Shown one piece after another: positions 1 through 56,137 of a stretch of DNA of 56,137 bases. The DNA is taken from the NCBI GenBank assembly GCA_021846505.1, contig JAJZWV010000017.1, forward strand, positions 1-56,137. Direction: 5' to 3'. The position numbers were made by a program, and so were the translations under genes. Within the stretch, counting starts at the first letter, position 1. Each line of letters starts with the position of its first letter. Origin of the DNA: Bacillota bacterium. GTDB taxonomy: Bacteria > Bacillota > Sulfobacillia > Sulfobacillales > JAIMBI01. The notes under the pieces are model-generated. The model saw only the letters and a list, made by a program, of their open reading frames with translations, had not been told where the DNA came from and made no database searches.

Positions 1-152
1 CGGAGCACAATGCGGGCGCGCAGCGCGAGCGCTTGGCGGGTGGTGGGCCGGCGGGCCCAGCGTTCCAAGGTGGTGCGTTCGTCGGGGCTCAGGGTCAGCG
101 GCGCCAACGGGCGCCCCCTTCGTCGCAACTTCGTCGGAGGTGTAGTAGACAT
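1..152 (-). CDS. IS630-family transposase, N-terminal part, cut by window edge
   Basis: The reverse strand from an ATG at 152 reads MSTTPPTKLRRRGRPLAPLT, followed by LSPDERTTLERWARRPTTRQ and ALALRARIVL, open to the window edge. The segment from LTLSPDE to ALRARIVL is the characteristic start of IS630-type transposases (helix-turn-helix region). The DDE catalytic domain would lie outside the window. The sequence upstream of the ATG is AT-rich, unlike its surroundings, as expected near an insertion sequence end, but I could not define an inverted repeat. Whether the element is intact cannot be judged here. Confidence 0.75.
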   Translation of the reverse strand, partial: MSTTPPTKLRRRGRPLAPLTLSPDERTTLERWARRPTTRQALALRARIVL

Positions 153-260
153 ACCCGAGTATACCATATAGATCTCGAATTATCAACTCAGGACACTAGC
201 ACCCCGCTGCAGTGCATTCCCCCATCCGCCCAGCTGAAGTCGGCCAAAACCGCTGGGTGC

Positions 261-392
261 CCGCGGAGGGCGGGCCGTGGCAGTAATGACCGCGATCCCG
301 GCGCCCGCGCAGCGCTCGACCGCCGCGGCATTGAGCGGCGAGACGGCGAGGTCGCTTCCCAGCAGCGGGCCGTCTAAGTCCAGCGCGCCAGC
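261..392 (-). pseudogene. Remnant of a HAD-superfamily (Cof-like) hydrolase N-terminus
   Basis: On the reverse strand this stretch translates to GAGALDLDGPLLGSDLAVSP, then LNAAAVERCAGAGIAVITAT and ARPPR. This matches the start of Cof-type HAD phosphatases: the DxDGTLL nucleophile motif, here DLDGPLL with proline for threonine, then the helix and strand ending in an ATGRPP-like motif. The similarity stops after about 44 residues and no later HAD motif follows. A transposase lies about 110 bases downstream, so the gene was probably truncated by insertion or deletion. It is too short to be functional. Confidence 0.45.
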
Positions 393-603
393 CCCGGGCT
401 GAAGCCTCCTTCGCGCGTGTTTGCCTCGACGAACCGTGAGAAAGACGCGCCGCCCAAATTCCCGCATGATAGCAGAGGACCGTGCGCCGGTGGAAAATTG
501 GCCCGGGTTTTGCACCCCCCCGCATTCTCGGGGCGTTTGAAGGGTAGCGCACCACGAATATCACTGAATAGGGCTGAGGGTGGCTGAAGGTGGCTGAAAA
601 CTG
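393..603. other. Gene-poor leader before the sigma-like tandem
   Basis: No coding sequence is supported here; open frames on both strands have arginine/proline-rich translations typical of antisense reading in GC-rich DNA. The final 60 bases carry repeated gtggctgaa units (gggctgagggtggctgaaggtggctgaaaactg) just before the ATG at 604. No clear ribosome binding site or promoter was seen. Confidence 0.5.
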
Positions 604-2682
604 ATGGCGAAATCGGCAGGTGAGCCCGCGTGGCTCCACGCGCTGATGCTGGACTGGGCGGATCCGCTCACCCACTTTGCTTACGACCACTTAGGCAAGC
701 TTGCCGAGTCCCAGGCGCTGGCGCGCCAAGTGTTCCTGCGGCTCCTGCATCCCGCACCCGAGGAGGCGCCCCACGCCGGGGACCTGTTTGAGCGCGCCGA
801 CCTCCTGATGCGCCGGCGCGGGCGGGCCGAGGAGAAGGGGGGTGGGGGCTGGCTGGCTGCCGTCCGCCGGCTGTCGCCGGAAGACCGGCGGTGGTGCTGG
901 CTCGCCGCCTATGGCCCCTGGTCGTTTGAGGTGTTGGCGGCCAGCGCGGGGATGCCGCCGGACACGGTGTCGCTGGCGCTGGAGCGAGCCTGGTGGGGCT
1001 TAAATTCCACCGGCGCTCGGCCGCGATCTGAAGCGGAGTGGCGTCAGTGGCTGGCCGAGGTGGGCCCGCCGGCGCCGCCCGCCCACCTGACGTTTGACTG
1101 GGCGGCGTGGAACCCGGGGGCGCGGCCGCCGCGGATGCCCAGCCGGATCCGCCCGCGGCACGCCGCCGTGATGGCCGCCGTGCTGGTGCTGCTGGGAGTA
1201 GGAGCGGATGCCGTGCGCTCGGCAGCGCTGGCGTCGGTGCCGCCTCTGCCGTTTCCGGCGGGCACCGCAGTGGCGCTGCGCCTCCTGGTGGACCAAGGGC
1301 CGCCGGTTGACCGGGCATCCTTTGGGGCGGGCGCCGGGGGGACACTGCCGTCCGTCCGCGTGGCGCCGGGGCTGGCCCGCTACCAGGTCACCAGCGACCG
1401 AGCGTCTGACTTGTCGGCGGCGTATCAAATTGGGAGACTGCAGGTGGCGTGGGCCAAAAGCCCACACGGGATGGCGCTGGTGATCCGAAATCCCGCCGGG
1501 CCCGCGCCCACCGTGTACAACTTGGCCAGCCGTGGGCAGCGCGTTAAAGGCTTGGAGGAAGCTCACGGCTTCGTGGTGTACCAGTTCCCCGGCCTGGCGG
1601 GGGCCGTGAGGGTGGAGCCGGCGGGCCGTCCATCGCAGGGCACGACACTTGCGTGGGCGCCTCTGGCCGGGCCCCACCGCTGGATTCACGTGGACAGCGG
1701 GGTGTGGAGTGCCGCGGCCGGCCAGCCGGTCCCGCGGGGCCCCGGGGGCACGTGGGTGTACGAGGCACCGCCCGTGGCGGGCGGGCGGGTGGTGGGAGTT
1801 TTGGCCAGCGGCGTGCTGTGGGAGCGCCAGGGGCGGTGGTGGCTCCTGCCAGTGCGCGGCCCCGCCGTGCCACTGGTGCACGTGCTGGCCGGCAGCCCTG
1901 GCAGTCTTCAAGCCGCCACGCCGCTCGCGCCCTATCCCGGGGCGGCCGAAAGCGTGTTGGTCAGTGTCGTGGATCCCGCCCAGACTCGGGGATCCTCGAC
2001 CCTCTGGTGGAACCTCGCTCGGGGTCAGTGGGAACACATCACGCTCAATGCCCCGGGGTTCCTCACACAGGCGCTGCGCGCGGGCTGGGTGCTGCCCGGG
2101 CCCACCCCCCAGCTGGTCACCTACGGGTCGCCGCCGGGCCTGCTGACCATGGGCCAGGACATGTGGGTCCTGGCGGCGTGGGATCACCAGGTGTTTGGCT
2201 TAAAGCTCTCAGCCGGCGGCGCCGTCGCGGGAGCCGGGACCTATGGCTGGCGGCATCGGACGTACGCGCCTGCGGCGCTTCGGCAAAGCGGCGAGGCGGA
2301 GGCGTTTCCGGTCTGGGGCCCCACGTACCTCTCGCGGGCGCCTTTGGGGGGCGCACCGCGCCAGGTTTTCTCCAACGGCTCGATCAAAGGGCCGGCCACC
2401 ATCTATCTCACCGCGGCCAATGGCCAGCATCGGGCCACGGTTCAGCTGGGGCGGACCGACACCTTACTGTGGGAGCGGCGCTGGCTGTTGGTCGAAAGCG
2501 CGGCCGGGGGCCACCGCACGATGAAGGCGGCCTGGCCAAACGCCCAGGGGCGGCTGACCTGGCATGTGCTGGCCACCGGGTCGGCATCCAACCTGCAGTC
2601 CGGCCCCGGCTTTGTGTCGTGGCAGGAGAACGGCCACACTTACATTTGGATGCCGCCGTTTGAGGCGCTCAGCGCACCGTGA
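604..2682 (+). CDS. Sigma-70-like N-terminal region fused to a membrane helix and a large external domain, copy 1
   Basis: Unrecognised 692-residue protein. Residues about 10-50 (WLHALMLDWAD through ARQVFLRLL) resemble region 2 of ECF sigma factors, and residues about 88-130 (RRLSPEDRRWCWLAAYGPW, then FEVLAASAGMPPDTVSLALE) resemble the region 4 helix-turn-helix. A single hydrophobic helix lies at about 187-210. The remaining 480 residues are rich in Trp, Gly and Pro with recurring strand-like units, suggesting a beta-propeller-like domain outside the membrane. A conserved linker with W..WL and FDWAAWNP precedes the helix. The next gene is a paralogue whose GTG overlaps this stop by four bases. 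The sigma resemblance is by eye; key DNA-contact residues cannot be confirmed. A fused anti-sigma-like sensor is an alternative. Existence of the gene is near certain, its role unknown. Confidence 0.75.
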   Translation: MAKSAGEPAWLHALMLDWADPLTHFAYDHLGKLAESQALARQVFLRLLHPAPEEAPHAGDLFERADLLMRRRGRAEEKGGGGWLAAVRRLSPEDRRWCWLAAYGPWSFEVLAASAGMPPDTVSLALERAWWGLNSTGARPRSEAEWRQWLAEVGPPAPPAHLTFDWAAWNPGARPPRMPSRIRPRHAAVMAAVLVLLGVGADAVRSAALASVPPLPFPAGTAVALRLLVDQGPPVDRASFGAGAGGTLPSVRVAPGLARYQVTSDRASDLSAAYQIGRLQVAWAKSPHGMALVIRNPAGPAPTVYNLASRGQRVKGLEEAHGFVVYQFPGLAGAVRVEPAGRPSQGTTLAWAPLAGPHRWIHVDSGVWSAAAGQPVPRGPGGTWVYEAPPVAGGRVVGVLASGVLWERQGRWWLLPVRGPAVPLVHVLAGSPGSLQAATPLAPYPGAAESVLVSVVDPAQTRGSSTLWWNLARGQWEHITLNAPGFLTQALRAGWVLPGPTPQLVTYGSPPGLLTMGQDMWVLAAWDHQVFGLKLSAGGAVAGAGTYGWRHRTYAPAALRQSGEAEAFPVWGPTYLSRAPLGGAPRQVFSNGSIKGPATIYLTAANGQHRATVQLGRTDTLLWERRWLLVESAAGGHRTMKAAWPNAQGRLTWHVLATGSASNLQSGPGFVSWQENGHTYIWMPPFEALSAP

Positions 2683-4700
2683 GGCGGCCAGTGCCCCGCT
2701 GGCTCCATCCCCTGATGATGGAGTGGGCGGACTCTGTACTGCACTTGGCTTGGATCGCCACGCGGAAGCCCGACCAGGCCCAGCACCTCACGCGGCAGGT
2801 GTTCCTGGCGGCGCGGCGCAGGGCCGGCGAGGAGATGCCGCGGCCCGCGGATCTGTTGGAGCGGGCCGCGCACCTCGGGCGGCGCTGGGGTGAAGAAGCT
2901 CCCGCGCCGTGGGAGTCCGCCCTCCGGCGCCTCCCACGCGCTGAGCGCCGCTGCTGCTGGCTCGCGCTGTATGGCCCCTGGTCCTTTGGTGATTTAGCGG
3001 CGTCGGAGCAAGTGCCCGCCCCCTATCTCACGCAGTCGCTGGAGCACTTGGCCCGGGCCATGGCGGTGCCCGAGCCGGACCCGTCCGAGGGCGGCGACAG
3101 CGAGTCCCGCTGGCGGCATTGGCTAAAAGAGCATGGGCCGGATCCGCTGCCGCCAAGCATGAGCTTTCGCTGGCGGGAGTGGGATCCTACGGGGCGCGTG
3201 GACCACTCGATTCGGATCCGGCCGCGGCAGGGGCTGGCGGTGGCGCTGGTGGTGCTGTCCTTGGGGGGGTTCGCCTGGCACGTGAGTGCCGCCGCCGCCG
3301 CCCGCCGCGCGGCCATTCCCATCCTGCCGTTCACGCCCCAGCCCTCCACCGCCGCGCTGCATTTGGTGGTGGCGCACGGGGTGGCGGTTGCGGCGCACAA
3401 TTTTGGCAGCCCCGTGTCCGCGGCCGTGCCGGCGCGGCGGCTGTCAGCCGCCTACAATCGCTACGCGATTGCCACGGCAAGTCCGGGCCACCCGTCGCGC
3501 GCGTATCAGGTGGGGGCGCTGCAGGTGGCGTGGGCGCGCACCCGCGCGGGGGTGGGCCTCATTGTGGCGGACCCCAGCAATGGCCCCGTGGCGGTGGTGA
3601 ACCTGGCCAGCGGGGGGCGGCCCGTGCCGGGCACGGCCGAGCCCGGCTACCGGGTTTATGGCTTTGCCGGGCTGGCCGGCGCCGTGCGCGTGGTGGAAGC
3701 GGGGCACACCACGGTGTTGGCGTGGGCCGACGGCTTGTATGCGGGGGTGCAGAGCGGCGCCTGGACCCTGGCGGCAGGGCAGCCGGCACCGCGCGGGCCG
3801 GACGGGAGCCACGTGTATGCGGCGCCGCCGGGCTCCGGCACGGCGCTGGGCGTGATTGCCGATGGCGTCCTGTGGAAGGGGCGCGGGACTCAGTGGTGGC
3901 TTCTGCCGACACGCGGCCCCACCCTCCCCCTGATTGCCGAAGGGACATCCCGGGCCGCTCAGGAGATTGCCTCCCTGACGGCGCCCTACCCGGCCGCGTC
4001 CAACCAAGTCCTGGCGTACGAAAATTGGCTGGCCAACGGCCGCGGACCGGATGAAGTGTGGTGGAACCTAGCCAGCGAGCGCCTGGGGGCGATGCCGGGC
4101 AATGTTTTCCCCGAACAGCCGGTGGCGCAGGGGTGGGTCAATGATGGCCAGTCGGGCTCGCTCATGACCTATTCATCGCCGCCAGCCACCCTGGCACTGC
4201 CGCGGGCCCCCGTCACGTGGGCGGCGTGGGGCCACTCGGTCTTTGCGCAGGCAGCAGAAGGCCCCGGCGCCATCTATGGCACCTACAATTGGGCGCGCCG
4301 CACCTGGAAGCCCGCGACCGTGCAGCCTCATGCTCTTTGGGGCGCCGTGGCGCTGCCGCAGTGGGGTCCCACGTACGTCCAGCCAGGAGGGCGGGCCGGA
4401 GAGGATTCCGGCTTGCCCCTCCCCGGACCCATGACCGTGGCGCTCACGCCAGCCAGCGGCCGGCCGCCCAGCACGTTTCGGGTGGCGGCCGGGCACACAC
4501 TGTTTGTTGCGGCGCGCTGGCTGGTGGCGGCGTCGGTGCGCCACCCGAATCGGGTGGAGGTGGGCTGGCCCAATGGGGCCGGGCAGCTTGAGTGGCACCG
4601 GATTGATGCCCCGTCACCCGTGCATGCCGCGCTGGACTTTCTGTACTGGACGTCGCCGCGCCACACCTATGTGTGGGTGCCGCCCTTTCAGCCTTACTGA
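2679..4700 (+). CDS. Sigma-70-like N-terminal region fused to a membrane helix and a large external domain, copy 2
   Basis: Unrecognised 673-residue paralogue of the preceding gene with the same layout: region-2-like helices at about 8-46 (WLHPLMMEWAD through TRQVFLAARR), a region-4-like helix-turn-helix at about 84-127 (RLPRAERRCCWLALYGPWSF), a linker containing W..WL and FRWREWDP, one membrane helix at about 185-207, then a Trp/Gly-rich external domain. The best matching blocks between the copies are AYQ.G.LQVAWA, VYNLAS/VVNLAS, GVWSAAAGQPVPRGP/GAWTLAAGQPAPRGP and a closing HTYIWMPPF/HTYVWVPPF. The GTG start sits inside the GTGA shared with the upstream stop, so the two are translationally coupled and probably equimolar. 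No sigma operon partner or anti-sigma gene is adjacent. Confidence 0.75.
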   Translation: MRRPVPRWLHPLMMEWADSVLHLAWIATRKPDQAQHLTRQVFLAARRRAGEEMPRPADLLERAAHLGRRWGEEAPAPWESALRRLPRAERRCCWLALYGPWSFGDLAASEQVPAPYLTQSLEHLARAMAVPEPDPSEGGDSESRWRHWLKEHGPDPLPPSMSFRWREWDPTGRVDHSIRIRPRQGLAVALVVLSLGGFAWHVSAAAAARRAAIPILPFTPQPSTAALHLVVAHGVAVAAHNFGSPVSAAVPARRLSAAYNRYAIATASPGHPSRAYQVGALQVAWARTRAGVGLIVADPSNGPVAVVNLASGGRPVPGTAEPGYRVYGFAGLAGAVRVVEAGHTTVLAWADGLYAGVQSGAWTLAAGQPAPRGPDGSHVYAAPPGSGTALGVIADGVLWKGRGTQWWLLPTRGPTLPLIAEGTSRAAQEIASLTAPYPAASNQVLAYENWLANGRGPDEVWWNLASERLGAMPGNVFPEQPVAQGWVNDGQSGSLMTYSSPPATLALPRAPVTWAAWGHSVFAQAAEGPGAIYGTYNWARRTWKPATVQPHALWGAVALPQWGPTYVQPGGRAGEDSGLPLPGPMTVALTPASGRPPSTFRVAAGHTLFVAARWLVAASVRHPNRVEVGWPNGAGQLEWHRIDAPSPVHAALDFLYWTSPRHTYVWVPPFQPY

Positions 4701-4880
4701 GGTCGGCGCCCCGTCCGGCATGTTTTGGGAAAGCGGGCGGGCGGCAGGATCCGGCGCGCACATGAGGAATGTCCGACAGTGTCCGCAAGCCGTGCCTAGT
4801 GCTTTCAGGGAACGAGGGAACGTGCCCCATAGCGCGGCGCGAGCGAGTCGGCACCCATCATAGTCTGCTAGGAGGCTTGT

Positions 4881-6953
4881 ATGCCCAACATAGCGTATCC
4901 GCATACCCCCGTGCGCCCTGTCACCGAGGTGCTGCACGGGGTGAGCATCACCGATCCCTACCGCTGGCTCGAAGACGGCGCCTCCCCCGAGACGGCCGAG
5001 TGGGTGGCGCAGCAAAACGCGCTCACGCGCGGCGCGCTGGACGGGCTCGACGTGCGCGCCCGCATCAAGGCGCGCTGGCTGGAGCTGGCCCGCGCCGGCA
5101 GCGTCGGCAGCCCCCGGGTGGTGGGGCGCTATCTCTACTACTTGGAGCGGTCGCCGGACGAGCGCCAGCCGCGCCTCATGCGGCGGTGCGGCGGCACAGA
5201 GGCACCCGAGCTGGTGCTGGACCCGAACAGGGGCCATGCGGCCGGGCTGGTGGCGCTGGACTGGTACCAGCCCACGCGTGGTGGGACGCGCGTTGCCTAT
5301 GGCCTGTCGGCCAACGGCGACGAGTGGAGCACACTCGGGGTGGTGGACCTGGAGCGGGGCGAAGTGCTGCCGGTGGCCATTCCGCGGTGCCGCATGAGTT
5401 CGGTGGCGTGGCTCCCGGATGGGCAAAGCTTCTTCTACACCCGCTACCCGCTGGTGGGCACGGTGCCGGAGGCGGAGCTTCCTTACCATAAGCGCGTGTA
5501 CTGGCACAATCTTGCGAGCCCCGGCCAGGACTACCGGCAGGACCCCGAGGTGTTTGGCGCCGGTCGCGACCGACGCGTGAGCCCCCACGTGGACATCACC
5601 GCTGACGGCCGCTACCTGGTGGCCACCCTTATGATGGGCACCCAGCAAACCGAAGTGTGGTGGGCGGACTTGCAGGAGAGCTTTCCCACCCCGCCGTTTC
5701 GGGCGCTGTTTGCGAACCTGCTGGCGCGGTTCCATGTGAAGCTGGTGGGGCATGAGCTCGACGTCTGGACCAACTGGCAAGCCCCCAATGGGCGCCTCTT
5801 GGGTGTGAACTTGGACCACCCGCCGCTGGAGCCGGGGGCTGCCACCGAGCTGGTGGGGGAGCATCCCCACCGCGCGCTGCAGCAGGCCGAGCGGCTGGGC
5901 CCCGGGTGGCTTTTGGATTACTTGGAAGATGCCAGCTCGCGGCTGGTGCATCGCGAAGTGAGCGGCGAGGAGCGCGAGCTGGCCCTGCCGGAGCTGGGCA
6001 CCATTTCTGGCATGGGCGTGGAGCCTGGCACTGGCGCCGCGTTTGTCGGCTATGAGTCGTTTGCGATTCGGCCGGGCATCTGGCGCGTGCAGCGGGAGGA
6101 GGGGCGCATTGCGCCGCATATGACCGTCTCTGAAGGTGGCGCGGCCCCTCCCATTCGCGTCACGCAGGAGTGGACTCAGTCGGCGGATGGCACGGCTGTC
6201 CCGCTGTTTCTGGTGCAGCGGGCTGATGCGCCCGCGTCGCCCCGCCCCGCCGTCCTGTCCGGCTACGGCGGGTTCAACCTGTCGCGGACGCCCGTGTACA
6301 CCAATGACCAGCGCCTGTGGGTCGAAATGGGCGGCTTGTTCGCCGTGGCGACGCTCCGAGGCGGCGGCGAGTATGGCGCCGCCTGGCACCGAGCCGGCAT
6401 GCTGGAGCAAAAGCAGCACGTGTTTGACGACTACATTGCCGCGGCGGAGCACCTGGTGGCCGCAGGCCACACCGACCGGCGGCACCTGGCGCTGTGGGGG
6501 CGGAGCAACGGGGGTTTGCTGGTGGGCGCCGCCCTGACCCAGCGGCCCGATTTGTGCCGGGCGGTCGTGTGTGGCGTCCCGCTGCTGGACATGGTGCGGT
6601 ACCACCGGTTCCTCATCGCCGACCTGTGGACGGCTGAGTATGGCTCGGCGGATGACCCGGCGCAGTTCAGCTACATCTACGCGTATTCGCCCTACCACCA
6701 CGTGGAGCCGGGCACCGCCTATCCTGCGGTGCTGCTTTACGCGGCCCACGAGGACAGCCGGGTCGACCCGCTGCATGCGCGGAAAATGGCCGCGCTCCTG
6801 CAGAGCGCCAGCACGTCTGATCGGCCCATCCTGCTGCGCATTGAGTTTCAGGCCGGGCACGGCGTGGGCAAGCCTATCCCCAAGCAGGCCGATGAGTACG
6901 CCGACATCCTCGCGTTTCTGGCCGACCAGCTGGAGCTTGACGCACCGCACTGA
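4881..6953 (+). CDS. Prolyl oligopeptidase (S9A family)
   Basis: A 690-residue cytoplasmic serine peptidase expected to cleave short peptides after proline. The N-terminus (YPHTPVRPVTEVLHG, then DPYRWLED) is the family hallmark. A seven-bladed propeller region spans about 70-410 and the alpha/beta-hydrolase domain follows. The nucleophile lies in GRSNGG near residue 541, the acid in HEDSRVD near 628 and the histidine in GHGVG near 659, so all three catalytic positions are present. Length matches the family. The ATG follows a strong AGGAGG. There is no signal peptide. It stands alone and converges with odhB over a hairpin. Peptide recycling is the likely job. Confidence 0.93.
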   Translation: MPNIAYPHTPVRPVTEVLHGVSITDPYRWLEDGASPETAEWVAQQNALTRGALDGLDVRARIKARWLELARAGSVGSPRVVGRYLYYLERSPDERQPRLMRRCGGTEAPELVLDPNRGHAAGLVALDWYQPTRGGTRVAYGLSANGDEWSTLGVVDLERGEVLPVAIPRCRMSSVAWLPDGQSFFYTRYPLVGTVPEAELPYHKRVYWHNLASPGQDYRQDPEVFGAGRDRRVSPHVDITADGRYLVATLMMGTQQTEVWWADLQESFPTPPFRALFANLLARFHVKLVGHELDVWTNWQAPNGRLLGVNLDHPPLEPGAATELVGEHPHRALQQAERLGPGWLLDYLEDASSRLVHREVSGEERELALPELGTISGMGVEPGTGAAFVGYESFAIRPGIWRVQREEGRIAPHMTVSEGGAAPPIRVTQEWTQSADGTAVPLFLVQRADAPASPRPAVLSGYGGFNLSRTPVYTNDQRLWVEMGGLFAVATLRGGGEYGAAWHRAGMLEQKQHVFDDYIAAAEHLVAAGHTDRRHLALWGRSNGGLLVGAALTQRPDLCRAVVCGVPLLDMVRYHRFLIADLWTAEYGSADDPAQFSYIYAYSPYHHVEPGTAYPAVLLYAAHEDSRVDPLHARKMAALLQSASTSDRPILLRIEFQAGHGVGKPIPKQADEYADILAFLADQLELDAPH

Positions 6954-6985
6954 GAGCGGTGCGCCCCGGGTCGGATGCGCCAGAG

Positions 6986-7019
6986 AATCAAGCGCCGGTG
7001 TCAGCACCGGCGCTTGATT
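6986..7019. terminator. Bidirectional hairpin between convergent genes
   Basis: A perfect 15-base stem (aatcaagcgccggtg against caccggcgcttgatt) with a TCAG loop lies between the stops of the prolyl oligopeptidase (6953) and odhB (7054, reverse strand). The stem base is AT-rich, so each strand has a short T-containing flank, but there is no long U run. Position and symmetry fit a shared terminator. Confidence 0.7.
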
Positions 7020-7053
7020 GCTGGGAGCTGTGGCCCGGCTGGGGACGGAGCCA

Positions 7054-8259
7054 TCAGCCTTCCAGCAGCAACATCTCGGGATTTTCCACCAAGTTTTTGA
7101 TCGTGGCGAGAAAGCGGACGGCCTCGCTGCCGTCGACAATGCGGTGGTCATAGGACAGCGCCACGTACATCATGGGGCGAATCTGCACGTCGCCGGCGAC
7201 CGCCACCGGCCGGTCCTGGATGGTGTGCATGCCCAAGATCGCCACTTGGGGCCCGTTCAAGATGGGCGTGGAAAACAGCGAGCCAAACACACCGCCATTG
7301 GTGATGGTGAACGTGCCGTCCGCCAAATCTTCCAGCGACAGCGCGCCGTCGCGGGCGCGGTCGGCCAGCCGCGCAATTTCGGCCTCGATCTGATAAAAAG
7401 ACAGCCGGTCCGCATCGCGGACCACCGGCACCACCAAGCCGCCCTCGGCGGCGACGGCAATGCCGATGTGATAGAAGCGCTTTAAAAGCATGTCGTCGCC
7501 CACGATCTCGGCGTTGAGCCTTGGGAACTGCTTCAGCGCGGCCACCGACGCCCGTGTGAAGAACGACATGAACCCCAGGCGCACGCCGTGCCGCTCCCGG
7601 AACTTCTCCTGGTGCCGGCGCCGCAGATCGCGGGCCGCCGTCATGTCGATCTCGTTGAAGGTGGTCAGCATCGCGGCCGTGTGCTGAGTTTCCACTAGCC
7701 GGCGCGCGATGGTGAGGCGCCGGCGCGACAGGCGCACGCGCTCCACCGGACCCTCGGCCGCCGCGCGAGGCGCCGGCGCGCTCGGGGGGGCGGCCAAAGG
7801 CGCAGGGGCCGCAGACGCCTCCGGCTGGCGCTTGGCCACATCGTCGCGCAAGACGCGCCCGTGGGCGCCCGAGGGTGCCAGGTCGGCCAGCGCCACGCCC
7901 TCCGACTCCGCCAGGCGGCGAACCGCTGGAGCGGCCCGCACCTCACTCGGGGCCGGGGTGGGAGGGGGCGCCGGGGCCGTTGATTCCGCGGCCGGCGCGG
8001 GCGCACCGACCCTCGGGGATCCCCCCGCCTCCAGGCTGCCCAGCTTGTCCCCGGGCTTCACCACCGCACCCGCCTCTTGGTCAATGGACACCAGCACGCC
8101 GCTGTCGTCCGCAGCCACTTCCAGATTCACCTTGTCCGTTTCCAGCTCCAGCACCGGCTCCCCGGCTTTCACCGCGTCGCCCACTTTCTTGAGCCAGGAT
8201 CCTACCGTGGCTTCCACCAAGGACTCGCCCAGCGGCGGCACCACAATGTCAATGGCCAT
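7054..8259 (-). CDS. odhB: 2-oxoglutarate dehydrogenase E2, dihydrolipoamide succinyltransferase
   Basis: E2 of the 2-oxoglutarate dehydrogenase complex (401 residues), passing the succinyl group from lipoyl-lysine to CoA in the TCA cycle. Domains in order: lipoyl domain 1-75 with ETDKVNL (lysine 43), an Ala/Pro-rich linker, a peripheral subunit-binding domain at about 110-145 ([15 protein letters not shown]...GRVLRDDV), a second linker, and the catalytic domain ending with YDHRIVDG, where His372 and Asp376 are the expected active-site residues. The ATG is preceded by GGGAGG and overlaps the end of odhA by 11 bases, so the two are coupled. The E3 gene is not in the window. Lipoylation links it loosely to the lipoate genes further along. 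Confidence 0.95.
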
Positions 8260-11104
8260 GACGGCCTCCCTTCACCAGAGGCGCCGCCTCCGGCGTGTCA
8301 TCGGCAAGTGCGAGGGCGGCGCGGATGATGCGCCGCTGCTCAGCTTGATGCATGTCGGGATCGCCCTCAGCGGGGCTGGAGCGGGGCGGCCGCCCGATGT
8401 ACAGGATCGGGCGGCCCGCCAGCCGCTGCTGCAGCCGCGGGCGCACATACCACCAGGCACCCATGTTTTCCGGCTCCTCCTGGACCCAAGCCACCGGCGC
8501 GCTGGGCGGCACGTTCGAGAGGGCTTGCGCCAGCGCGGCCTCCGGCCACGGATGCAAATCCTCGAGCGCCAGCACCAGCACGCCCTCGGAGCCGGCATCG
8601 CGGGCTGCGGCCACCAAGTCGGCCGTGACTTTGCCGGTGGCCAGCACCACGGCCCGCACGGCCTTGGGGCTCACCTTGGGCAGCACCGGGTGGTAGCCGC
8701 CGCCCGTTAGCTCCGACAGGCTCGAGCCGGCCAAGGGGTTCCGCAGCAAGCTTTTGGGGGTCATGACCACCAAGGGGCGCGGGGTGGATGATGCCAGCAG
8801 GGCTTGGCGCCGCAAGAGATGGAAGTACTGGGCCGCCGTCGTGGGGTAGGACACCGTCCAGTTGCCCCCGGCGGACAGCTGGAGAAACCGTTCGAGGCGG
8901 GCGCTGGAGTGCTCCGCGCCCTGGCCCTCGTAGGCGTGCGGCAGCAGCAGCACCAAGCTCGCGGTTTGCCGCCACTTGCTTTGGCCCGCGGCCAGAAACT
9001 GATCCAGGTGCACCTGCGCGGCGTTGACGAAGTCGCCAAACTGCGCCTCCCACAGCGTGAGCGCGTCGGGCCGGCGGACGCTGTAGCCGTACTCAAATCC
9101 CACCACTCCGGCTTCCGACAGGGGGCTGTTGTACAGCGAAAACGCCGCCTGCGCTTCCGGCAGGTGCTGCAGCGGGCGATACACCGTGCCGGTGTCCACA
9201 TCGTGCCAAGCACCCTGGCGGTGGCTGAAGGTGCCCCGCTCGGTGTCTTGGCCCGTGAGCCGCACCGGCACGCCGTCGGCCAGCAGGGTGGCAAACGCCA
9301 GCCACTCCCCCAGCGCCCAGTCCACCGCGCCGGGCTTGTCCAGTGCCTCACGCCAGCGGTCGATGCCGCGGTCCAGCTTGGGGTACACATGAAACCCGTC
9401 CGGCACAGCAAAGAGGTGGCCGTGAATGGCGCGCAGGCGCGCTTCAGGCACCGCGGTGTCCACCAGGGCGCGGGCCGGCTCCGCCGCCGCGCCCGGCTCG
9501 TCTTGGTCGGCGGCGGCGGCCGGCGCCCCCGCCCGCGCGCGGTCGTACGCAGCCCGCACTTCGGCGGTCGCGGCGTCCGAGAGGGCGGCGGCGTCGTGGG
9601 CGCTTATGATGCCGGCAGCCACCAAGCGCTCCTCCCACACCTCGCGCACCCGCGGATGCTGGCTGATGAGCTCATAAAGCTTGGGCTGGGTGTACACGGG
9701 ATCGTCGCCTTCGTTGTGGCCGTAGCGCCGGTAGCCCACCAGGTCAATCAGGAAGTCCCGGTGAAACCGCTGGCGGTAGGCGTGCGCCAGGCGAATCGCG
9801 GCAATGCAGTCCTCGGGTTCGTCGGCCGAGACGTGGACCACCGGAATGTCAAAACCCTTGGCCAAGTCACTGGCGTAGCGGGTGGATCGGCCCTCGTGGG
9901 GATCGGTGGTGAAGCCCAGAGCGTTGTTGGCAATGAGGTGCAGCGTGCCGCCGGTGCTGAAGCCCGCTAGCCGCGCCAAGTTCAGTGTTTCCGCGGTGAC
10001 GCCTTCGCCGGGAAACGCCGCGTCGCCGTGGACCAGCACCGGCACCGCGCGATCCGGGTTTTGCACGGGGGCGCCGGGGGCGCCCACCTGCTCCTGGGCG
10101 GCGCGCGCCCACCCCTCCACCACCGGGTTGACAAATTCCAGGTGGCTTGGATTGTTGGCCAGCGTCACGCGGACCGTGGCTTGGGTGCTGCCATTGGGCG
10201 GCAGCGTGCGCTGGCGGCCCAGGTGGTACTTCACGTCCCCCACCCAGCCCGTGGACAGCGTCTCGGATCCCTCGGTCACCCCCACGGGGGCGGCATGAAA
10301 CTCTTCCAAGATGGTCCGATACGGCTTGCCCAGCACATGCGCCAGCACGTTCAGCCGCCCGCGGTGGGCCATGCCCAGCACCACATCTTCGGCGCCCGCC
10401 GCCGCCGACAGGCGAACGGCTTCGTCGAGCATGGGCACCAGCATATCCGTGCCTTCGATGGAGAAGCGCTTCTGGCCGGGGAAGGTGGTGTGCAAAAACC
10501 GCTCAAAAGCTTCCACCTGAATGAGGCGGTGCAGCAGAACGCGCCGCTCGGCCGGCGCCAACGGCTGCTGAAAGCGTCCGGTTTCCACGGCCTCGTGCAG
10601 CCAGCGGCGCTCATCGGCATCATCCACATGGCTAAATTCGTAGCCCACCCGATCCATGTAAATGGCGTGCAACGCCGGCCAGGCGTCCGCCATGGTCCCC
10701 GGCCACGGCAGCGGCGCGTCCAGCCCACGGTTGACGTCCTCGACCCGCACCGCGGCTTCCTCGGCCGTCAGCGCCGATGGGTGCTCGGCCGGCGGCGTCA
10801 GCGGGTCAAACACCGCCCGCCGATGGCCGTTGCGGCGCACATCCAGCACGGCACTGATGGCGGCCCCGGTGGAGGGCAGCTTCCCTCCGCCTCTCGCCGG
10901 TGCGGCTTCGGCCATCTCCGCCTGCAAGGCGGCGGCATGCTCGTCGAACCAGCGCCGATCCTCTGGGGACACCGAGCCCGGGTCCTCGCGGTACTGCTGA
11001 AAGTGCTCCAAGAGCCAACCCCAATTGGCGCCGGCAAAGCGGTCCCGAAGGGAGGTCGCTCCTATGTACGGAGTCGCGGCCGGGTCATTGCGTGGTGAAT
11101 CCAG
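8249..11104 (-). CDS. odhA: 2-oxoglutarate dehydrogenase E1 component, probable CTG start
   Basis: Thiamine-diphosphate-dependent E1 that decarboxylates 2-oxoglutarate and loads succinyl groups on OdhB. Recognisable blocks include [82 protein letters not shown] and [11 protein letters not shown]. The first standard start is a TTG at 11011, but that would remove [20 protein letters not shown], the conserved N-terminal segment. The frame runs back to a TGA about 30 bases above a CTG at 11104, and this CTG follows AGGAGG with nine bases between. No ATG, GTG or TTG exists in between. I therefore place the start at CTG, giving 951 residues, typical for the family. Gene identity is certain; the start is inferred. 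Confidence 0.93.
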
Positions 11105-11981
11105 CGGGTGCCACCTCCTGACTCCTCTTCATCGTCCTTCTCGTCCTTCTCGTCGTTCTCTTCCCGCCTATTCTTGCGCTCCGCCGGCTCCAGATCAACG
11201 TCGCGGCCGCGGGCTCCCCGCAGGTGGTGGCCGCGAGCCTTCGCTGAGGATGCCGCGGCACGCTCGCCTCAATTCCCGTCCGGGCATGGCCACCTCCTTT
11301 GCGCCGGCCGCCCCGGGGCGGGGGGAGCAGCGCATGTCGTATTCCGGGATGCCGTCATGGTGGCAACTGGGCAGTCGGGACTTGCCACTTGCCGTTTCCC
11401 CTTGTCGTCCCTTATCTTCATCTTCGTTAGCGATGAGCGAGCGCGGCATGCAACACGTGGTGTGAGACGCTGGGCGGGTAGGGGAGATCCGGCGCACGGG
11501 GCGCCGGGAATCCTTCACCCTCATCCACGTTCATCCACGTTCATCCGCCCGTTGGGCCAACACGCTGTCCGGCTTTTCCGGCCCTGGGGATCCGGATTGG
11601 GTTCTGCCGCTGGCCGACGTACCTGGAGGGGTATGCCGCACACATTCAGCTGCCGCTGCCCTTGGGGGCGGCGGCCCACGGAGCGCGCATCCGGCCGAGG
11701 CTGCCCGTTGGGCGCCGACCTGCACGACCATCTGCGCCGCGCCGAAGAAGGACCCGCCCGTGGCCAGCCCTCATCCCGGAGGAGGACTTGGCGCAGCCGC
11801 ATCTCCACCATTCTGTGGGGATCGGCTGCGCCCCAAATTTCTGGCGGGTGGCCGGTGTGCCCGCACTGGCGATGGGCCAAGCGGGGCGCCCGGCCTCGGT
11901 GCGCGGCGTCACGAGCGCGCCCGCCTTTACTTCGTGCTGTCAGGCTTCCCGCGGGCCACAGCCGAAGAGGCCAATCCTGTG
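11105..11981. other. Gene-poor region with low-complexity tract
   Basis: No gene is supported in these roughly 880 bases. At 11113-11163 there is a pyrimidine-rich tract built from tcctcttcatcgtcc and ctcgtccttctcgtcg-like units, and at 11517-11550 a tandem ttcatccacg repeat. The reverse strand also carries the odhA ribosome binding site at about 11114-11119. Frames at 11640-11930 give scattered protein-like phrases in several frames, which could be a decayed mobile element, but I could not name one. Confidence 0.45.
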
Positions 11982-12347
11982 TCAGCCACTGGGCGGGGTG
12001 GCGCGGCCACTGGCCCAGGCTTCGTCCACCCGGGCGTTCCAATCCGCCCACTCGGCATCGGCTGGCGTGTGCTCGGCTTTCCAGGTCAGGAACCACAGGA
12101 CGGCGCGCAGATCGTCGGGGGGGATGTTTAGATAGCTCGCCAGCTGCGGCAGGTCGGGCCACTGCTCCAGGCGCTTTAAGAGGTCGGGCAGGTCGGGCCC
12201 GCCCGGGCGCACGTACGGAAGCCCACTGTGCGCCGCCGGGGACTGCCCGATGCGGCGAAAGATGACCCACAGCGGAAATCGGGGGTCGCTGCGCCGATCC
12301 TCCCAATAGGCAAGCCGGAGCTTTTCTTCATTCGTCATATTGGTCAT
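11982..12347 (-). CDS. Small hypothetical protein, downstream member of a coupled pair
   Basis: A 121-residue protein I do not recognise. It begins MTNMTNEEKLRLAYWEDRRS, continues with FPLWVIFRRIGQSP, and has a Leu-rich helical middle (LPDLLKRLEQWPDLPQLAS, then NIPPDDLRAVLWFL). It is charged and soluble with no signal peptide or Cys motif. The ATG lies inside the stop of the upstream gene (ATGA overlap), so the two genes form an operon. Codon use matches neighbouring genes, whereas the opposite-strand frames give shadow-like translations. A small regulatory or binding protein is possible but unproven. Confidence 0.65.
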   Translation of the reverse strand: MTNMTNEEKLRLAYWEDRRSDPRFPLWVIFRRIGQSPAAHSGLPYVRPGGPDLPDLLKRLEQWPDLPQLASYLNIPPDDLRAVLWFLTWKAEHTPADAEWADWNARVDEAWASGRATPPSG

Positions 12348-12709
12348 GTTGGTTGGTCACCGGCAGGCTCCTCCTCGGCATCCGGGGCGCTGCCGGAGGG
12401 CCACGCCAGCTCGCCCAGCTCGCCGCCCTCGCCCACCTTGCCATGCAGGTAAAGCACGCAGGGCTCCGGCCCGGTCACTTCCAGCTGCCAGTGGCCTACC
12501 TGCGGAGGCCGCCCTTCCCCTTGGGGGGTTAATTTGGCCCGCATGTGCAGCTCGTAGCCCGTGATGGGATTTTCGTACGGCAGAAACTCCATCCGCCCCA
12601 TGTTGATGCGGCGCAGCGCCTCGTTGATGGCAGGCAGCTGATCCGCCATCGCCGGAAACAGCGGCGCGACTTGGGACAGCGGAACGATGCGGCGGTGCTC
12701 CATACCCAT
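12344..12709 (-). CDS. Small hypothetical protein, upstream member of a coupled pair
   Basis: A 121-residue protein of unknown function beginning MGMEHRRIVPLSQVAPLFPA and containing DQLPAINEALRRINMGRMEF and PYENPITGYELHMRAKLTP. Its middle alternates like a beta-sheet domain (HWQLEVTGPEPCVLYLHGKV) and its last 25 residues are acidic and Pro/Ala-rich, probably disordered. AAGGAG lies eight bases before the ATG. It is divergent from the sHdr cluster across a 265-base intergenic region and coupled to the next small gene. No catalytic motif is visible. Confidence 0.65.
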   Translation of the reverse strand: MGMEHRRIVPLSQVAPLFPAMADQLPAINEALRRINMGRMEFLPYENPITGYELHMRAKLTPQGEGRPPQVGHWQLEVTGPEPCVLYLHGKVGEGGELGELAWPSGSAPDAEEEPAGDQPT

Positions 12710-12844
12710 ACGGGCTTCTCCTTTTCGCCATCCGCGAACCTGTTGGGCCGCCCATGGTCTGGTGGTATCCTACCATAGTGCCAGGGTCTGCTGGAAAATG
12801 GGCCAATCACTGGCAAGCGGGCTCGCGACAAGCCCACGGTGGGT

Positions 12845-12875
12845 CCATTGGTATGTGAAAATTGTCTGCCAATGG
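12845..12875. promoter_or_regulatory. Inverted repeat upstream of the sHdr promoter, candidate operator
   Basis: CCATTGG and CCAATGG form a perfect 7-base inverted repeat separated by 17 AT-rich bases. It sits immediately upstream of the predicted -35 box of the sHdr operon, a position typical for an activator or repressor site. No regulator gene is adjacent, so the protein that might bind is unknown. Confidence 0.4.
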
Positions 12876-12876
12876 C

Positions 12877-12926
12877 TTGCATAGATTGGGCCGAAAGGTG
12901 TATAGCAGTACCGAGATACCGTACCG
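12877..12926 (+). promoter_or_regulatory. Predicted sigma-A type promoter of the sHdr gene string plus TACCG repeats
   Basis: TTGCAT at 12877-12882 and TATAGC at 12901-12906 are separated by 18 bases, an acceptable vegetative promoter, about 70 bases before the first start codon. Just downstream, at 12909, 12917 and 12922, there are three TACCG copies, the last within the near-palindrome taccgggta; these overlap the expected transcription start and could be a second regulatory site. Confidence 0.4.
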
Positions 12927-12974
12927 GGTATGGGGATCGGCGCTTTGGTGGCGGAGTGAGGAAGGAGGCCTCGT

Positions 12975-13442
12975 GTGCAGCAGGATCGGTTAGCCATCAT
13001 CTGCTCCAAAGGCTCCCTGGATATGGCGTACCCGCCGTTTGTGCTGGCGACGGCTGCGGCGGCCATGGACATGGAGTCCATGCTGTTTTTCACGTTCTGG
13101 GGACTCGACATTGTGCATCGCGACAAGATCGACTCGCTGGACATTTCGATTGCGGGCAACCCCAGCATGCCGGCCATGGCTCGGGTGGCCGGCATGGTCC
13201 CCGGGGGGACCCGCATGGTGTCGACGATGATGCGCACCCAGTTTGCCAAGGCCAAGGTCATGAGCATCCGCGACTTTGTGGGCGCGGCCCACGAGGTGGG
13301 AGTGCACATGGTGGCGTGCCAGATGACGATGGACGTGATGGGTATGAAGCGGGAGGACCTGATTCCCGAGGTGGAAGACGTGGTGGGCGCGGCGACGTTT
13401 TTGGATTTCGCGCGCGACGCCAAGATCCAGCTGTTTGTGTAA
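12975..13442 (+). CDS. dsrE3A: DsrE-family sulfur-transfer protein, DsrE3A type
   Basis: A 155-residue cytoplasmic protein of the DsrE/DsrF fold, expected to carry persulfide sulfur between rhodanese, TusA and the sHdr complex. The key feature is VHMVACQMTMDVMG, with Cys115 as the probable sulfur-binding residue; this CQMTMDVMG context is typical of DsrE3A-type proteins linked to sHdr loci. The N-terminus (RLAIICSKGSLDMAYPPFVL) matches the family strand-helix start. The GTG follows AAGGAGG. It is the first gene of the sHdr string and is separated from tusA here, whereas in many sulfur oxidisers the two are adjacent. Confidence 0.88.
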   Translation: MQQDRLAIICSKGSLDMAYPPFVLATAAAAMDMESMLFFTFWGLDIVHRDKIDSLDISIAGNPSMPAMARVAGMVPGGTRMVSTMMRTQFAKAKVMSIRDFVGAAHEVGVHMVACQMTMDVMGMKREDLIPEVEDVVGAATFLDFARDAKIQLFV

Positions 13443-13484
13443 GCCACTCGGCAGCATCACGTGAGCGGACAGGGGGCAGGTACC

Positions 13485-14177
13485 GTGGCCAGCACATATG
13501 CGGACGTATCCCAGGACGAAAAGGCGCGCCTGTTTCGGCAGGTGACCCAAGACGCTCGATTCGACACCTACCTGTACGGCTGCTACGAGTGTGGGATCTG
13601 CGTGGCCGCCTGCCCCTCCGCCCGCTTCTATGACTTCTCGCCGCGCAAGATCGCCCAGGCGCTGGCGCGCGAGGATGTCGAGTTGGTGTACGAGCAGATG
13701 AACGACGACGTGTGGAACTGCTCGCAGTGCTTTTCGTGCCTCCGGTGTCCCCGGGGCAACAACCCCGGCGGGCTTATCACCATCATGCGCGAAGTGGCGG
13801 TCAACAACGGGCTCCGCACCACCAAGGAGGCACTCGCCGGCTACACCCGCATCATCTACAAAATCATGACCACCGGCACGCAGGTGTCGCCCGACATGCT
13901 GCAGGAGGATGCCTTCCCGGACTGGGGCCCGCAAGTAAAAGAGGTGGCCGACCACCTGGCCGTCTGGCGGCGAGCGCTGCCGCCGGAAACCATGCATACC
14001 ACGGCGCTGTCGTGGCAGGTGGAGGAGCGCACGATGCGGGAGCTGTACGCCATCTGGAAGTGGACCGGCACGCTGGACATGATTGCCCAGCTGGACGAGG
14101 GACTGCACGACATCATGGAGGAGGTTATGGACGATGCGCTGGAGGACAGCGGGATCGATGCGGCTGGCCCGCTCTGA
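13485..14177 (+). CDS. shdrC1: sHdrC1, two-cluster ferredoxin-like HdrC subunit
   Basis: Electron-transfer subunit of the sHdr complex, with two cubane clusters. From the chosen GTG the first motif CYECGICVAACP gives Cys 33, 36, 39 and 43, and the second CSQCFSCLRCP gives Cys 79, 82, 85 and 88. The second has only two residues before its last Cys, where the usual ferredoxin spacing is three. The start at 13485 has AGGGGG about eight bases upstream; an in-frame GTG at 13461 would add eight residues but has no binding site. The C-terminal half is helical and acidic. It is followed by shdrB1 with which it should form one CB pair. Confidence 0.93.
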   Translation: MASTYADVSQDEKARLFRQVTQDARFDTYLYGCYECGICVAACPSARFYDFSPRKIAQALAREDVELVYEQMNDDVWNCSQCFSCLRCPRGNNPGGLITIMREVAVNNGLRTTKEALAGYTRIIYKIMTTGTQVSPDMLQEDAFPDWGPQVKEVADHLAVWRRALPPETMHTTALSWQVEERTMRELYAIWKWTGTLDMIAQLDEGLHDIMEEVMDDALEDSGIDAAGPL

Positions 14178-14241
14178 GGGCCAGCCGCGGCGGCCCGCCG
14201 GAGCTGAACGAGACGGAGCGACACTGAAGGGGGCTTAGGAC

Positions 14242-15453
14242 ATGGCCAGCACGACGCTGGATCCCGCGATTCCCGTGCGAGGCACCACGGTCGAGACCAC
14301 GAAGCGATTTTCCCCCGATCCCAGCGAGGCGCCCGAAGACGATCTGCGCGAGGCGGTGCTCCAGCTGGAGCGCGAGGGCGAGTGGATTGTGCAGCGCGTC
14401 CCGGAGCCCTACTACGAGGCGCCCACCAAGTACGGGCTCAAGAAGAAGATTCCCTATCAGCGGACCTGGCACCACAAGAGCTGCGGCCAGTGCGGCCACA
14501 TCCCCGGCTACTCGACGTCGATCTTTTGGCTGAACCGCGTCCTGGGCTACGACTACTTCGATCCCCGAGATCAAACCTCGTGCACGGCGTGGAACTACTA
14601 CGCGTCGGCCACGTCCAATCAGGCGGCGCAGGCCGCAGTGGCCATGCGCAACTTTGCCGCCGCGTACGAAACCGGCTACTTCCCCCTCATCCACTGCGGC
14701 ACCAGCTTCGGCCACTACAAGGAAGTGCGCCACGAGCTGGTGCACAACCACGCGCTCCGGCGCCAGGTGCGCGCCATGATCGAGCGGCTGGGCCGCCCCT
14801 TTGTGATGCCCGAGGAAATCGTCCACTACAGCGAGTGGATGTACGCGGTGCGGGACCAGCTGCAAGAGCGGGTGGTCCTGGATCTGTCGCCGATTGTGTC
14901 GACGGTGCACCCGGCCTGCCACTACTACAAGCTCCAGTCCGGCGACGCCATCTACGACCCAGAGATTTATGGCGGCCAGCGGACCGCCGTGGTCACGGGC
15001 GTGGTGCAGGCGCTGGGCGCTCAGGTGGCCGACTACTCCACCTGGTTTGACTGCTGCGGGTTTGGGTTTCGGCACATCTTGGTGCAGCGGGACTTCACCC
15101 GGTCGTTTGCGACCCTCCGCAAGATTGAAGTCATGAAGAACGAAGCCAATCCGGATGTGGTGCTGACGCATGACACCGGCTGTGTGACCTCGCTCGACAA
15201 AAGCCAATTTGCCGCCCAGGCCCATGGCAAAAACGTGGGCGTGCCCGTCATGTCGGAGTCGCAGTTTGCCGCGCTCGCCATGGGCGCGCACCCCTTTCGG
15301 GTGGCGCAGCTACACTGGCACTCCACGGACTACCGGCCGCTTTTGGCCAAGATGGGGATCGATGCCGAGCAGGCGTGGAGTGAGTTCCAGTCGGACGTGA
15401 AGCAAATCGAGGCCGGCACCATGGACTACCTGACGTGGGAGTCGGTGCTGTAG
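14242..15453 (+). CDS. shdrB1: sHdrB1, HdrB-like subunit with CCG domains
   Basis: A 403-residue HdrB-like protein, the probable catalytic subunit in which a non-cubane iron-sulfur centre handles the sulfur substrate. A first Cys-rich domain contains CGQC, SCTAWNYY and HCGTSFGHYKE; the second carries the classic set HPACHYYKLQ, FDCCGFGFRH and HDTGCVTSLDK. An N-terminal extension of about 75 charged residues precedes the domains. The ATG follows AAGGGGG. It lies between shdrC1 and shdrA, the standard order. Confidence 0.93.
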   Translation: MASTTLDPAIPVRGTTVETTKRFSPDPSEAPEDDLREAVLQLEREGEWIVQRVPEPYYEAPTKYGLKKKIPYQRTWHHKSCGQCGHIPGYSTSIFWLNRVLGYDYFDPRDQTSCTAWNYYASATSNQAAQAAVAMRNFAAAYETGYFPLIHCGTSFGHYKEVRHELVHNHALRRQVRAMIERLGRPFVMPEEIVHYSEWMYAVRDQLQERVVLDLSPIVSTVHPACHYYKLQSGDAIYDPEIYGGQRTAVVTGVVQALGAQVADYSTWFDCCGFGFRHILVQRDFTRSFATLRKIEVMKNEANPDVVLTHDTGCVTSLDKSQFAAQAHGKNVGVPVMSESQFAALAMGAHPFRVAQLHWHSTDYRPLLAKMGIDAEQAWSEFQSDVKQIEAGTMDYLTWESVL

Positions 15454-15466
15454 GAGGAGGCAGGCT

Positions 15467-16528
15467 ATGTCAGCGGCGGAGCGGGTGCTGGTGGTTGGAG
15501 GCGGGCCCGGGGGGCTCGAAGCGGCGCGGGGCGCGGCCGATCTCGGGGCCGAGGTGCTGCTGGTGGAGGCGAAAGCGGAGCTGGGGGGGACGCCGTGGGA
15601 GGCGTACGCGACCCTCACGCCACACCTGAAGCCGACGCGCGAGCTGATGGCCGAGGTGGTGGGCCAGGTGGCGTCCCACCCTCGCGTGGACGTGCGCACC
15701 GACACCCGGGTGGTGGCCAGCGAAGGCGAGGCAGGCCACTTTCAGGTGACGCTGGAGCAGGGAGGCGCCCGCACGGTGGAGTCCGTCGGCGCCGTCATCG
15801 TCGCCACCGGCTTTCAGCACTTCGACCCCGGCCGGGAGACCCAGATGTATGGGTACTACGAATACGACGACGTCATCACGCTGGTGGACGCCGAGCGCAT
15901 GATGCAGCAGGGCAAGCTGGTGCGCCCTTCCACCGGCGCACCGCCCAAAAGTGTCGCGTTCATCCAGTGCGTGGGGTCCCGGGACCGCCGGATTGGCAAC
16001 CAATACTGCTCCAAGGTGTGCTGCGGGATTGCCTCCAAGCAGTCCATTGAGGTCAAGCACCTGGTGCCCGACGCGAAAGTGTTCATCTTCTACATCGACA
16101 TGCGGATGTACGGCTTCTGGGAGGACCAGCTTTACTGGAAGGCGCAGGAGGAGCACAAGGTCAACTACATCCGGGGCATCGTCACCGAGGTCATCAAGAA
16201 GGGCGACCAGCTGCTGATCAAGGGCGAAGATACGACGATGGGCCGCCCGGTCGAAGTCCTGATGGACTTGGTCATTCTCTCGGTAGGCATGGAGCCGTCG
16301 GCCGGCACGCTGGAGATGGGGCGCATCTTTCAGATTCCGCGCGAGCCGCATGGCTTTCTGGCCACCGTGGGCGAGCCCCTCGATACGGTCAGCACGCCCG
16401 TGGCGGGCGTGTTTGTGGCGGGAGCCGCGGCGGGACCCAAGGACTTGGAAGACACGGTGTCGATGGGCGGCGCGGCCGCGATGCGCGCCGTGAGCTTCCT
16501 GCGCCGCAAGGCCAGCCAGTCGGCATGA
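15467..16528 (+). CDS. shdrA: sHdrA, FAD-binding subunit
   Basis: A 353-residue flavoprotein at the core of the sHdr complex, with a Rossmann FAD motif GGGPGG at residues 11-16 and VATGFQHFD near 113. A conserved Cys group, IQCVGSRD (Cys168) and YCSKVCC (Cys181, 185, 186), is expected to bind an unusual iron-sulfur cluster as in HdrA proteins. The protein is short compared with methanogen HdrA and lacks the extra ferredoxin modules, as is usual for the sulfur-oxidising type. The closing dinucleotide segment ends GVFVAGAAAGPKDLEDTVSM. A strong AGGAGGAGG precedes the ATG. Confidence 0.95.
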   Translation: MSAAERVLVVGGGPGGLEAARGAADLGAEVLLVEAKAELGGTPWEAYATLTPHLKPTRELMAEVVGQVASHPRVDVRTDTRVVASEGEAGHFQVTLEQGGARTVESVGAVIVATGFQHFDPGRETQMYGYYEYDDVITLVDAERMMQQGKLVRPSTGAPPKSVAFIQCVGSRDRRIGNQYCSKVCCGIASKQSIEVKHLVPDAKVFIFYIDMRMYGFWEDQLYWKAQEEHKVNYIRGIVTEVIKKGDQLLIKGEDTTMGRPVEVLMDLVILSVGMEPSAGTLEMGRIFQIPREPHGFLATVGEPLDTVSTPVAGVFVAGAAAGPKDLEDTVSMGGAAAMRAVSFLRRKASQSA

Positions 16529-17226
16529 ACAGCGCGGTCGTCGACGCCGAGGCGCTGGGCGAGTTTCTGGACAAGGCCGAGCCGCTGCTGGACTCCGCCG
16601 TGCTGGCGGCGCTGGACCGCTCGCTGGCGGCCCGCACGGAGCGGGTGCGCGCGGCCGACCTCCCGTGGGAGGCGCGCTGGCGGCTGGCCCCCGCCGGCCG
16701 CCGCGTGGGCCCCGAGGACCGCGCGCGGTGGGAGCCGGAGTTGGAGCCCGTGTGGCGGCTGGCGGCCGAGGGCCGGGCCGACGAGCTGATGGCGCAGCTC
16801 GAGCGGCGAGCGCCGGCGCCTCCCCCGTGGCTTTTGGACTGGGCCACCTACTGGCTTTACCTGCGGCACCCCCGCTTTGCATGGTGGGCGCGGTGGGTGT
16901 ACCGCCAGGACGGGGGCACCGGAGCCCTGCCGCTGGTGACGGGCGACATGAGCGAGATGGACCGGGCCGGAGTGGGTGAGGCCTACGGCGCCGTGCAGCA
17001 GGAGGTGCGGTTTTTGGGGTCGGTTTTGGAGAGCACCCATCGGCTGGGCGCCGTCTCCGACGACCACCGCCCGATGGTGGCGCTGGCCGCTGTGTATGCC
17101 GTCTACATGTTCACCATGTCCGCCTGGAAGCTGAGCGAGGAATTTACCAAGGTGTTCCCCCCCTTTCCGGTGGTGGTGAGCACACTCTTAGGTGTGAACC
17201 GATGGGAGGCGAGGCACAGTGGCTGA
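16525..17226 (+). CDS. Conserved sHdr-cluster protein Hyp
   Basis: A 233-residue protein in the place where all sHdr clusters carry a conserved gene of unknown function between hdrA and hdrC2. It has an acidic, Ala/Arg/Trp-rich helical N-terminus, a Trp-rich middle (WLLDWATYWLYLRHPRFAWW) and a hydrophobic segment (MVALAAVYAVYMFTMSAW) that could be a buried helix or membrane contact. There is no Cys. The ATG overlaps the shdrA stop by four bases and its end overlaps shdrC2B2 by eight, so expression is tightly coupled. A structural or assembly role is inferred. Confidence 0.85.
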   Translation: MNSAVVDAEALGEFLDKAEPLLDSAVLAALDRSLAARTERVRAADLPWEARWRLAPAGRRVGPEDRARWEPELEPVWRLAAEGRADELMAQLERRAPAPPPWLLDWATYWLYLRHPRFAWWARWVYRQDGGTGALPLVTGDMSEMDRAGVGEAYGAVQQEVRFLGSVLESTHRLGAVSDDHRPMVALAAVYAVYMFTMSAWKLSEEFTKVFPPFPVVVSTLLGVNRWEARHSG

Positions 17227-18487
17227 GAAAGCCCAGGCCGTCGAGCAGGAAGCGGTGGTGATTGACGGGGTGGCGCTGGCTCCGCGCTGGAGCCGCATGT
17301 TTGAGCCGCGGCCCATCACGGAGTATGGGCTCGCGGCGCTGGATGAGGTCACGGCGATTCCCGGGGCCGAGTCCCTTGGATGGTGCTATCAGTGCGGCAA
17401 GTGCACGGCGGTGTGCCCAGTGGACACGGTGGGGGATTTTTCCCCGCGCAAGATTTTTCGGCGCACGCAGCTGGGCATGCCCTTGGCGGACAGCCCGGAC
17501 CTGTGGCTCTGCACCACCTGCTCGAACTGCCTGCGGGTTTGCCCCAAAGAGGTCAACATGATTCAAATCATGCCGGCCGTCCGCCAGGAAGCCGTCGCGG
17601 ACGGCAACGCGCCTCAGGAGCTGCTGACCGCTTTCGAAAACACAGCTCGCTACGGCAATCCCCTCGGGGAGCCAGCCAGAAAGCGCGCCGACTGGGCCAG
17701 CGGCGCCGGCGTGCCGGTGCCCATCATGAAGCAGCACCAAAAGTCCGTCGACGTGCTGTGGTTCGTGGAGTGCTACCCGGCCTACCACCCGCGCGGGCAG
17801 GAGGCGTCGGTGGCGCTGGCGCGGATTCTGACGGCGCTGGGCGTCGACTTCGGCATCTTGGGCACGGAGGAAAAGTGCTCCGGGGATTCTCAGCGCATGG
17901 CCGGCGAGGCGGGGCTGTTTGAGATGCTGGCGGAGCAAAACGTCAAAACCCTCTCGAAGTACACGTTCGGGGAAATCATGGTGACGGACCCTCACGCCTA
18001 CAATGCGTTCCTGCACGAGTACCCGAACTACGGCGGCAGCTGGCCCACCCGCCACTACACCCAGCTGCTGGCGCCGCGCATCGGGGAGATGGCGCTCAAG
18101 CGCGCGCTGCCCTGGCGCGTCACGTTTCACGACCCCTGCTACCTGGGGCGGCACAACGGGGAGTACGAAGCGCCCCGGGAGCTCTTGCGGGCCATTCCCG
18201 GCCTCGAGCTGGTGGAGATGGGCCGATGCCGCGAAAACGCCTACTGCTGCGGCGGCGGGGGTGGGGGCATGTGGATGGATAGCTTCACCGCGCAGTTCAC
18301 CAGCATGCGGCTCTCCGAGAAGCGGGTGAACGAGGCCGTCGAGTACGGCGCCGAGGTGCTGGCGGTCACCTGCCCCTACGAGGTGTCGCGGTTTGAGGAT
18401 GCCGTCAAGTCCACCGGCAACACGGGGCGGCTCGAGGTGATGGACATAGCGGAGCTCCTGGCCAAGTCCATGGAGCTGGTGGACTAG
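17219..18487 (+). CDS. shdrC2B2: sHdrC2-sHdrB2 fusion protein
   Basis: One 422-residue polypeptide carrying the second HdrC and HdrB modules. The C2 part has CYQCGKCTAVCP (Cys 56, 59, 62, 66) and CTTCSNCLRVCP (Cys 98, 101, 104, 108). The B2 part starts near residue 175 (DVLWFVECYPAYH). Its first CCG-like domain keeps only single cysteines (ECYPAYH, EKCSGDSQRM) and lacks a CC pair, while its second is complete (FHDPCYLGRH, YCCGGGG, TCPYEVSRF). In the proteobacterial sHdr loci I know, these are two genes. The GTG start overlaps the Hyp gene and has GGGAGGCGAG upstream. The layout is collinear with the cytosolic part of the EtfD-like gene at 23631. Confidence 0.9.
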   Translation: MAEKAQAVEQEAVVIDGVALAPRWSRMFEPRPITEYGLAALDEVTAIPGAESLGWCYQCGKCTAVCPVDTVGDFSPRKIFRRTQLGMPLADSPDLWLCTTCSNCLRVCPKEVNMIQIMPAVRQEAVADGNAPQELLTAFENTARYGNPLGEPARKRADWASGAGVPVPIMKQHQKSVDVLWFVECYPAYHPRGQEASVALARILTALGVDFGILGTEEKCSGDSQRMAGEAGLFEMLAEQNVKTLSKYTFGEIMVTDPHAYNAFLHEYPNYGGSWPTRHYTQLLAPRIGEMALKRALPWRVTFHDPCYLGRHNGEYEAPRELLRAIPGLELVEMGRCRENAYCCGGGGGGMWMDSFTAQFTSMRLSEKRVNEAVEYGAEVLAVTCPYEVSRFEDAVKSTGNTGRLEVMDIAELLAKSMELVD

Positions 18488-18524
18488 GCCCAAAACACGT
18501 GAGTGACTGAGCGAGGTGAGTGAA

Positions 18525-18968
18525 GTGAGTGAGGCAAATGGCTGCCATCTGCCGGACGACCTCAGCTACTGGCCCGAAAAGCACGTGTGGGTGCGGGGGC
18601 CGGAGGCGGACGGCACGGTGGTGGCGGGGCTGACGGATGTGGCCCAGCATCTGGCCGGCAAAATCGTGGTGGTGAACCTCCGGGCGCTGGGCAAAACGTT
18701 GGCGCGCGGCAAAAGTGCTGGCACGCTGGAGTCGGGCAAGTGGGTAGGCACCATTCCTACGCCCGTGGCGGGAGAGGTGGTGGCTGTCAACGAGGCGCTG
18801 AAAGCCGCACCCGACACCGTGAACCGCGACCCTTATGGGGAGGGGTGGCTTATCCGCGTCCGCCCGACCGCCTGGGAGGCGGACCAAGCCGAGCTGGCCC
18901 AGGGGCCCGAGGGCATCCGCCGATATCGGGAGCAGCTGGAGCGGGACGGCATTCGCTGCGGCGCGTAA
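18525..18968 (+). CDS. lbpA: Lipoate-binding protein LbpA, first copy
   Basis: A 147-residue GcvH-like protein carrying lipoate for sHdr sulfur oxidation. The barrel core holds the lipoylation motif ESGKWVG with lysine 72, GLTDVAQHLAGKIVVVNL before it and NRDPYGEGWLIRVRP after it. The GTG at 18525 is preferred because GAGGTG lies six bases upstream; an in-frame GTG at 18516 adds three residues but has no binding site. The C-terminal helix (GPEGIRRYREQLERDGIRCG) extends past the barrel. It is paired with a second copy 12 bases downstream. Confidence 0.92.
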   Translation: MSEANGCHLPDDLSYWPEKHVWVRGPEADGTVVAGLTDVAQHLAGKIVVVNLRALGKTLARGKSAGTLESGKWVGTIPTPVAGEVVAVNEALKAAPDTVNRDPYGEGWLIRVRPTAWEADQAELAQGPEGIRRYREQLERDGIRCGA

Positions 18969-18980
18969 GGGGGTGAGAGC

Positions 18981-19442
18981 GTGGCGTTCGTGTTTGCCTG
19001 TGAGCTGCCCGACCACCTGTGGTTTCAGGTGGACCAAGATGTGTGGGTTCAGCCGGACCCCGCAGGCGGCATCCGCATGGGCATGACCGACCCTGCGCAA
19101 ACCCGCGCCGGCAAGCTCCTGTACCTGCGCGTGCGGTCCAAGAAGCGTGTGGGGGCCGGCCAAAACGTGGCCACGGTGGAGTCGGGCAAGTGGGTGGGCC
19201 CAGTGCCGGCCCCCCTGGCGGGGGTGGTGGGAGAGGCAAACCCGGCGGTGCTGGCGGATCCGTCGCTGGTCAACCGCGACCCCTACGGTGAGGGGTGGCT
19301 CTTGACGTTTCACCCCGACGCGCCCGAGGCGGAGTGGGAGGTGTTAGGCCTCCGGCGCGGGGCGGCAGCCGTGGACCCCTACCGCGCGAAGCTGCAAGCC
19401 GAGGGGCTCACTTGCGTCCGCTGCGCCGACCCGCCCCCGTGA
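18981..19442 (+). CDS. lbpA2: Lipoate-binding protein LbpA, second copy
   Basis: A 153-residue paralogue of the preceding lipoate carrier. The modified lysine is Lys70 in VESGKWVG, followed by NRDPYGEGWLLTFHP as in the first copy. The N-terminal strand segment differs strongly (FACELPDHLWFQVDQDVWVQ) and the tail carries CVRC near the end, absent from copy one as a pair. The divergence suggests different partners or sulfur states, but this is inference. AGGGGGTGAG lies before the GTG. The ligase follows after 69 bases. Confidence 0.92.
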   Translation: MAFVFACELPDHLWFQVDQDVWVQPDPAGGIRMGMTDPAQTRAGKLLYLRVRSKKRVGAGQNVATVESGKWVGPVPAPLAGVVGEANPAVLADPSLVNRDPYGEGWLLTFHPDAPEAEWEVLGLRRGAAAVDPYRAKLQAEGLTCVRCADPPP

Positions 19443-19511
19443 CATCTAGGCGGGCTTTGCCCGTTCCAGCCTTCCCGCAGAGCCGACTTATCGCGAGAGG
19501 AGGAATGTGCT

Positions 19512-20621
19512 GTGCGGCACCTCAATCTCGGCACGGTCTCGCGGCCCATGTCCCAGGCGGTGTACCACGGCGTGGCCGCGTGCGTCGCGCCGGGTGACGA
19601 GCCAACGCTCATTACGGTCAGCCCCGACGGCCCCTATGTGTGCGTGGGCTACCACCAGGTGGCCGCGCGCGAAATCGACCGGGCCTACTGCGAGGCCCAC
19701 GGCATCCTGGTGGGCCGCCGGCGAGTGGGGGGCGGAGCGGTGTTTCTGGACCACGGCCAGGTGTTTTGGCACTTGGTCATGCCGCGCGGGAGCGAGCCGA
19801 TTCAGTCGATGTACGACCGCTTGCTGGAGGCGCCCGTCGCCGCCTACCAGGCGATGGGGATTGCCGCGCAGCATCGGCCGGTCAACGACATCGTGGTGGG
19901 CGCCCAGAAAATCGGCGGCACGGGGGCCGTCACGCTTGGCCACGCGCTGGTGGTGGTGGGGAGCCTCATGCTGGATTTTGACGCCGCCACGATGACACGC
20001 GTGCTGCGTGTGCCGTCCGAAAAGTTTCGGGATAAGATGCTGACCAGCCTCGAGCAGTACATGACCACCATGCGCGCCCAGCTGGGGGATCGCATGCCGC
20101 CGCGAGAGGTGGCCGTGGGCACCTTGGTGGAGGCGTTTGCCCGACAGCTGGGCCAGCCGGTGCAGGGCGGCGTGTTAAGCGCCGCGGAGTGGGCCGCGAC
20201 GCGCCGCTACGAGGGCCAGCTGTTTGACCCGGCGTTTGTCTACGCCTACGGGTCCAGCGAGGGCTGGGTGCAGCCGGGCGTCAAGATCAAAGAAGGGGTG
20301 CGGCTGTACGAAGGCGTTCACAAGGCGCCGGGGGGCTTGGTGCGCGTGGTGGTGCGGGAGCGAGATGGCCGCGTGGACGATATGTTGCTGGCGGGCGACT
20401 TTTTCGTCGACCCGCCAGAGGCCCTCATCGAAGTCGGGGCGGCCCTCGCCGGCTGCGCCCTTTTGCCCGAGGCGTACCAGCCGGCGCTGGACCGGGCGTG
20501 GGCGGCCGTGAATGTGCCCGGCGTCACGGCCCTGGACGTGGGCCGGGCAATGGCGAACGCGACACGGGTGGAGGACGAGGCGCAGGAGGCCGTGGGCGGG
20601 GCGGCCCCGGGGTCCGGATGA
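19512..20621 (+). CDS. slpl(AB): Lipoate-protein ligase of the sLpl(AB) type
   Basis: A 369-residue ATP-dependent lipoate ligase, expected to charge the LbpA lysines rather than the dehydrogenase subunits. The catalytic region shows RRRVGGGAVFLDHG (residues 69-82) and NDIVVGAQKIGGTGA, with Lys133 as the expected catalytic lysine. The C-terminal third (FVYAYGSSEGWVQPGVKIKE, VRVVVRERDGRVDDMLLAGDFF) is an LplB-like accessory domain, so both domains are in one chain. GTG start after GAGAGGAGGAA. Its place directly after two lbpA genes supports the dedicated role. Confidence 0.9.
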   Translation: MRHLNLGTVSRPMSQAVYHGVAACVAPGDEPTLITVSPDGPYVCVGYHQVAAREIDRAYCEAHGILVGRRRVGGGAVFLDHGQVFWHLVMPRGSEPIQSMYDRLLEAPVAAYQAMGIAAQHRPVNDIVVGAQKIGGTGAVTLGHALVVVGSLMLDFDAATMTRVLRVPSEKFRDKMLTSLEQYMTTMRAQLGDRMPPREVAVGTLVEAFARQLGQPVQGGVLSAAEWAATRRYEGQLFDPAFVYAYGSSEGWVQPGVKIKEGVRLYEGVHKAPGGLVRVVVRERDGRVDDMLLAGDFFVDPPEALIEVGAALAGCALLPEAYQPALDRAWAAVNVPGVTALDVGRAMANATRVEDEAQEAVGGAAPGSG

Positions 20622-20687
20622 GTCTCAGGCAGCAAGACCGGGCGGACGAGGCGGAGTTGGGGCCGACGGAGAAGGAGGAGGCGAACC

Positions 20688-20927
20688 GTGCAGGACGTGG
20701 AAGTGGCGGCGCGCATTGATGCGAAGGGGATGGCGTGCCCGATGCCGGTGATCAAGGCGAAGAAGGGGATTCAGGCTGTGGAGTTGGGCCAAGTGGTGGA
20801 GGTGGAGTGCACCGACCCAGGCTCGATCGCGGACTTCAAGGCGTTTGCGAACTCGACCGGCCACGAGCTGCTCCTGTCGGAGCAGGAGGGCGCGGTGTTT
20901 CGGTTTCGCCTGCGCCGAGCCAAGTAG
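20688..20927 (+). CDS. tusA: TusA sulfur carrier protein
   Basis: A 79-residue TusA-family protein with the invariant CPMP motif at residues 17-20, Cys17 being the persulfide site. The usual two-layer sandwich pattern follows (VIKAKKGIQAVELGQVVEVE, ADFKAFANSTGHELL). It should deliver sulfane sulfur to the sHdr complex in the cytoplasm. GTG start after GGAGGAGG. It sits between the lipoate ligase and a second dsrE gene. Confidence 0.95.
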   Translation: MQDVEVAARIDAKGMACPMPVIKAKKGIQAVELGQVVEVECTDPGSIADFKAFANSTGHELLLSEQEGAVFRFRLRRAK

Positions 20928-20957
20928 CTCCACAAAAACGACCAGGAGGCGCGCTAA

Positions 20958-21338
20958 GTGGACGACGACACCAAGAAGTATCTCTACATTCTCACCACGG
21001 GGGTGGAAGCGCCCGAGCGGTCGGCCTCGCCCTTCTTTCTGGCCACGACGGCCGCGCTGATGGACGGGGAGTCGCGGATGGTGTTCACCATCACCGCCAC
21101 CAGCCTCTTGAAGCGCGGTGTGGCCGAGAACCTGTACATCAAGGGCTACGGCCAGGGATCCACCCTGCAGTTTTTCATGGACCAAGCCCGCGAGGCGGGG
21201 GTGGAATTTTACGTCTGCGCACCCAGCCTGGACCTAAACGACTGCACGCTCGACGACCTGGTGGAGGTGGCGGGGGTGGTGGGCGGCACGGCGCTGAACG
21301 AGATGGCGGCCGAGGCTGACGTCGTCATCACCTTTTGA
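20958..21338 (+). CDS. DsrE-family protein, second copy
   Basis: A 126-residue DsrE/DsrF-like protein beginning KKYLYILTTGVEAPERSASP, with FFLATTAALMDGESRMVFTI and a probable active cysteine in VEFYVCAPSLDLNDC (Cys87; a second Cys at 96). It differs from the DsrE3A copy at 12975, which uses CQMTMDVMG, so the locus has two DsrE types. It follows tusA by 30 bases and probably exchanges sulfur with it. The exact subclass (DsrE3B or 3C) cannot be fixed by eye. GTG start after AGGAGG. Confidence 0.88.
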   Translation: MDDDTKKYLYILTTGVEAPERSASPFFLATTAALMDGESRMVFTITATSLLKRGVAENLYIKGYGQGSTLQFFMDQAREAGVEFYVCAPSLDLNDCTLDDLVEVAGVVGGTALNEMAAEADVVITF

Positions 21339-21865
21339 TGGCCGACCCGCGCGTGGCGGCGGCACTGGCCATCAGCCCGGCGACAGGGGCGGCCGAGGTG
21401 GTGGGCGCAGCGGCGCTGGCGCTGGAAGCGGACGAGGTGCCCTGGCCCAGCCGGCTGCAAGGCATGATGGCCGTGCTGTGGCGGTCCCTGCCGGAGCCGC
21501 TCAGCCAAAGTCTCTACGTGCCCGCCCCCGCCGGCATTCGCCTGGTGCTGGCCGCCCATCAGGGGGCACCCGCCCCCCTGGCGGCAGACTGGCACCAGGG
21601 ATTGGTGGGCACCGCCGCGGGGGACCGGGTGGTGCAGATTGTGCCGGTGCTGCGGATGTTTCACGGCCACGGCTTGGCCAACCCCGCCGCCGAGTCGGCG
21701 CTGGCGGTGCCGGTGACCCGGCGGAGCGTGCGGGCCGTCCTGTGCCTCACGGCGCTCCAGCGGGACGCTTTTAGCCCGGTGGAGGTGGAGCTGGTGCAGG
21801 CGGTGGCCGAGGCGGCCGCGGAGCGCTGGCCCGATGCCGGGGAGCCCGGGGGCGCCGGCGGCTAA
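21338..21865 (+). CDS. GAF-domain-like protein within the sHdr cluster
   Basis: A 175-residue protein with a GAF-like pattern: an early helix (WPSRLQGMMAVLWRSLP), a central ADWHQGLVGTAAGDRVVQIV, then ESALAVPVTRRSVRAVLCLT, DAFSPVEVELVQAVAEAAAE and a final helix, the usual ending of GAF domains. It has no output domain, no membrane helix and one cysteine. The ATG shares one base with the upstream stop (TGATG), so it is coupled to dsrE and lies directly before etfB. A sensor of redox state or a small ligand is plausible. This is not among the standard sHdr genes I know. Confidence 0.65.
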   Translation: MADPRVAAALAISPATGAAEVVGAAALALEADEVPWPSRLQGMMAVLWRSLPEPLSQSLYVPAPAGIRLVLAAHQGAPAPLAADWHQGLVGTAAGDRVVQIVPVLRMFHGHGLANPAAESALAVPVTRRSVRAVLCLTALQRDAFSPVEVELVQAVAEAAAERWPDAGEPGGAGG

Positions 21866-21900
21866 GAGGACCCAATCAGACGAAACGAGGAGGGACGCCG

Positions 21901-22668
21901 ATGCGTGTGGCGGTGCTGCTGAAGGACGTGCCTGATCTGGTGGAGGATTTGGAGCTGGACGATTCGGGCCAAGGCTTGGCGGTAGAGGTGCTCAGCTACG
22001 TTCCGAGCGAGTGGGATGACCAGGCGCTGGAGGAAGCCCTGCTGCTGAAAGAAGCGGCGGGGGCCGAAGTGTGGGCGGTCGCGATTGACACCGGGGACGT
22101 GGACAGCATGCTGTATGCGGCCATCGCCAAAGGTGCCGACGGCGCCGTGAAGCTTACCGGCCCGTTTGACCGGACGCTGACGGGGCGCCAGCGCGCCCGG
22201 GTGCTGGCCGGCTATCTGGCCGAGGCCGGATGCGACCTGGTGATGACCGGGGTGCAGGCCGTGGATGACTTGGACGGCCAGGTGGCGGGCCTCTTGGCGG
22301 GCATGCTCGGCTGGCCGCATGCGTCGGTGGTGCGGGAGGTGTCGCACGCGGGCGGCCGGGTGAGCTTTGTGCAGGAGTACTCCGGCGGCCGCATGGCGGA
22401 ATTTCGCGCGCCCACCCCGCTGGTGCTGGGGCTGCAGGCGGCCCGGAAGCCTCCCCGCTATGTCCCTATTGCCCGCATTCGGCAGGTATCGCGGTCGGCC
22501 GCGCTGACGGAAGTGGAGGCCGCGCTGCCGGACGCGGAGCCAGCGCTGGCGGTGCGCCGGCTTTATCGGCCCGAGGCGCAGAGCCATGCCGTGATGTGGG
22601 AAGGCCGAGCGGAGGATGCGGCGGCGGCCATCGTGGCGCTGCTGGATGAACAACACCTGAGGAGCTGA
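21901..22668 (+). CDS. etfB: Electron transfer flavoprotein beta subunit
   Basis: A 255-residue EtfB. Diagnostic segments are MRVAVLLKDVPD at the start, DDQALEEALLLKEAAGAEVW, LAGYLAEAGCDLVMTGVQAV and DLDGQVAGLLAGMLGWPHAS, followed by RFRAPTP-like and ARKPPRYVPIARIRQV. It binds the AMP or second FAD site of the ETF heterodimer. ATG start after GAGGAGGG. It precedes etfA by four bases, and both sit in the sHdr gene string. Confidence 0.93.
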   Translation: MRVAVLLKDVPDLVEDLELDDSGQGLAVEVLSYVPSEWDDQALEEALLLKEAAGAEVWAVAIDTGDVDSMLYAAIAKGADGAVKLTGPFDRTLTGRQRARVLAGYLAEAGCDLVMTGVQAVDDLDGQVAGLLAGMLGWPHASVVREVSHAGGRVSFVQEYSGGRMAEFRAPTPLVLGLQAARKPPRYVPIARIRQVSRSAALTEVEAALPDAEPALAVRRLYRPEAQSHAVMWEGRAEDAAAAIVALLDEQHLRS

Positions 22669-22672
22669 TGGC

Positions 22673-23629
22673 ATGGGACCGATTGTGGCCGTAATGGAGC
22701 TGGAAGGTCAGGCGCCGACGCCGGCAGCCTGGGAGCTGATCGCCAAGGCGCGTGAGCTTAAGGCGGCGCTGTCCGCGAAGGTGGTGGCGGTCGCTTTTGG
22801 AGAAGGGGCTCACGCGGCGCTGGCCAATTCAGGAGCCGATGAGGCCATCGCGGTTGCCGGGGCCGCGGGGGCGGAGTACGTGCCCAGCGTGTACGAGGCG
22901 GCGCTCCGGAGCGTGGTGCAGGAGACCGCGGCCGGGCTGGTGCTGCTCGCCAACACCACGATGGGTATGGATTTGGGCGCGGCCCTGGCGGCAGCGGAGG
23001 GGCGGGCCATGCTGGCCTATGCGACGGCGCTCCAGCCGGACGAGGGAGGGGGCCTCGTGGCCACCAGCCAGGTGTACGCGGGCAAGCTCGCGGCAGACGT
23101 CGCCGTGCCGGCTGGGGCGGTGGTGACCGTGCTGCCCGGGTCGTGGCCGGCCGCAGAGCCGAGCGATGCCACCACGCCGGTGCGAGAGCTGGCCGCTCCG
23201 GCGGCGGGGGACTTGGAGTTGGTGCGCCTCATTGAGCCCGACGCCAGCGACGTGGATATTACGCGGGCCGATATCTTGGTGAGCGTGGGCCGCGGCATCC
23301 AAGACCCGGACAATCTGGAGCTGGCCCAGGAGCTGGCCGATGCCATCGGTGGCGTGGTGAGCTGCTCGCGGCCAGTGGTCGACGCAGGGTGGCTGCCGCG
23401 CGCGCGGCAGGTGGGGAAGTCTGGGCAGACGGTGAAGCCCAAGCTTTACTTGGCGCTGGGCATCAGCGGTGCGCCGGAGCACCTGCAGGGCATGAAAGAC
23501 AGCGCCCTCATCGTGGCCGTCAACAGCGACCCTGCGGCCCCGATATTCGAAGTGGCGCACTACGGGGCCACCTGTGACATTCTGGACCTGATGCCGGCGC
23601 TGACCGAACGGCTGCAGGAGGGGGCCTAA
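22673..23629 (+). CDS. etfA: Electron transfer flavoprotein alpha subunit
   Basis: A 318-residue EtfA with the FAD-binding C-terminus: ILVSVGRGIQDPDNL, SRPVVDAGWLPRARQVGKSG, KLYLALGISGAPEHLQGM and IVAVNSDPAAPIFEVAHYG. It should accept electrons from a cytoplasmic donor and hand them to the membrane oxidoreductase encoded next. GAGGAG lies seven bases before the ATG. The gene is separated from the next by one base. Confidence 0.95.
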   Translation: MGPIVAVMELEGQAPTPAAWELIAKARELKAALSAKVVAVAFGEGAHAALANSGADEAIAVAGAAGAEYVPSVYEAALRSVVQETAAGLVLLANTTMGMDLGAALAAAEGRAMLAYATALQPDEGGGLVATSQVYAGKLAADVAVPAGAVVTVLPGSWPAAEPSDATTPVRELAAPAAGDLELVRLIEPDASDVDITRADILVSVGRGIQDPDNLELAQELADAIGGVVSCSRPVVDAGWLPRARQVGKSGQTVKPKLYLALGISGAPEHLQGMKDSALIVAVNSDPAAPIFEVAHYGATCDILDLMPALTERLQEGA

Positions 23630-23630
23630 C

Positions 23631-25649
23631 ATGACCATGCGGATCATGCTGGAGCTGGTGACGGTGGTGCTGGCCATCGCCAGCGCGGGGGTGTTTGGGA
23701 TCCGGAGCCGCGCGATCTGGGCCGTGATGCGCCGCGCTAAGCCGGTGCGCCGCTGGGATCGGATCGGCGAGCGCCTCACGTCGGTGGTGACCGAGGTGCT
23801 GGGCCACCGCCGCATGGTCCGCATTCCCTTCTCGGGGGTGCTGCACTACTTCATCTTCAGTGGCTTTGTGGTGCTGCTGCTAGACATCGTGGGCACCGTG
23901 GGCGAGGTGTTCCGGCCAGGATTCGGCATTGGCCCCTGGCTTGGCTTGGTGGTGGATGTGTGGGTGGCGCTGGTGCTCATCGGGGTGCTGATGGCGGTAT
24001 ACAACCGCGCGGTGCGCCATCCCGCCCGCTTTCATGGGTCGGACGAGCGTGACGCGTACGTGATTCTCGGCCTCATCACCCTGATTGTGGTGGGCATCGC
24101 GGTGCACCAGTCGTTTTACCCGGTGGTGGCGGCCCAGGTGTTTCATGTGCCCGACCCGGCCGCCAAAAGCCAGTTTCTGGGCCTTGCGCTCTATCACCTG
24201 TGGGCGGCTCTGGGGTGGACTACGCCTGCCGCGGCGATGGCCGGCTACAGCGTCGGCTACCTGATGGACATCGGCGTGGTGCTGGCGTTCTTGGCTTATC
24301 TGCCCTACTCCAAGCACTTTCACATCTTCCTGGCGGTCCCCAATATCTTTCTGCGCAAGCTGGGGCCGATTGGGGAGCTGGTGGAGACGCCCCCGCTGGA
24401 ATCCGAGAGCATGGCCATCCGCTCGTTTGAGGACTTTCGCTGGAAAGATATCTTGGACTTATTTACGTGCACCGAGTGTGGGCGCTGCCAGGATGTGTGC
24501 CCGGCCAATGCGGCGGGGCAGCCGCTGTCGCCCAAGATGGTGATTCTGGACCTGCGCGAGGCCCTGGTGCGCGAAATGGGCCATCCCAGCGGCGGGCAGC
24601 CGCCGCTGGCCGGTGGGGCCGTGTCCAGCGAGGCGCTTTGGGCGTGCACCACCTGCGGCGCCTGCCAGCAGGCCTGCCCGGTGTTTATTGAGCATGTGCC
24701 CAAGATTGCCGGCCTCCGGGCCGCCCTCTTGGAAGATGGCGACGTGGAGCCAGCCGCCCAGAAGGTGCTGGTGGCCTTTGAGCGGCAGGGCAACTCGTTT
24801 GGGCAGCCGGCGCGCAAGCGCCCAGAATGGGCCAAGGCGCTGGACTTTCCCATCAAGGACGCGCGCCGGGAGCCGGTGGACTGGCTTTGGTTCGTGGGCG
24901 ACTTTGCAGCGCTGGATCCGGGGGCCCGGGAGATGACCGCCTTGGTGGGCCAGCTGCTGCACCAGGCGGGGGTGGACTTTGGCATCTTGTATGAGGGGGA
25001 GGTCAACTCCGGCAACGACGCGCTGCGCATTGGGGAGTACGGCTTGTTTGAGACGCTCGCGCAGAAGAATCTGAAGGTCCTGGAGCGCGCCACGTTTGAG
25101 CGCGTGTTCACCACCGACCCCCACTCCCTGAACGCACTCAAAAACGAATACCGGAAGTTTGGGTTTGACAAGCCCGTGTTCCACTACACCGAGGCGTTCT
25201 TGGCCTTGGCCCAAGAGCGGCGGCTGTCCTTAAAGCCTATTCCCATTCGGGCCACGTATCATGACCCCTGCTATCTCGGCCGCTGGAACCACATCACGGA
25301 AGCGCCGCGCCAGTTGCTGGCGGCCCTGGGCGTGGATTTGCGGGAGATGCCGCGCCACGGCGAGCAAAGCTTTTGCTGCGGCGCGGGCGGCGGCCGCATC
25401 TGGATGGAGGAGGCCGGGATGGTGGAGCGGCCGGCCAATCAGCGGATTCGCGAAGCGCTGGCCCTGCCCGGCGTGACCCACTTCGTGGTCGCGTGCCCGA
25501 AAGACGTGTCGATGTTTCGCGCCGCGGCCACGGCGCTGGGGGTGGACGACCGGCTGCGGGTGACCGACGTCACCGAGATTCTGGCCGCATCGGTGGGCCT
25601 GCGGGACACGCCGCTCCCCGCCGCGATGGCGACGGGGGCCAGCCAGTAG
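23631..25649 (+). CDS. EtfD-like membrane iron-sulfur oxidoreductase (ETF:quinone type)
   Basis: A 672-residue fusion of a NarI-like membrane part and an HdrCB-like part. About six hydrophobic helices span residues 1-235. A two-cluster ferredoxin follows (CTECGRCQDVCP, CTTCGACQQACP), then two CCG-type domains, the second complete (YHDPCYLGRW, FCCGAGGG, ACPKDVSMF). Such proteins next to etfAB reduce menaquinone with electrons from ETF. The cytosolic part is collinear with the sHdrC2-B2 fusion, including FGQPARKRPEW against LGEPARKRADW. It is the last gene of the string. ATG after AGGAGGGGG. Confidence 0.88.
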   Translation: MTMRIMLELVTVVLAIASAGVFGIRSRAIWAVMRRAKPVRRWDRIGERLTSVVTEVLGHRRMVRIPFSGVLHYFIFSGFVVLLLDIVGTVGEVFRPGFGIGPWLGLVVDVWVALVLIGVLMAVYNRAVRHPARFHGSDERDAYVILGLITLIVVGIAVHQSFYPVVAAQVFHVPDPAAKSQFLGLALYHLWAALGWTTPAAAMAGYSVGYLMDIGVVLAFLAYLPYSKHFHIFLAVPNIFLRKLGPIGELVETPPLESESMAIRSFEDFRWKDILDLFTCTECGRCQDVCPANAAGQPLSPKMVILDLREALVREMGHPSGGQPPLAGGAVSSEALWACTTCGACQQACPVFIEHVPKIAGLRAALLEDGDVEPAAQKVLVAFERQGNSFGQPARKRPEWAKALDFPIKDARREPVDWLWFVGDFAALDPGAREMTALVGQLLHQAGVDFGILYEGEVNSGNDALRIGEYGLFETLAQKNLKVLERATFERVFTTDPHSLNALKNEYRKFGFDKPVFHYTEAFLALAQERRLSLKPIPIRATYHDPCYLGRWNHITEAPRQLLAALGVDLREMPRHGEQSFCCGAGGGRIWMEEAGMVERPANQRIREALALPGVTHFVVACPKDVSMFRAAATALGVDDRLRVTDVTEILAASVGLRDTPLPAAMATGASQ

Positions 25650-25822
25650 CGATGTTGCTGGGGGTCTGGCCATTTGCTCTGTCGAATGCCGTCGAAAGAT
25701 GTGTGTCCCACTTCTAGCAGGAATTGTCGACCGGATGTGGAACACCCGCTTTTAGTTGGCTCGGGTCCAGGCGTGCTCGGTGAGCCGGATGAAAGAGGAA
25801 GTGCATCCATGTTGAGGCTGAG

Positions 25823-26713
25823 GTGGCTGAGTATTTGTCTCCGGCACTCTTGCGCTTAGCCCAGGCCAACGGGGGCTATTTGAACTTCAACCTTGTCGTC
25901 GCTCGTCGCAACCACCCGCCCCTAACGTATGCGTTCAGTCGCCGTGTCGAGGCGGGCTTGTCCGCCGTGTCTGCAGCGAGCCGTTCCATCGGGACGGAGG
26001 AATCAGTTTGTCTTGAGGCGGGGCCCCTGCCCCAGTTGGCTCCTGTTCCTGCGCCGTTCCAGCTGCCGTTTGTCACGGGCACTCAGCCCCAATCCGGCGT
26101 GTGCGACTACTATCAACGACCGACCTCTTACAGCAAACAGTTCATGAAGGTCGGAGAGATGCACAATGCCCGAGACTCCGTGGCCACCTTCACATACGGG
26201 CAAAAGGCAGACAGCACGGTAGAAGTGGCGCATTCTCCCAGCGGGAGCGGATGGAGCTTCGACGGCACTGCGCAGGTGAGCAATTCCTCCAGCTACGCGC
26301 AATCTCTCACGCGCAACTCATCTCAGTGGTTTGATGCGGGTTGGCAGCTGACGAGCGAGTTCGACTTTGGCAAGACTGAGTACATCGGTGAAAATGCGTG
26401 CGCTGGCCGGACGTATTACTTGGTGCGTGCTCTGCGCTGGGATGGTGGCTGGGGATTCGGGAACGATGTCTCTAGCATGGATGGTCATCCCAATCAATAT
26501 GCCGTATCATATCCAGCCGGGTCAATAGCATGGAAAAACACGGCGACCGCCTATGATTATTCGGCGGCTGTCACGGTTTTCAATGCCACCTTGTCGGCCA
26601 CGAATGGCTACAGCCAGTGCGTCATGATTAAGTGGACATTTTCTGGATTCACTCAGCAGCTTTATGGCAATGATGCCTCGCCTCCCAATGCCCAGATAGT
26701 GTATGCCAACTGA
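25823..26713 (+). CDS. Probable exported beta-rich protein of unknown function, start uncertain
   Basis: A 296-residue frame from a GTG. From about residue 90 the translation is a Ser/Thr/Tyr/Trp-rich beta-type protein (YQRPTSYSKQFMKVGEMHNA, SGSGWSFDGTAQVSNSSSYA, GKTEYIGENACAGRTYYLVR) resembling secreted surface proteins, with three cysteines. The N-terminus is not a signal peptide. An ATG at 25809 with AAGAGGAAG ahead starts MLRLRWLSICLRHSC, more like an export signal, but stops at 25859, hinting at a frameshift in the start region. GC content is lower than in the flanks, suggesting transfer. I do not recognise the family. Confidence 0.55.
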   Translation: MAEYLSPALLRLAQANGGYLNFNLVVARRNHPPLTYAFSRRVEAGLSAVSAASRSIGTEESVCLEAGPLPQLAPVPAPFQLPFVTGTQPQSGVCDYYQRPTSYSKQFMKVGEMHNARDSVATFTYGQKADSTVEVAHSPSGSGWSFDGTAQVSNSSSYAQSLTRNSSQWFDAGWQLTSEFDFGKTEYIGENACAGRTYYLVRALRWDGGWGFGNDVSSMDGHPNQYAVSYPAGSIAWKNTATAYDYSAAVTVFNATLSATNGYSQCVMIKWTFSGFTQQLYGNDASPPNAQIVYAN

Positions 26714-26734
26714 AGGCAGGGTGCTCGCGCGCAC

Positions 26735-27352
26735 ATGACGCATGTACAGCGCGTCAGTCGCTGGCTTGCCCAGCGTCCGCTCCGGCTGGGAGCGGCCGGC
26801 GTGATGGCGGCGGGGTGGTGCGGCATCCAGCTGGGCCCGGGCCCGCTGGCGCGCGAGATGAGTGGGGCCAGCACGTGGTCGTACGCGATCGCCCGGCCCG
26901 TCGGGGTCGCTGCGTACGCCAGCCAAACGTTCTTGGAGAACCTGACCGGATCCCCCATGACCATCGTCAGCGTGGCCCCGACGGATCGGCCGCCCCACGT
27001 GAGTCTTCACGTGGTGTTGCTGCCCAACACCCTGGCGACCCGGGGCGGCCACGCTCATTGGCCCCCGGCACGGCCCCGCCTCCCCGCGGTGATTCCCCCC
27101 GGGGCGCAGAACAAGTACCTGGTCGGCGTCGCCAGGACCCTGCACCGCCCGGAGGACGCCGTGGTATGGGGAATCCTGGTGCAATACTGGTGGCGGGGCA
27201 CGCGGTACACGGACTACATCAAGAGCGAGTACGTGGATTGCGCCCGGCAGGGGCCCACCTGCAATCGATTGGGCGGCGCAATGTCACCGCCGGCATGGCC
27301 GCCACCTCATCCGCTGCCGTCGGCCATCGCGCTGGGCACCGCCTCTCCATGA
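26735..27352 (+). CDS. Probable exported protein of unknown function
   Basis: A 205-residue protein with a basic start followed by a hydrophobic stretch (RLGAAGVMAAGWCGIQLG), consistent with a signal or anchor. The mature part begins near AYASQTFLENLTGSPMTIVS and contains LVQYWWRGTRYTDYIKSEYV with two later cysteines (DCARQGPTC) that could pair. It lies 21 bases after the previous exported protein gene and probably belongs with it. No enzyme motif is seen. The C-terminal 20 residues are proline-rich. Confidence 0.55.
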   Translation: MTHVQRVSRWLAQRPLRLGAAGVMAAGWCGIQLGPGPLAREMSGASTWSYAIARPVGVAAYASQTFLENLTGSPMTIVSVAPTDRPPHVSLHVVLLPNTLATRGGHAHWPPARPRLPAVIPPGAQNKYLVGVARTLHRPEDAVVWGILVQYWWRGTRYTDYIKSEYVDCARQGPTCNRLGGAMSPPAWPPPHPLPSAIALGTASP

Positions 27353-27559
27353 CGCGGCAAAATCGCCCCGGCTGCCGCGCCGCGCCGGTGGGCACCAATG
27401 AGGCTCGTAGACCGAATTGGCGGCCCGCGGAGGCCGTCTGTTAATTTGCGTGCCTGCCGACGACGGACCGCTGACCAAGGACGCTTAAGCAAGGGCCGGA
27501 TGATGCCATCGGTGCGCGAGGGCATCCAAAGTTCGAACCCTCGCGGGCGCCGTCCTCTA

Positions 27560-28015
27560 TCGTCAGTTCAGTCGGGGGTCGGCCGTAGGGCACCTGCCCG
27601 TGTCGGGCGGGCGGTCCAGGTGGCGGCCGCGATGCCGGCTCCCTGGACGGAGGCGGCGGTGGCGTGCGTGGTGGGCATGGCGCCCGCCGAGCTGGCGGTG
27701 ACGGTGCTAGAATGGCTCAAGGAGGTGCATGCGGTGCGATCCGTGCTGGACGTGGTGGTGGAGGAAGCCGAAGCGCGCGGCGAACAGCGGGGCGAAGCGC
27801 ACGGCGAAGAGCGTGGCAAGGTCGAGGGCCTGCAGACTGCGGTGCGTCAGACGCTGCTGCGGCGATTTGGCTAGGCTTCCCGGGCGGCCCGCACACAAGT
27901 CGCCGCCATCGATGACGCCGACCAGCTTTTGGCCCTGCTGGATGTCGCCGTGTCTGCCACGACGTTGGCGGACGTATCCCATGCACTGAAGTTGGCCGGG
28001 GCCACCGAGTTCTGA
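27560..28015 (+). pseudogene. Decayed Rpn-type (PD-(D/E)XK transposase-like nuclease) C-terminus
   Basis: The frame ending at a TAG at 27874 carries a typical Rpn C-terminal helix with Gly/Glu repeats (EEAEARGEQRGEAHGEERGK, then VEGLQTAVRQTLLRRFG). In the same frame after the TAG the protein continues RAARTQVAAIDDADQLLALL, DVAVSATTLADV, to a TGA at 28015, which is the normal family ending. The N-terminal nuclease domain is missing; the sequence before about 27560 does not match. It is therefore truncated at the start and interrupted by an in-frame stop. Confidence 0.5.
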
Positions 28016-28168
28016 TGGCATCCTCGGCGTGCCGGACTGAGACCCTCGGCCCCTCCCCATTGCCCCTGCAGGGAATGGCCGCCCGCTGTCGAATCACAGC
28101 TCGTTAGCGCCTCTGCTCGCGGCACCGGGTGCGGGGCTCTGCCGAGTTGCTAAAGGAGACACGCGGGC

Positions 28169-28522
28169 GTGAGCATCTTCGATGTCTTGCTGCTGGGCCA
28201 CCTCGTGGGGGACTTCTTGCTTCAGACCAACTGGATGGCGCGCCTAAAATCCTCGCGCTGGGACGCGCTAGCGGTGCACGCCGCCGTGTACACGGCGTGC
28301 GTATGGGCGGCGGCCGGCTTGGGCGGCGCCACCCTGGGGGCGCTGCCGGTCGTGCTGTTGCTTGTTTCCCATGTCGTGCTGGACCAGCGGGCATTCGTGC
28401 GCTGGTGGGCGCGCACCGTGGGCGGGATCTCCCGGGCGGAGGACCAATGGCTCCTCGTCGTGATTGACCAGGTGTTTCACCTGCTGATTCTGGCCGCGGT
28501 CTCCGCGATAGGGGCACGGTAA
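28169..28522 (+). CDS. DUF3307-like small membrane protein
   Basis: A 117-residue protein opening MSIFDVLLLGHLVGDFLLQT, then NWMARLKSSRW and VHAAVYTACVWAAAG, the signature of DUF3307 membrane proteins, which are found in chromosomes and phages. About four hydrophobic segments are visible, with LLVSHVVLDQRAFVRWW in the third and a final helix. Function is unknown. The GTG has AAAGGAG upstream. It sits alone among mobile-element debris. Confidence 0.75.
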   Translation: MSIFDVLLLGHLVGDFLLQTNWMARLKSSRWDALAVHAAVYTACVWAAAGLGGATLGALPVVLLLVSHVVLDQRAFVRWWARTVGGISRAEDQWLLVVIDQVFHLLILAAVSAIGAR

Positions 28523-28580
28523 GCCAGCGGCTCTGCCGCTCCTCGCGGACGAATGCCCAAACCCCAAAAGGAGGACGCCG

Positions 28581-29291
28581 ATGGACGAGTCCGGCCACAC
28601 CGCCCCCAGGGCGCGGCGGCGGCGCTTTACGGTGGACGACAAGTTGCGCATTTTGGCCGAAGCCGATGCCTGCACCGAATGGGGGGCGACGGAGGCGCTG
28701 CTGCGCCGCGAAGGCGTGTACTCGTCCGCGCTATCCGCATGGCGGGCCCAGCGGGACGCGGGTGTGCGGGCCGCCCTCGGCCCGCACACCCCAGCGACGG
28801 GGCGCCAAGACCTGGAGCGCGAGCGATCCCGCCTTCGGCAAGAGGGCAGGCGCCTTCGCCGCGAGCTGGCGCAGGCCCGCGCCACCATGGCGACACAAAG
28901 CCGAGAGGTGGGGGCGATGGTGCGCCAGGCCCGCCGGGAGCGGCCAGCGGAAGCCGCCGCCATTCTAGATGCTGCGTTGGCGGAGCTTCGGGAGCACCGG
29001 AGCATCGTGGCGGCCTGCCGCGCCTTGGGCCTCCCGCGCTCCACCTACTACAGCCACCGCCGGCCCCGGCCGGCTAAGCCTCGACAGCCGCGCCGCTACC
29101 CCCGGCCGGCCGCGGACCAGCAAAATTGGGCGGCGGTCGAAGCGGCCCTCGCCCGTCCGCAATTTGCCGGCGCGAGCCCCCGCACCGTATGGGCTGCGCT
29201 TCACGCCGGCGGGGTTTATCGCGCGTCGCTGTCAACGTTTTACCGCACGCTGCGCGCTCAGCGCGCAGCCCATAGCGTCCCGGAGCCTTAG
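28581..29291 (+). pseudogene. IS3-like transposase lacking its integrase domain
   Basis: A 236-residue frame starting with an OrfA-type helix-turn-helix (RRRRFTVDDKLRILAEADAC, EALLRREGVYSSALSAWRAQ), then a coiled coil (about 75-110), then the OrfB N-terminal segment (IVAACRALGLPRSTYYSHRR, RTVWAALHAGGVYRASLSTF). It stops at the point where the DDE catalytic domain should begin, and the next gene starts on the opposite strand four bases inside its stop. OrfA and OrfB parts are in one frame. Without DDE residues it cannot transpose, though it may still bind DNA. Confidence 0.65.
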
Positions 29292-30823
29292 GCCTGCCGG
29301 CCCTCGCTGGCGCTCCGCGGCCGGGCCCGCAGCAGCGGCAGCGCCAGCAGAAACGCCAGCAGGTAGAAGCCCACGAACGCCCAAAAGGCCGTATTGGTCG
29401 CATGGATGAGCGCACCCTTCAGCGCGGGCCGCAGCAGGTTCGCGGTGCCCAAGTACACCTCGGACGCGATGCGGGGCGGGAGGCTCACCTCGGCCACCAC
29501 CAGGGCGAGGGTCAGCGACAGCGCCATGCCCACGTTGCGGAAGGTGTAAAACATGCCTGACGCGGTGCCGGTGCGCTCGCCCGGTGCGGAGGACATCACG
29601 GCCTTGGTGAGCGCCGGCCAGGCGAGCCCATTGGCTGCAGACATCAGCAGCAGCGGGAACACCATCGGGAGCACCTCGAAGTGCGGGCCGAGGTGGCCCA
29701 GCCAGAAACCCCCGGCGGCCAGCAGCAGCACGCCCACCGCCACCAGGCGGGCCGGCCCGTAGCGGTCGGCCAGCACGCCGCCCAGCGGGCCCATCACCAG
29801 CTGGGGCGCGGACAGCGGCACCAGCATCAAGCCCGCATCCAGCGGTGACAGATGCGCGGCGCCCTGCAGATAGATAGTGAGCAAGAACGTGGTGGCAAAA
29901 TACCCGATGGAGTAGCTCACGGTGACGCCTAAGCCTGACCGATAGTGCGGGTGGCCCAAGAGGCCCAAGTCAAACATCGGCGCCGCGTGCCGCTGCTCAA
30001 TGCGCACAAAGAACGATGCCAGCACCACGGTGGCGAAAAACAGGCCCAAGGTGTTGAGGCTGGACCAGCCCCAGGCTTGGCCCATGGACAGCGCCACCAG
30101 CAAGCTGGTGACGGCCAAGCCAAACGTGATGGCCCCGGCCCAATCGGTGGCGGCGCCCCGCGACGGCACTTGGTCGCGCAGAATGCGCCAGCCGCCGACG
30201 ACCCCCGCGATGGCAAAGGGAATGGTCACAAAGAAAATCGAGCGCCAGCCGAGGGTGCTCACCAGCACGCCGCCCGCCACCGGCCCGACAATGGCGCCGG
30301 CCACCCACGATACCGAGTTGATGCCCAGTGCCCGCCCAAGCTCACTGGGCCGAAACGCCCGCACGATGATGGGTGTGGCTGTCGCCAGCGCCAGCGCGGC
30401 GCCGGTGCCCTGGATGAACCGGTATGCCAAGAGCCAGGTGCCGGTCGGCGCGATGCCGCACAGGAACGTGGCCGCGGTGAAAATCGCCAGCCCACCCATG
30501 AAGATGCGCTTTTGCCCCACCAGCTCGGACCAGCGGCCCGCCGGCAGCAGAAACACCGTGCTGGTAATGATATAAGACGTGAGGGCCCAAAGCCCCGTGG
30601 TGACGGTAATGTGGAGCCCCGCTACCATGCGCGGCAGGCCAATGATGACGATGGTGCCGTCCAAATTGGTGACAAACGCCGTCAGCGTCACGACCGATAA
30701 GATCCACCACTTGCGGGGATCGCCGCCCGCCAGCGCTGGCTGCGCCGCTGATTTCGCCGATGCTGCGCCCATGCGAACCCCCGTTTCCCAATGACTGCGC
30801 CGCCCACGGGGGCGCGCCTTCAT
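29288..30823 (-). CDS. MFS drug exporter, 14-helix DHA2 type
   Basis: A 511-residue major facilitator with about 14 membrane helices. Family motifs include LDGTIVIIGLPRM in helix 1, GRWSELVGQKRIFMGGLAIF (motif A), RFIQGTGAALALATATPIIV (motif B) and SWVAGAIVGPVAGGVLVSTL (motif C), marking a proton-driven drug antiporter. The ATG at 30823 follows GGGGGAG; an upstream ATG at 30850 in the same frame has none. It may be co-transcribed with the Fic-like gene upstream. The substrate cannot be deduced. Confidence 0.9.
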   Translation of the reverse strand: MKARPRGRRSHWETGVRMGAASAKSAAQPALAGGDPRKWWILSVVTLTAFVTNLDGTIVIIGLPRMVAGLHITVTTGLWALTSYIITSTVFLLPAGRWSELVGQKRIFMGGLAIFTAATFLCGIAPTGTWLLAYRFIQGTGAALALATATPIIVRAFRPSELGRALGINSVSWVAGAIVGPVAGGVLVSTLGWRSIFFVTIPFAIAGVVGGWRILRDQVPSRGAATDWAGAITFGLAVTSLLVALSMGQAWGWSSLNTLGLFFATVVLASFFVRIEQRHAAPMFDLGLLGHPHYRSGLGVTVSYSIGYFATTFLLTIYLQGAAHLSPLDAGLMLVPLSAPQLVMGPLGGVLADRYGPARLVAVGVLLLAAGGFWLGHLGPHFEVLPMVFPLLLMSAANGLAWPALTKAVMSSAPGERTGTASGMFYTFRNVGMALSLTLALVVAEVSLPPRIASEVYLGTANLLRPALKGALIHATNTAFWAFVGFYLLAFLLALPLLRARPRSASEGRQA

Positions 30824-30972
30824 TGTCTCCCCCGCATGCCGTGGCATCAAGGGGAATATCTATCCCAGGAATAGGGAGTATCCGGCGGCAAGTAACAGCG
30901 GTGCTCCCATGCATGATGTGTGGGCGGTGAATCAAGGTGGAGAGGGGGTGGAGTGGGGGTGCAGAGAGGGGC

Positions 30973-31689
30973 TCAGTCGGCGCGGTAGGACTCGGGGGCG
31001 TACTGCATCAGGAGGGTGCCCATCTCGCGGCCGTCGGCAGTGTCGTAAGACCGCAGCATCGCCTCGTTAAATTCCTGCCGGGCGCGGGCCGGCACGCTAA
31101 TCACGTCAAAGCCGGCCGACAGCAGCCCCCCGTTCATCATAAGGCGGGCGGTGCGCTGGTTGCCGCCCCAGAAAAACTGGTTGAAGGCGCCAAACAAAAA
31201 GAAATTGATGCCGCGGACCACGGGATGCGGCATCGCCTCGAGCACGGCCAGCCCGCGCTCAAACCGATCCTCCAATTGGGACGCGGGGGGCGCGGTGCGC
31301 GTGGTGGTTCCCGCCACCGTGACCGATCCGGTGCGAAAGCTGCCCCAGGCCAATGCCTCCTCGGCCGCCACCAGCCCTTGCAGGCGGGAGTAGGGCTCGC
31401 ACTGCAGGCGAAACGCTCCGGCCAGGACGTCTTTCAGCACCGCGTCCCAGGCCGCCCGGAGGTTTAAGATGAGCCGCTGATCTTCGAGGCGATGGCCGCC
31501 GACGGTAATGCCGTCCAAAAGCGTCTGCACCTCAGGAAACGAGTAGGGACTCCCTTCCAAGTGGGCGGCGTCGTACACCAGGCCGACCAGCAGCTTCCTC
31601 GCGCGAAACACCACCCGGCGCACGCCTGGGGAGGCCGGGATGGCGGGGACCGCCGGCGCGGCGGGCACAAATCCCAGGGCATGAGTCAT
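30973..31689 (-). CDS. Fic-domain protein with altered active-site motif
   Basis: A 238-residue Fic-like protein. A segment EGSPYSFPEVQTLLDG lies near residues 45-60, and the core helix reads FFLFGAFNQFFWGGNQRTAR at about 163-182. Aligned to HPFx(D/E)GN(G/K)R, the histidine that acts as base in AMP transfer is replaced by Gln171 and the acidic position by glycine. GN and R are kept, so phosphate binding may survive. Related proteins with QFF-DGN are known to me, so this may be a subfamily with different chemistry, not a dead copy. The ATG at 31689 is preferred, as upstream translation in this frame is antisense to the next gene. Confidence 0.7.
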   Translation of the reverse strand: MTHALGFVPAAPAVPAIPASPGVRRVVFRARKLLVGLVYDAAHLEGSPYSFPEVQTLLDGITVGGHRLEDQRLILNLRAAWDAVLKDVLAGAFRLQCEPYSRLQGLVAAEEALAWGSFRTGSVTVAGTTTRTAPPASQLEDRFERGLAVLEAMPHPVVRGINFFLFGAFNQFFWGGNQRTARLMMNGGLLSAGFDVISVPARARQEFNEAMLRSYDTADGREMGTLLMQYAPESYRAD

Positions 31690-31763
31690 CGCGCCCCGTC
31701 CTGTCACCAAGATAGCAGATGACTCCATGGCCCTGGCGATCTGAGTATGACGAGATTGTGCGG

Positions 31764-32582
31764 TTAGCGCGGAGCCGGGCCCGGCGGCCACCAGTTGTAC
31801 ATATCCAGCGAGCAGATCGTGCGAAACCCGAGCTTCTCGCAGATGGGGGCCGACGTGGCTTTCACCGCCTGGATGACGGCGGTAGTGCACCCTCTCGCGC
31901 GGCCGTCGCGGAGCCGCTCGGCCACCATCGCGGTGTACAAGCCCCGGTGGCGGTAGGCGGCGAGCGTGGCCGAGCCGCCCAGCGCCATCGTCTGGCCATC
32001 GGCGTGAAACAGCGCAGATGACCAAGCCACGGGGTCGGGCACCCCCTCCAGCCAGGTCAGGTAAAAGGCGGCCCGGTCTCCCAGCGCATCGAGCAGGAGA
32101 AACCAGACCTTAAAGAAATCCTCCGTCGCAGGGAACCCGTATGCGGCGGCCATCATAGCGTGGTGCGGGGCGGCCTCGGCCGCCGACACCTGCCGTACGG
32201 TGATGCCCGGCGCGATGGGGGCCGCAACCTCCAGCGGCGTGAGCACCATGCCTGACATGGCCTCCTCGGGAATCAGGTTAAATCCCTGGGCCACCAGGCG
32301 CGCGCCCAGATCGCCGGGCCGGGATGTGGGCCCCACGATCCAGCTCACGGTCTTGCCCTGGGCCCGGTAATAGTCCAGCACGGCTGCGATGCCAGCATCG
32401 GCCGATTCGGGCGGGAGCGCGGCCAGTCCCACCAAATTTAAAACCGGATCGCTGAGCGCGGAGCAGCGCGCCGCAACCCCATCAAGGGGCACCCGCCACA
32501 GCAGGTCCTCCTGGCCCGCTATCTCCATGCCGATGGCCCCGCAGGTTTCTTCAATCCGCTGAATCAGCAGGTCCTCGGTCAA
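31764..32582 (-). CDS. GNAT-family acetyltransferase, tandem copy A
   Basis: A 272-residue protein whose C-terminal half is a GNAT domain: GGSATLAAYRHRGLYTAMVA (acetyl-CoA loop), ERLRDGRARGCTTAVIQAVK and a closing APICEKLGFRTICSLDMY. The N-terminal 120 residues form a partner domain (TEDLLIQRIEETCGAIGMEI). The start is set at a TTG in a context that matches the ATG of the tandem copy B, with AAAGGG upstream. Substrate is unknown. The two copies are very similar and 99 bases apart, a clear tandem duplication. Confidence 0.82.
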   Translation of the reverse strand: MTEDLLIQRIEETCGAIGMEIAGQEDLLWRVPLDGVAARCSALSDPVLNLVGLAALPPESADAGIAAVLDYYRAQGKTVSWIVGPTSRPGDLGARLVAQGFNLIPEEAMSGMVLTPLEVAAPIAPGITVRQVSAAEAAPHHAMMAAAYGFPATEDFFKVWFLLLDALGDRAAFYLTWLEGVPDPVAWSSALFHADGQTMALGGSATLAAYRHRGLYTAMVAERLRDGRARGCTTAVIQAVKATSAPICEKLGFRTICSLDMYNWWPPGPAPR

Positions 32583-32681
32583 GGGAGATCGCCCTTTCAC
32601 GGCAATAGATCGAGCGACTGGCGGCAAGCTCAGACCCCCAGGCCCGCCGCCAGAATACCACAGACCCGTGGGCGGCCCGAG

Positions 32682-33497
32682 TCAGAGGCGGGGGGCGCGC
32701 GGGTGCCAGAGGTACATGTCCAGGGCACAGACGATGCGAAAGCCGAGCTGGGCGCAGATGGGAGCGGAGGTGCCCCGCACCGCCTGGACGACAGCGGTGG
32801 TGTATCCGCGCGTCCTTCCGTCGCGGAGGCGCTCAGCGACCATGGCGGTGTACACACCCCGGTGGCGGTGGGTAGGGAGGGTGGCGGAGCCGTCCAGCAC
32901 CAGGGTCTCGCCATCGGCGTGGAAAAACGCAAACGACCATCCTACCGGCGAGGGCGACCCCTCCGCCCAGGCCAAGTAGATGGCGGCCTGTGGGCTCAGC
33001 GCGGCACCGAGCCGCATCATGGCGCCCAGCCCCTCGGCCGTCGTGCCGTACCCATACGCCCTAGCCATCATGGACTGGTGGGCGGCGGCCTCGTCCGCGG
33101 ACACCCTTCTCACGGTGATGCCCGGCGGGGCGGGGGCCGCGAGCTCCAAGGGCTGAAGCGCCATGCCCCACATGCACTCTTCGCGGTCCAGCACGAATCC
33201 GTGCGCCAGCAAGCGCTCACCCAAGTCCTGCGGCGTGGACGACGGCCCCACGATCCAGCTCACCAGCTTCTCTTGAGATTGGTAGTAGTCCACCACGGCC
33301 GCGATGCCGCTGTCGGCCGACTCGGCAGAGAGCTTGGCCAGCCCCACCATATTTAGCCCAGAGTCATTGAGGGTGGAGCATCGCGCCGTGACGCCGTGCA
33401 GCGGCACGTGCCACAGGACATCCTCATGGCCCGTCAGCGGAACCCCGATCCCGGAGCACGTCTCTTCGATGCGGCGAACCAGCAGATCCTCGGTCAT
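32682..33497 (-). CDS. GNAT-family acetyltransferase, tandem copy B
   Basis: A 271-residue paralogue of copy A with the same two-domain layout: TEDLLVRRIEETCSGIGVPL at the start and a GNAT core DGSATLPTHRHRGVYTAMVA, RDGRTRGYTTAVVQAVRGTS and APICAQLGFRIVCALDMY. ATG start with AAAGGG at about 12 bases. It is upstream of copy A on the same strand and both may be transcribed together from the gap at 33498-33670, which also holds the start of the divergent peptidase gene. Confidence 0.82.
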   Translation of the reverse strand: MTEDLLVRRIEETCSGIGVPLTGHEDVLWHVPLHGVTARCSTLNDSGLNMVGLAKLSAESADSGIAAVVDYYQSQEKLVSWIVGPSSTPQDLGERLLAHGFVLDREECMWGMALQPLELAAPAPPGITVRRVSADEAAAHQSMMARAYGYGTTAEGLGAMMRLGAALSPQAAIYLAWAEGSPSPVGWSFAFFHADGETLVLDGSATLPTHRHRGVYTAMVAERLRDGRTRGYTTAVVQAVRGTSAPICAQLGFRIVCALDMYLWHPRAPRL

Positions 33498-33670
33498 GAG
33501 TGCGAGCCGCCCTTTCCGTGGGATAGTGCTGCAGGATGCCCCCATGCTACCACGCGCGCCGGGCCTGGGGCGCGATCCGCGCGCCCCTCGGCGGCGCAGG
33601 GCAGGACTTTCGCCGGGGATCTTGAAGAAGGCACGCGTTAGCCAATAGCGAAGCCTGGAGGTGAGGGCGC

Positions 33671-35557
33671 GTGAGTTTCACCCTGAGCGATTTGCACCGG
33701 GTGGTGACTTGGTCCCATCCGGTTCTCCATCCCCAAGGCCACGGCGGTGTGGTGGTGTGCAAGACGGCGCTGCCCGACGGCAGTGGATATCAGCGGCGCC
33801 TGGTGTGGGTGGCACCGGGCCAGCGGCGGCTTTTGACGCGGGGCACCCACGACACGGCGCCAGCTTTCAGTGCGGACGGCGACTTGTGGTTCGTGCGCAC
33901 CACCGGACCTGTGAGCCAGGTGTACCGCCTGCCGCTGGCCGGTGGTGAGCCCGCGCCGATGGGGCCCCAGTGGCAGGGACTGACCCAGGTGCTGCCGCTG
34001 CCAGATGGCCGCGTGGTGGTGGCGGCCAAGCGCCCCATCGAGGGGGAGCGGCCGGACCCCACCTGGCCGCGCCACTATCAGCGATGGCAGTGGCACTACG
34101 ACGGGGCTGGCTTCTTTGAACAGCCCACGCAACTGCACCTCATCACGGGCGGCGCGGCCGAGTTGCTGGACGACAGCCCCTACGACGTGACCAATGCGGC
34201 GCTGTCGCCGGATGCCACGTCGGTCGTCTACACGCGGCTGGCCGATGAAGGGGCCGCGGCGACCGAGCGCACCGACTTATTTCGCGTGGATCTGGCCGGC
34301 GGCCGCGGCGTCGAGCGCCTGACGGCGGGGACACTGGCGGTGGGGGCTCCGGTGCCGGCGGCGGATGGCAGCGTGTGGTTTTACGGCAGCGACCGGGCGT
34401 ACGGCCCCGCCACCGTGGGCCAGCTGTATCGGCGGGCGCCTGACGGCGGCGTCAGCCAGGAGCGGTTTGCCGCAGATTGGTCGGTGGGCAGCGTGCTGTC
34501 CAGCGACACGCATGTCCCGGCCGGCCCCGGCGCTCCGCGCGTGGACGGCGACTTTGTATATGGCCTGGCGACCTGGCGCGGGGCGACCCACATATGGCGG
34601 CGGCCGCTGGGCGGGGGTGGGACCCCGGACGTGGTGCCCGCCGCAGACCCGGTGGTGTATGAGCTGGCGGCCGCCGGCGGCGCACTCCTGTACGTGTCGG
34701 CCAGCACCACCCGCCTCGACAGCGTCTGCTTCCAGCGAGCGGGCGAGCCCGAGATGCGGCTCGCGGACGACAATGAGTGGGCGGTCGGCCAGCTGTCGCG
34801 GACCGAGGAAATCGAGGTGGCGGCGCCGGATGGGCTTGCCATCCCGGCCTACGTGGTGGGGCGGGAGCCGGGAGCCCGGCGGCCCGCGATTTTGTTCGTG
34901 CACGGCGGGCCTCATGGAGCCTATGGGCAAACGGCCCGCTTTGACGCCCAGGTGATGGCGGAAGGCTACACGGTGATTCAGGTGAATCCCCGCGGGAGCA
35001 TGGGGTACGGCCAGCCGTTTCAGGATGCCGTGCGGGGCGACTGGGGCGGCGCCGACATGGCGGATCTCATGGCGGTGGTGGACCACCTCGTGGACGCCGG
35101 CGACATCGATGAGGGCCACCTGTACGTGACGGGGGGCTCCTATGGCGGGTTCATGACCTCGTGGATCGTGGGACACACCACGCGCTTTCGGGCGGCGTCG
35201 GCGGTGGTGCCTGTCACCAACCTGGTGTCGTTTTATGGCACCAGCGACATCGGGTGGTGGTTTGCTCCGGGGGAAGTGGGCCCCGACTTATGGGAGGACC
35301 CGATGCGGCTCTGGCAGCAGTCGCCGCTGGCCTACGCGCCACACATTCAAACGCCGACGCAGGTCGTGGCCGGGGAGGACGACCAGCGGTGCCCCATAGA
35401 GCAAGCCGAGCAGCTGTACGTGGCGCTGAAGCGCTTTGGCGTGGACACCGAGTTTCTTCGGTATCCCGGGTCCCACGGCTTTGGCGCGCTGTCCGAGCCC
35501 ACGCTGCGCCAGGACCGGCTCAGGCGGCTGCTGGCGTGGTTCGCGTCTCACGCGTAG
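33671..35557 (+). CDS. S9C-type acylaminoacyl-peptidase-like serine peptidase
   Basis: A 628-residue propeller plus alpha/beta-hydrolase peptidase. The N-terminal propeller runs to about 390 with short Trp/Gly blades. The hydrolase part shows LFVHGGPHGAYG (oxyanion region), QVNPRGSMGYGQPF, the nucleophile in TGGSYGGFMTSW near residue 490, the acid in AGEDDQRCP near 569 and the histidine in GSHGF near 601. This is the S9C pattern, distinct from the S9A enzyme at 4881. GTG start after GGAGGTGAGG. Cytoplasmic. It probably removes blocked N-terminal residues or digests peptides. Confidence 0.92.
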   Translation: MSFTLSDLHRVVTWSHPVLHPQGHGGVVVCKTALPDGSGYQRRLVWVAPGQRRLLTRGTHDTAPAFSADGDLWFVRTTGPVSQVYRLPLAGGEPAPMGPQWQGLTQVLPLPDGRVVVAAKRPIEGERPDPTWPRHYQRWQWHYDGAGFFEQPTQLHLITGGAAELLDDSPYDVTNAALSPDATSVVYTRLADEGAAATERTDLFRVDLAGGRGVERLTAGTLAVGAPVPAADGSVWFYGSDRAYGPATVGQLYRRAPDGGVSQERFAADWSVGSVLSSDTHVPAGPGAPRVDGDFVYGLATWRGATHIWRRPLGGGGTPDVVPAADPVVYELAAAGGALLYVSASTTRLDSVCFQRAGEPEMRLADDNEWAVGQLSRTEEIEVAAPDGLAIPAYVVGREPGARRPAILFVHGGPHGAYGQTARFDAQVMAEGYTVIQVNPRGSMGYGQPFQDAVRGDWGGADMADLMAVVDHLVDAGDIDEGHLYVTGGSYGGFMTSWIVGHTTRFRAASAVVPVTNLVSFYGTSDIGWWFAPGEVGPDLWEDPMRLWQQSPLAYAPHIQTPTQVVAGEDDQRCPIEQAEQLYVALKRFGVDTEFLRYPGSHGFGALSEPTLRQDRLRRLLAWFASHA

Positions 35558-35571
35558 CGCGCCGGCTGAGA

Positions 35572-35600
35572 TAATAATTGGCGGATGAAAAAACTATAAT
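35572..35600 (+). promoter_or_regulatory. Possible promoter of the sugar cluster
   Basis: A perfect TATAAT at 35595-35600 lies in an AT-rich island (ataataattg ... aaaaaactataatc) within otherwise GC-rich DNA, just after the S9C peptidase stop. The best -35 at 17 bases spacing (taataa) is weak. If used, it leaves a leader of about 200 bases before the GTG at 35812. Confidence 0.35.
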
Positions 35601-35811
35601 CGGGAGCAGATTGGCCGTGCGCGGGGGCTTTCGCGATCCGAAAGTCCTCAGCCCGCGGCGGATTTTTGGTGAGCGGCAGGAATCGCGCTGGCGGTCCCGA
35701 AGGCAAAAGCATGAAACCTATGACATTCAGTCTATGGGAAGCGAGGGACAGGATCGCGTCGTCGCGAAACGCGGCGAAGCTCGTCTGCATGCTCCAGCGG
35801 AGGAGGAACCC

Positions 35812-36735
35812 GTGGTAATTGCGGTGCTGGGCCGGGCCCAGGCGGTGCCGGCCGAGGCGCCGCGGGTGCTGGACGCGCTGGCCGCCGAAGGATTCGCGGT
35901 GGTGCATCTGCGCGTCGGGCTGACAGCCAGTGTGGGCGCGCCGCTGGAGCCCGCCCGCCACGGTCCCGAGGCGCTGCAGGCTTTCGCGGCCCAGATGCAG
36001 CAATCCGTATGGCCCTCGCTGCAGCAGAAGCTGGTGATTCCCGAGCGGGGGTATTTTGCTGCCTATCTCCCCGCCGTCTGGGCGGGCTCGGACGGCGTCC
36101 AGCTGCAGTGGCCCACGCTTGGGGTCGCCTTGATGCTGGCGAGTTGGGAGGCGCCCCCTTGGCTGGTCCTGACCGAGGAGGCGCCGCCGGCGTGGCTTGT
36201 GGCTGAGCCCAAGATCGTGGCGCACCGGCTGGAGTGCCTCACCGAGCGCCTGGGGTGGGAGGTGGGGCCGCCAGGGCCCCCGGTGGCGCCGGCCACACTG
36301 CAGTGGGGGAGCGGCGCCGTGGCGGTCGTGGGGGATAAGCCCGCGCCCGACTTCACCGAGGCGCTGGCTCAGCGGCTTGCGCCCATCCCGGTGGTGGCAG
36401 CCGCGTCCGTCCGGCCCGCCCCAGCACCAGAGGGCGTCCCTAATTTGGCAGTGGTGCCCGATGAGGAGCTGTCGCGAATGCTGGCGGCGGCGTGGGTCGC
36501 GGTGGTGCCGCCGGGGGATGGCGCCCCGGAATGGGCCGAGGCCAGCGGGTCCTGGCCGCCGCAGGTGGGCGGCCAGGGCTTTGGCGCGTGGCCGGCCACG
36601 ACGCTGGACGAGTACGAGCGGGCGGTGGCGCTGGCTGCCTATGCGCGGGCGCACCAGCCGGAGCTGCCCGATGTGCACCCCGTGTCCGCCGCGCTGGCAT
36701 CCTTGGCCGCTTCGCGCTGTGAGGTGAGATCGTGA
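35812..36735 (+). CDS. Hypothetical protein, possibly a divergent GT-B glycosyltransferase
   Basis: A 307-residue protein not confidently recognised. It has two Rossmann-like halves: VVIAVLGRAQAVPAEAPRVL at the start, then from about residue 165 GAVAVVGDKPAPDFTEALAQ and VPNLAVVPDEELSRMLAAAW, AVVPPGD, which resembles the donor-binding half of GT-B enzymes. The GTG at 35812 follows GGAGGAGG; the open frame upstream has no binding site. Its end overlaps the next glycosyltransferase by four bases (GTGA), so a role in the same sugar pathway is likely. No catalytic residue can be named. Confidence 0.6.
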   Translation: MVIAVLGRAQAVPAEAPRVLDALAAEGFAVVHLRVGLTASVGAPLEPARHGPEALQAFAAQMQQSVWPSLQQKLVIPERGYFAAYLPAVWAGSDGVQLQWPTLGVALMLASWEAPPWLVLTEEAPPAWLVAEPKIVAHRLECLTERLGWEVGPPGPPVAPATLQWGSGAVAVVGDKPAPDFTEALAQRLAPIPVVAAASVRPAPAPEGVPNLAVVPDEELSRMLAAAWVAVVPPGDGAPEWAEASGSWPPQVGGQGFGAWPATTLDEYERAVALAAYARAHQPELPDVHPVSAALASLAASRCEVRS

Positions 36736-37832
36736 GCCAGCCCGTGGTGTGGGTATCCACCGGCATGTTTTCCTGGGGGCACCGGCAGCTGGCAGACAAC
36801 GCCCTCTTCATGCTGCGGGAGTGGACCCGAGAGCCGTCGCCGCACCGGTTCATCCACATGGATCCGCTGGCGCCGCCCAGTGCACGCGATGCCTTGGCGT
36901 ATCGCGCCTCGAACCAAGGGCCGTGGTGGCAGGTCGAGCCCGGGATGTCCCCGGGCCATCTCGAGACACTCGGGATGCGCGCGGCCGTGGTCCGCCCAGA
37001 GGATCTCCAGCGTGCGCTGGGCGATCGGCCGCTGGTGGTGCACACCACGTCGTATCACCTCGACACGATGGGCCCCTTTTGGCGCCCGCTGCATCCCGAC
37101 GTCCTGGTGTACGAGGCGCTGGAAAACGTGGCCGCTCCCCACGAGACGCTGGCGGCGCGGCATCGGGCGGCGTCGGCGGAGGCGGACGTGGTCGTGTCCA
37201 TCTCGGAGGGCACCGCCGCCACGCTGGACGCGCCGCCCGAGCGGATCCTGCACTGGGGATCCGCAGTAGACCCCACATTTTGGCGGCGCCCGCCCGCGGC
37301 GCCCCAGTGGACCTTCGGGTTTTTTGGCAACCTCATGGACTGGATTGACTTTGATCTGCTGGACGCGCTGGCCGCCGCCATGCCGGAGGATCGGATCGCG
37401 CTCATCGGCCCGGTGGCCGCCGACACCACTGAACGCCTGTCCCGGCTGCTGTCGGCCCGCCCGAACGTGGTATATCAGCCCGCCGTGTCATACGGGGCGC
37501 TGCCGGATGTGGTGCGGCACATGGCCATTGGGCTGTTGCCTCGCACCGCCTCCGCGCGGTCGCGGGCGTCAGACCCCTTGAAACTTTACGAGTACCTGGC
37601 GGCCGGCAAGCCCGTGGTGTCGAGCCTGCCGGTTCCCGACGCGGTGGCCCCGCATGTGTATTACGGCGACACCCCGGCCCAGTTTGTCGCGGCCTGCCGG
37701 CAGGCGCGCGGCGACTGGGCCAAAGGGCGGCACGATCCCTGGGCGCCCGCCATTCAGGCCCTCTTAGAGGAGCGCAGCTGGCGGCGGCGGGCGGCGGACG
37801 TGTGGGACCGAGCGATGGCCGAGCTGGCGTAA
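36732..37832 (+). CDS. Glycosyltransferase, GT-B fold
   Basis: A 366-residue glycosyltransferase. The acceptor half is Trp/His-rich (VVWVSTGMFSWGHRQLADNA). The donor half shows FGFFGNLMDWIDFDLLDALA, RIALIGPV, NVVYQPAVSYGALPDVVRHM and the strongly typical DPLKLYEYLAAGKPVVSSLP near residue 280, where Glu and Lys should contact the nucleotide sugar. Its GTG overlaps the previous stop and glf starts three bases after its end, so UDP-galactofuranose is a plausible donor. Cytoplasmic, with no membrane helix. Confidence 0.82.
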   Translation: MSQPVVWVSTGMFSWGHRQLADNALFMLREWTREPSPHRFIHMDPLAPPSARDALAYRASNQGPWWQVEPGMSPGHLETLGMRAAVVRPEDLQRALGDRPLVVHTTSYHLDTMGPFWRPLHPDVLVYEALENVAAPHETLAARHRAASAEADVVVSISEGTAATLDAPPERILHWGSAVDPTFWRRPPAAPQWTFGFFGNLMDWIDFDLLDALAAAMPEDRIALIGPVAADTTERLSRLLSARPNVVYQPAVSYGALPDVVRHMAIGLLPRTASARSRASDPLKLYEYLAAGKPVVSSLPVPDAVAPHVYYGDTPAQFVAACRQARGDWAKGRHDPWAPAIQALLEERSWRRRAADVWDRAMAELA

Positions 37833-37834
37833 GC

Positions 37835-39025
37835 ATGGCGCTGGTGCTGGTGGTGGGAGCCGGATTCTCTGGCAGTGTGGCGGCACGGGAGCTGGCCGAC
37901 GCCGGCCACCGGGTGGTGGTGGCCGAGCGGCGGGGGCACGTGGGCGGCAACGCCTATGATGAGCGGGACCAAGCGGGCGTGCTAGTTCACCGCTATGGCC
38001 CGCACATCTTTCACACCAACGCGGCGCGGGTGTGGGAGTACCTTTCGCAGTTTACGGCGTGGCGGCCCTACGAGCACCGGGTGCTGGCGTCGGTGGATGG
38101 CCAGCTCCTGCCGCTGCCCATCAACCGGACCACCATCAATCGGCTGTATGGCTGGCAGCTGACCGAAGCGGGCGTCGCGCGGCATCTCCGCCGGGTAGCG
38201 GTGCCCCGGGCGGAGCTTCGCACCAGCGAGGATGTGGTGCTGAGCCGGGTAGGTCCCGACTTGGCCGAGCGCTTCTTTCGCGGATACACAAGAAAGCAGT
38301 GGAGCCGCGACTTAAGCGAGCTGGGACCCGGCGTGGCCGGGCGCATCCCCGTGCGCACGACCGAAGAAGATCGCTACTTCACGGACCGCTGGCAGGCTAT
38401 GCCGGCCAACGGCTATGCCGCGCTGTTTCACCGCCTGCTGAACCATCCTCGCATTGAGCTCCGGCTCGGCACGGAGGGGCTCGTGGCTCCCGAGCGCGGC
38501 CAAGCGGCGGCGGTGGTGTATACAGGCCCGCTGGACGCCTATTTTGACTATCGGCTCGGGCGGCTGCCGTATCGGTCGATTCGCTTTGCGCACGAGCACC
38601 TGCCCGGCGTGGCCCAGCTCCAGCCGGTCGCCACCATCAACTACCCAGGGCCGGAGCCATTTACCCGCGTCACCGAGTTCAAGCATCTGACAGGTCAGGT
38701 GCACCCGGGCACCTCCATCGTGCGGGAATACCCCACGGACGTGGGCGATCCGTACTATCCGGTGCCCAGCCCGGCCAGCAACCACCTGGCCAACCAGTAT
38801 CGCGCGCTGGCCGCGCGCGAGCACGGCGTCGTGTTTTTGGGGCGCCTGGCCCAATATCGCTATCTCAATATGGACCAGGCGGTGGCGGCGGCCCTCCAGG
38901 CGTCGGATCGCCTGCGGGCGGACTTGGGCGCCCGTGGGGGATGTGCTAGCCCTGATGCCCCTGCTGGATCAACAGCCACCACCGATCCAGCATCACCTCG
39001 GCCGCGGCGGCCGTCACCCGGATAA
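37835..39025 (+). CDS. glf: UDP-galactopyranose mutase
   Basis: A flavoenzyme converting UDP-galactopyranose to UDP-galactofuranose for cell-surface glycans. It starts MALVLVVGAGFSGSVAAREL (FAD motif), then HVGGNAYDE, VHRYGPHIFHT, PLPINRTTINRLYG, FFRGYTRKQWSRDLSEL, VRTTEEDRYFTDRWQAMPAN and FLGRLAQYRYLNMDQAV, all family blocks. The ATG at 37835 immediately follows the glycosyltransferase stop. The last 25 residues (after RADLGARGG) are Pro/Ser/Arg-rich and overlap a decayed gene on the other strand, so the native C-terminus may have been extended by reading into foreign sequence. Confidence 0.93.
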   Translation: MALVLVVGAGFSGSVAARELADAGHRVVVAERRGHVGGNAYDERDQAGVLVHRYGPHIFHTNAARVWEYLSQFTAWRPYEHRVLASVDGQLLPLPINRTTINRLYGWQLTEAGVARHLRRVAVPRAELRTSEDVVLSRVGPDLAERFFRGYTRKQWSRDLSELGPGVAGRIPVRTTEEDRYFTDRWQAMPANGYAALFHRLLNHPRIELRLGTEGLVAPERGQAAAVVYTGPLDAYFDYRLGRLPYRSIRFAHEHLPGVAQLQPVATINYPGPEPFTRVTEFKHLTGQVHPGTSIVREYPTDVGDPYYPVPSPASNHLANQYRALAAREHGVVFLGRLAQYRYLNMDQAVAAALQASDRLRADLGARGGCASPDAPAGSTATTDPASPRPRRPSPG

Positions 39026-39710
39026 ACGGTTCGTCGTCCCCGCTCACCTGGGCACGCTCCAGCGCCGGCATGTACTCCCGCCGCACGGTGACCTCATACA
39101 GCGCCGGGGGATAGTCCGCCTGCATGAGCAAGCACAGGCCCCCAGACGGCAAGTGCGGCCATTGCCATCGAGAAATGGGTGAATGGCGGCCAACTCGATG
39201 TGGCCGCGGGCGGCCCACACCACGGAGGGACACGGTTAGAGGGCGCATCGCGTGCCGGTCCGACCCATTGGGCCATGAGCTCCGGCACCTTGACCCAGTT
39301 GGGCGGCACGTGGCGGGAGCCGCGGATAACCATGGCGGCACGCCGATGCCAGTCGGCTTCCTCCCCCAAGATCCCCTGCACGAGTCTCCGGGGGACTTCT
39401 CACACGAACGCTTCCGAAAGGGCCGCGTGGGGGCCTCGGCGACTGAGCCACTGCCAAGTCGCAAGGGTGTTCACCACTTCGACCTGCTCCCGCAGCAATT
39501 TGCCGGGAATGGTGGTGCCGTGCTCCAGCACTTCTGCGCTTCGTGCAGGGTCAAGGTGTTGCCCTCGAGCGCGGTGGTGGCGTGGGCCTGGCGCAGTCCG
39601 TAGTCGTCAAGCCAGCTGGCCACGCTTTCCGCCGGCAGGGGGGGCGCGCGCCGGATTTGCTCGCGCTTCGCCGCGAGGCGGGCCAAGAGCGCCTCCAAAT
39701 CTTCGGCCAC
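38946..39710 (-). pseudogene. Fic-family protein, frameshifted
   Basis: Pieces of a Fic protein run along the reverse strand in different frames. From a GTG at 39710: LEALLARLAAKREQIRRAPP and HATTALEGNTLTLHEAQK (Fic N-domain). At about 39380-39250 in another frame: VQGILGEEADWHRRAAMVIR and GSRHVPPNWVKVPELM. At about 39190-39140 in a third frame: AAIHPFLDGNGRTCRLG, the intact catalytic motif. Then, after another shift, CLLMQADYPPALYEVTVRRE and YMPALERAQVSGDDEPFIRV, to a stop at 38946. At least three frameshifts make it non-functional. It overlaps the 3-prime end of glf. Confidence 0.8.
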
Positions 39711-39880
39711 CGCACGTCCCTTCCCGCTCCCCGAGCCCAATCTCTCGCTATACACTAGCACGGCCGGAGCGCCCGGCGCCGGTGGCGCCAAAACGCACGG
39801 CGTGGGAGGAAAGGGCGGCACGGCCCGGTCCGGCGCCGCGGCCCGCCGACGTTCAGCTGAAAAAACTTGGACCGCACCAT

Positions 39881-40309
39881 ATGAATGGACGGCTCTGGAA
39901 AGAAGGCGCGAGGTTGGGGAGCCTGCACCACGTAGAGATGAATGTCTCGGATTTAGCGCGCTCCGCCGCGCTTTGGGGCTGGCTGCTGAGCGAGCTGGGC
40001 TGGGCCCCTTACCAGGAGTGGGACCGCGGGCGCAGCTGGAAGCTCGGCGGCACCTATCTGGTGTTCGTGCAGACAGCCGCTCGCCATCTGACGGCTCCGT
40101 ATCATCGAGGCCGCGTGGGGCTAAACCACGTGGCGCTGTTCGCCGCCTCCCGCGCCCAAGTGGACGAGCTGACCGCGGCCGTGCGCGCGCGGGGACTGCC
40201 GATCCTGTACGAAGACCGCCATCCCTTTGCCGGTGGTCCCAATCACTACGCATTGTTTTTTGAGGACCCGGACCGCATCAAGGTAGAGATCGTCGCGCCC
40301 GAGGGCTAG
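39881..40309 (+). CDS. VOC-superfamily (glyoxalase/dioxygenase-like) protein
   Basis: A 142-residue metal-binding VOC protein. It has the paired beta-alpha-beta pattern LGSLHHVEMNVSDLARSAAL, WKLGGTYLVFVQ, GLNHVALFAASRAQVDELTA, AVRARGLPILYED and YALFFEDPDRIKVEIVAPE. The likely metal ligands are the first-strand His (LHHVEM), His of LNHVAL and Glu of KVEIV. The ATG at 39881 gives a single-module protein of standard size. Substrate unknown; antibiotic-resistance and dioxygenase members exist in the family. Confidence 0.82.
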   Translation: MNGRLWKEGARLGSLHHVEMNVSDLARSAALWGWLLSELGWAPYQEWDRGRSWKLGGTYLVFVQTAARHLTAPYHRGRVGLNHVALFAASRAQVDELTAAVRARGLPILYEDRHPFAGGPNHYALFFEDPDRIKVEIVAPEG

Positions 40310-40442
40310 GGCGCCAGAGGCGGAGGGGCCAGGTTGCCGGCTCCGCGGCAGGGCTGGGAGTCCCTAGGCGGCGCCGCCTGCTCGGAGTAAGGTGGAGCTG
40401 GCGGCAGGCTTGACTTGAAGGAAGGACGGGAGGGTCACAGGC

Positions 40443-41471
40443 ATGGACGCGCATCGGCCGCGCATCGGGGTGACCCTGGGCGATCCGGCGGGCATTGGAC
40501 CCGAAATTGTGGTGCGGGCGCTGGCGGACCCCCTGGTGTGGGGGGAGCTGGTGCCGGTGCTGTTTGGCAGCGCGGCCGTGCTGGCGCGCGCCATCGATGT
40601 GATGGGCGCGCCACTCCGGGTGGTGGAGCGGGCGCGCCCCGAAGAGGCGGTGGGCGAGCCGGGCACCCTGGATTTGGTGGCCACCTCGGCGCGCCCTGAG
40701 CCGCCGCCGCTTGGCCAGGTGTCGGCGGCGGGCGGCGAGGAAGCCGGGCGCGCCATCGTGGCGGCGGTCCAAGCCGCCCAGGCGGGGGCCATCGACGGCA
40801 TCACGACGGCGCCGCTGAACAAAGAGGCCCTCCAGCTCGGGGGGTACCGGTACCCGGGCCACACCGAAATGCTGACCGAGCTGTTTGGCAGTGCCGGCGT
40901 GTACACCATGTTTGTGACGGGGAGCCTGCACATTTTCTTTCTCACGCGGCATCATCCGCTCAGTGCGGTGCCCGGCCTCATGACAGAACCCCGGGTCTAC
41001 GACGGGCTGGCTCAGTGTGTGGCGTTCCTGCGGCAGCTGGGCTTTGCCGACCCGACTCTGGCGCTGGCGGCGCTGAATCCCCACGGTGGGGAGAATGGCT
41101 TGCTGGGGCGCGAGGAGCTGGACGTCCTGCGCCCGGCTGTCGCGCGGGCGAAGGCAGCCGGGCTGCCGGTGGAGGGGCCCATCCCAGCGGACGCCGTGTT
41201 TTGCCAGGCCCAGGCGGGGCGCTACACCGGGGTGCTGTCGCTGTATCACGATCAGGGGCACATCGCCGCCAAAACCCTGGACTTCTACGGCACCGTGAGC
41301 GTCACGCTGGGGCTGCCCGTCATTCGCACCTCGGTCGATCACGGCACGGCGTTTGACATCGCTGGGCAAGGGGTGGCCGAAGCTCGCGGGCAGGTGGCGG
41401 CGCTCACCACTGCAGCCCGGCTGACGCGCCAGCGGCAGCAGGCCGCGGCGGGAAGGGGGGGTGAGGCCTGA
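40443..41471 (+). CDS. pdxA: 4-hydroxythreonine-4-phosphate dehydrogenase PdxA or PdxA2
   Basis: A 342-residue NAD-dependent enzyme. The start (PRIGVTLGDPAGIGPEIVVR) is diagnostic. Metal-binding histidines lie in RYPGHTEMLTELFG, LAALNPHGGENG and LSLYHDQGHIAAK, and the C-terminus has LPVIRTSVDHGTAFDIAGQG. In vitamin B6 synthesis it oxidises 4-phosphohydroxy-threonine; the PdxA2 branch acts on four-carbon sugar-acid phosphates. No other pdx or denA/denB gene is next to it, so the branch is not settled. It is followed by a coupled acetyltransferase. Confidence 0.93.
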   Translation: MDAHRPRIGVTLGDPAGIGPEIVVRALADPLVWGELVPVLFGSAAVLARAIDVMGAPLRVVERARPEEAVGEPGTLDLVATSARPEPPPLGQVSAAGGEEAGRAIVAAVQAAQAGAIDGITTAPLNKEALQLGGYRYPGHTEMLTELFGSAGVYTMFVTGSLHIFFLTRHHPLSAVPGLMTEPRVYDGLAQCVAFLRQLGFADPTLALAALNPHGGENGLLGREELDVLRPAVARAKAAGLPVEGPIPADAVFCQAQAGRYTGVLSLYHDQGHIAAKTLDFYGTVSVTLGLPVIRTSVDHGTAFDIAGQGVAEARGQVAALTTAARLTRQRQQAAAGRGGEA

Positions 41472-41974
41472 TGGCCGAGCCGTACGAAGTGGACCTGGCC
41501 GGGGGCTACCACGTCAGCACGGATCCCCGGAGGCTGGAGCCGCTGGCGGTCTGGGCATTTTTGCACCGGCAGTCCGCGTGGGCTCGCGGCATCCCCTATG
41601 AAGTGGCGGTGCGGGCGCTGGAGCATTCGCTGAACTTTGGCCTGTTTTCGCCCGACGAGGAGCAGGTGGGTTTCAGCCGGGTCATCACCGACCATGGGCA
41701 GTTTGCGTACCTGTGCGATGTGCACGTGCTGGCCGACCACCGCGGCCGCGGCTTAGGAAGGGCGCTGGTGGCGGCAGTGCTGGGCCACCCCGGGCTCCAA
41801 AATCTGCGCCGCATCGCGCTGGACACTGCCAGCCCGCACTTTTGCGAGCCGTTCGGCTTTCGCTCGCTGGAGGACCCGACTACGCATTTGGAGCGCCGGC
41901 GGGCCGCGCAGGACTTGTGGCCGGCTCCCCCCGCCGCGGTCTCCGACAACACTGTGCGCCCGCTCGATCCGTAG
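41471..41974 (+). CDS. GNAT-family acetyltransferase
   Basis: A 167-residue single-domain GNAT protein: EEQVGFSRVITDHGQFAYLC, DVHVLADHRGRGLGRALVAA with the acetyl-CoA loop RGRGLG, and HFCEPFGFRSLEDPTTHLER. The FAYLCDVHV and LEDP pattern places it with small N-acetyltransferases of unknown substrate. The ATG shares one base with the pdxA stop (TGATG), so both are co-translated. The last 20 residues are loosely conserved. Confidence 0.87.
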   Translation: MAEPYEVDLAGGYHVSTDPRRLEPLAVWAFLHRQSAWARGIPYEVAVRALEHSLNFGLFSPDEEQVGFSRVITDHGQFAYLCDVHVLADHRGRGLGRALVAAVLGHPGLQNLRRIALDTASPHFCEPFGFRSLEDPTTHLERRRAAQDLWPAPPAAVSDNTVRPLDP

Positions 41975-42153
41975 TTGGCCGCCGCGCTGCCTGAACGCCC
42001 AGCGAAAGCTCAGGGCCTCAAGGCTCGGGTCGGCCTCGAATTTTTCTGTTCCGCTGTCCCAAAGCAGGAACTGGGCCCCGTGCCTCCGAATGCCAGGTGA
42101 CATTGGCAGGCGGGTGGTGCGAGGCCGCGGCGGCAACATGAGGAGGGTGCGCG

Positions 42154-43746
42154 ATGGGACAGTGGAACTTTGGGCGTGACGTGATGGATGGATGGGCGGC
42201 GGCCCGCCCGAACAGCCTGGCCCTGTATCATCTGCGGGGCGCAAGCCAGGCGGATACGACTACGTTTGAGGATTTTCGCACCATGACCAATCGGGTGGTC
42301 TCGCGGCTTCGCCAGGCGGGCGTTCAGCCGGGGGATCGGGTGATGGTGGTCACGGGAAAGCACCCGGCTTTCTGGCCGGTGATGGTGGCACTCATCAAGC
42401 TTGGAGCCGTGCCGATGCCGGGCACGACGCAGCTGACCGCCCGGGACATCCGCTACCGGCTCGCGCTAGCTGACGCTCACTTGGTGGTGGCCGAGCCGGA
42501 AGTGGCCCGGCGCATCGCGAGCGACCCCGACGCCCGGGGATCGGTGGCGCAGGGCTGGGTGGTGGGCGACGACAGCCTGCCCGGCGGATGGAACGGGCTG
42601 GACCCTTATGGCGATACAGGCGGCGATCCGGCCGACGACGGCAACCCCACCGACGAGCAGGACCCCTGCCTCATCTACTTTACGTCGGGCACCACCGGCC
42701 ATCCCAAGATGGTGCTGCACCGGCAGAGCTACCCTCGGGCGCACCGCGTGACCGGTGTGGATTGGATTGGACTCGGACCCGACGACGTGCACTGGAATCT
42801 GTCCGACACCGGCTGGGCCAAGGCGGCCTGGAGCTCGCTGTTTGGCCCCTGGATGGCCGGGGCCGCGGTTGTTATCGACCCCATGACCGGCAAGTTCAGC
42901 GCCGGCGAAATGCTGGACTACCTCTCGGCGCATCCCATCACCAGCCTCTGCGCGGCGCCCACCATCTATCGGATGGTGGTCCAGGAAGATTTGAGCCGCT
43001 ATCGCTTTCCCGCCCTGCGCTCGGCCGTGGGAGCCGGCGAGCCGCTGAACCCCGACGTGATTGACGCGTTTCGCCGCGCCACCGGCCTCACGATTCGTGA
43101 TGGCTACGGGCAGACAGAGACGGTGCTGCTGGTCGGCAACCGCCCAGGGATGCCGGTGAAGCCCGGATCGATGGGCCTCCCGTCGGTCGGCTTCGATGTC
43201 GACGTGATTGACGAGCACGGCCAGCGGCTGCCGCCAAACCGGGAAGGCGACATCGCTGTGCGGATGGGCGAGCATCCCCCGGAGGGCCTCTACGCGGGGT
43301 ACTGGAAGGACGAGGCCGAGACCGAGAGCCGCCGCCGCGGGCCTTGGTACATCACCGGCGATCGAGCGATGCGCGATGAGGACGGCTACCTCTGGTTTGT
43401 GGGGCGCGCCGACGATGTGATTCTGAGCGCCGGCTATCGCATCGGGCCGTTTGAGGTGGAGTCGGCGCTCATTGAGCATTCCGCCGTGGTGGAGGCCGCC
43501 GTGGTCTCGTCCCCGGACCCCATTCGCGGGGAGATTGTGAAAGCGTTTGTCGTGCTGGCGCCGGGCGCCGAGCCGTCGCCCGCACTGGCGGCCGAGTTGC
43601 AGGAGCACACCAAGCACGTCACGGCCCCGTACAAGTACCCCCGGGCGATTGAGTTCGTGGCCGAGCTGCCCAAGACCATCTCCGGCAAAATCCGCCGGGT
43701 GGATCTGCGCGAGCGGGAGTGGCAGGGCCACCGCGAAGGCCGATGA
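42154..43746 (+). CDS. Acyl-CoA synthetase, AMP-forming (medium-chain/ACSM type)
   Basis: A 530-residue adenylate-forming ligase that activates a carboxylic acid to acyl-CoA through an acyl-AMP. Motifs: YFTSGTTGHPKMV (ATP loop, about 172-184), NLSDTGWAKAAWSSLFGPW as in medium-chain and acetyl-type synthetases, DGYGQTETVLLVGNRPGMP, GPWYITGDRAMRDEDGYLWF, GRADDVILSAGYRIGPFEVE and the C-terminal LPKTISGKIRRVDLRERE with the catalytic lysine. ATG start after AGGAGG. It stands alone; the preceding 180 bases hold nothing I can name. The acid is unknown; short or medium-chain fatty or aromatic acids are plausible. Confidence 0.92.
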   Translation: MGQWNFGRDVMDGWAAARPNSLALYHLRGASQADTTTFEDFRTMTNRVVSRLRQAGVQPGDRVMVVTGKHPAFWPVMVALIKLGAVPMPGTTQLTARDIRYRLALADAHLVVAEPEVARRIASDPDARGSVAQGWVVGDDSLPGGWNGLDPYGDTGGDPADDGNPTDEQDPCLIYFTSGTTGHPKMVLHRQSYPRAHRVTGVDWIGLGPDDVHWNLSDTGWAKAAWSSLFGPWMAGAAVVIDPMTGKFSAGEMLDYLSAHPITSLCAAPTIYRMVVQEDLSRYRFPALRSAVGAGEPLNPDVIDAFRRATGLTIRDGYGQTETVLLVGNRPGMPVKPGSMGLPSVGFDVDVIDEHGQRLPPNREGDIAVRMGEHPPEGLYAGYWKDEAETESRRRGPWYITGDRAMRDEDGYLWFVGRADDVILSAGYRIGPFEVESALIEHSAVVEAAVVSSPDPIRGEIVKAFVVLAPGAEPSPALAAELQEHTKHVTAPYKYPRAIEFVAELPKTISGKIRRVDLREREWQGHREGR

Positions 43747-44037
43747 GACAGGCGGCCCGAAGATCCAGGGGCGACGACGCTTCGCGGCGCCTAGGTGTGC
43801 CAACTGGGGCGGCACCGAAATCCGGACCCGCGCGGTTGGGCGGCCGCGAGTGAAGCTCTGTCGGCTGGTTGTGGCGGGGAGCCGGTCCCTTGAGATGAAC
43901 CCGTCTTCGTCGCGACGTTCTGCGGGTGTGGATACCAGCCGGCCGAGTCGCGGCCGCAGCGCTGGTGGAGGGCGCGGCGTGTCGACGTCGGGCTCCCGGC
44001 GGTTGTCGATGGAACTGCAAGTTCTCCCAAGACGGCA
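43747..44037. other. Intergenic region with no supported gene
   Basis: Between the acyl-CoA synthetase and the convergent permease. A forward frame contains GTEIRTRAVGRPRVKLCRLV, which reads more like protein than an antisense frame but is short and lacks a start signal, so it may be a fragment. No hairpin with a T run was seen. Confidence 0.35.
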
Positions 44038-45447
44038 CTACGAAGGCGTTCCTTGCGGCATTCCTTGGGCCACGTTCGGCGGTGGCGCCACCGTGCGAAG
44101 TCGCCACTCGCCGATGAGCCACCATGCCGCGACGATAATCGGCCCCATCTCCACGGGAAATTTTACCGGGAACATAATCAGATAAAAGGCCGTGAGAATG
44201 AGAGCGCTGCCGATGGCGGCCGGCACCAGGTGAGCCAGCACGCGCATTTTCGCTCTTCGCGATTCGTAGACGGGGAGGGATACGGCCACCATGATGTGGC
44301 AGATGAAGTGAGCCACGGTTGACGAAATGGCGAGCACGGCAAAGCCGGTGAACGGGCCGAACACAAGGCCCGCCGTCAGGCTAACGGCGAAGCCCGCTCC
44401 GCTTAGCACTGCGATAGCGCGCGAGGGGCTGCGCCGCACCGGATGCACGAAAGCCAGTCGCGAAGGGAACATGGACTGGTCCCGCGCCATAGCAAACACG
44501 ATACGTATCACGGCGTTGGCTGGAGCCAACTGCCCCGTAAACGTAGCGTTGAAAGCAAACAACACCAGCAGACCCGCTAGGAGGGCCCCTGCCGCGCGGT
44601 GGGTCAGTACTACGCCAGGAAGGTTGGCGGTCGCGAACGTGGCCATGTGGGCGGGCCCCCATCCCACGGTCAGCGCGTAGGCTGTCAGCAAAAATAAGGC
44701 GGCGCAAAGCCCGAAGGCCCACACCAGTGCTCGCGTGACGGTCCGACGGGGCGTGGGCGTTTCCTCGGCCAAATAGATCGCTGAGGACGCGCCCCCCAGC
44801 GACAACATCGCGAAGATGATCCCAACGCCGACGCCACTTAGCACCGCCCCATGCAGCGCAGAGACGTTGAAAAACAGGGTGGGGTTGTTCGCCAGACCGG
44901 CGTGGATCACGATGGCGACAGCGGCCGTCGCCATCACAGCCACCCCCACGGCCATGGTGGTCATGCTGTACCGGAGCGACGTCTTAATGCCGAGGTAGGC
45001 CATTCCCCAGACGACTCCCTGAACGCCTACCATCAGCGGCAACCAGGTCCAAGTGGGCAGATGGACGCCGAAGAAGTAGGCCGCAGTCTGTGGGATAAGG
45101 ACGCCCGCCGCAAATAGAGAGGAAAAATTGACGACCATCCAATACGTCAGCACCATGAGCCAACCGGCTCGGGTTCCCCAGCGGGCACCCAGGCCCGCCC
45201 GAACGTATCCGTAAAATCCCCCAGCCGACACAACGCGCTGGGAAAACTGGACCAAGATGATCAGCAGGAATCCAAAGGCGATCGCGGCAAAGATGAAGAC
45301 CATGGGCATGGCTCGGCCCGCATAAGCGGCTATAGCGGTCATGTTGGCGATCATCGCTCCGATGGGAGAAATATGAGAGATCGACTGAAACAGCAACTCC
45401 CAGAACCCTAGGCTGTTTTTGTCCAGTGAGCTAGATGACTCGGCCAT
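44038..45447 (-). CDS. APC-superfamily amino acid permease
   Basis: A 469-residue transporter with about 12 membrane helices. The start MAESSSSLDKNSLGFWELLF, then QSISHISPIGAMIANMTAIA, is typical of APC permeases; the unwound helix 1 segment SPIGAM should bind the substrate. Later blocks include SAGGFYGYVRAGLGARWGTR, LSLGGASSAIYLAEETPTPR and AFNATFTGQLAPANAVIRIV. The ATG at 45447 follows GGGAGGTGCGACA; the open frame further upstream has no binding site. It stands alone. GC content is slightly below that of neighbours. Amino acid specificity unknown. Confidence 0.9.
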   Translation of the reverse strand: MAESSSSLDKNSLGFWELLFQSISHISPIGAMIANMTAIAAYAGRAMPMVFIFAAIAFGFLLIILVQFSQRVVSAGGFYGYVRAGLGARWGTRAGWLMVLTYWMVVNFSSLFAAGVLIPQTAAYFFGVHLPTWTWLPLMVGVQGVVWGMAYLGIKTSLRYSMTTMAVGVAVMATAAVAIVIHAGLANNPTLFFNVSALHGAVLSGVGVGIIFAMLSLGGASSAIYLAEETPTPRRTVTRALVWAFGLCAALFLLTAYALTVGWGPAHMATFATANLPGVVLTHRAAGALLAGLLVLFAFNATFTGQLAPANAVIRIVFAMARDQSMFPSRLAFVHPVRRSPSRAIAVLSGAGFAVSLTAGLVFGPFTGFAVLAISSTVAHFICHIMVAVSLPVYESRRAKMRVLAHLVPAAIGSALILTAFYLIMFPVKFPVEMGPIIVAAWWLIGEWRLRTVAPPPNVAQGMPQGTPS

Positions 45448-46054
45448 TGTCGCACCTCCCAATCTCTTGCCGGTGAAGGGACGGGCCGTCTGTGCCGTCG
45501 GACTTGGCACGGTGACGCCGGGCGAACAGCCAGGGGTGCGGCCCTGGACCCCGCGTCGTGCTCCGCCGAACTGGGTCCGGCCCTCGCACGTCACTTCTGT
45601 GTAGTAGAGTTTTAGTCTAACCAAGTGAGCCTGATTGTCAAAAATCCTGAGGCGCTGCGCCTGGGCAACGGACAGATGACGGACGGCCAGCGGTTCGTGG
45701 CCGGGCACGGCGGGGGCGACCGAGGGGCCGCCGATTCTCGCCAGGGACTCCCCGGCGAGAATCGGCGGACATGTCGCCGGCGGTTGACCCGGGTGGCCCA
45801 GATGGGCAGCTCGGCGCGCTGCCGGTCGGGGCACGGTGCACCCTCCTCGGTCTATTCCCCCAGCCGGGACAGCCGGCGTGGTGGTCCGTGGGTCATGAGC
45901 GATGCCTCGGCAGCTCCTCGGTGCGGGATCATTGCCCGGTTAAGCGGTGGACCCAACGGGGGACCAGTTAGCGGTATTCCCCTGGGCACCGTTTGACACC
46001 GGGGGCCACTTCGCATGTAGTTAAGGGGCTAAGTTGTTTAGAAGGTAAGGTGTT
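45448..46054. other. Intergenic region between divergent permease and MarR genes
   Basis: About 600 bases without a supported gene; frames here are short or Arg/Pro-rich. It contains a perfect 15-base inverted repeat (listed separately) and should hold promoters for both neighbours. Immediately before the MarR gene the DNA becomes AT-rich (tagttaaggggctaagttgtttagaaggtaagg), a likely promoter/operator, but no exact boxes can be assigned. Confidence 0.45.
45728..45768. repeat. Perfect 15-base inverted repeat
   Basis: ccgccgattctcgcc at 45728-45742 is exactly complementary to ggcgagaatcggcgg at 45754-45768, with an 11-base loop (agggactcccc). There is no T run on either side, and it lies far from both neighbouring stops, so it is not an obvious terminator. 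It may be an insertion-sequence end, a dispersed repeat or a structured RNA element. Confidence 0.6.
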
Positions 46055-46510
46055 GTGGTGAGCACGCTGGAGCCCGACGGAACTCTGCTGGACACCTGGC
46101 TCCTGCTTATGGACCAGGTGCGCCCCCGCTACCTGACGCCCCCCGTGTCCGCACCGGGGCTCACGATTCTTCGATGGCTGGCGCGAGGCGGCCCCGTGAC
46201 CGTGTCTCATGCGGCAGTGTTGGCGGGGGTGAGCCCGTCCGCCATCACCCAGGCGACGCGAAAGCTGGAGCGCGAGGGATACCTCGCGCGGCGGCGCGAT
46301 GATCAAGATCAGCGAGTGGTGTGGATGGAACTGACCGAACGCGGCCTTCAGAGGGTTAGCGAGGTGAGGCAGCGGCAGCGCCGCCGGCTGCGCGAAATCT
46401 TATCGGTGCTGTCGTCGGAAGAGCAAACCGCGTTGGCGGACTTGCTGGCCCGCGTCGCTGATGGGCTCCCAACGAGTGCGAACGGAAGTGCCGTGCGGCA
46501 TGGCCAGTGA
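46055..46510 (+). CDS. MarR-family transcriptional regulator
   Basis: A 151-residue winged-helix regulator: ILRWLARGGPVTVSHAAVLA, GVSPSAITQATRKLEREGYL (recognition helix), ARRRDDQDQRVVWMELTERG (wing with the usual DxR..) and a C-terminal dimer helix. The GTG at 46055 follows AAGGT weakly; a second GTG is three bases away in the track of the same start. It overlaps the damaged membrane-fusion/RND gene by 11 bases, the usual arrangement in which MarR represses a drug pump. With the pump broken it may regulate only itself or a distant target. Confidence 0.87.
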   Translation: MVSTLEPDGTLLDTWLLLMDQVRPRYLTPPVSAPGLTILRWLARGGPVTVSHAAVLAGVSPSAITQATRKLEREGYLARRRDDQDQRVVWMELTERGLQRVSEVRQRQRRRLREILSVLSSEEQTALADLLARVADGLPTSANGSAVRHGQ

Positions 46511-48188
46511 GGACCGCAGCCCGGCCAGAGCCACCGAGGTGCCCGGCCGGGGGAAATGGGTGGGAGCGGGCGCGGTGGGCCTGGTGCTGACGGCCGTGGC
46601 CGTTCACCACTTCGCGCATCACCATCCAGGAGTGGCGGCGCCGGCCCGCGCGCCGACGGTGGATGTGGTAGCGGCCACCCGGGGCCCCCTTGCCCCGCAG
46701 GTCTCGGTGGCGGGGCGCGTCGAGCCGTCGGCGGCAGTGGTGCTGACGGCTCCCGCGGCCGGCAGCATCACCGTGGCAGTGGCAGTGGGACAGGCGGTCC
46801 AGGTTCTGGCGACGGTGTCGTCGCCCGCGTTGGAGGCGGCCGTGATGTCGGCGACGGCCAACCTCTCCGCGCAGGAAGCCAGGCTGCAACAAGCCACGAC
46901 CCCCCCGACGGTCCTCCAGCACCAGGCGGCCGAGGCGAGCGTACAGGTGGCCCGGGGCCAGGTGGCCGCGGCCAGCAGTGCACTGGCCGCGGCAGAAAGT
47001 CCCTCTGGGCCCTACGCGAGCGCCGTTCAGCCGGCGAAGTCCAATCTTGAGTGCCTGGAATCATCATCCAGTCCGCCGTCGGTGGCCGTGTCTATCGCAG
47101 GGCCCTCTTCGACGCGGGTCGATGCGCTGGCCGCCACCTTGAGCCGGCACCTGGCGGCCCTGCCCCAGCTGCAGAACGTCTCGGACGGCGCGCCGGTCGG
47201 ACTGCAGAGGTCGGGTTCGCGGTCAACCGCGCCCAGGCGGCAGCCAGCAGTGTGACTGCGGAGGCTATTGACCAGACGCTGGCGGGAAGCTTGACCGGGA
47301 CGACCGCGTCCCAGTACCATCCATCGGGCACCGCCAACGCGCTGCCGGTGGTCGTGGCGATGAGTGGCCCCGTGACGCTGGCGCGGCTGGGGACGATGGC
47401 GGTGCCAGCCAGTGGGGGTGGCTCGGTCCCGCTGTCGGCGCTGGGTCCGTTTAGCTACGGGACGGCGCCCACGGAGATCCAGCAGACCAATCGGGAGTAC
47501 GCTGCGACAGTAGCGGCTGATGTCAGTGGCACCACGGCCATTGGACGCGCCGACCAGGCCGTTCACCATGTGATGCGCGGGTTGCCGCTGCCGGTAGGCT
47601 ACCAGTTTAGTAAGGGGGGCCAGTCGGCGCAGAAAGCACAGGCCTTTGGCCCGCTGTTCGAGGCGCTGTTGCTGTCAGTCCTGCTGGTCTACATGTTAAT
47701 GGCTGCCTTGTACGAGTCGCTGCGGCTGCCCCTGTCGGTGATGACCGCCGTTCCCTTTGCCGCCGCCGGAGCGCTAATGGCGCTGGGTCTTACCGGCCAG
47801 ACGCTGAACATCTTCTCTATCATTGGGCTCATCATGTTAATGGGACTCGTGACTAAAAACGCCATTCTGCTGGTCGACTATACCGAAACCCTGCGCAAAC
47901 GCGGTTTTTCGCGGCGCGCCGTGCTCGTCGAAGCAGGGCAGACACCTGCGCCCCATTCTGACGACCACCGCCACCATGGTGTTCGCCATGTTTCCCCTGG
48001 CTCTGGCGCTTGGTGCTGGCAGTGCCGAGCGGTCGTCGATGGCCGTGGTGGTGATTGGCGGGCTCATCGTCAGTACAGCCTTGACGCTGTTGGTCGTTCC
48101 GGTGCTGTACACTGCTTTTGATGGGGCTAGGCGGGGCGTCCGCCCGGCAGATCTGTCATCCCCGCCAAACCCGAGCGCCGGCTCTTGA
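46500..48188 (+). pseudogene. Deleted and frameshifted membrane-fusion/RND efflux system
   Basis: From an ATG at 46500 there is a membrane-fusion protein start: an anchor helix (KWVGAGAVGLVLTAVAVHHF), the lipoyl-like half (VDVVAATRGPLAPQVSVAGR) and a coiled-coil hairpin. It then jumps, in frame, into an RND periplasmic segment (TRVDALAATLSRHLAALPQL), meaning several kilobases were deleted. The frame shifts near 47200 (VGFAVNRAQAAASSVTAEAI) and continues through RND helices (EALLLSVLLVYMLMAALYES, GLIMLMGLVTKNAILLVDYT), shifts again near 47940, and ends with MVFAMFPLALALGAGSAERS and ALTLLVVPVLYTAF. Most of both genes is missing. Confidence 0.82.
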
Positions 48189-48339
48189 CAGGGGGGTTCC
48201 ACGGGGGCGCAGGGCCGTCGGGTGCCAGGCTGCCGCGCGCTGGTCCGCCCGAACTGAGCCGAGTCCTTTCGCGAGGGGCGCTGCATTACACTGGGGGAGC
48301 GAACGGTCGGGCCCAGGCCCGGGGGGAAGGCGGTTGGAT

Positions 48340-49302
48340 ATGGGACTGCGGGATCGGTGGCACCACGGCTTGGCGGCAGGACTGGGTCTGCACCACGAAG
48401 ATCCGCTGGTGCAGCAGCTGGCGGGCCTGCGGCGCTTGGGCGAAATGGTGTTTGAGTTGGACGATGAGCTGAAAGAAGCGCGTGCGAAGGCGCCCGCGCG
48501 CAGCTTCGCCCGGGCGGATGCTTGCTATTTGGCAGCGGATGTGCTGGTGACGTTTGCGGACGCGTTTGTGCTGGATGCGTTCATGGACCCCAGCCACCCC
48601 AACCACGTGCCCCACATCACGTTCCTGCAAGCGGCGCAGTTCTACCAGGAGATTCCTCCGCTGGTGACGTCGGTCCGGCGCGAGCTCGCCTATGAAGGGG
48701 CGGGCGAGGCCAAGCTGCCGGTGCTGCCCGGGCCGCGGCTGGAAGCGCCGGGCCGCTGCCCGGTGGAGCATCTGCTGGCCATGCGCCGAGCCGCGGAAAA
48801 GACGGAGGAGCTGTTGGGCACTCGCATCGAGCTGCTGCAGCGAGAGGGGGCCGACCCGGCCGCCATCAAGGGCCCGGTTCTCATGATGACCGATGCCCGG
48901 ACCGCCAAAGCCAGCGCCGACGCCGTGCTCGGCCTGCTGACGAGCCACCAGCACGTCGCCGACGAGCAGCATGAACAGGCCGAGCGCCTGTACTACGACG
49001 GCGTGCTGCGGTCGTATCTGTACGCGGCGCAGGAGCTGTTCCTGCCCGGCATCACCAAAAAGGCGCCGCGCACGGAAGATGCGCCCGAGGAGGAGCCGGC
49101 CGAGCGCCGACTGCCCCACGGGGTGGGGTTCTCCAATCGCCCAGCGCAGGGCATGCCCGGCATGCCGATGAACATGGGCGGCTTCGGCGGCATGGGGGGC
49201 GGGCTCAGCTGGGGCTCACTGCTGACCGCGGACTTGGCCGCCAACTTGGTGGGAGGCCTCATGGGCGGCATGTTTGGCGGCGGATTCGGCGGGTTTCGGT
49301 AG
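48340..49302 (+). CDS. Hypothetical helical protein with Gly/Met-rich C-terminus
   Basis: A 320-residue protein I do not recognise. Residues 1-245 are mostly helical and charged (QLAGLRRLGEMVFELDDELK, ARADACYLAADVLVTFADAF-like, KTEELLGTRIELLQREGADP, EQHEQAERLYYDGVLRSYLY). The last 70 residues hold an acidic linker, then GMPGMPMNMGGFGGMGGGLS and a glycine-rich amphipathic end with GGLMGGMFGGGFGGF, which could insert in a membrane or self-associate. The ATG at 48340 is preferred; a TTG lies just upstream. It stands alone, downstream of the pump pseudogene. Confidence 0.72.
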   Translation: MGLRDRWHHGLAAGLGLHHEDPLVQQLAGLRRLGEMVFELDDELKEARAKAPARSFARADACYLAADVLVTFADAFVLDAFMDPSHPNHVPHITFLQAAQFYQEIPPLVTSVRRELAYEGAGEAKLPVLPGPRLEAPGRCPVEHLLAMRRAAEKTEELLGTRIELLQREGADPAAIKGPVLMMTDARTAKASADAVLGLLTSHQHVADEQHEQAERLYYDGVLRSYLYAAQELFLPGITKKAPRTEDAPEEEPAERRLPHGVGFSNRPAQGMPGMPMNMGGFGGMGGGLSWGSLLTADLAANLVGGLMGGMFGGGFGGFR

Positions 49303-49408
49303 GCGCCGGCTCCATTTCGGCGAGGAGCGGTGCCGCTTCAAGCATATGGCCCGCTCGCCGATAAGGCCCCATCGGAGATTGTCATGCATGCGTCACCGGC
49401 TGGGCGGC

Positions 49409-49812
49409 TCAGCGTTTCGGGCGGCGCCAAACGTCTGGCCGGCCGATGCGGAAGGCGCCGGATGTGCCGAGGTTCCGCTCCGATTGCCGGCGCAGGCGGA
49501 GCGGCCGGTCGAAGTCTGTCGGGAGGTAAGCGTCCCGGAAGCCGACGGTCCAAATGATCATAGCGTCGGCGTCCTCGTCCGCAAACACCGCCGGGCGCAT
49601 GTCCTCTGCGCCGGGCGGGAGTCCCGAGGAAAATCGTCACTTGTATAGCCCCTGCAAGTCACGGAGCCGCGGCGTCCGCTGACTCGGGTCAGCGGGTAGC
49701 GTGTACCTGACCGGCAGAATGGCGCCCAACACCTGTGCGCGTGCGGGCTCGGGGAGGCGCTGACGGATCATCGGGATGTCGATGAGGTATATGGCGGGCA
49801 ACAGCGCAAGGG
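49409..49812 (-). pseudogene. Decayed RelE/HigB-type toxin
   Basis: Directly after the antitoxin-like gene the reverse strand reads LPAIYLIDIPMIRQRLPEPA, RAQVLGAILPV and LRDLQGLYK, then stops at 49637; a shifted frame gives VTIFLGTPA, and a third frame gives DMRPAVFADEDADAMIIWTV and GFRDAYLPTDFD. Placed end to end, these follow the RelE/HigB order (helix, LxGLYKVxI, strand, VxxxGFxxxxxPxxD). Two shifts are needed, so the toxin is probably dead. Matching by eye only. Confidence 0.4.
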
Positions 49813-50175
49813 TTACTCGGCACCTGGGTCCAACATGCCCCGGCGGATGAGGTCGGTCGCCTCCGCCAGCGGAATGGTTTCGCGCGACGGCTCACCGAGC
49901 CGCTGCTGAGCCAGAGCGGCCCATCGTCGATTCTCAATTTCGCCCAGAATCGCCGTCATCAAGGTCCACAGGTCCTTAACCTGCCGATAGGGCAGCAACA
50001 CCGAATCTGGGCGGCCATGGAAGGTCACGACCAGCCGCTCATGCCGTCGCATGCGATCGGGGACGGCGCGATAGCCTTTCTGAATTTGCTTGGCGCACAT
50101 CTGTTCCTCGTGCGTGAACGCGGGCTTCAAGAGTCCTATCAAATCTGGCGTGGGAATGCCCTCGCTACGGCTCAC
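49813..50175 (-). CDS. Phd/YefM-like antitoxin
   Basis: A 120-residue protein from a GTG with GGAGGGGGG upstream. The middle, RRHERLVVTFHGRPDSVLLP followed by YRQVKDLWTLMTAILGEIEN, resembles the Phd/YefM pattern (ITxxGxPxAVLLPxxxYxxL), here shifted toward the centre of the protein by an N-terminal extension. The helical C-terminus would bind a toxin. A broken RelE-like sequence follows directly, so this may be an orphan antitoxin. An ATG further upstream (50235) has no binding site. Confidence 0.5.
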   Translation of the reverse strand: MSRSEGIPTPDLIGLLKPAFTHEEQMCAKQIQKGYRAVPDRMRRHERLVVTFHGRPDSVLLPYRQVKDLWTLMTAILGEIENRRWAALAQQRLGEPSRETIPLAEATDLIRRGMLDPGAE

Positions 50176-50363
50176 TTCACCCCCCTCCTCGGACCTCGCA
50201 TCGGAAGCCATCTCGGCACCGCCGCCATACCGCAAAAGCCGGCGAAAAGGATGTCTTTCGCCTAAAATGTTCCGTTAAGGCGTGGAATCGCCTCCAGTGA
50301 CCCCATTTCACGAACGTGATGGGCCCCAGCGCGAAGGCGGCGGGATGCGCTTGCTTCCACGCA

Positions 50364-50396
50364 CGGCTGGCGCCGCCGCGAAATCGGCGCCAGCCG
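50364..50396. terminator. Hairpin downstream of cobQ
   Basis: A perfect 12-base stem (cggctggcgccg against cggcgccagccg) with a 9-base loop lies about 45 bases beyond the cobQ stop on the reverse strand. No T run follows in either direction, so termination is plausible but weak. The rest of 50176-50438 holds nothing I can name. Confidence 0.4.
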
Positions 50397-50438
50397 CCTT
50401 CATGGGCTTTGCCGCCAGCTCACGCGCTCCGCCCCCTG

Positions 50439-51956
50439 TTAGGGCTTGGCGAGCCAGGCTTCCAGCCGCGTCAGGTCCACATGGGCGGCCAAGTGCTGCG
50501 CGAGGCGCTCATAGGCGGCCTCGCGGCGCGCGCGGGGCTCCGGGGTGGGGGTGGGGGGCGCCAAGGGCTTGGCGCGGCCCGTCGCGATGCGTCCCAGCCA
50601 GGCCTCGCGAAACGCGGCGCTGTCCAAAAGGCCGTGCACATAGGTGCCCACCAGGCGGCCGCCATCCAGGCTCACGCCCTCCCGCCGCCCCCCGATGGCC
50701 ATCAAGGGCGGCAGGTCGGCTTGGCTCGCGGTGGTACCCATGTGAATTTCATAGCCGACGATGGGGCTGGCCGGCCACGGCGCTTCCAGCCTCCCCTCTA
50801 TCCACTGGGTGGCTTTGTGCGCGGAGAGCGTGGTGTGCTGGCAGGTCAGCCCGAGGCCGGAGACCGTGCCCGCCGGCGCCTCCACGTGGTGCGGATCCTC
50901 CACCCACTCACCCAGCATCTGATACCCTCCGCAGAGGCCCAGCACATAGGCGCCCGCCCCATGCAGCTGGCGGATGCGGTCCGCCCATCCCGACTGATGC
51001 ACCCACGCTAGGTCCTCCATGGTGTTTTTGGTGCCGGGCAGCACCACCGCGTCGGCACCGGCGGCGTCTTCGGGGCGCGTAGCCCACACCGCGTCCACCC
51101 GCGGATCCCGAAACAGGGGATCCAGGTCCATGAAGTTGGCCAGATGCGGCCACCGCACCGCCGCGATGCGCAGTGCGCCCGCCGAGCGCCTTTGGTGGCG
51201 CTGATACCGGGCGTGCTCCAGCCCCAGGCTGTCTTCCTCCTCGAGGTCCAGATCGTCCAGAAACGGCACCACCCCCCAGACGGGAATGCCCAGCGCCCGC
51301 TCCAGCCACGCGCGGCCGTCGTCGAACAGGGCGGGGTCTCCCCGAAACTTGTTGATGAGGATGCCGTCGACCCGAGCCCGCTCGTGCGGCTCCAGCAGGG
51401 CGATGGTGCCCACCACCGCGGCAAACACGCCTCCCCGCTCGATATCGGCCACCAGCAGCACCCGCGCGTCGGCCATCTCCGCTACCCGGAGATTGGCAAT
51501 GTCTCGGGCCTTAAAGTTCATCTCAACCGGGCTGGCGGCCCCTTCCGCCACGATGACGTCGCACTCGGCCGCCAAGCGGGCATAGCTTTCCTGGACTTTG
51601 GCCCACAGCCGCGCCTTTTGGTCCTGAAAGTACTCGCGGGCCTGCACCTCTTCTAACACGCGGCCCTGCAGGACCACCTGCGACCGGCTGCCGCCCGAGG
51701 GCTTTAGCAGCACGGGGTTCATGTCGCTGGTCACCGGCACCCGGCAGGCTTCTGCCTGCAGGGCCTGGGACCAAGCGACTTCGCGGCCATCGGCGGTAGC
51801 GGTGGAGTTGAGGGACATGTTTTGGCTCTTAAACGGCGCGACGCGGTATCCGCGGTTGGCCAGCCAGCGGCAAATCCCCATTACCGTCAGGCTCTTGCCC
51901 ACGTGGGATGCGGTGCCTACCACCATAATGGCCTTCGCCGGCGCTCGATCCGTCAA
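50439..51956 (-). CDS. cobQ: Cobyric acid synthase
   Basis: Amidates four carboxyl groups of adenosylcobyrinate a,c-diamide in cobalamin synthesis. 505 residues: a P-loop-like ATPase domain with VVGTASHVGKSLTVMGICRW, PFKSQNMSLNS, ILINKFRGDPALFDDGRAWL, then a class-I glutamine amidotransferase domain with the nucleophile in YVLGLCGGYQMLGEWVEDP and VGYEIHMG. TTG start after GGAGGCGGCAGA. Divergent from cobB across 97 bases, with no room for a cobalamin riboswitch there. Confidence 0.95.
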   Translation of the reverse strand: MTDRAPAKAIMVVGTASHVGKSLTVMGICRWLANRGYRVAPFKSQNMSLNSTATADGREVAWSQALQAEACRVPVTSDMNPVLLKPSGGSRSQVVLQGRVLEEVQAREYFQDQKARLWAKVQESYARLAAECDVIVAEGAASPVEMNFKARDIANLRVAEMADARVLLVADIERGGVFAAVVGTIALLEPHERARVDGILINKFRGDPALFDDGRAWLERALGIPVWGVVPFLDDLDLEEEDSLGLEHARYQRHQRRSAGALRIAAVRWPHLANFMDLDPLFRDPRVDAVWATRPEDAAGADAVVLPGTKNTMEDLAWVHQSGWADRIRQLHGAGAYVLGLCGGYQMLGEWVEDPHHVEAPAGTVSGLGLTCQHTTLSAHKATQWIEGRLEAPWPASPIVGYEIHMGTTASQADLPPLMAIGGRREGVSLDGGRLVGTYVHGLLDSAAFREAWLGRIATGRAKPLAPPTPTPEPRARREAAYERLAQHLAAHVDLTRLEAWLAKP

Positions 51957-52053
51957 TCTGCCGCCTCCGGTTCTGCCGCCCGCCAGCGCGTCCCCGCGAT
52001 TGGCCCGGGGTCGGGGTCATTGTAGCATTGGGCAAAAGGGGGGCGGCTCGAGC

Positions 52054-53430
52054 ATGGCGGCATCGCGGGGACGGCTGGTGGTGGGGGCGCCGGGGACCGG
52101 CAGCGGCAAAACCACGGCCACCCTGGCGCTCATCGCCGGGCTTAAGGCGCAGGGCCTTAGGGTGCAAGCGTTTAAATGCGGGCCGGACTACATCGACGGC
52201 ACGTATCATGCGGTGCTGACCGGCCGACCGGTGCGGAACTTGGATCTGTGGATGGGCGGCCCCGATGACGCGCGCCGCCAGGTGGCGCGCGGGATGCAGC
52301 AAGCCGACCTTGGCGTGGTCGAAGGGGTCATGGGACTGTTGGACAGCGGAGCGCCCGACGGGGTGGCGGCCAGCACCGCGGACGTCGCGCGTGCCATCGG
52401 CGCTCCGGTGGTGCTGGTGGTGGACGCGTCGCGCATGGCGGAAAGCGTGGCGGCCATCGTGCACGGGTTCGACGCGCTCAGTGGCGCGCCGGGCATCGCC
52501 GGCGTGATTTTCAATCGAGTGGCCAGCGCGGGCCACCGCGCGCTGCTGGAAGGTGCCCTCCGCCGCCACACCCGGGTGCCGGCGCTGGGGTATCTCCCGG
52601 AGATGGCGGAGCTCGCCATGCCCGAGCGCCACTTGGGCCTAGTGCCGGCCGTGGAGCGCCAGGCATTGGCCGCCCGCATGCACCGATGGGCCGACGTGAC
52701 CCAAAAGACTATCGATTGGGACGCCCTGCTGGCCATCGCTCGGGGGGCCGCCCCCGCGCCGACGGTGTCGGGTGGGTCCGATGCGCGTCATGCATCGCAT
52801 CCGCCCGTGCCGGTGGCGCTGGCGCGCGACGAGGCGCTGCACTTTTACTATCCGGCCAACTTGGAGCTGCTGGAGGAGCTGGGGGCGGTGCTTTTGCCGT
52901 TCAGCCCCGTCCGCGGCGAACCCATTCCCGCCGAGGCGCGGATGCTGTATGCCGGGGGCGGCTACCCCGAAATGTTTTTGGGTGAGCTCGGCCAGTCGGC
53001 CGCGGCGCTGGCGAGCTATCGGGAGCGCATCCAAGGCGGGCTGCTCACGCTGGCGGAATGCGGCGGCTACATGTGGCTGGCGGAGTCGCTGGCGGCCGGG
53101 GCCGACCCGGTGCCGCTGGTGGGGGCGGTGCCGGCCACGATGCGGATCGCGTCGCGCCTGCAGGCGATTGGATACCGCACGGTGTCCGCCCTGCCGGGCG
53201 GCCCGTTTCCCGCCGGCACGACATTCCGCGGCCACGAATTCCACCACGGGCGGGTGGTGGAGAGCCGAGCGCTCCAAGCCGCCTGGCATTCTCGGTCGCG
53301 GGGCGGCCCAGGCAGCGAGCGGGCGGAGGGTGTGCTGACCGCTACGCTGGTGGGCGGATTCACACATCTGTACCTGCCGTCCAACCCAGGGGCCGTGGCG
53401 GCCCTGCTGGACAAAGCGCGCGCGTCCTAA
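52054..53430 (+). CDS. cobB: Cobyrinate (or hydrogenobyrinate) a,c-diamide synthase
   Basis: A 458-residue ATP- and glutamine-dependent amidase acting on the a and c side chains of the corrin ring (CbiA in the anaerobic route). It has the P-loop VVGAPGTGSGKTTATLALIA, AFKCGPDYIDGTYHAVLTGR, DLGVVEGVMGLLDSG, LYAGGGYPEMF and the amidotransferase nucleophile in LTLAECGGYMWLAES, ending FRGHEFHHG. The ATG at 52054 gives standard length; the frame open upstream is antisense to cobQ. It ends one base from the adenosyltransferase gene on the other strand. Confidence 0.95.
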   Translation: MAASRGRLVVGAPGTGSGKTTATLALIAGLKAQGLRVQAFKCGPDYIDGTYHAVLTGRPVRNLDLWMGGPDDARRQVARGMQQADLGVVEGVMGLLDSGAPDGVAASTADVARAIGAPVVLVVDASRMAESVAAIVHGFDALSGAPGIAGVIFNRVASAGHRALLEGALRRHTRVPALGYLPEMAELAMPERHLGLVPAVERQALAARMHRWADVTQKTIDWDALLAIARGAAPAPTVSGGSDARHASHPPVPVALARDEALHFYYPANLELLEELGAVLLPFSPVRGEPIPAEARMLYAGGGYPEMFLGELGQSAAALASYRERIQGGLLTLAECGGYMWLAESLAAGADPVPLVGAVPATMRIASRLQAIGYRTVSALPGGPFPAGTTFRGHEFHHGRVVESRALQAAWHSRSRGGPGSERAEGVLTATLVGGFTHLYLPSNPGAVAALLDKARAS

Positions 53431-53431
53431 A

Positions 53432-54043
53432 TCAAAAGCCCGAGCCCGGCTCCCGCACAGGCGGGTCCTGCACCCCTTCAGCCGCGTTGGCAAACCGCGC
53501 GGCGACAAACAGCAGGTCTGAGAGGCGATTGAGCCATGCCAGCACGGCGTCGGGCACGGACTCGGACCGATGGAGAGCGGCAATGACCGTTTCGGCGCGC
53601 CGGCACACCGTGGTCGCCACAAACAGGTGGCCCGCGGCCACGGTGCCGCCGGGTATCGTGAAGGGCCGCCAGGGCGGTGTCTCGGCGGCCACTTCATCGA
53701 TGAGAGCCTCCAGGCGCTGGACATGGGCGGGCTGGGTGAGGGGCTCCTCGCTGTCAGGAAGCCCCCGGCTTTGCGACAGGTCTCGGCCCACGAAAAACAG
53801 CCGGTGCTGAACTTCTTCCAACCCATGCTGGAGGCTGGTCCAGGTGGCGGCAGCGATCTGAGAATCCACCGCGGCCATGGACGCGCGGGCCAGACCCAAG
53901 TGGGCGTTCAGCTCATACAGGCTGCCATACGCGGCGACGCGGGGGCTGTCTTTGCCCAGGATCTCGCGCCGACCGGCACGGGTGCGGGCCTGATCGCCGC
54001 GCCGGGTGTAAATGCGGTGCATGTGGGTGCGCTGGTCAGACAT
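53432..54043 (-). CDS. Cob(I)alamin adenosyltransferase, PduO type
   Basis: A 203-residue enzyme attaching adenosine from ATP to cob(I)alamin. The ATP-binding start reads IYTRRGDQARTRAGRREILG, KDSPRVAAYGSLYELNAHLG, which corresponds to the family TGDxGxT...KDxxxxxAYGxxDELN with some changes, including tyrosine where the family has aspartate before ELN. Later blocks are FFVGRDLSQSR, FTIPGGTVAAGHLFVATTVC, RRAETVIAALHR and LNRLSDLLFVAARFAN. ATG after GGAGGGGG. It completes the cobalamin trio of the region. Confidence 0.92.
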   Translation of the reverse strand: MSDQRTHMHRIYTRRGDQARTRAGRREILGKDSPRVAAYGSLYELNAHLGLARASMAAVDSQIAAATWTSLQHGLEEVQHRLFFVGRDLSQSRGLPDSEEPLTQPAHVQRLEALIDEVAAETPPWRPFTIPGGTVAAGHLFVATTVCRRAETVIAALHRSESVPDAVLAWLNRLSDLLFVAARFANAAEGVQDPPVREPGSGF

Positions 54044-54122
54044 GAGCCCCCTCCGTTCCCTGTGCCGCTAACCTGCTCAGGATAGCAGGTGCCGCCGAGG
54101 CGCACCGGAGGGGGCGCGTGCG

Positions 54123-54959
54123 CTACTTGAGCCCGGTGGTGGCCACGCCGCGAATGAACCACCGCTGAAACAGCAGGAACACGATGCCCACCGGGAGCGT
54201 GGCGAGGACGGCCGCCGCCATCAAGTAGGGCCAGTTCACGAAGTACTCCTGCTGGAACATCACGATGCCGAGCGGCACCGTCCACAAGGCGGCGCGGTTA
54301 GCCACCAGGAGCGGCAGCAGGAAGTTGTTCCAGGACGCGAGAAAAATCATGAGAGCGAGGGTCAGCAGGGTGGGCGTCACCAGGGGCAGCGACAGCTGCA
54401 AGAACATGCGAAAGCGGCCCGCTCCGTCGATGCGGGCGGCGTCCTCCAGCTCCTGCGGCAGGGCAAGAAACGCTTGGCGCATGAGAAAAATCCCCATAGC
54501 GGACACGGCCACCGGGGCAATCATGCCGCCGTAGTTGTCCAAGAGCCCCATGTCTTTCAGCAGGATGTACAGCGGCAGCATCACCGCCTGGAAGGGGATC
54601 ATCAACATGGACACGACGCCGAAGTACACCAGCGTCCGGCCGCGAAACTCAATCCGGGCCAGCGCATAGCCGGCGAGCGAGTCAAAGACTAAGTTGGCCG
54701 CCGTCACGGCAGAAGCCACCAGCAGGCTGTTCACGAACCACTGGCCGATGGGCACGATGCTCCAGATTTTTACGTAGTTTTGCAAGGCAAACGGGTGCGG
54801 CCACCAGATCGGCGGGTATGTCATGGCCTGACTCAGGCCCTTCAGGGACGTGGACAGGCTCCACGCGAACGGGACGAACATCAAGAGGGCGCCACCCACA
54901 AGGATCAGGAAGTATATGCCGCGCGCCACACCTCTTCCGCGTCCATGCGCCTTCACCAT
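54123..54959 (-). CDS. Carbohydrate ABC transporter permease, MalG-like
   Basis: A 278-residue inner-membrane permease with six helices. The ATPase-docking loop is DDAARIDGAGRFRMFLQLSL (EAA motif), followed by PLVTPTLLTLALMIFLASWN, typical of sugar permeases of the CUT1 group. ATG after GGGGGAGG. It lies 21 bases after the other permease. No ATPase gene is in the window, as is common for CUT1 systems that share one. Sugar unknown. Confidence 0.92.
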   Translation of the reverse strand: MVKAHGRGRGVARGIYFLILVGGALLMFVPFAWSLSTSLKGLSQAMTYPPIWWPHPFALQNYVKIWSIVPIGQWFVNSLLVASAVTAANLVFDSLAGYALARIEFRGRTLVYFGVVSMLMIPFQAVMLPLYILLKDMGLLDNYGGMIAPVAVSAMGIFLMRQAFLALPQELEDAARIDGAGRFRMFLQLSLPLVTPTLLTLALMIFLASWNNFLLPLLVANRAALWTVPLGIVMFQQEYFVNWPYLMAAAVLATLPVGIVFLLFQRWFIRGVATTGLK

Positions 54960-54980
54960 GCCGACTGCCTCCCCCTTGCC

Positions 54981-55934
54981 TCAGTATTGGGTGGCCGTGC
55001 CCAGCCACCGGTTGATGCCAATCGTCGCCAGCAGCGTGAAGACGAACAGCAGTACCGTGGTGGCCGCGCCCAAGCCCACTTTGCCGTAGGAAAAGATGAA
55101 CTGATACACCAACAGCACGATGGTGGTGGTGGAGTGCAGGGGGCCACCCGTGCCCCCCGATAGGATGAACGCCTGATCAAACATCTGGAGGGTGCCGATG
55201 ACGCCCATCACGACGATGAAAAACGTCGTCGGGCGCAGCAGGGGCACTGTGACCGACCGAAATGTCTGCCAGGCCGACGCCCCGTCGATGGCGGCTGCTT
55301 CGTACAGCTCGCGGGGAACCGCCTGCAAGCCAGCCAGGAACACCACCATGAAGTACCCGGAGGTTGTCCAAATGTTCATGATCATGATGGCCTTCAGCGC
55401 ATAGGCGGGATTGGCCAGCCAGTTCGGTCCGTACAGGTGCAGGCCCCCGAGGAAGCTGTTTAAGATCCCGAATTTGTTGTAGATCCACATGAATATAATA
55501 GAGATAGCCGCCGACGAGCTGATGGCCGGGAAGAAGAAGGCCAGCCGAAAGAATCCCCGCGCGGGCAGATTCTGGTTCATGACGGTGGCGATGCCCAGCG
55601 CCACGAGGGTTTGTGTCGGCACGACGACGGCCGCAAAGACCACCGTGTTCCCCACGGCCGTCCAAAACAGCGGCAGGTGCACCAGGTTCACAAAGTTGGC
55701 GAAGCCCACGAAGTGCATGTGATTCAAGAGGCTCCATGAGAAGAGGCTCAGGTAGAAGGCGTACAGCGCCGGCCCGGCCACAAACAGAAACAGCACCAGC
55801 AGGCTGGGGAGCGTGAACAGGTAGCCAGCGCGCGTCTCGCGAGCGCGGATGTCCAAGCCCCGCCGAGGCGCCGGGGGGGCGTCAAGCCCCGGCCCGGCAC
55901 TGCTCGAGCGGCCGGCGTGGCCGACGGCGGCCAC
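54981..55934 (-). CDS. Carbohydrate ABC transporter permease, MalF-like
   Basis: A 317-residue permease, partner of the MalG-like protein. After a 30-residue cytosolic start the first helix is AGYLFTLPSLLVLFLFVAGP; the EAA loop is ELYEAAAIDGASAWQTFRSV, followed by TVPLLRPTTFFIVVMGVIGT. GTG start one base after the binding-protein stop, with AAAGGAAA as binding site. Six helices expected, forming a heterodimer with the next gene product. Confidence 0.92.
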   Translation of the reverse strand: MAAVGHAGRSSSAGPGLDAPPAPRRGLDIRARETRAGYLFTLPSLLVLFLFVAGPALYAFYLSLFSWSLLNHMHFVGFANFVNLVHLPLFWTAVGNTVVFAAVVVPTQTLVALGIATVMNQNLPARGFFRLAFFFPAISSSAAISIIFMWIYNKFGILNSFLGGLHLYGPNWLANPAYALKAIMIMNIWTTSGYFMVVFLAGLQAVPRELYEAAAIDGASAWQTFRSVTVPLLRPTTFFIVVMGVIGTLQMFDQAFILSGGTGGPLHSTTTIVLLVYQFIFSYGKVGLGAATTVLLFVFTLLATIGINRWLGTATQY

Positions 55935-55935
55935 G

Positions 55936-56137
55936 CTACCCGTTTCCTTTCAAGATGGCTTCGCCATCCTTCTGCATGTTGGCCAGGGCCTGCGCAGCGG
56001 ACTCCTTGCCCTCGATCGCCAGCGTCGCCTGATCCAGCATGGTGGTCGATGAATACTGGACGAAGCCCGAGGGGAACGTCCACGCGATGGTGTGGGGCAG
56101 CTGCTGCAGCAAGCCTTTCAGCACGGGGTGCTGCTGA
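55936..56137 (-). CDS. Extracellular solute-binding protein, C-terminal part, cut by window edge
   Basis: The last 67 residues of a protein running off the right edge: QHPVLKGLLQQLPHTIAWTF, PSGFVQYSSTTMLDQATLAI, EGKESAAQALANMQKDGEAI, LKGNG. The Gly-Lys-(x)-Ser-(x)-Ala-(x)-Ala-Leu helix ending in a short tail is the usual end of family 1 sugar-binding proteins. It precedes the two permeases by one base on the same strand, so it is the binding component of the same importer. Most of the protein is outside the window. Confidence 0.82.
   Translation of the reverse strand, partial: QQHPVLKGLLQQLPHTIAWTFPSGFVQYSSTTMLDQATLAIEGKESAAQALANMQKDGEAILKGNG

Follow-up and report, generated by a model that had tools for sequence, protein, structure and literature searches.

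Apparent fusion of an ECF sigma factor with a membrane anti-sigma-like protein in a Sulfobacillales bacterium, and its possible role as a sigma mimic

What might a protein do that begins like a sigma factor, crosses the membrane once and carries a large domain on the outside? The question is raised by two overlapping genes in a 56,137-nucleotide stretch of DNA from a bacterium of the Sulfobacillales (NCBI GenBank assembly GCA_021846505.1, contig JAJZWV010000017.1, positions 1 to 56,137), referred to here as the window. Copy 1 (F1; positions 604 to 2682, + strand) encodes a protein of 692 amino acids from an ATG start, and copy 2 (F2; positions 2679 to 4700, + strand) encodes a protein of 673 amino acids with the same architecture from a GTG start. 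The two open reading frames are coupled by a GTGA overlap (positions 2679 to 2682, + strand) in which the start of F2 lies over the stop of F1, as an earlier note on this DNA had reported; the fixed stoichiometry that the same note read from the coupling does not follow, as an overlap by itself does not fix stoichiometry. F1 and F2 are 40% identical over their length, and each runs from a sigma-like domain through a short cytoplasmic segment and one membrane helix into approximately 480 external residues. Hydropathy analysis revealed a single clear hydrophobic segment per protein, at residues 186-204 in both (F1, positions 1159 to 1215, Kyte-Doolittle hydropathy 1.98; F2, positions 3234 to 3290, hydropathy 1.87; + strand), confirming the membrane helix that had been proposed for both copies. 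A basic stretch precedes the membrane helix (RIRPRH just before that of F1), which fits a cytoplasmic N-terminus.

The F1-F2 tandem was also found in three other genomes of the same genus (G001, G002 and G003; the genome of the window is G000). A prolyl oligopeptidase gene (Peptidase_S9 by Pfam; positions 4881 to 6953, + strand) is a conserved downstream neighbour, and in G001 it likewise comes immediately after copy 2 (L013). No canonical ECF sigma gene adjoins the tandem in G001-G003, and in G000 the contig starts 603 bases upstream of it. Comparison of 350 bp upstream of F1 in the four genomes gave no convincing shared promoter.

The ancestry of the N-termini was examined with profiles in both directions. 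A canonical sigma profile, built from 22 stand-alone ECF sigma factors of the taxonomic order and its neighbours with no fusion protein included, matched F1 at E 2.1e-11 and F2 at E 6.6e-9. In F1 the match covered residues 9-75, within a pseudo-sigma2 lobe at residues 8-78 (positions 625 to 837, + strand; AlphaFold helices 9-30, 33-48 and 58-71), and residues 86-129, within a pseudo-sigma4 lobe at residues 82-138 (positions 847 to 1017, + strand; helices 81-88, 92-103, 108-114 and 121-132). In F2 the pseudo-sigma domain spans residues 6-131 (positions 2694 to 3071, + strand). The reverse profile, built from the fusion N-termini, reached stand-alone ECF sigmas with E-values up to about 1e-15, had zero matches among 3405 shuffled ORFs and, when searched against the PDB, matched ECF sigmas, the best being BldN (6dxo) at 9.5e-5. 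The profiles support the ECF origin of the sigma-70-like regions 2 and 4 that the earlier note had seen by eye in both N-termini; at the level of sequence, the N-terminus of F1 and F2 is derived from an ECF sigma factor. No meaningful match came from Pfam or NCBIfam scans of the window proteins, and F1 and F2 are without a Pfam sigma match, whereas their canonical relatives match the Pfam sigma region 2 and region 4 models at E 1e-12 to 1e-14.

Other genera of the order encode the collinear parts as two adjacent genes, a canonical ECF sigma factor followed by a membrane anti-sigma-like protein. The stand-alone canonical sigmas of these pairs are about 160-190 residues long; the anti-sigma-like protein has L..WL...G.PP.....FDR.RW at its start, ahead of its membrane helix and external domain. 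F1 and F2 align end to end with this two-gene pair. A motif profile built from 15 stand-alone anti-sigma-like proteins matched residues 140-170 of F1 (E 7.7e-4) and the N-terminus of a third copy described below (E 1e-8), and gave a weak match to F2 (E 0.0097). The motif is located at residues 140-172 of F1 (EWRQWLAEVGPP...LTFDWAAW; positions 1021 to 1119, + strand) and, in its weaker form, at residues 142-168 of F2 (positions 3102 to 3182, + strand). The layout of sigma region, helix and external domain given in the earlier note stands, but the anti-sigma-like motif in front of the helix had been overlooked. No Pfam match was found for the short motif, and its putative anti-sigma role rests on position and conservation; GPP...FD..W is possibly the mark of an undescribed class of short anti-sigma domain. 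Judged by these alignments, F1 and F2 almost certainly arose when an ECF sigma gene fused to the membrane anti-sigma-like gene next to it.

The family offers intermediates for such an event: separate genes, gene pairs interrupted by a single in-frame stop, and fused copies. In one genus, three genomes have the canonical ECF sigma in frame with its anti-sigma-like partner, with one TGA between them (L006:59-1522, L007:1165-2625 and L008:1165-2634), so that the loss of one stop would fuse both genes; this suggests pairs one step short of fusion, in which readthrough may be worth a look. A putative lipoprotein is encoded upstream of the sigma gene in two of these loci (L007:241-1161 and L008:185-1129). 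By eye it resembles the external part of the downstream partner, and it is possibly a co-sensor.

Residues were compared in an alignment of 22 canonical sigmas and 10 fusion proteins. Where the canonical sigmas have A-Q-D-x-x-Q-E as their region 2.2 signature, the fusions have A-Q-x-x-x-R-Q/E; both beta'-contact residues, D34 and Q37, are lost in 10/10 fusion proteins, Q37 always to Arg. The -10 tryptophan (W59) is lost in nine of the ten and the -35 arginines R144 and R149 are each lost in all of them, while the recognition helix holds one to three Lys or Arg residues compared with five to seven in canonical sigmas. The sigma2-sigma4 linker is deleted in the fusion proteins, the alignment being less certain at positions 65-73 around the deletion. 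Retained fold or hydrophobic positions include W6, Q33, F40, L60, L109, W118, Y122 and L145. In Mtb SigH, the sigma2-sigma4 linker enters the active-site cleft and its removal abolishes activity, and substitution of W81 by Ala severely impairs transcription; beta' coiled-coil contacts are conserved (PMC6411747). W59 was matched to SigH W81 by its spacing to I85 and N88, a numbering match of our own.

The working sigma-type module envisaged in the earlier note is improbable because nearly all ten copies have lost the linker, which is essential, along with the residues that contact core and promoter; the domain is very probably a pseudo-sigma and not a working sigma factor. Estimates of dN/dS (Nei-Gojobori, orthologues at moderate divergence) were 0.12-0.39 across the pseudo-sigma and 0.09-0.33 across the motif, similar to or below those of the external domain; these values are rough, with some orthologue pairs near synonymous saturation. 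Because dN/dS is low at moderate divergence, the pseudo-sigma and the motif are under purifying selection and are not decaying.

AlphaFold modelled residues 1-181 of F1 with a mean pLDDT of 91.5 and a pTM of 0.87. The motif, at pLDDT 93-97, was predicted to form a helix at residues 143-153 and a turn at 166-168. In the alignment for residues 1-181, the sigma rows were cut before the end of the recognition helix to avoid misalignment on the motif. In the full-length F1 model the N-terminus is helical and confidently predicted, and the beta-rich external part is weak; the alignment behind this model may misplace the recognition helix onto the motif, and the packing described here rests on the model of residues 1-181. 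A fold search with that model returned sigma or PhyR chains in 33 of the top 34 VIA rows, the remaining row coming from an RNA-guided transcription complex; Z was at most 7.1, and the rank order carries more weight than Z. Foldseek E-values for the cytoplasmic model were 5e-3 at best. Superposition over both lobes, at 5.2-5.8 Å across 120-134 residues, was seen for CnrH-CnrY, RpoE-NepR, SigW-RsiW and PhyR only; RNA polymerase-bound sigmas compared with the F1 model gave 27-29 Å, or matched one lobe only. The model fits a pseudo-sigma and anti-sigma motif packed as one closed, inhibitor-bound-like unit, with the caveat that AlphaFold may close any ECF sigma.

The external domain covers residues 215-690 of F1 (positions 1246 to 2673, + strand) and residues 207-673 of F2 (positions 3297 to 4697, + strand), the latter delimited with an external-domain profile built from the fusion family. 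In F1 it is predicted by AlphaFold to be beta-rich, at low to medium confidence. Propellers were the best matches in a fold search (VIA Z at most 8.1, rmsd 5.9, 194 residues aligned) with a model of low confidence. The propeller-like external part proposed previously is plausible on this model, but the fold matches are too middling to serve as evidence of a propeller. Two proteins of the order (L053:1507-2739, - strand; L077:745-2397, + strand) match the external domain but have no sigma part, indicating that this sensor domain is not confined to sigma-related proteins.

Further copies differ in what they keep. Copy 3 (L012, G000) lies behind a canonical ECF gene, the two overlapping by GTGA; from its N-terminus onwards it consists of a canonical motif, a pseudo-sigma, a degraded second motif, a membrane helix and an external domain. 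The locus thereby unites a pseudo-sigma with a good anti-sigma motif and a real sigma, the ingredients of a competition switch. In a fourth copy type (L074 and L017, G002) the pseudo-sigma is kept and the first half of the motif, its first helix, is lost; L074 and L017 are probably one gene, apparently intact, that is split between contigs. The counterpart of this locus in G000 is broken (L079:24-749, contig C85, - strand), with a pseudo-sigma start followed by the end of an external domain in another ORF. Many related ECF sigma genes are present in G000 (L020, L021, L022, L023 and others). Immediately behind several ECF genes of this genome come genes for membrane proteins that carry the short GPP...FD..W motif, and with several such canonical pairs possible trans partners abound. 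A phylum-wide scan of 398 genomes, in which two candidates were scored per genome, found no further fusion, and the family has been seen in one genus only (four genomes).

The reading that we favour, with a probability of roughly one half, is that F1 and F2 are membrane-bound sigma mimics in a partner switch. An ECF sigma gene would have fused with the neighbouring membrane anti-sigma-like gene, and the sigma half would have become a pseudo-sigma, its two-lobed fold kept and its surfaces for RNA polymerase and promoter DNA lost. The pseudo-sigma would occupy the anti-sigma motif of the same chain first of all, or that of the sister copy; this pairing would change on a signal at the external domain, and the change would free or withdraw an anti-sigma motif for a genuine ECF sigma of the cell. 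The basis in sequence consists of the fusion origin, the residue loss, the purifying selection, the expansion of the family and the ECF gene beside copy 3; the partner switching, the external signal and the identity of the controlled sigma are our proposal. The weakness of the motif in F2, the absence of its first helix in copy 4 and the lack of a canonical ECF gene beside F1-F2 in G001-G003 count against a mimic. We put forward only tentatively a transmembrane anti-anti-sigma switch, a one-chain membrane receptor carrying an anti-sigma motif together with a non-functional sigma mimic, which would compete with the true ECF sigma for that motif. In such a switch, clearest in copy 3, an outside signal would free or capture the sigma without proteolysis.

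It is quite improbable that F1 and F2 are instead working sigmas tethered to the membrane and freed by regulated proteolysis on an external signal, as for ECF52 and IutY. Their domain order equals that of ECF52 and IutY (PMC8999054) and the profile matches show the sigma homology to be real, but a working sigma is difficult to reconcile with the loss of core- and promoter-contact residues and the linker in nearly all copies, or with the missing Pfam sigma match set against the strong matches of canonical relatives. The pseudo-sigma could also act in trans, as a decoy that titrates other membrane anti-sigma motifs (those of copy 3 or of stand-alone membrane anti-sigma proteins) and raises the level of free true sigma, its own motif being vestigial. 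The several canonical ECF/short-motif pairs in the genome would suit a decoy, as would the weak F2 motif and copy 4, which has lost half its motif yet keeps its pseudo-sigma. We nevertheless consider a decoy doubtful: the F1 motif is strongly constrained (dN/dS 0.09-0.23) and is predicted to pack with the adjoining pseudo-sigma.

Equally unlikely is a leftover cap or dimerisation domain in a protein that signals by another route, outside sigma regulation. The selective loss of sigma surfaces while fold and motif are constrained in four genomes argues against a leftover, as does copy 3, which keeps a canonical motif and lies in one operon with a true ECF sigma; for it speak the lack of an ECF gene adjoining F1-F2 and the divergence of the motif in F2 and in copy 4 (F4). 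The related genomes TL1-2.bin2, DS3.bin47 and WH5.bin24 are metagenome bins, and a read error could have erased a stop codon between two genes. Such an assembly or annotation artefact has a very small chance of accounting for the fusions, as four independent genomes share the tandem fusion, dN/dS stays below 1 across the junction and the sigma half has diverged alike in all four; assembly error was rejected on the strength of this recurrence.

The favoured reading, a membrane-bound sigma mimic, can be set against known systems. The earlier note knew of no named family with this layout; ECF48, ECF52, ECF53 and IutY/ECF243 have it (PMC8999054). ECF52 (SCO4117), ECF48 and ECF53 are membrane-fused ECF sigmas of Actinobacteria (PMC8999054, PMC5826349) and, like F1 and F2, unite in one chain an ECF sigma, an anti-sigma region, a membrane helix and an external domain. 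Their sigma fits standard models whereas that of F1 and F2 is degenerate, and SCO4117 is active in vivo whereas F1 and F2 lack the features of an intact sigma. Their anti-sigma domain is a zinc finger, whereas the F1/F2 motif is short and without metal ligands, its region having no Cys and no zinc-finger match (by sequence and Pfam). IutY (ECF243) of Pseudomonas putida resembles F1 and F2 in that its ECF sigma continues at the C-terminus into a membrane anti-sigma. Regulated proteolysis has been proposed for ECF52 and shown for IutY (PMC8999054); IutY yields an active sigma after proteolysis, whereas the key sigma residues are gone in F1 and F2.

PhyR carries a sigma-like domain with degenerate promoter and core regions, which titrates the anti-sigma NepR (PMC8103513). 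F1 and F2 share with it a degenerate ECF-like domain, and the PhyR structures 9cb6 and 9by5 were among the best whole-domain fold matches. However, PhyR is soluble, with a receiver domain and a separate NepR, whereas the putative mimic of F1 and F2 is part of a membrane protein and lies beside its own motif. No receiver domain was matched by Pfam in F1 or F2, whose C-terminal part is the membrane helix and beta-rich domain. CnrY-type class II anti-sigma domains, of fewer than 50 residues in two helical segments, are similar to the motif in size and position (PMC7406223), and CnrH in complex with CnrY superposes on the predicted F1 structure over 131 residues. The motif is likened to CnrY by size and position, whereas GPP...FD..W is particular to the group studied here. 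Homologues of both halves are found in the stand-alone ECF/short-motif pairs of the same genome and order (L005, L006, L020, L021 and L081), which differ in comprising two genes with an intact sigma where F1 and F2 are each one gene with a degenerate sigma.

A pseudo-sigma within a membrane anti-sigma protein looks to be a new combination, undescribed in the open-licence literature. If the mimic reading is correct, sigma mimicry, as known from PhyR in Alphaproteobacteria, would have evolved a second time, in another phylum and inside a membrane receptor, and the mimic would have arisen when a sigma was fused to its inhibitor. ECF sigmas could then also be controlled without proteolysis, and ECF-like membrane proteins encountered in genome surveys would not necessarily be sigma factors.
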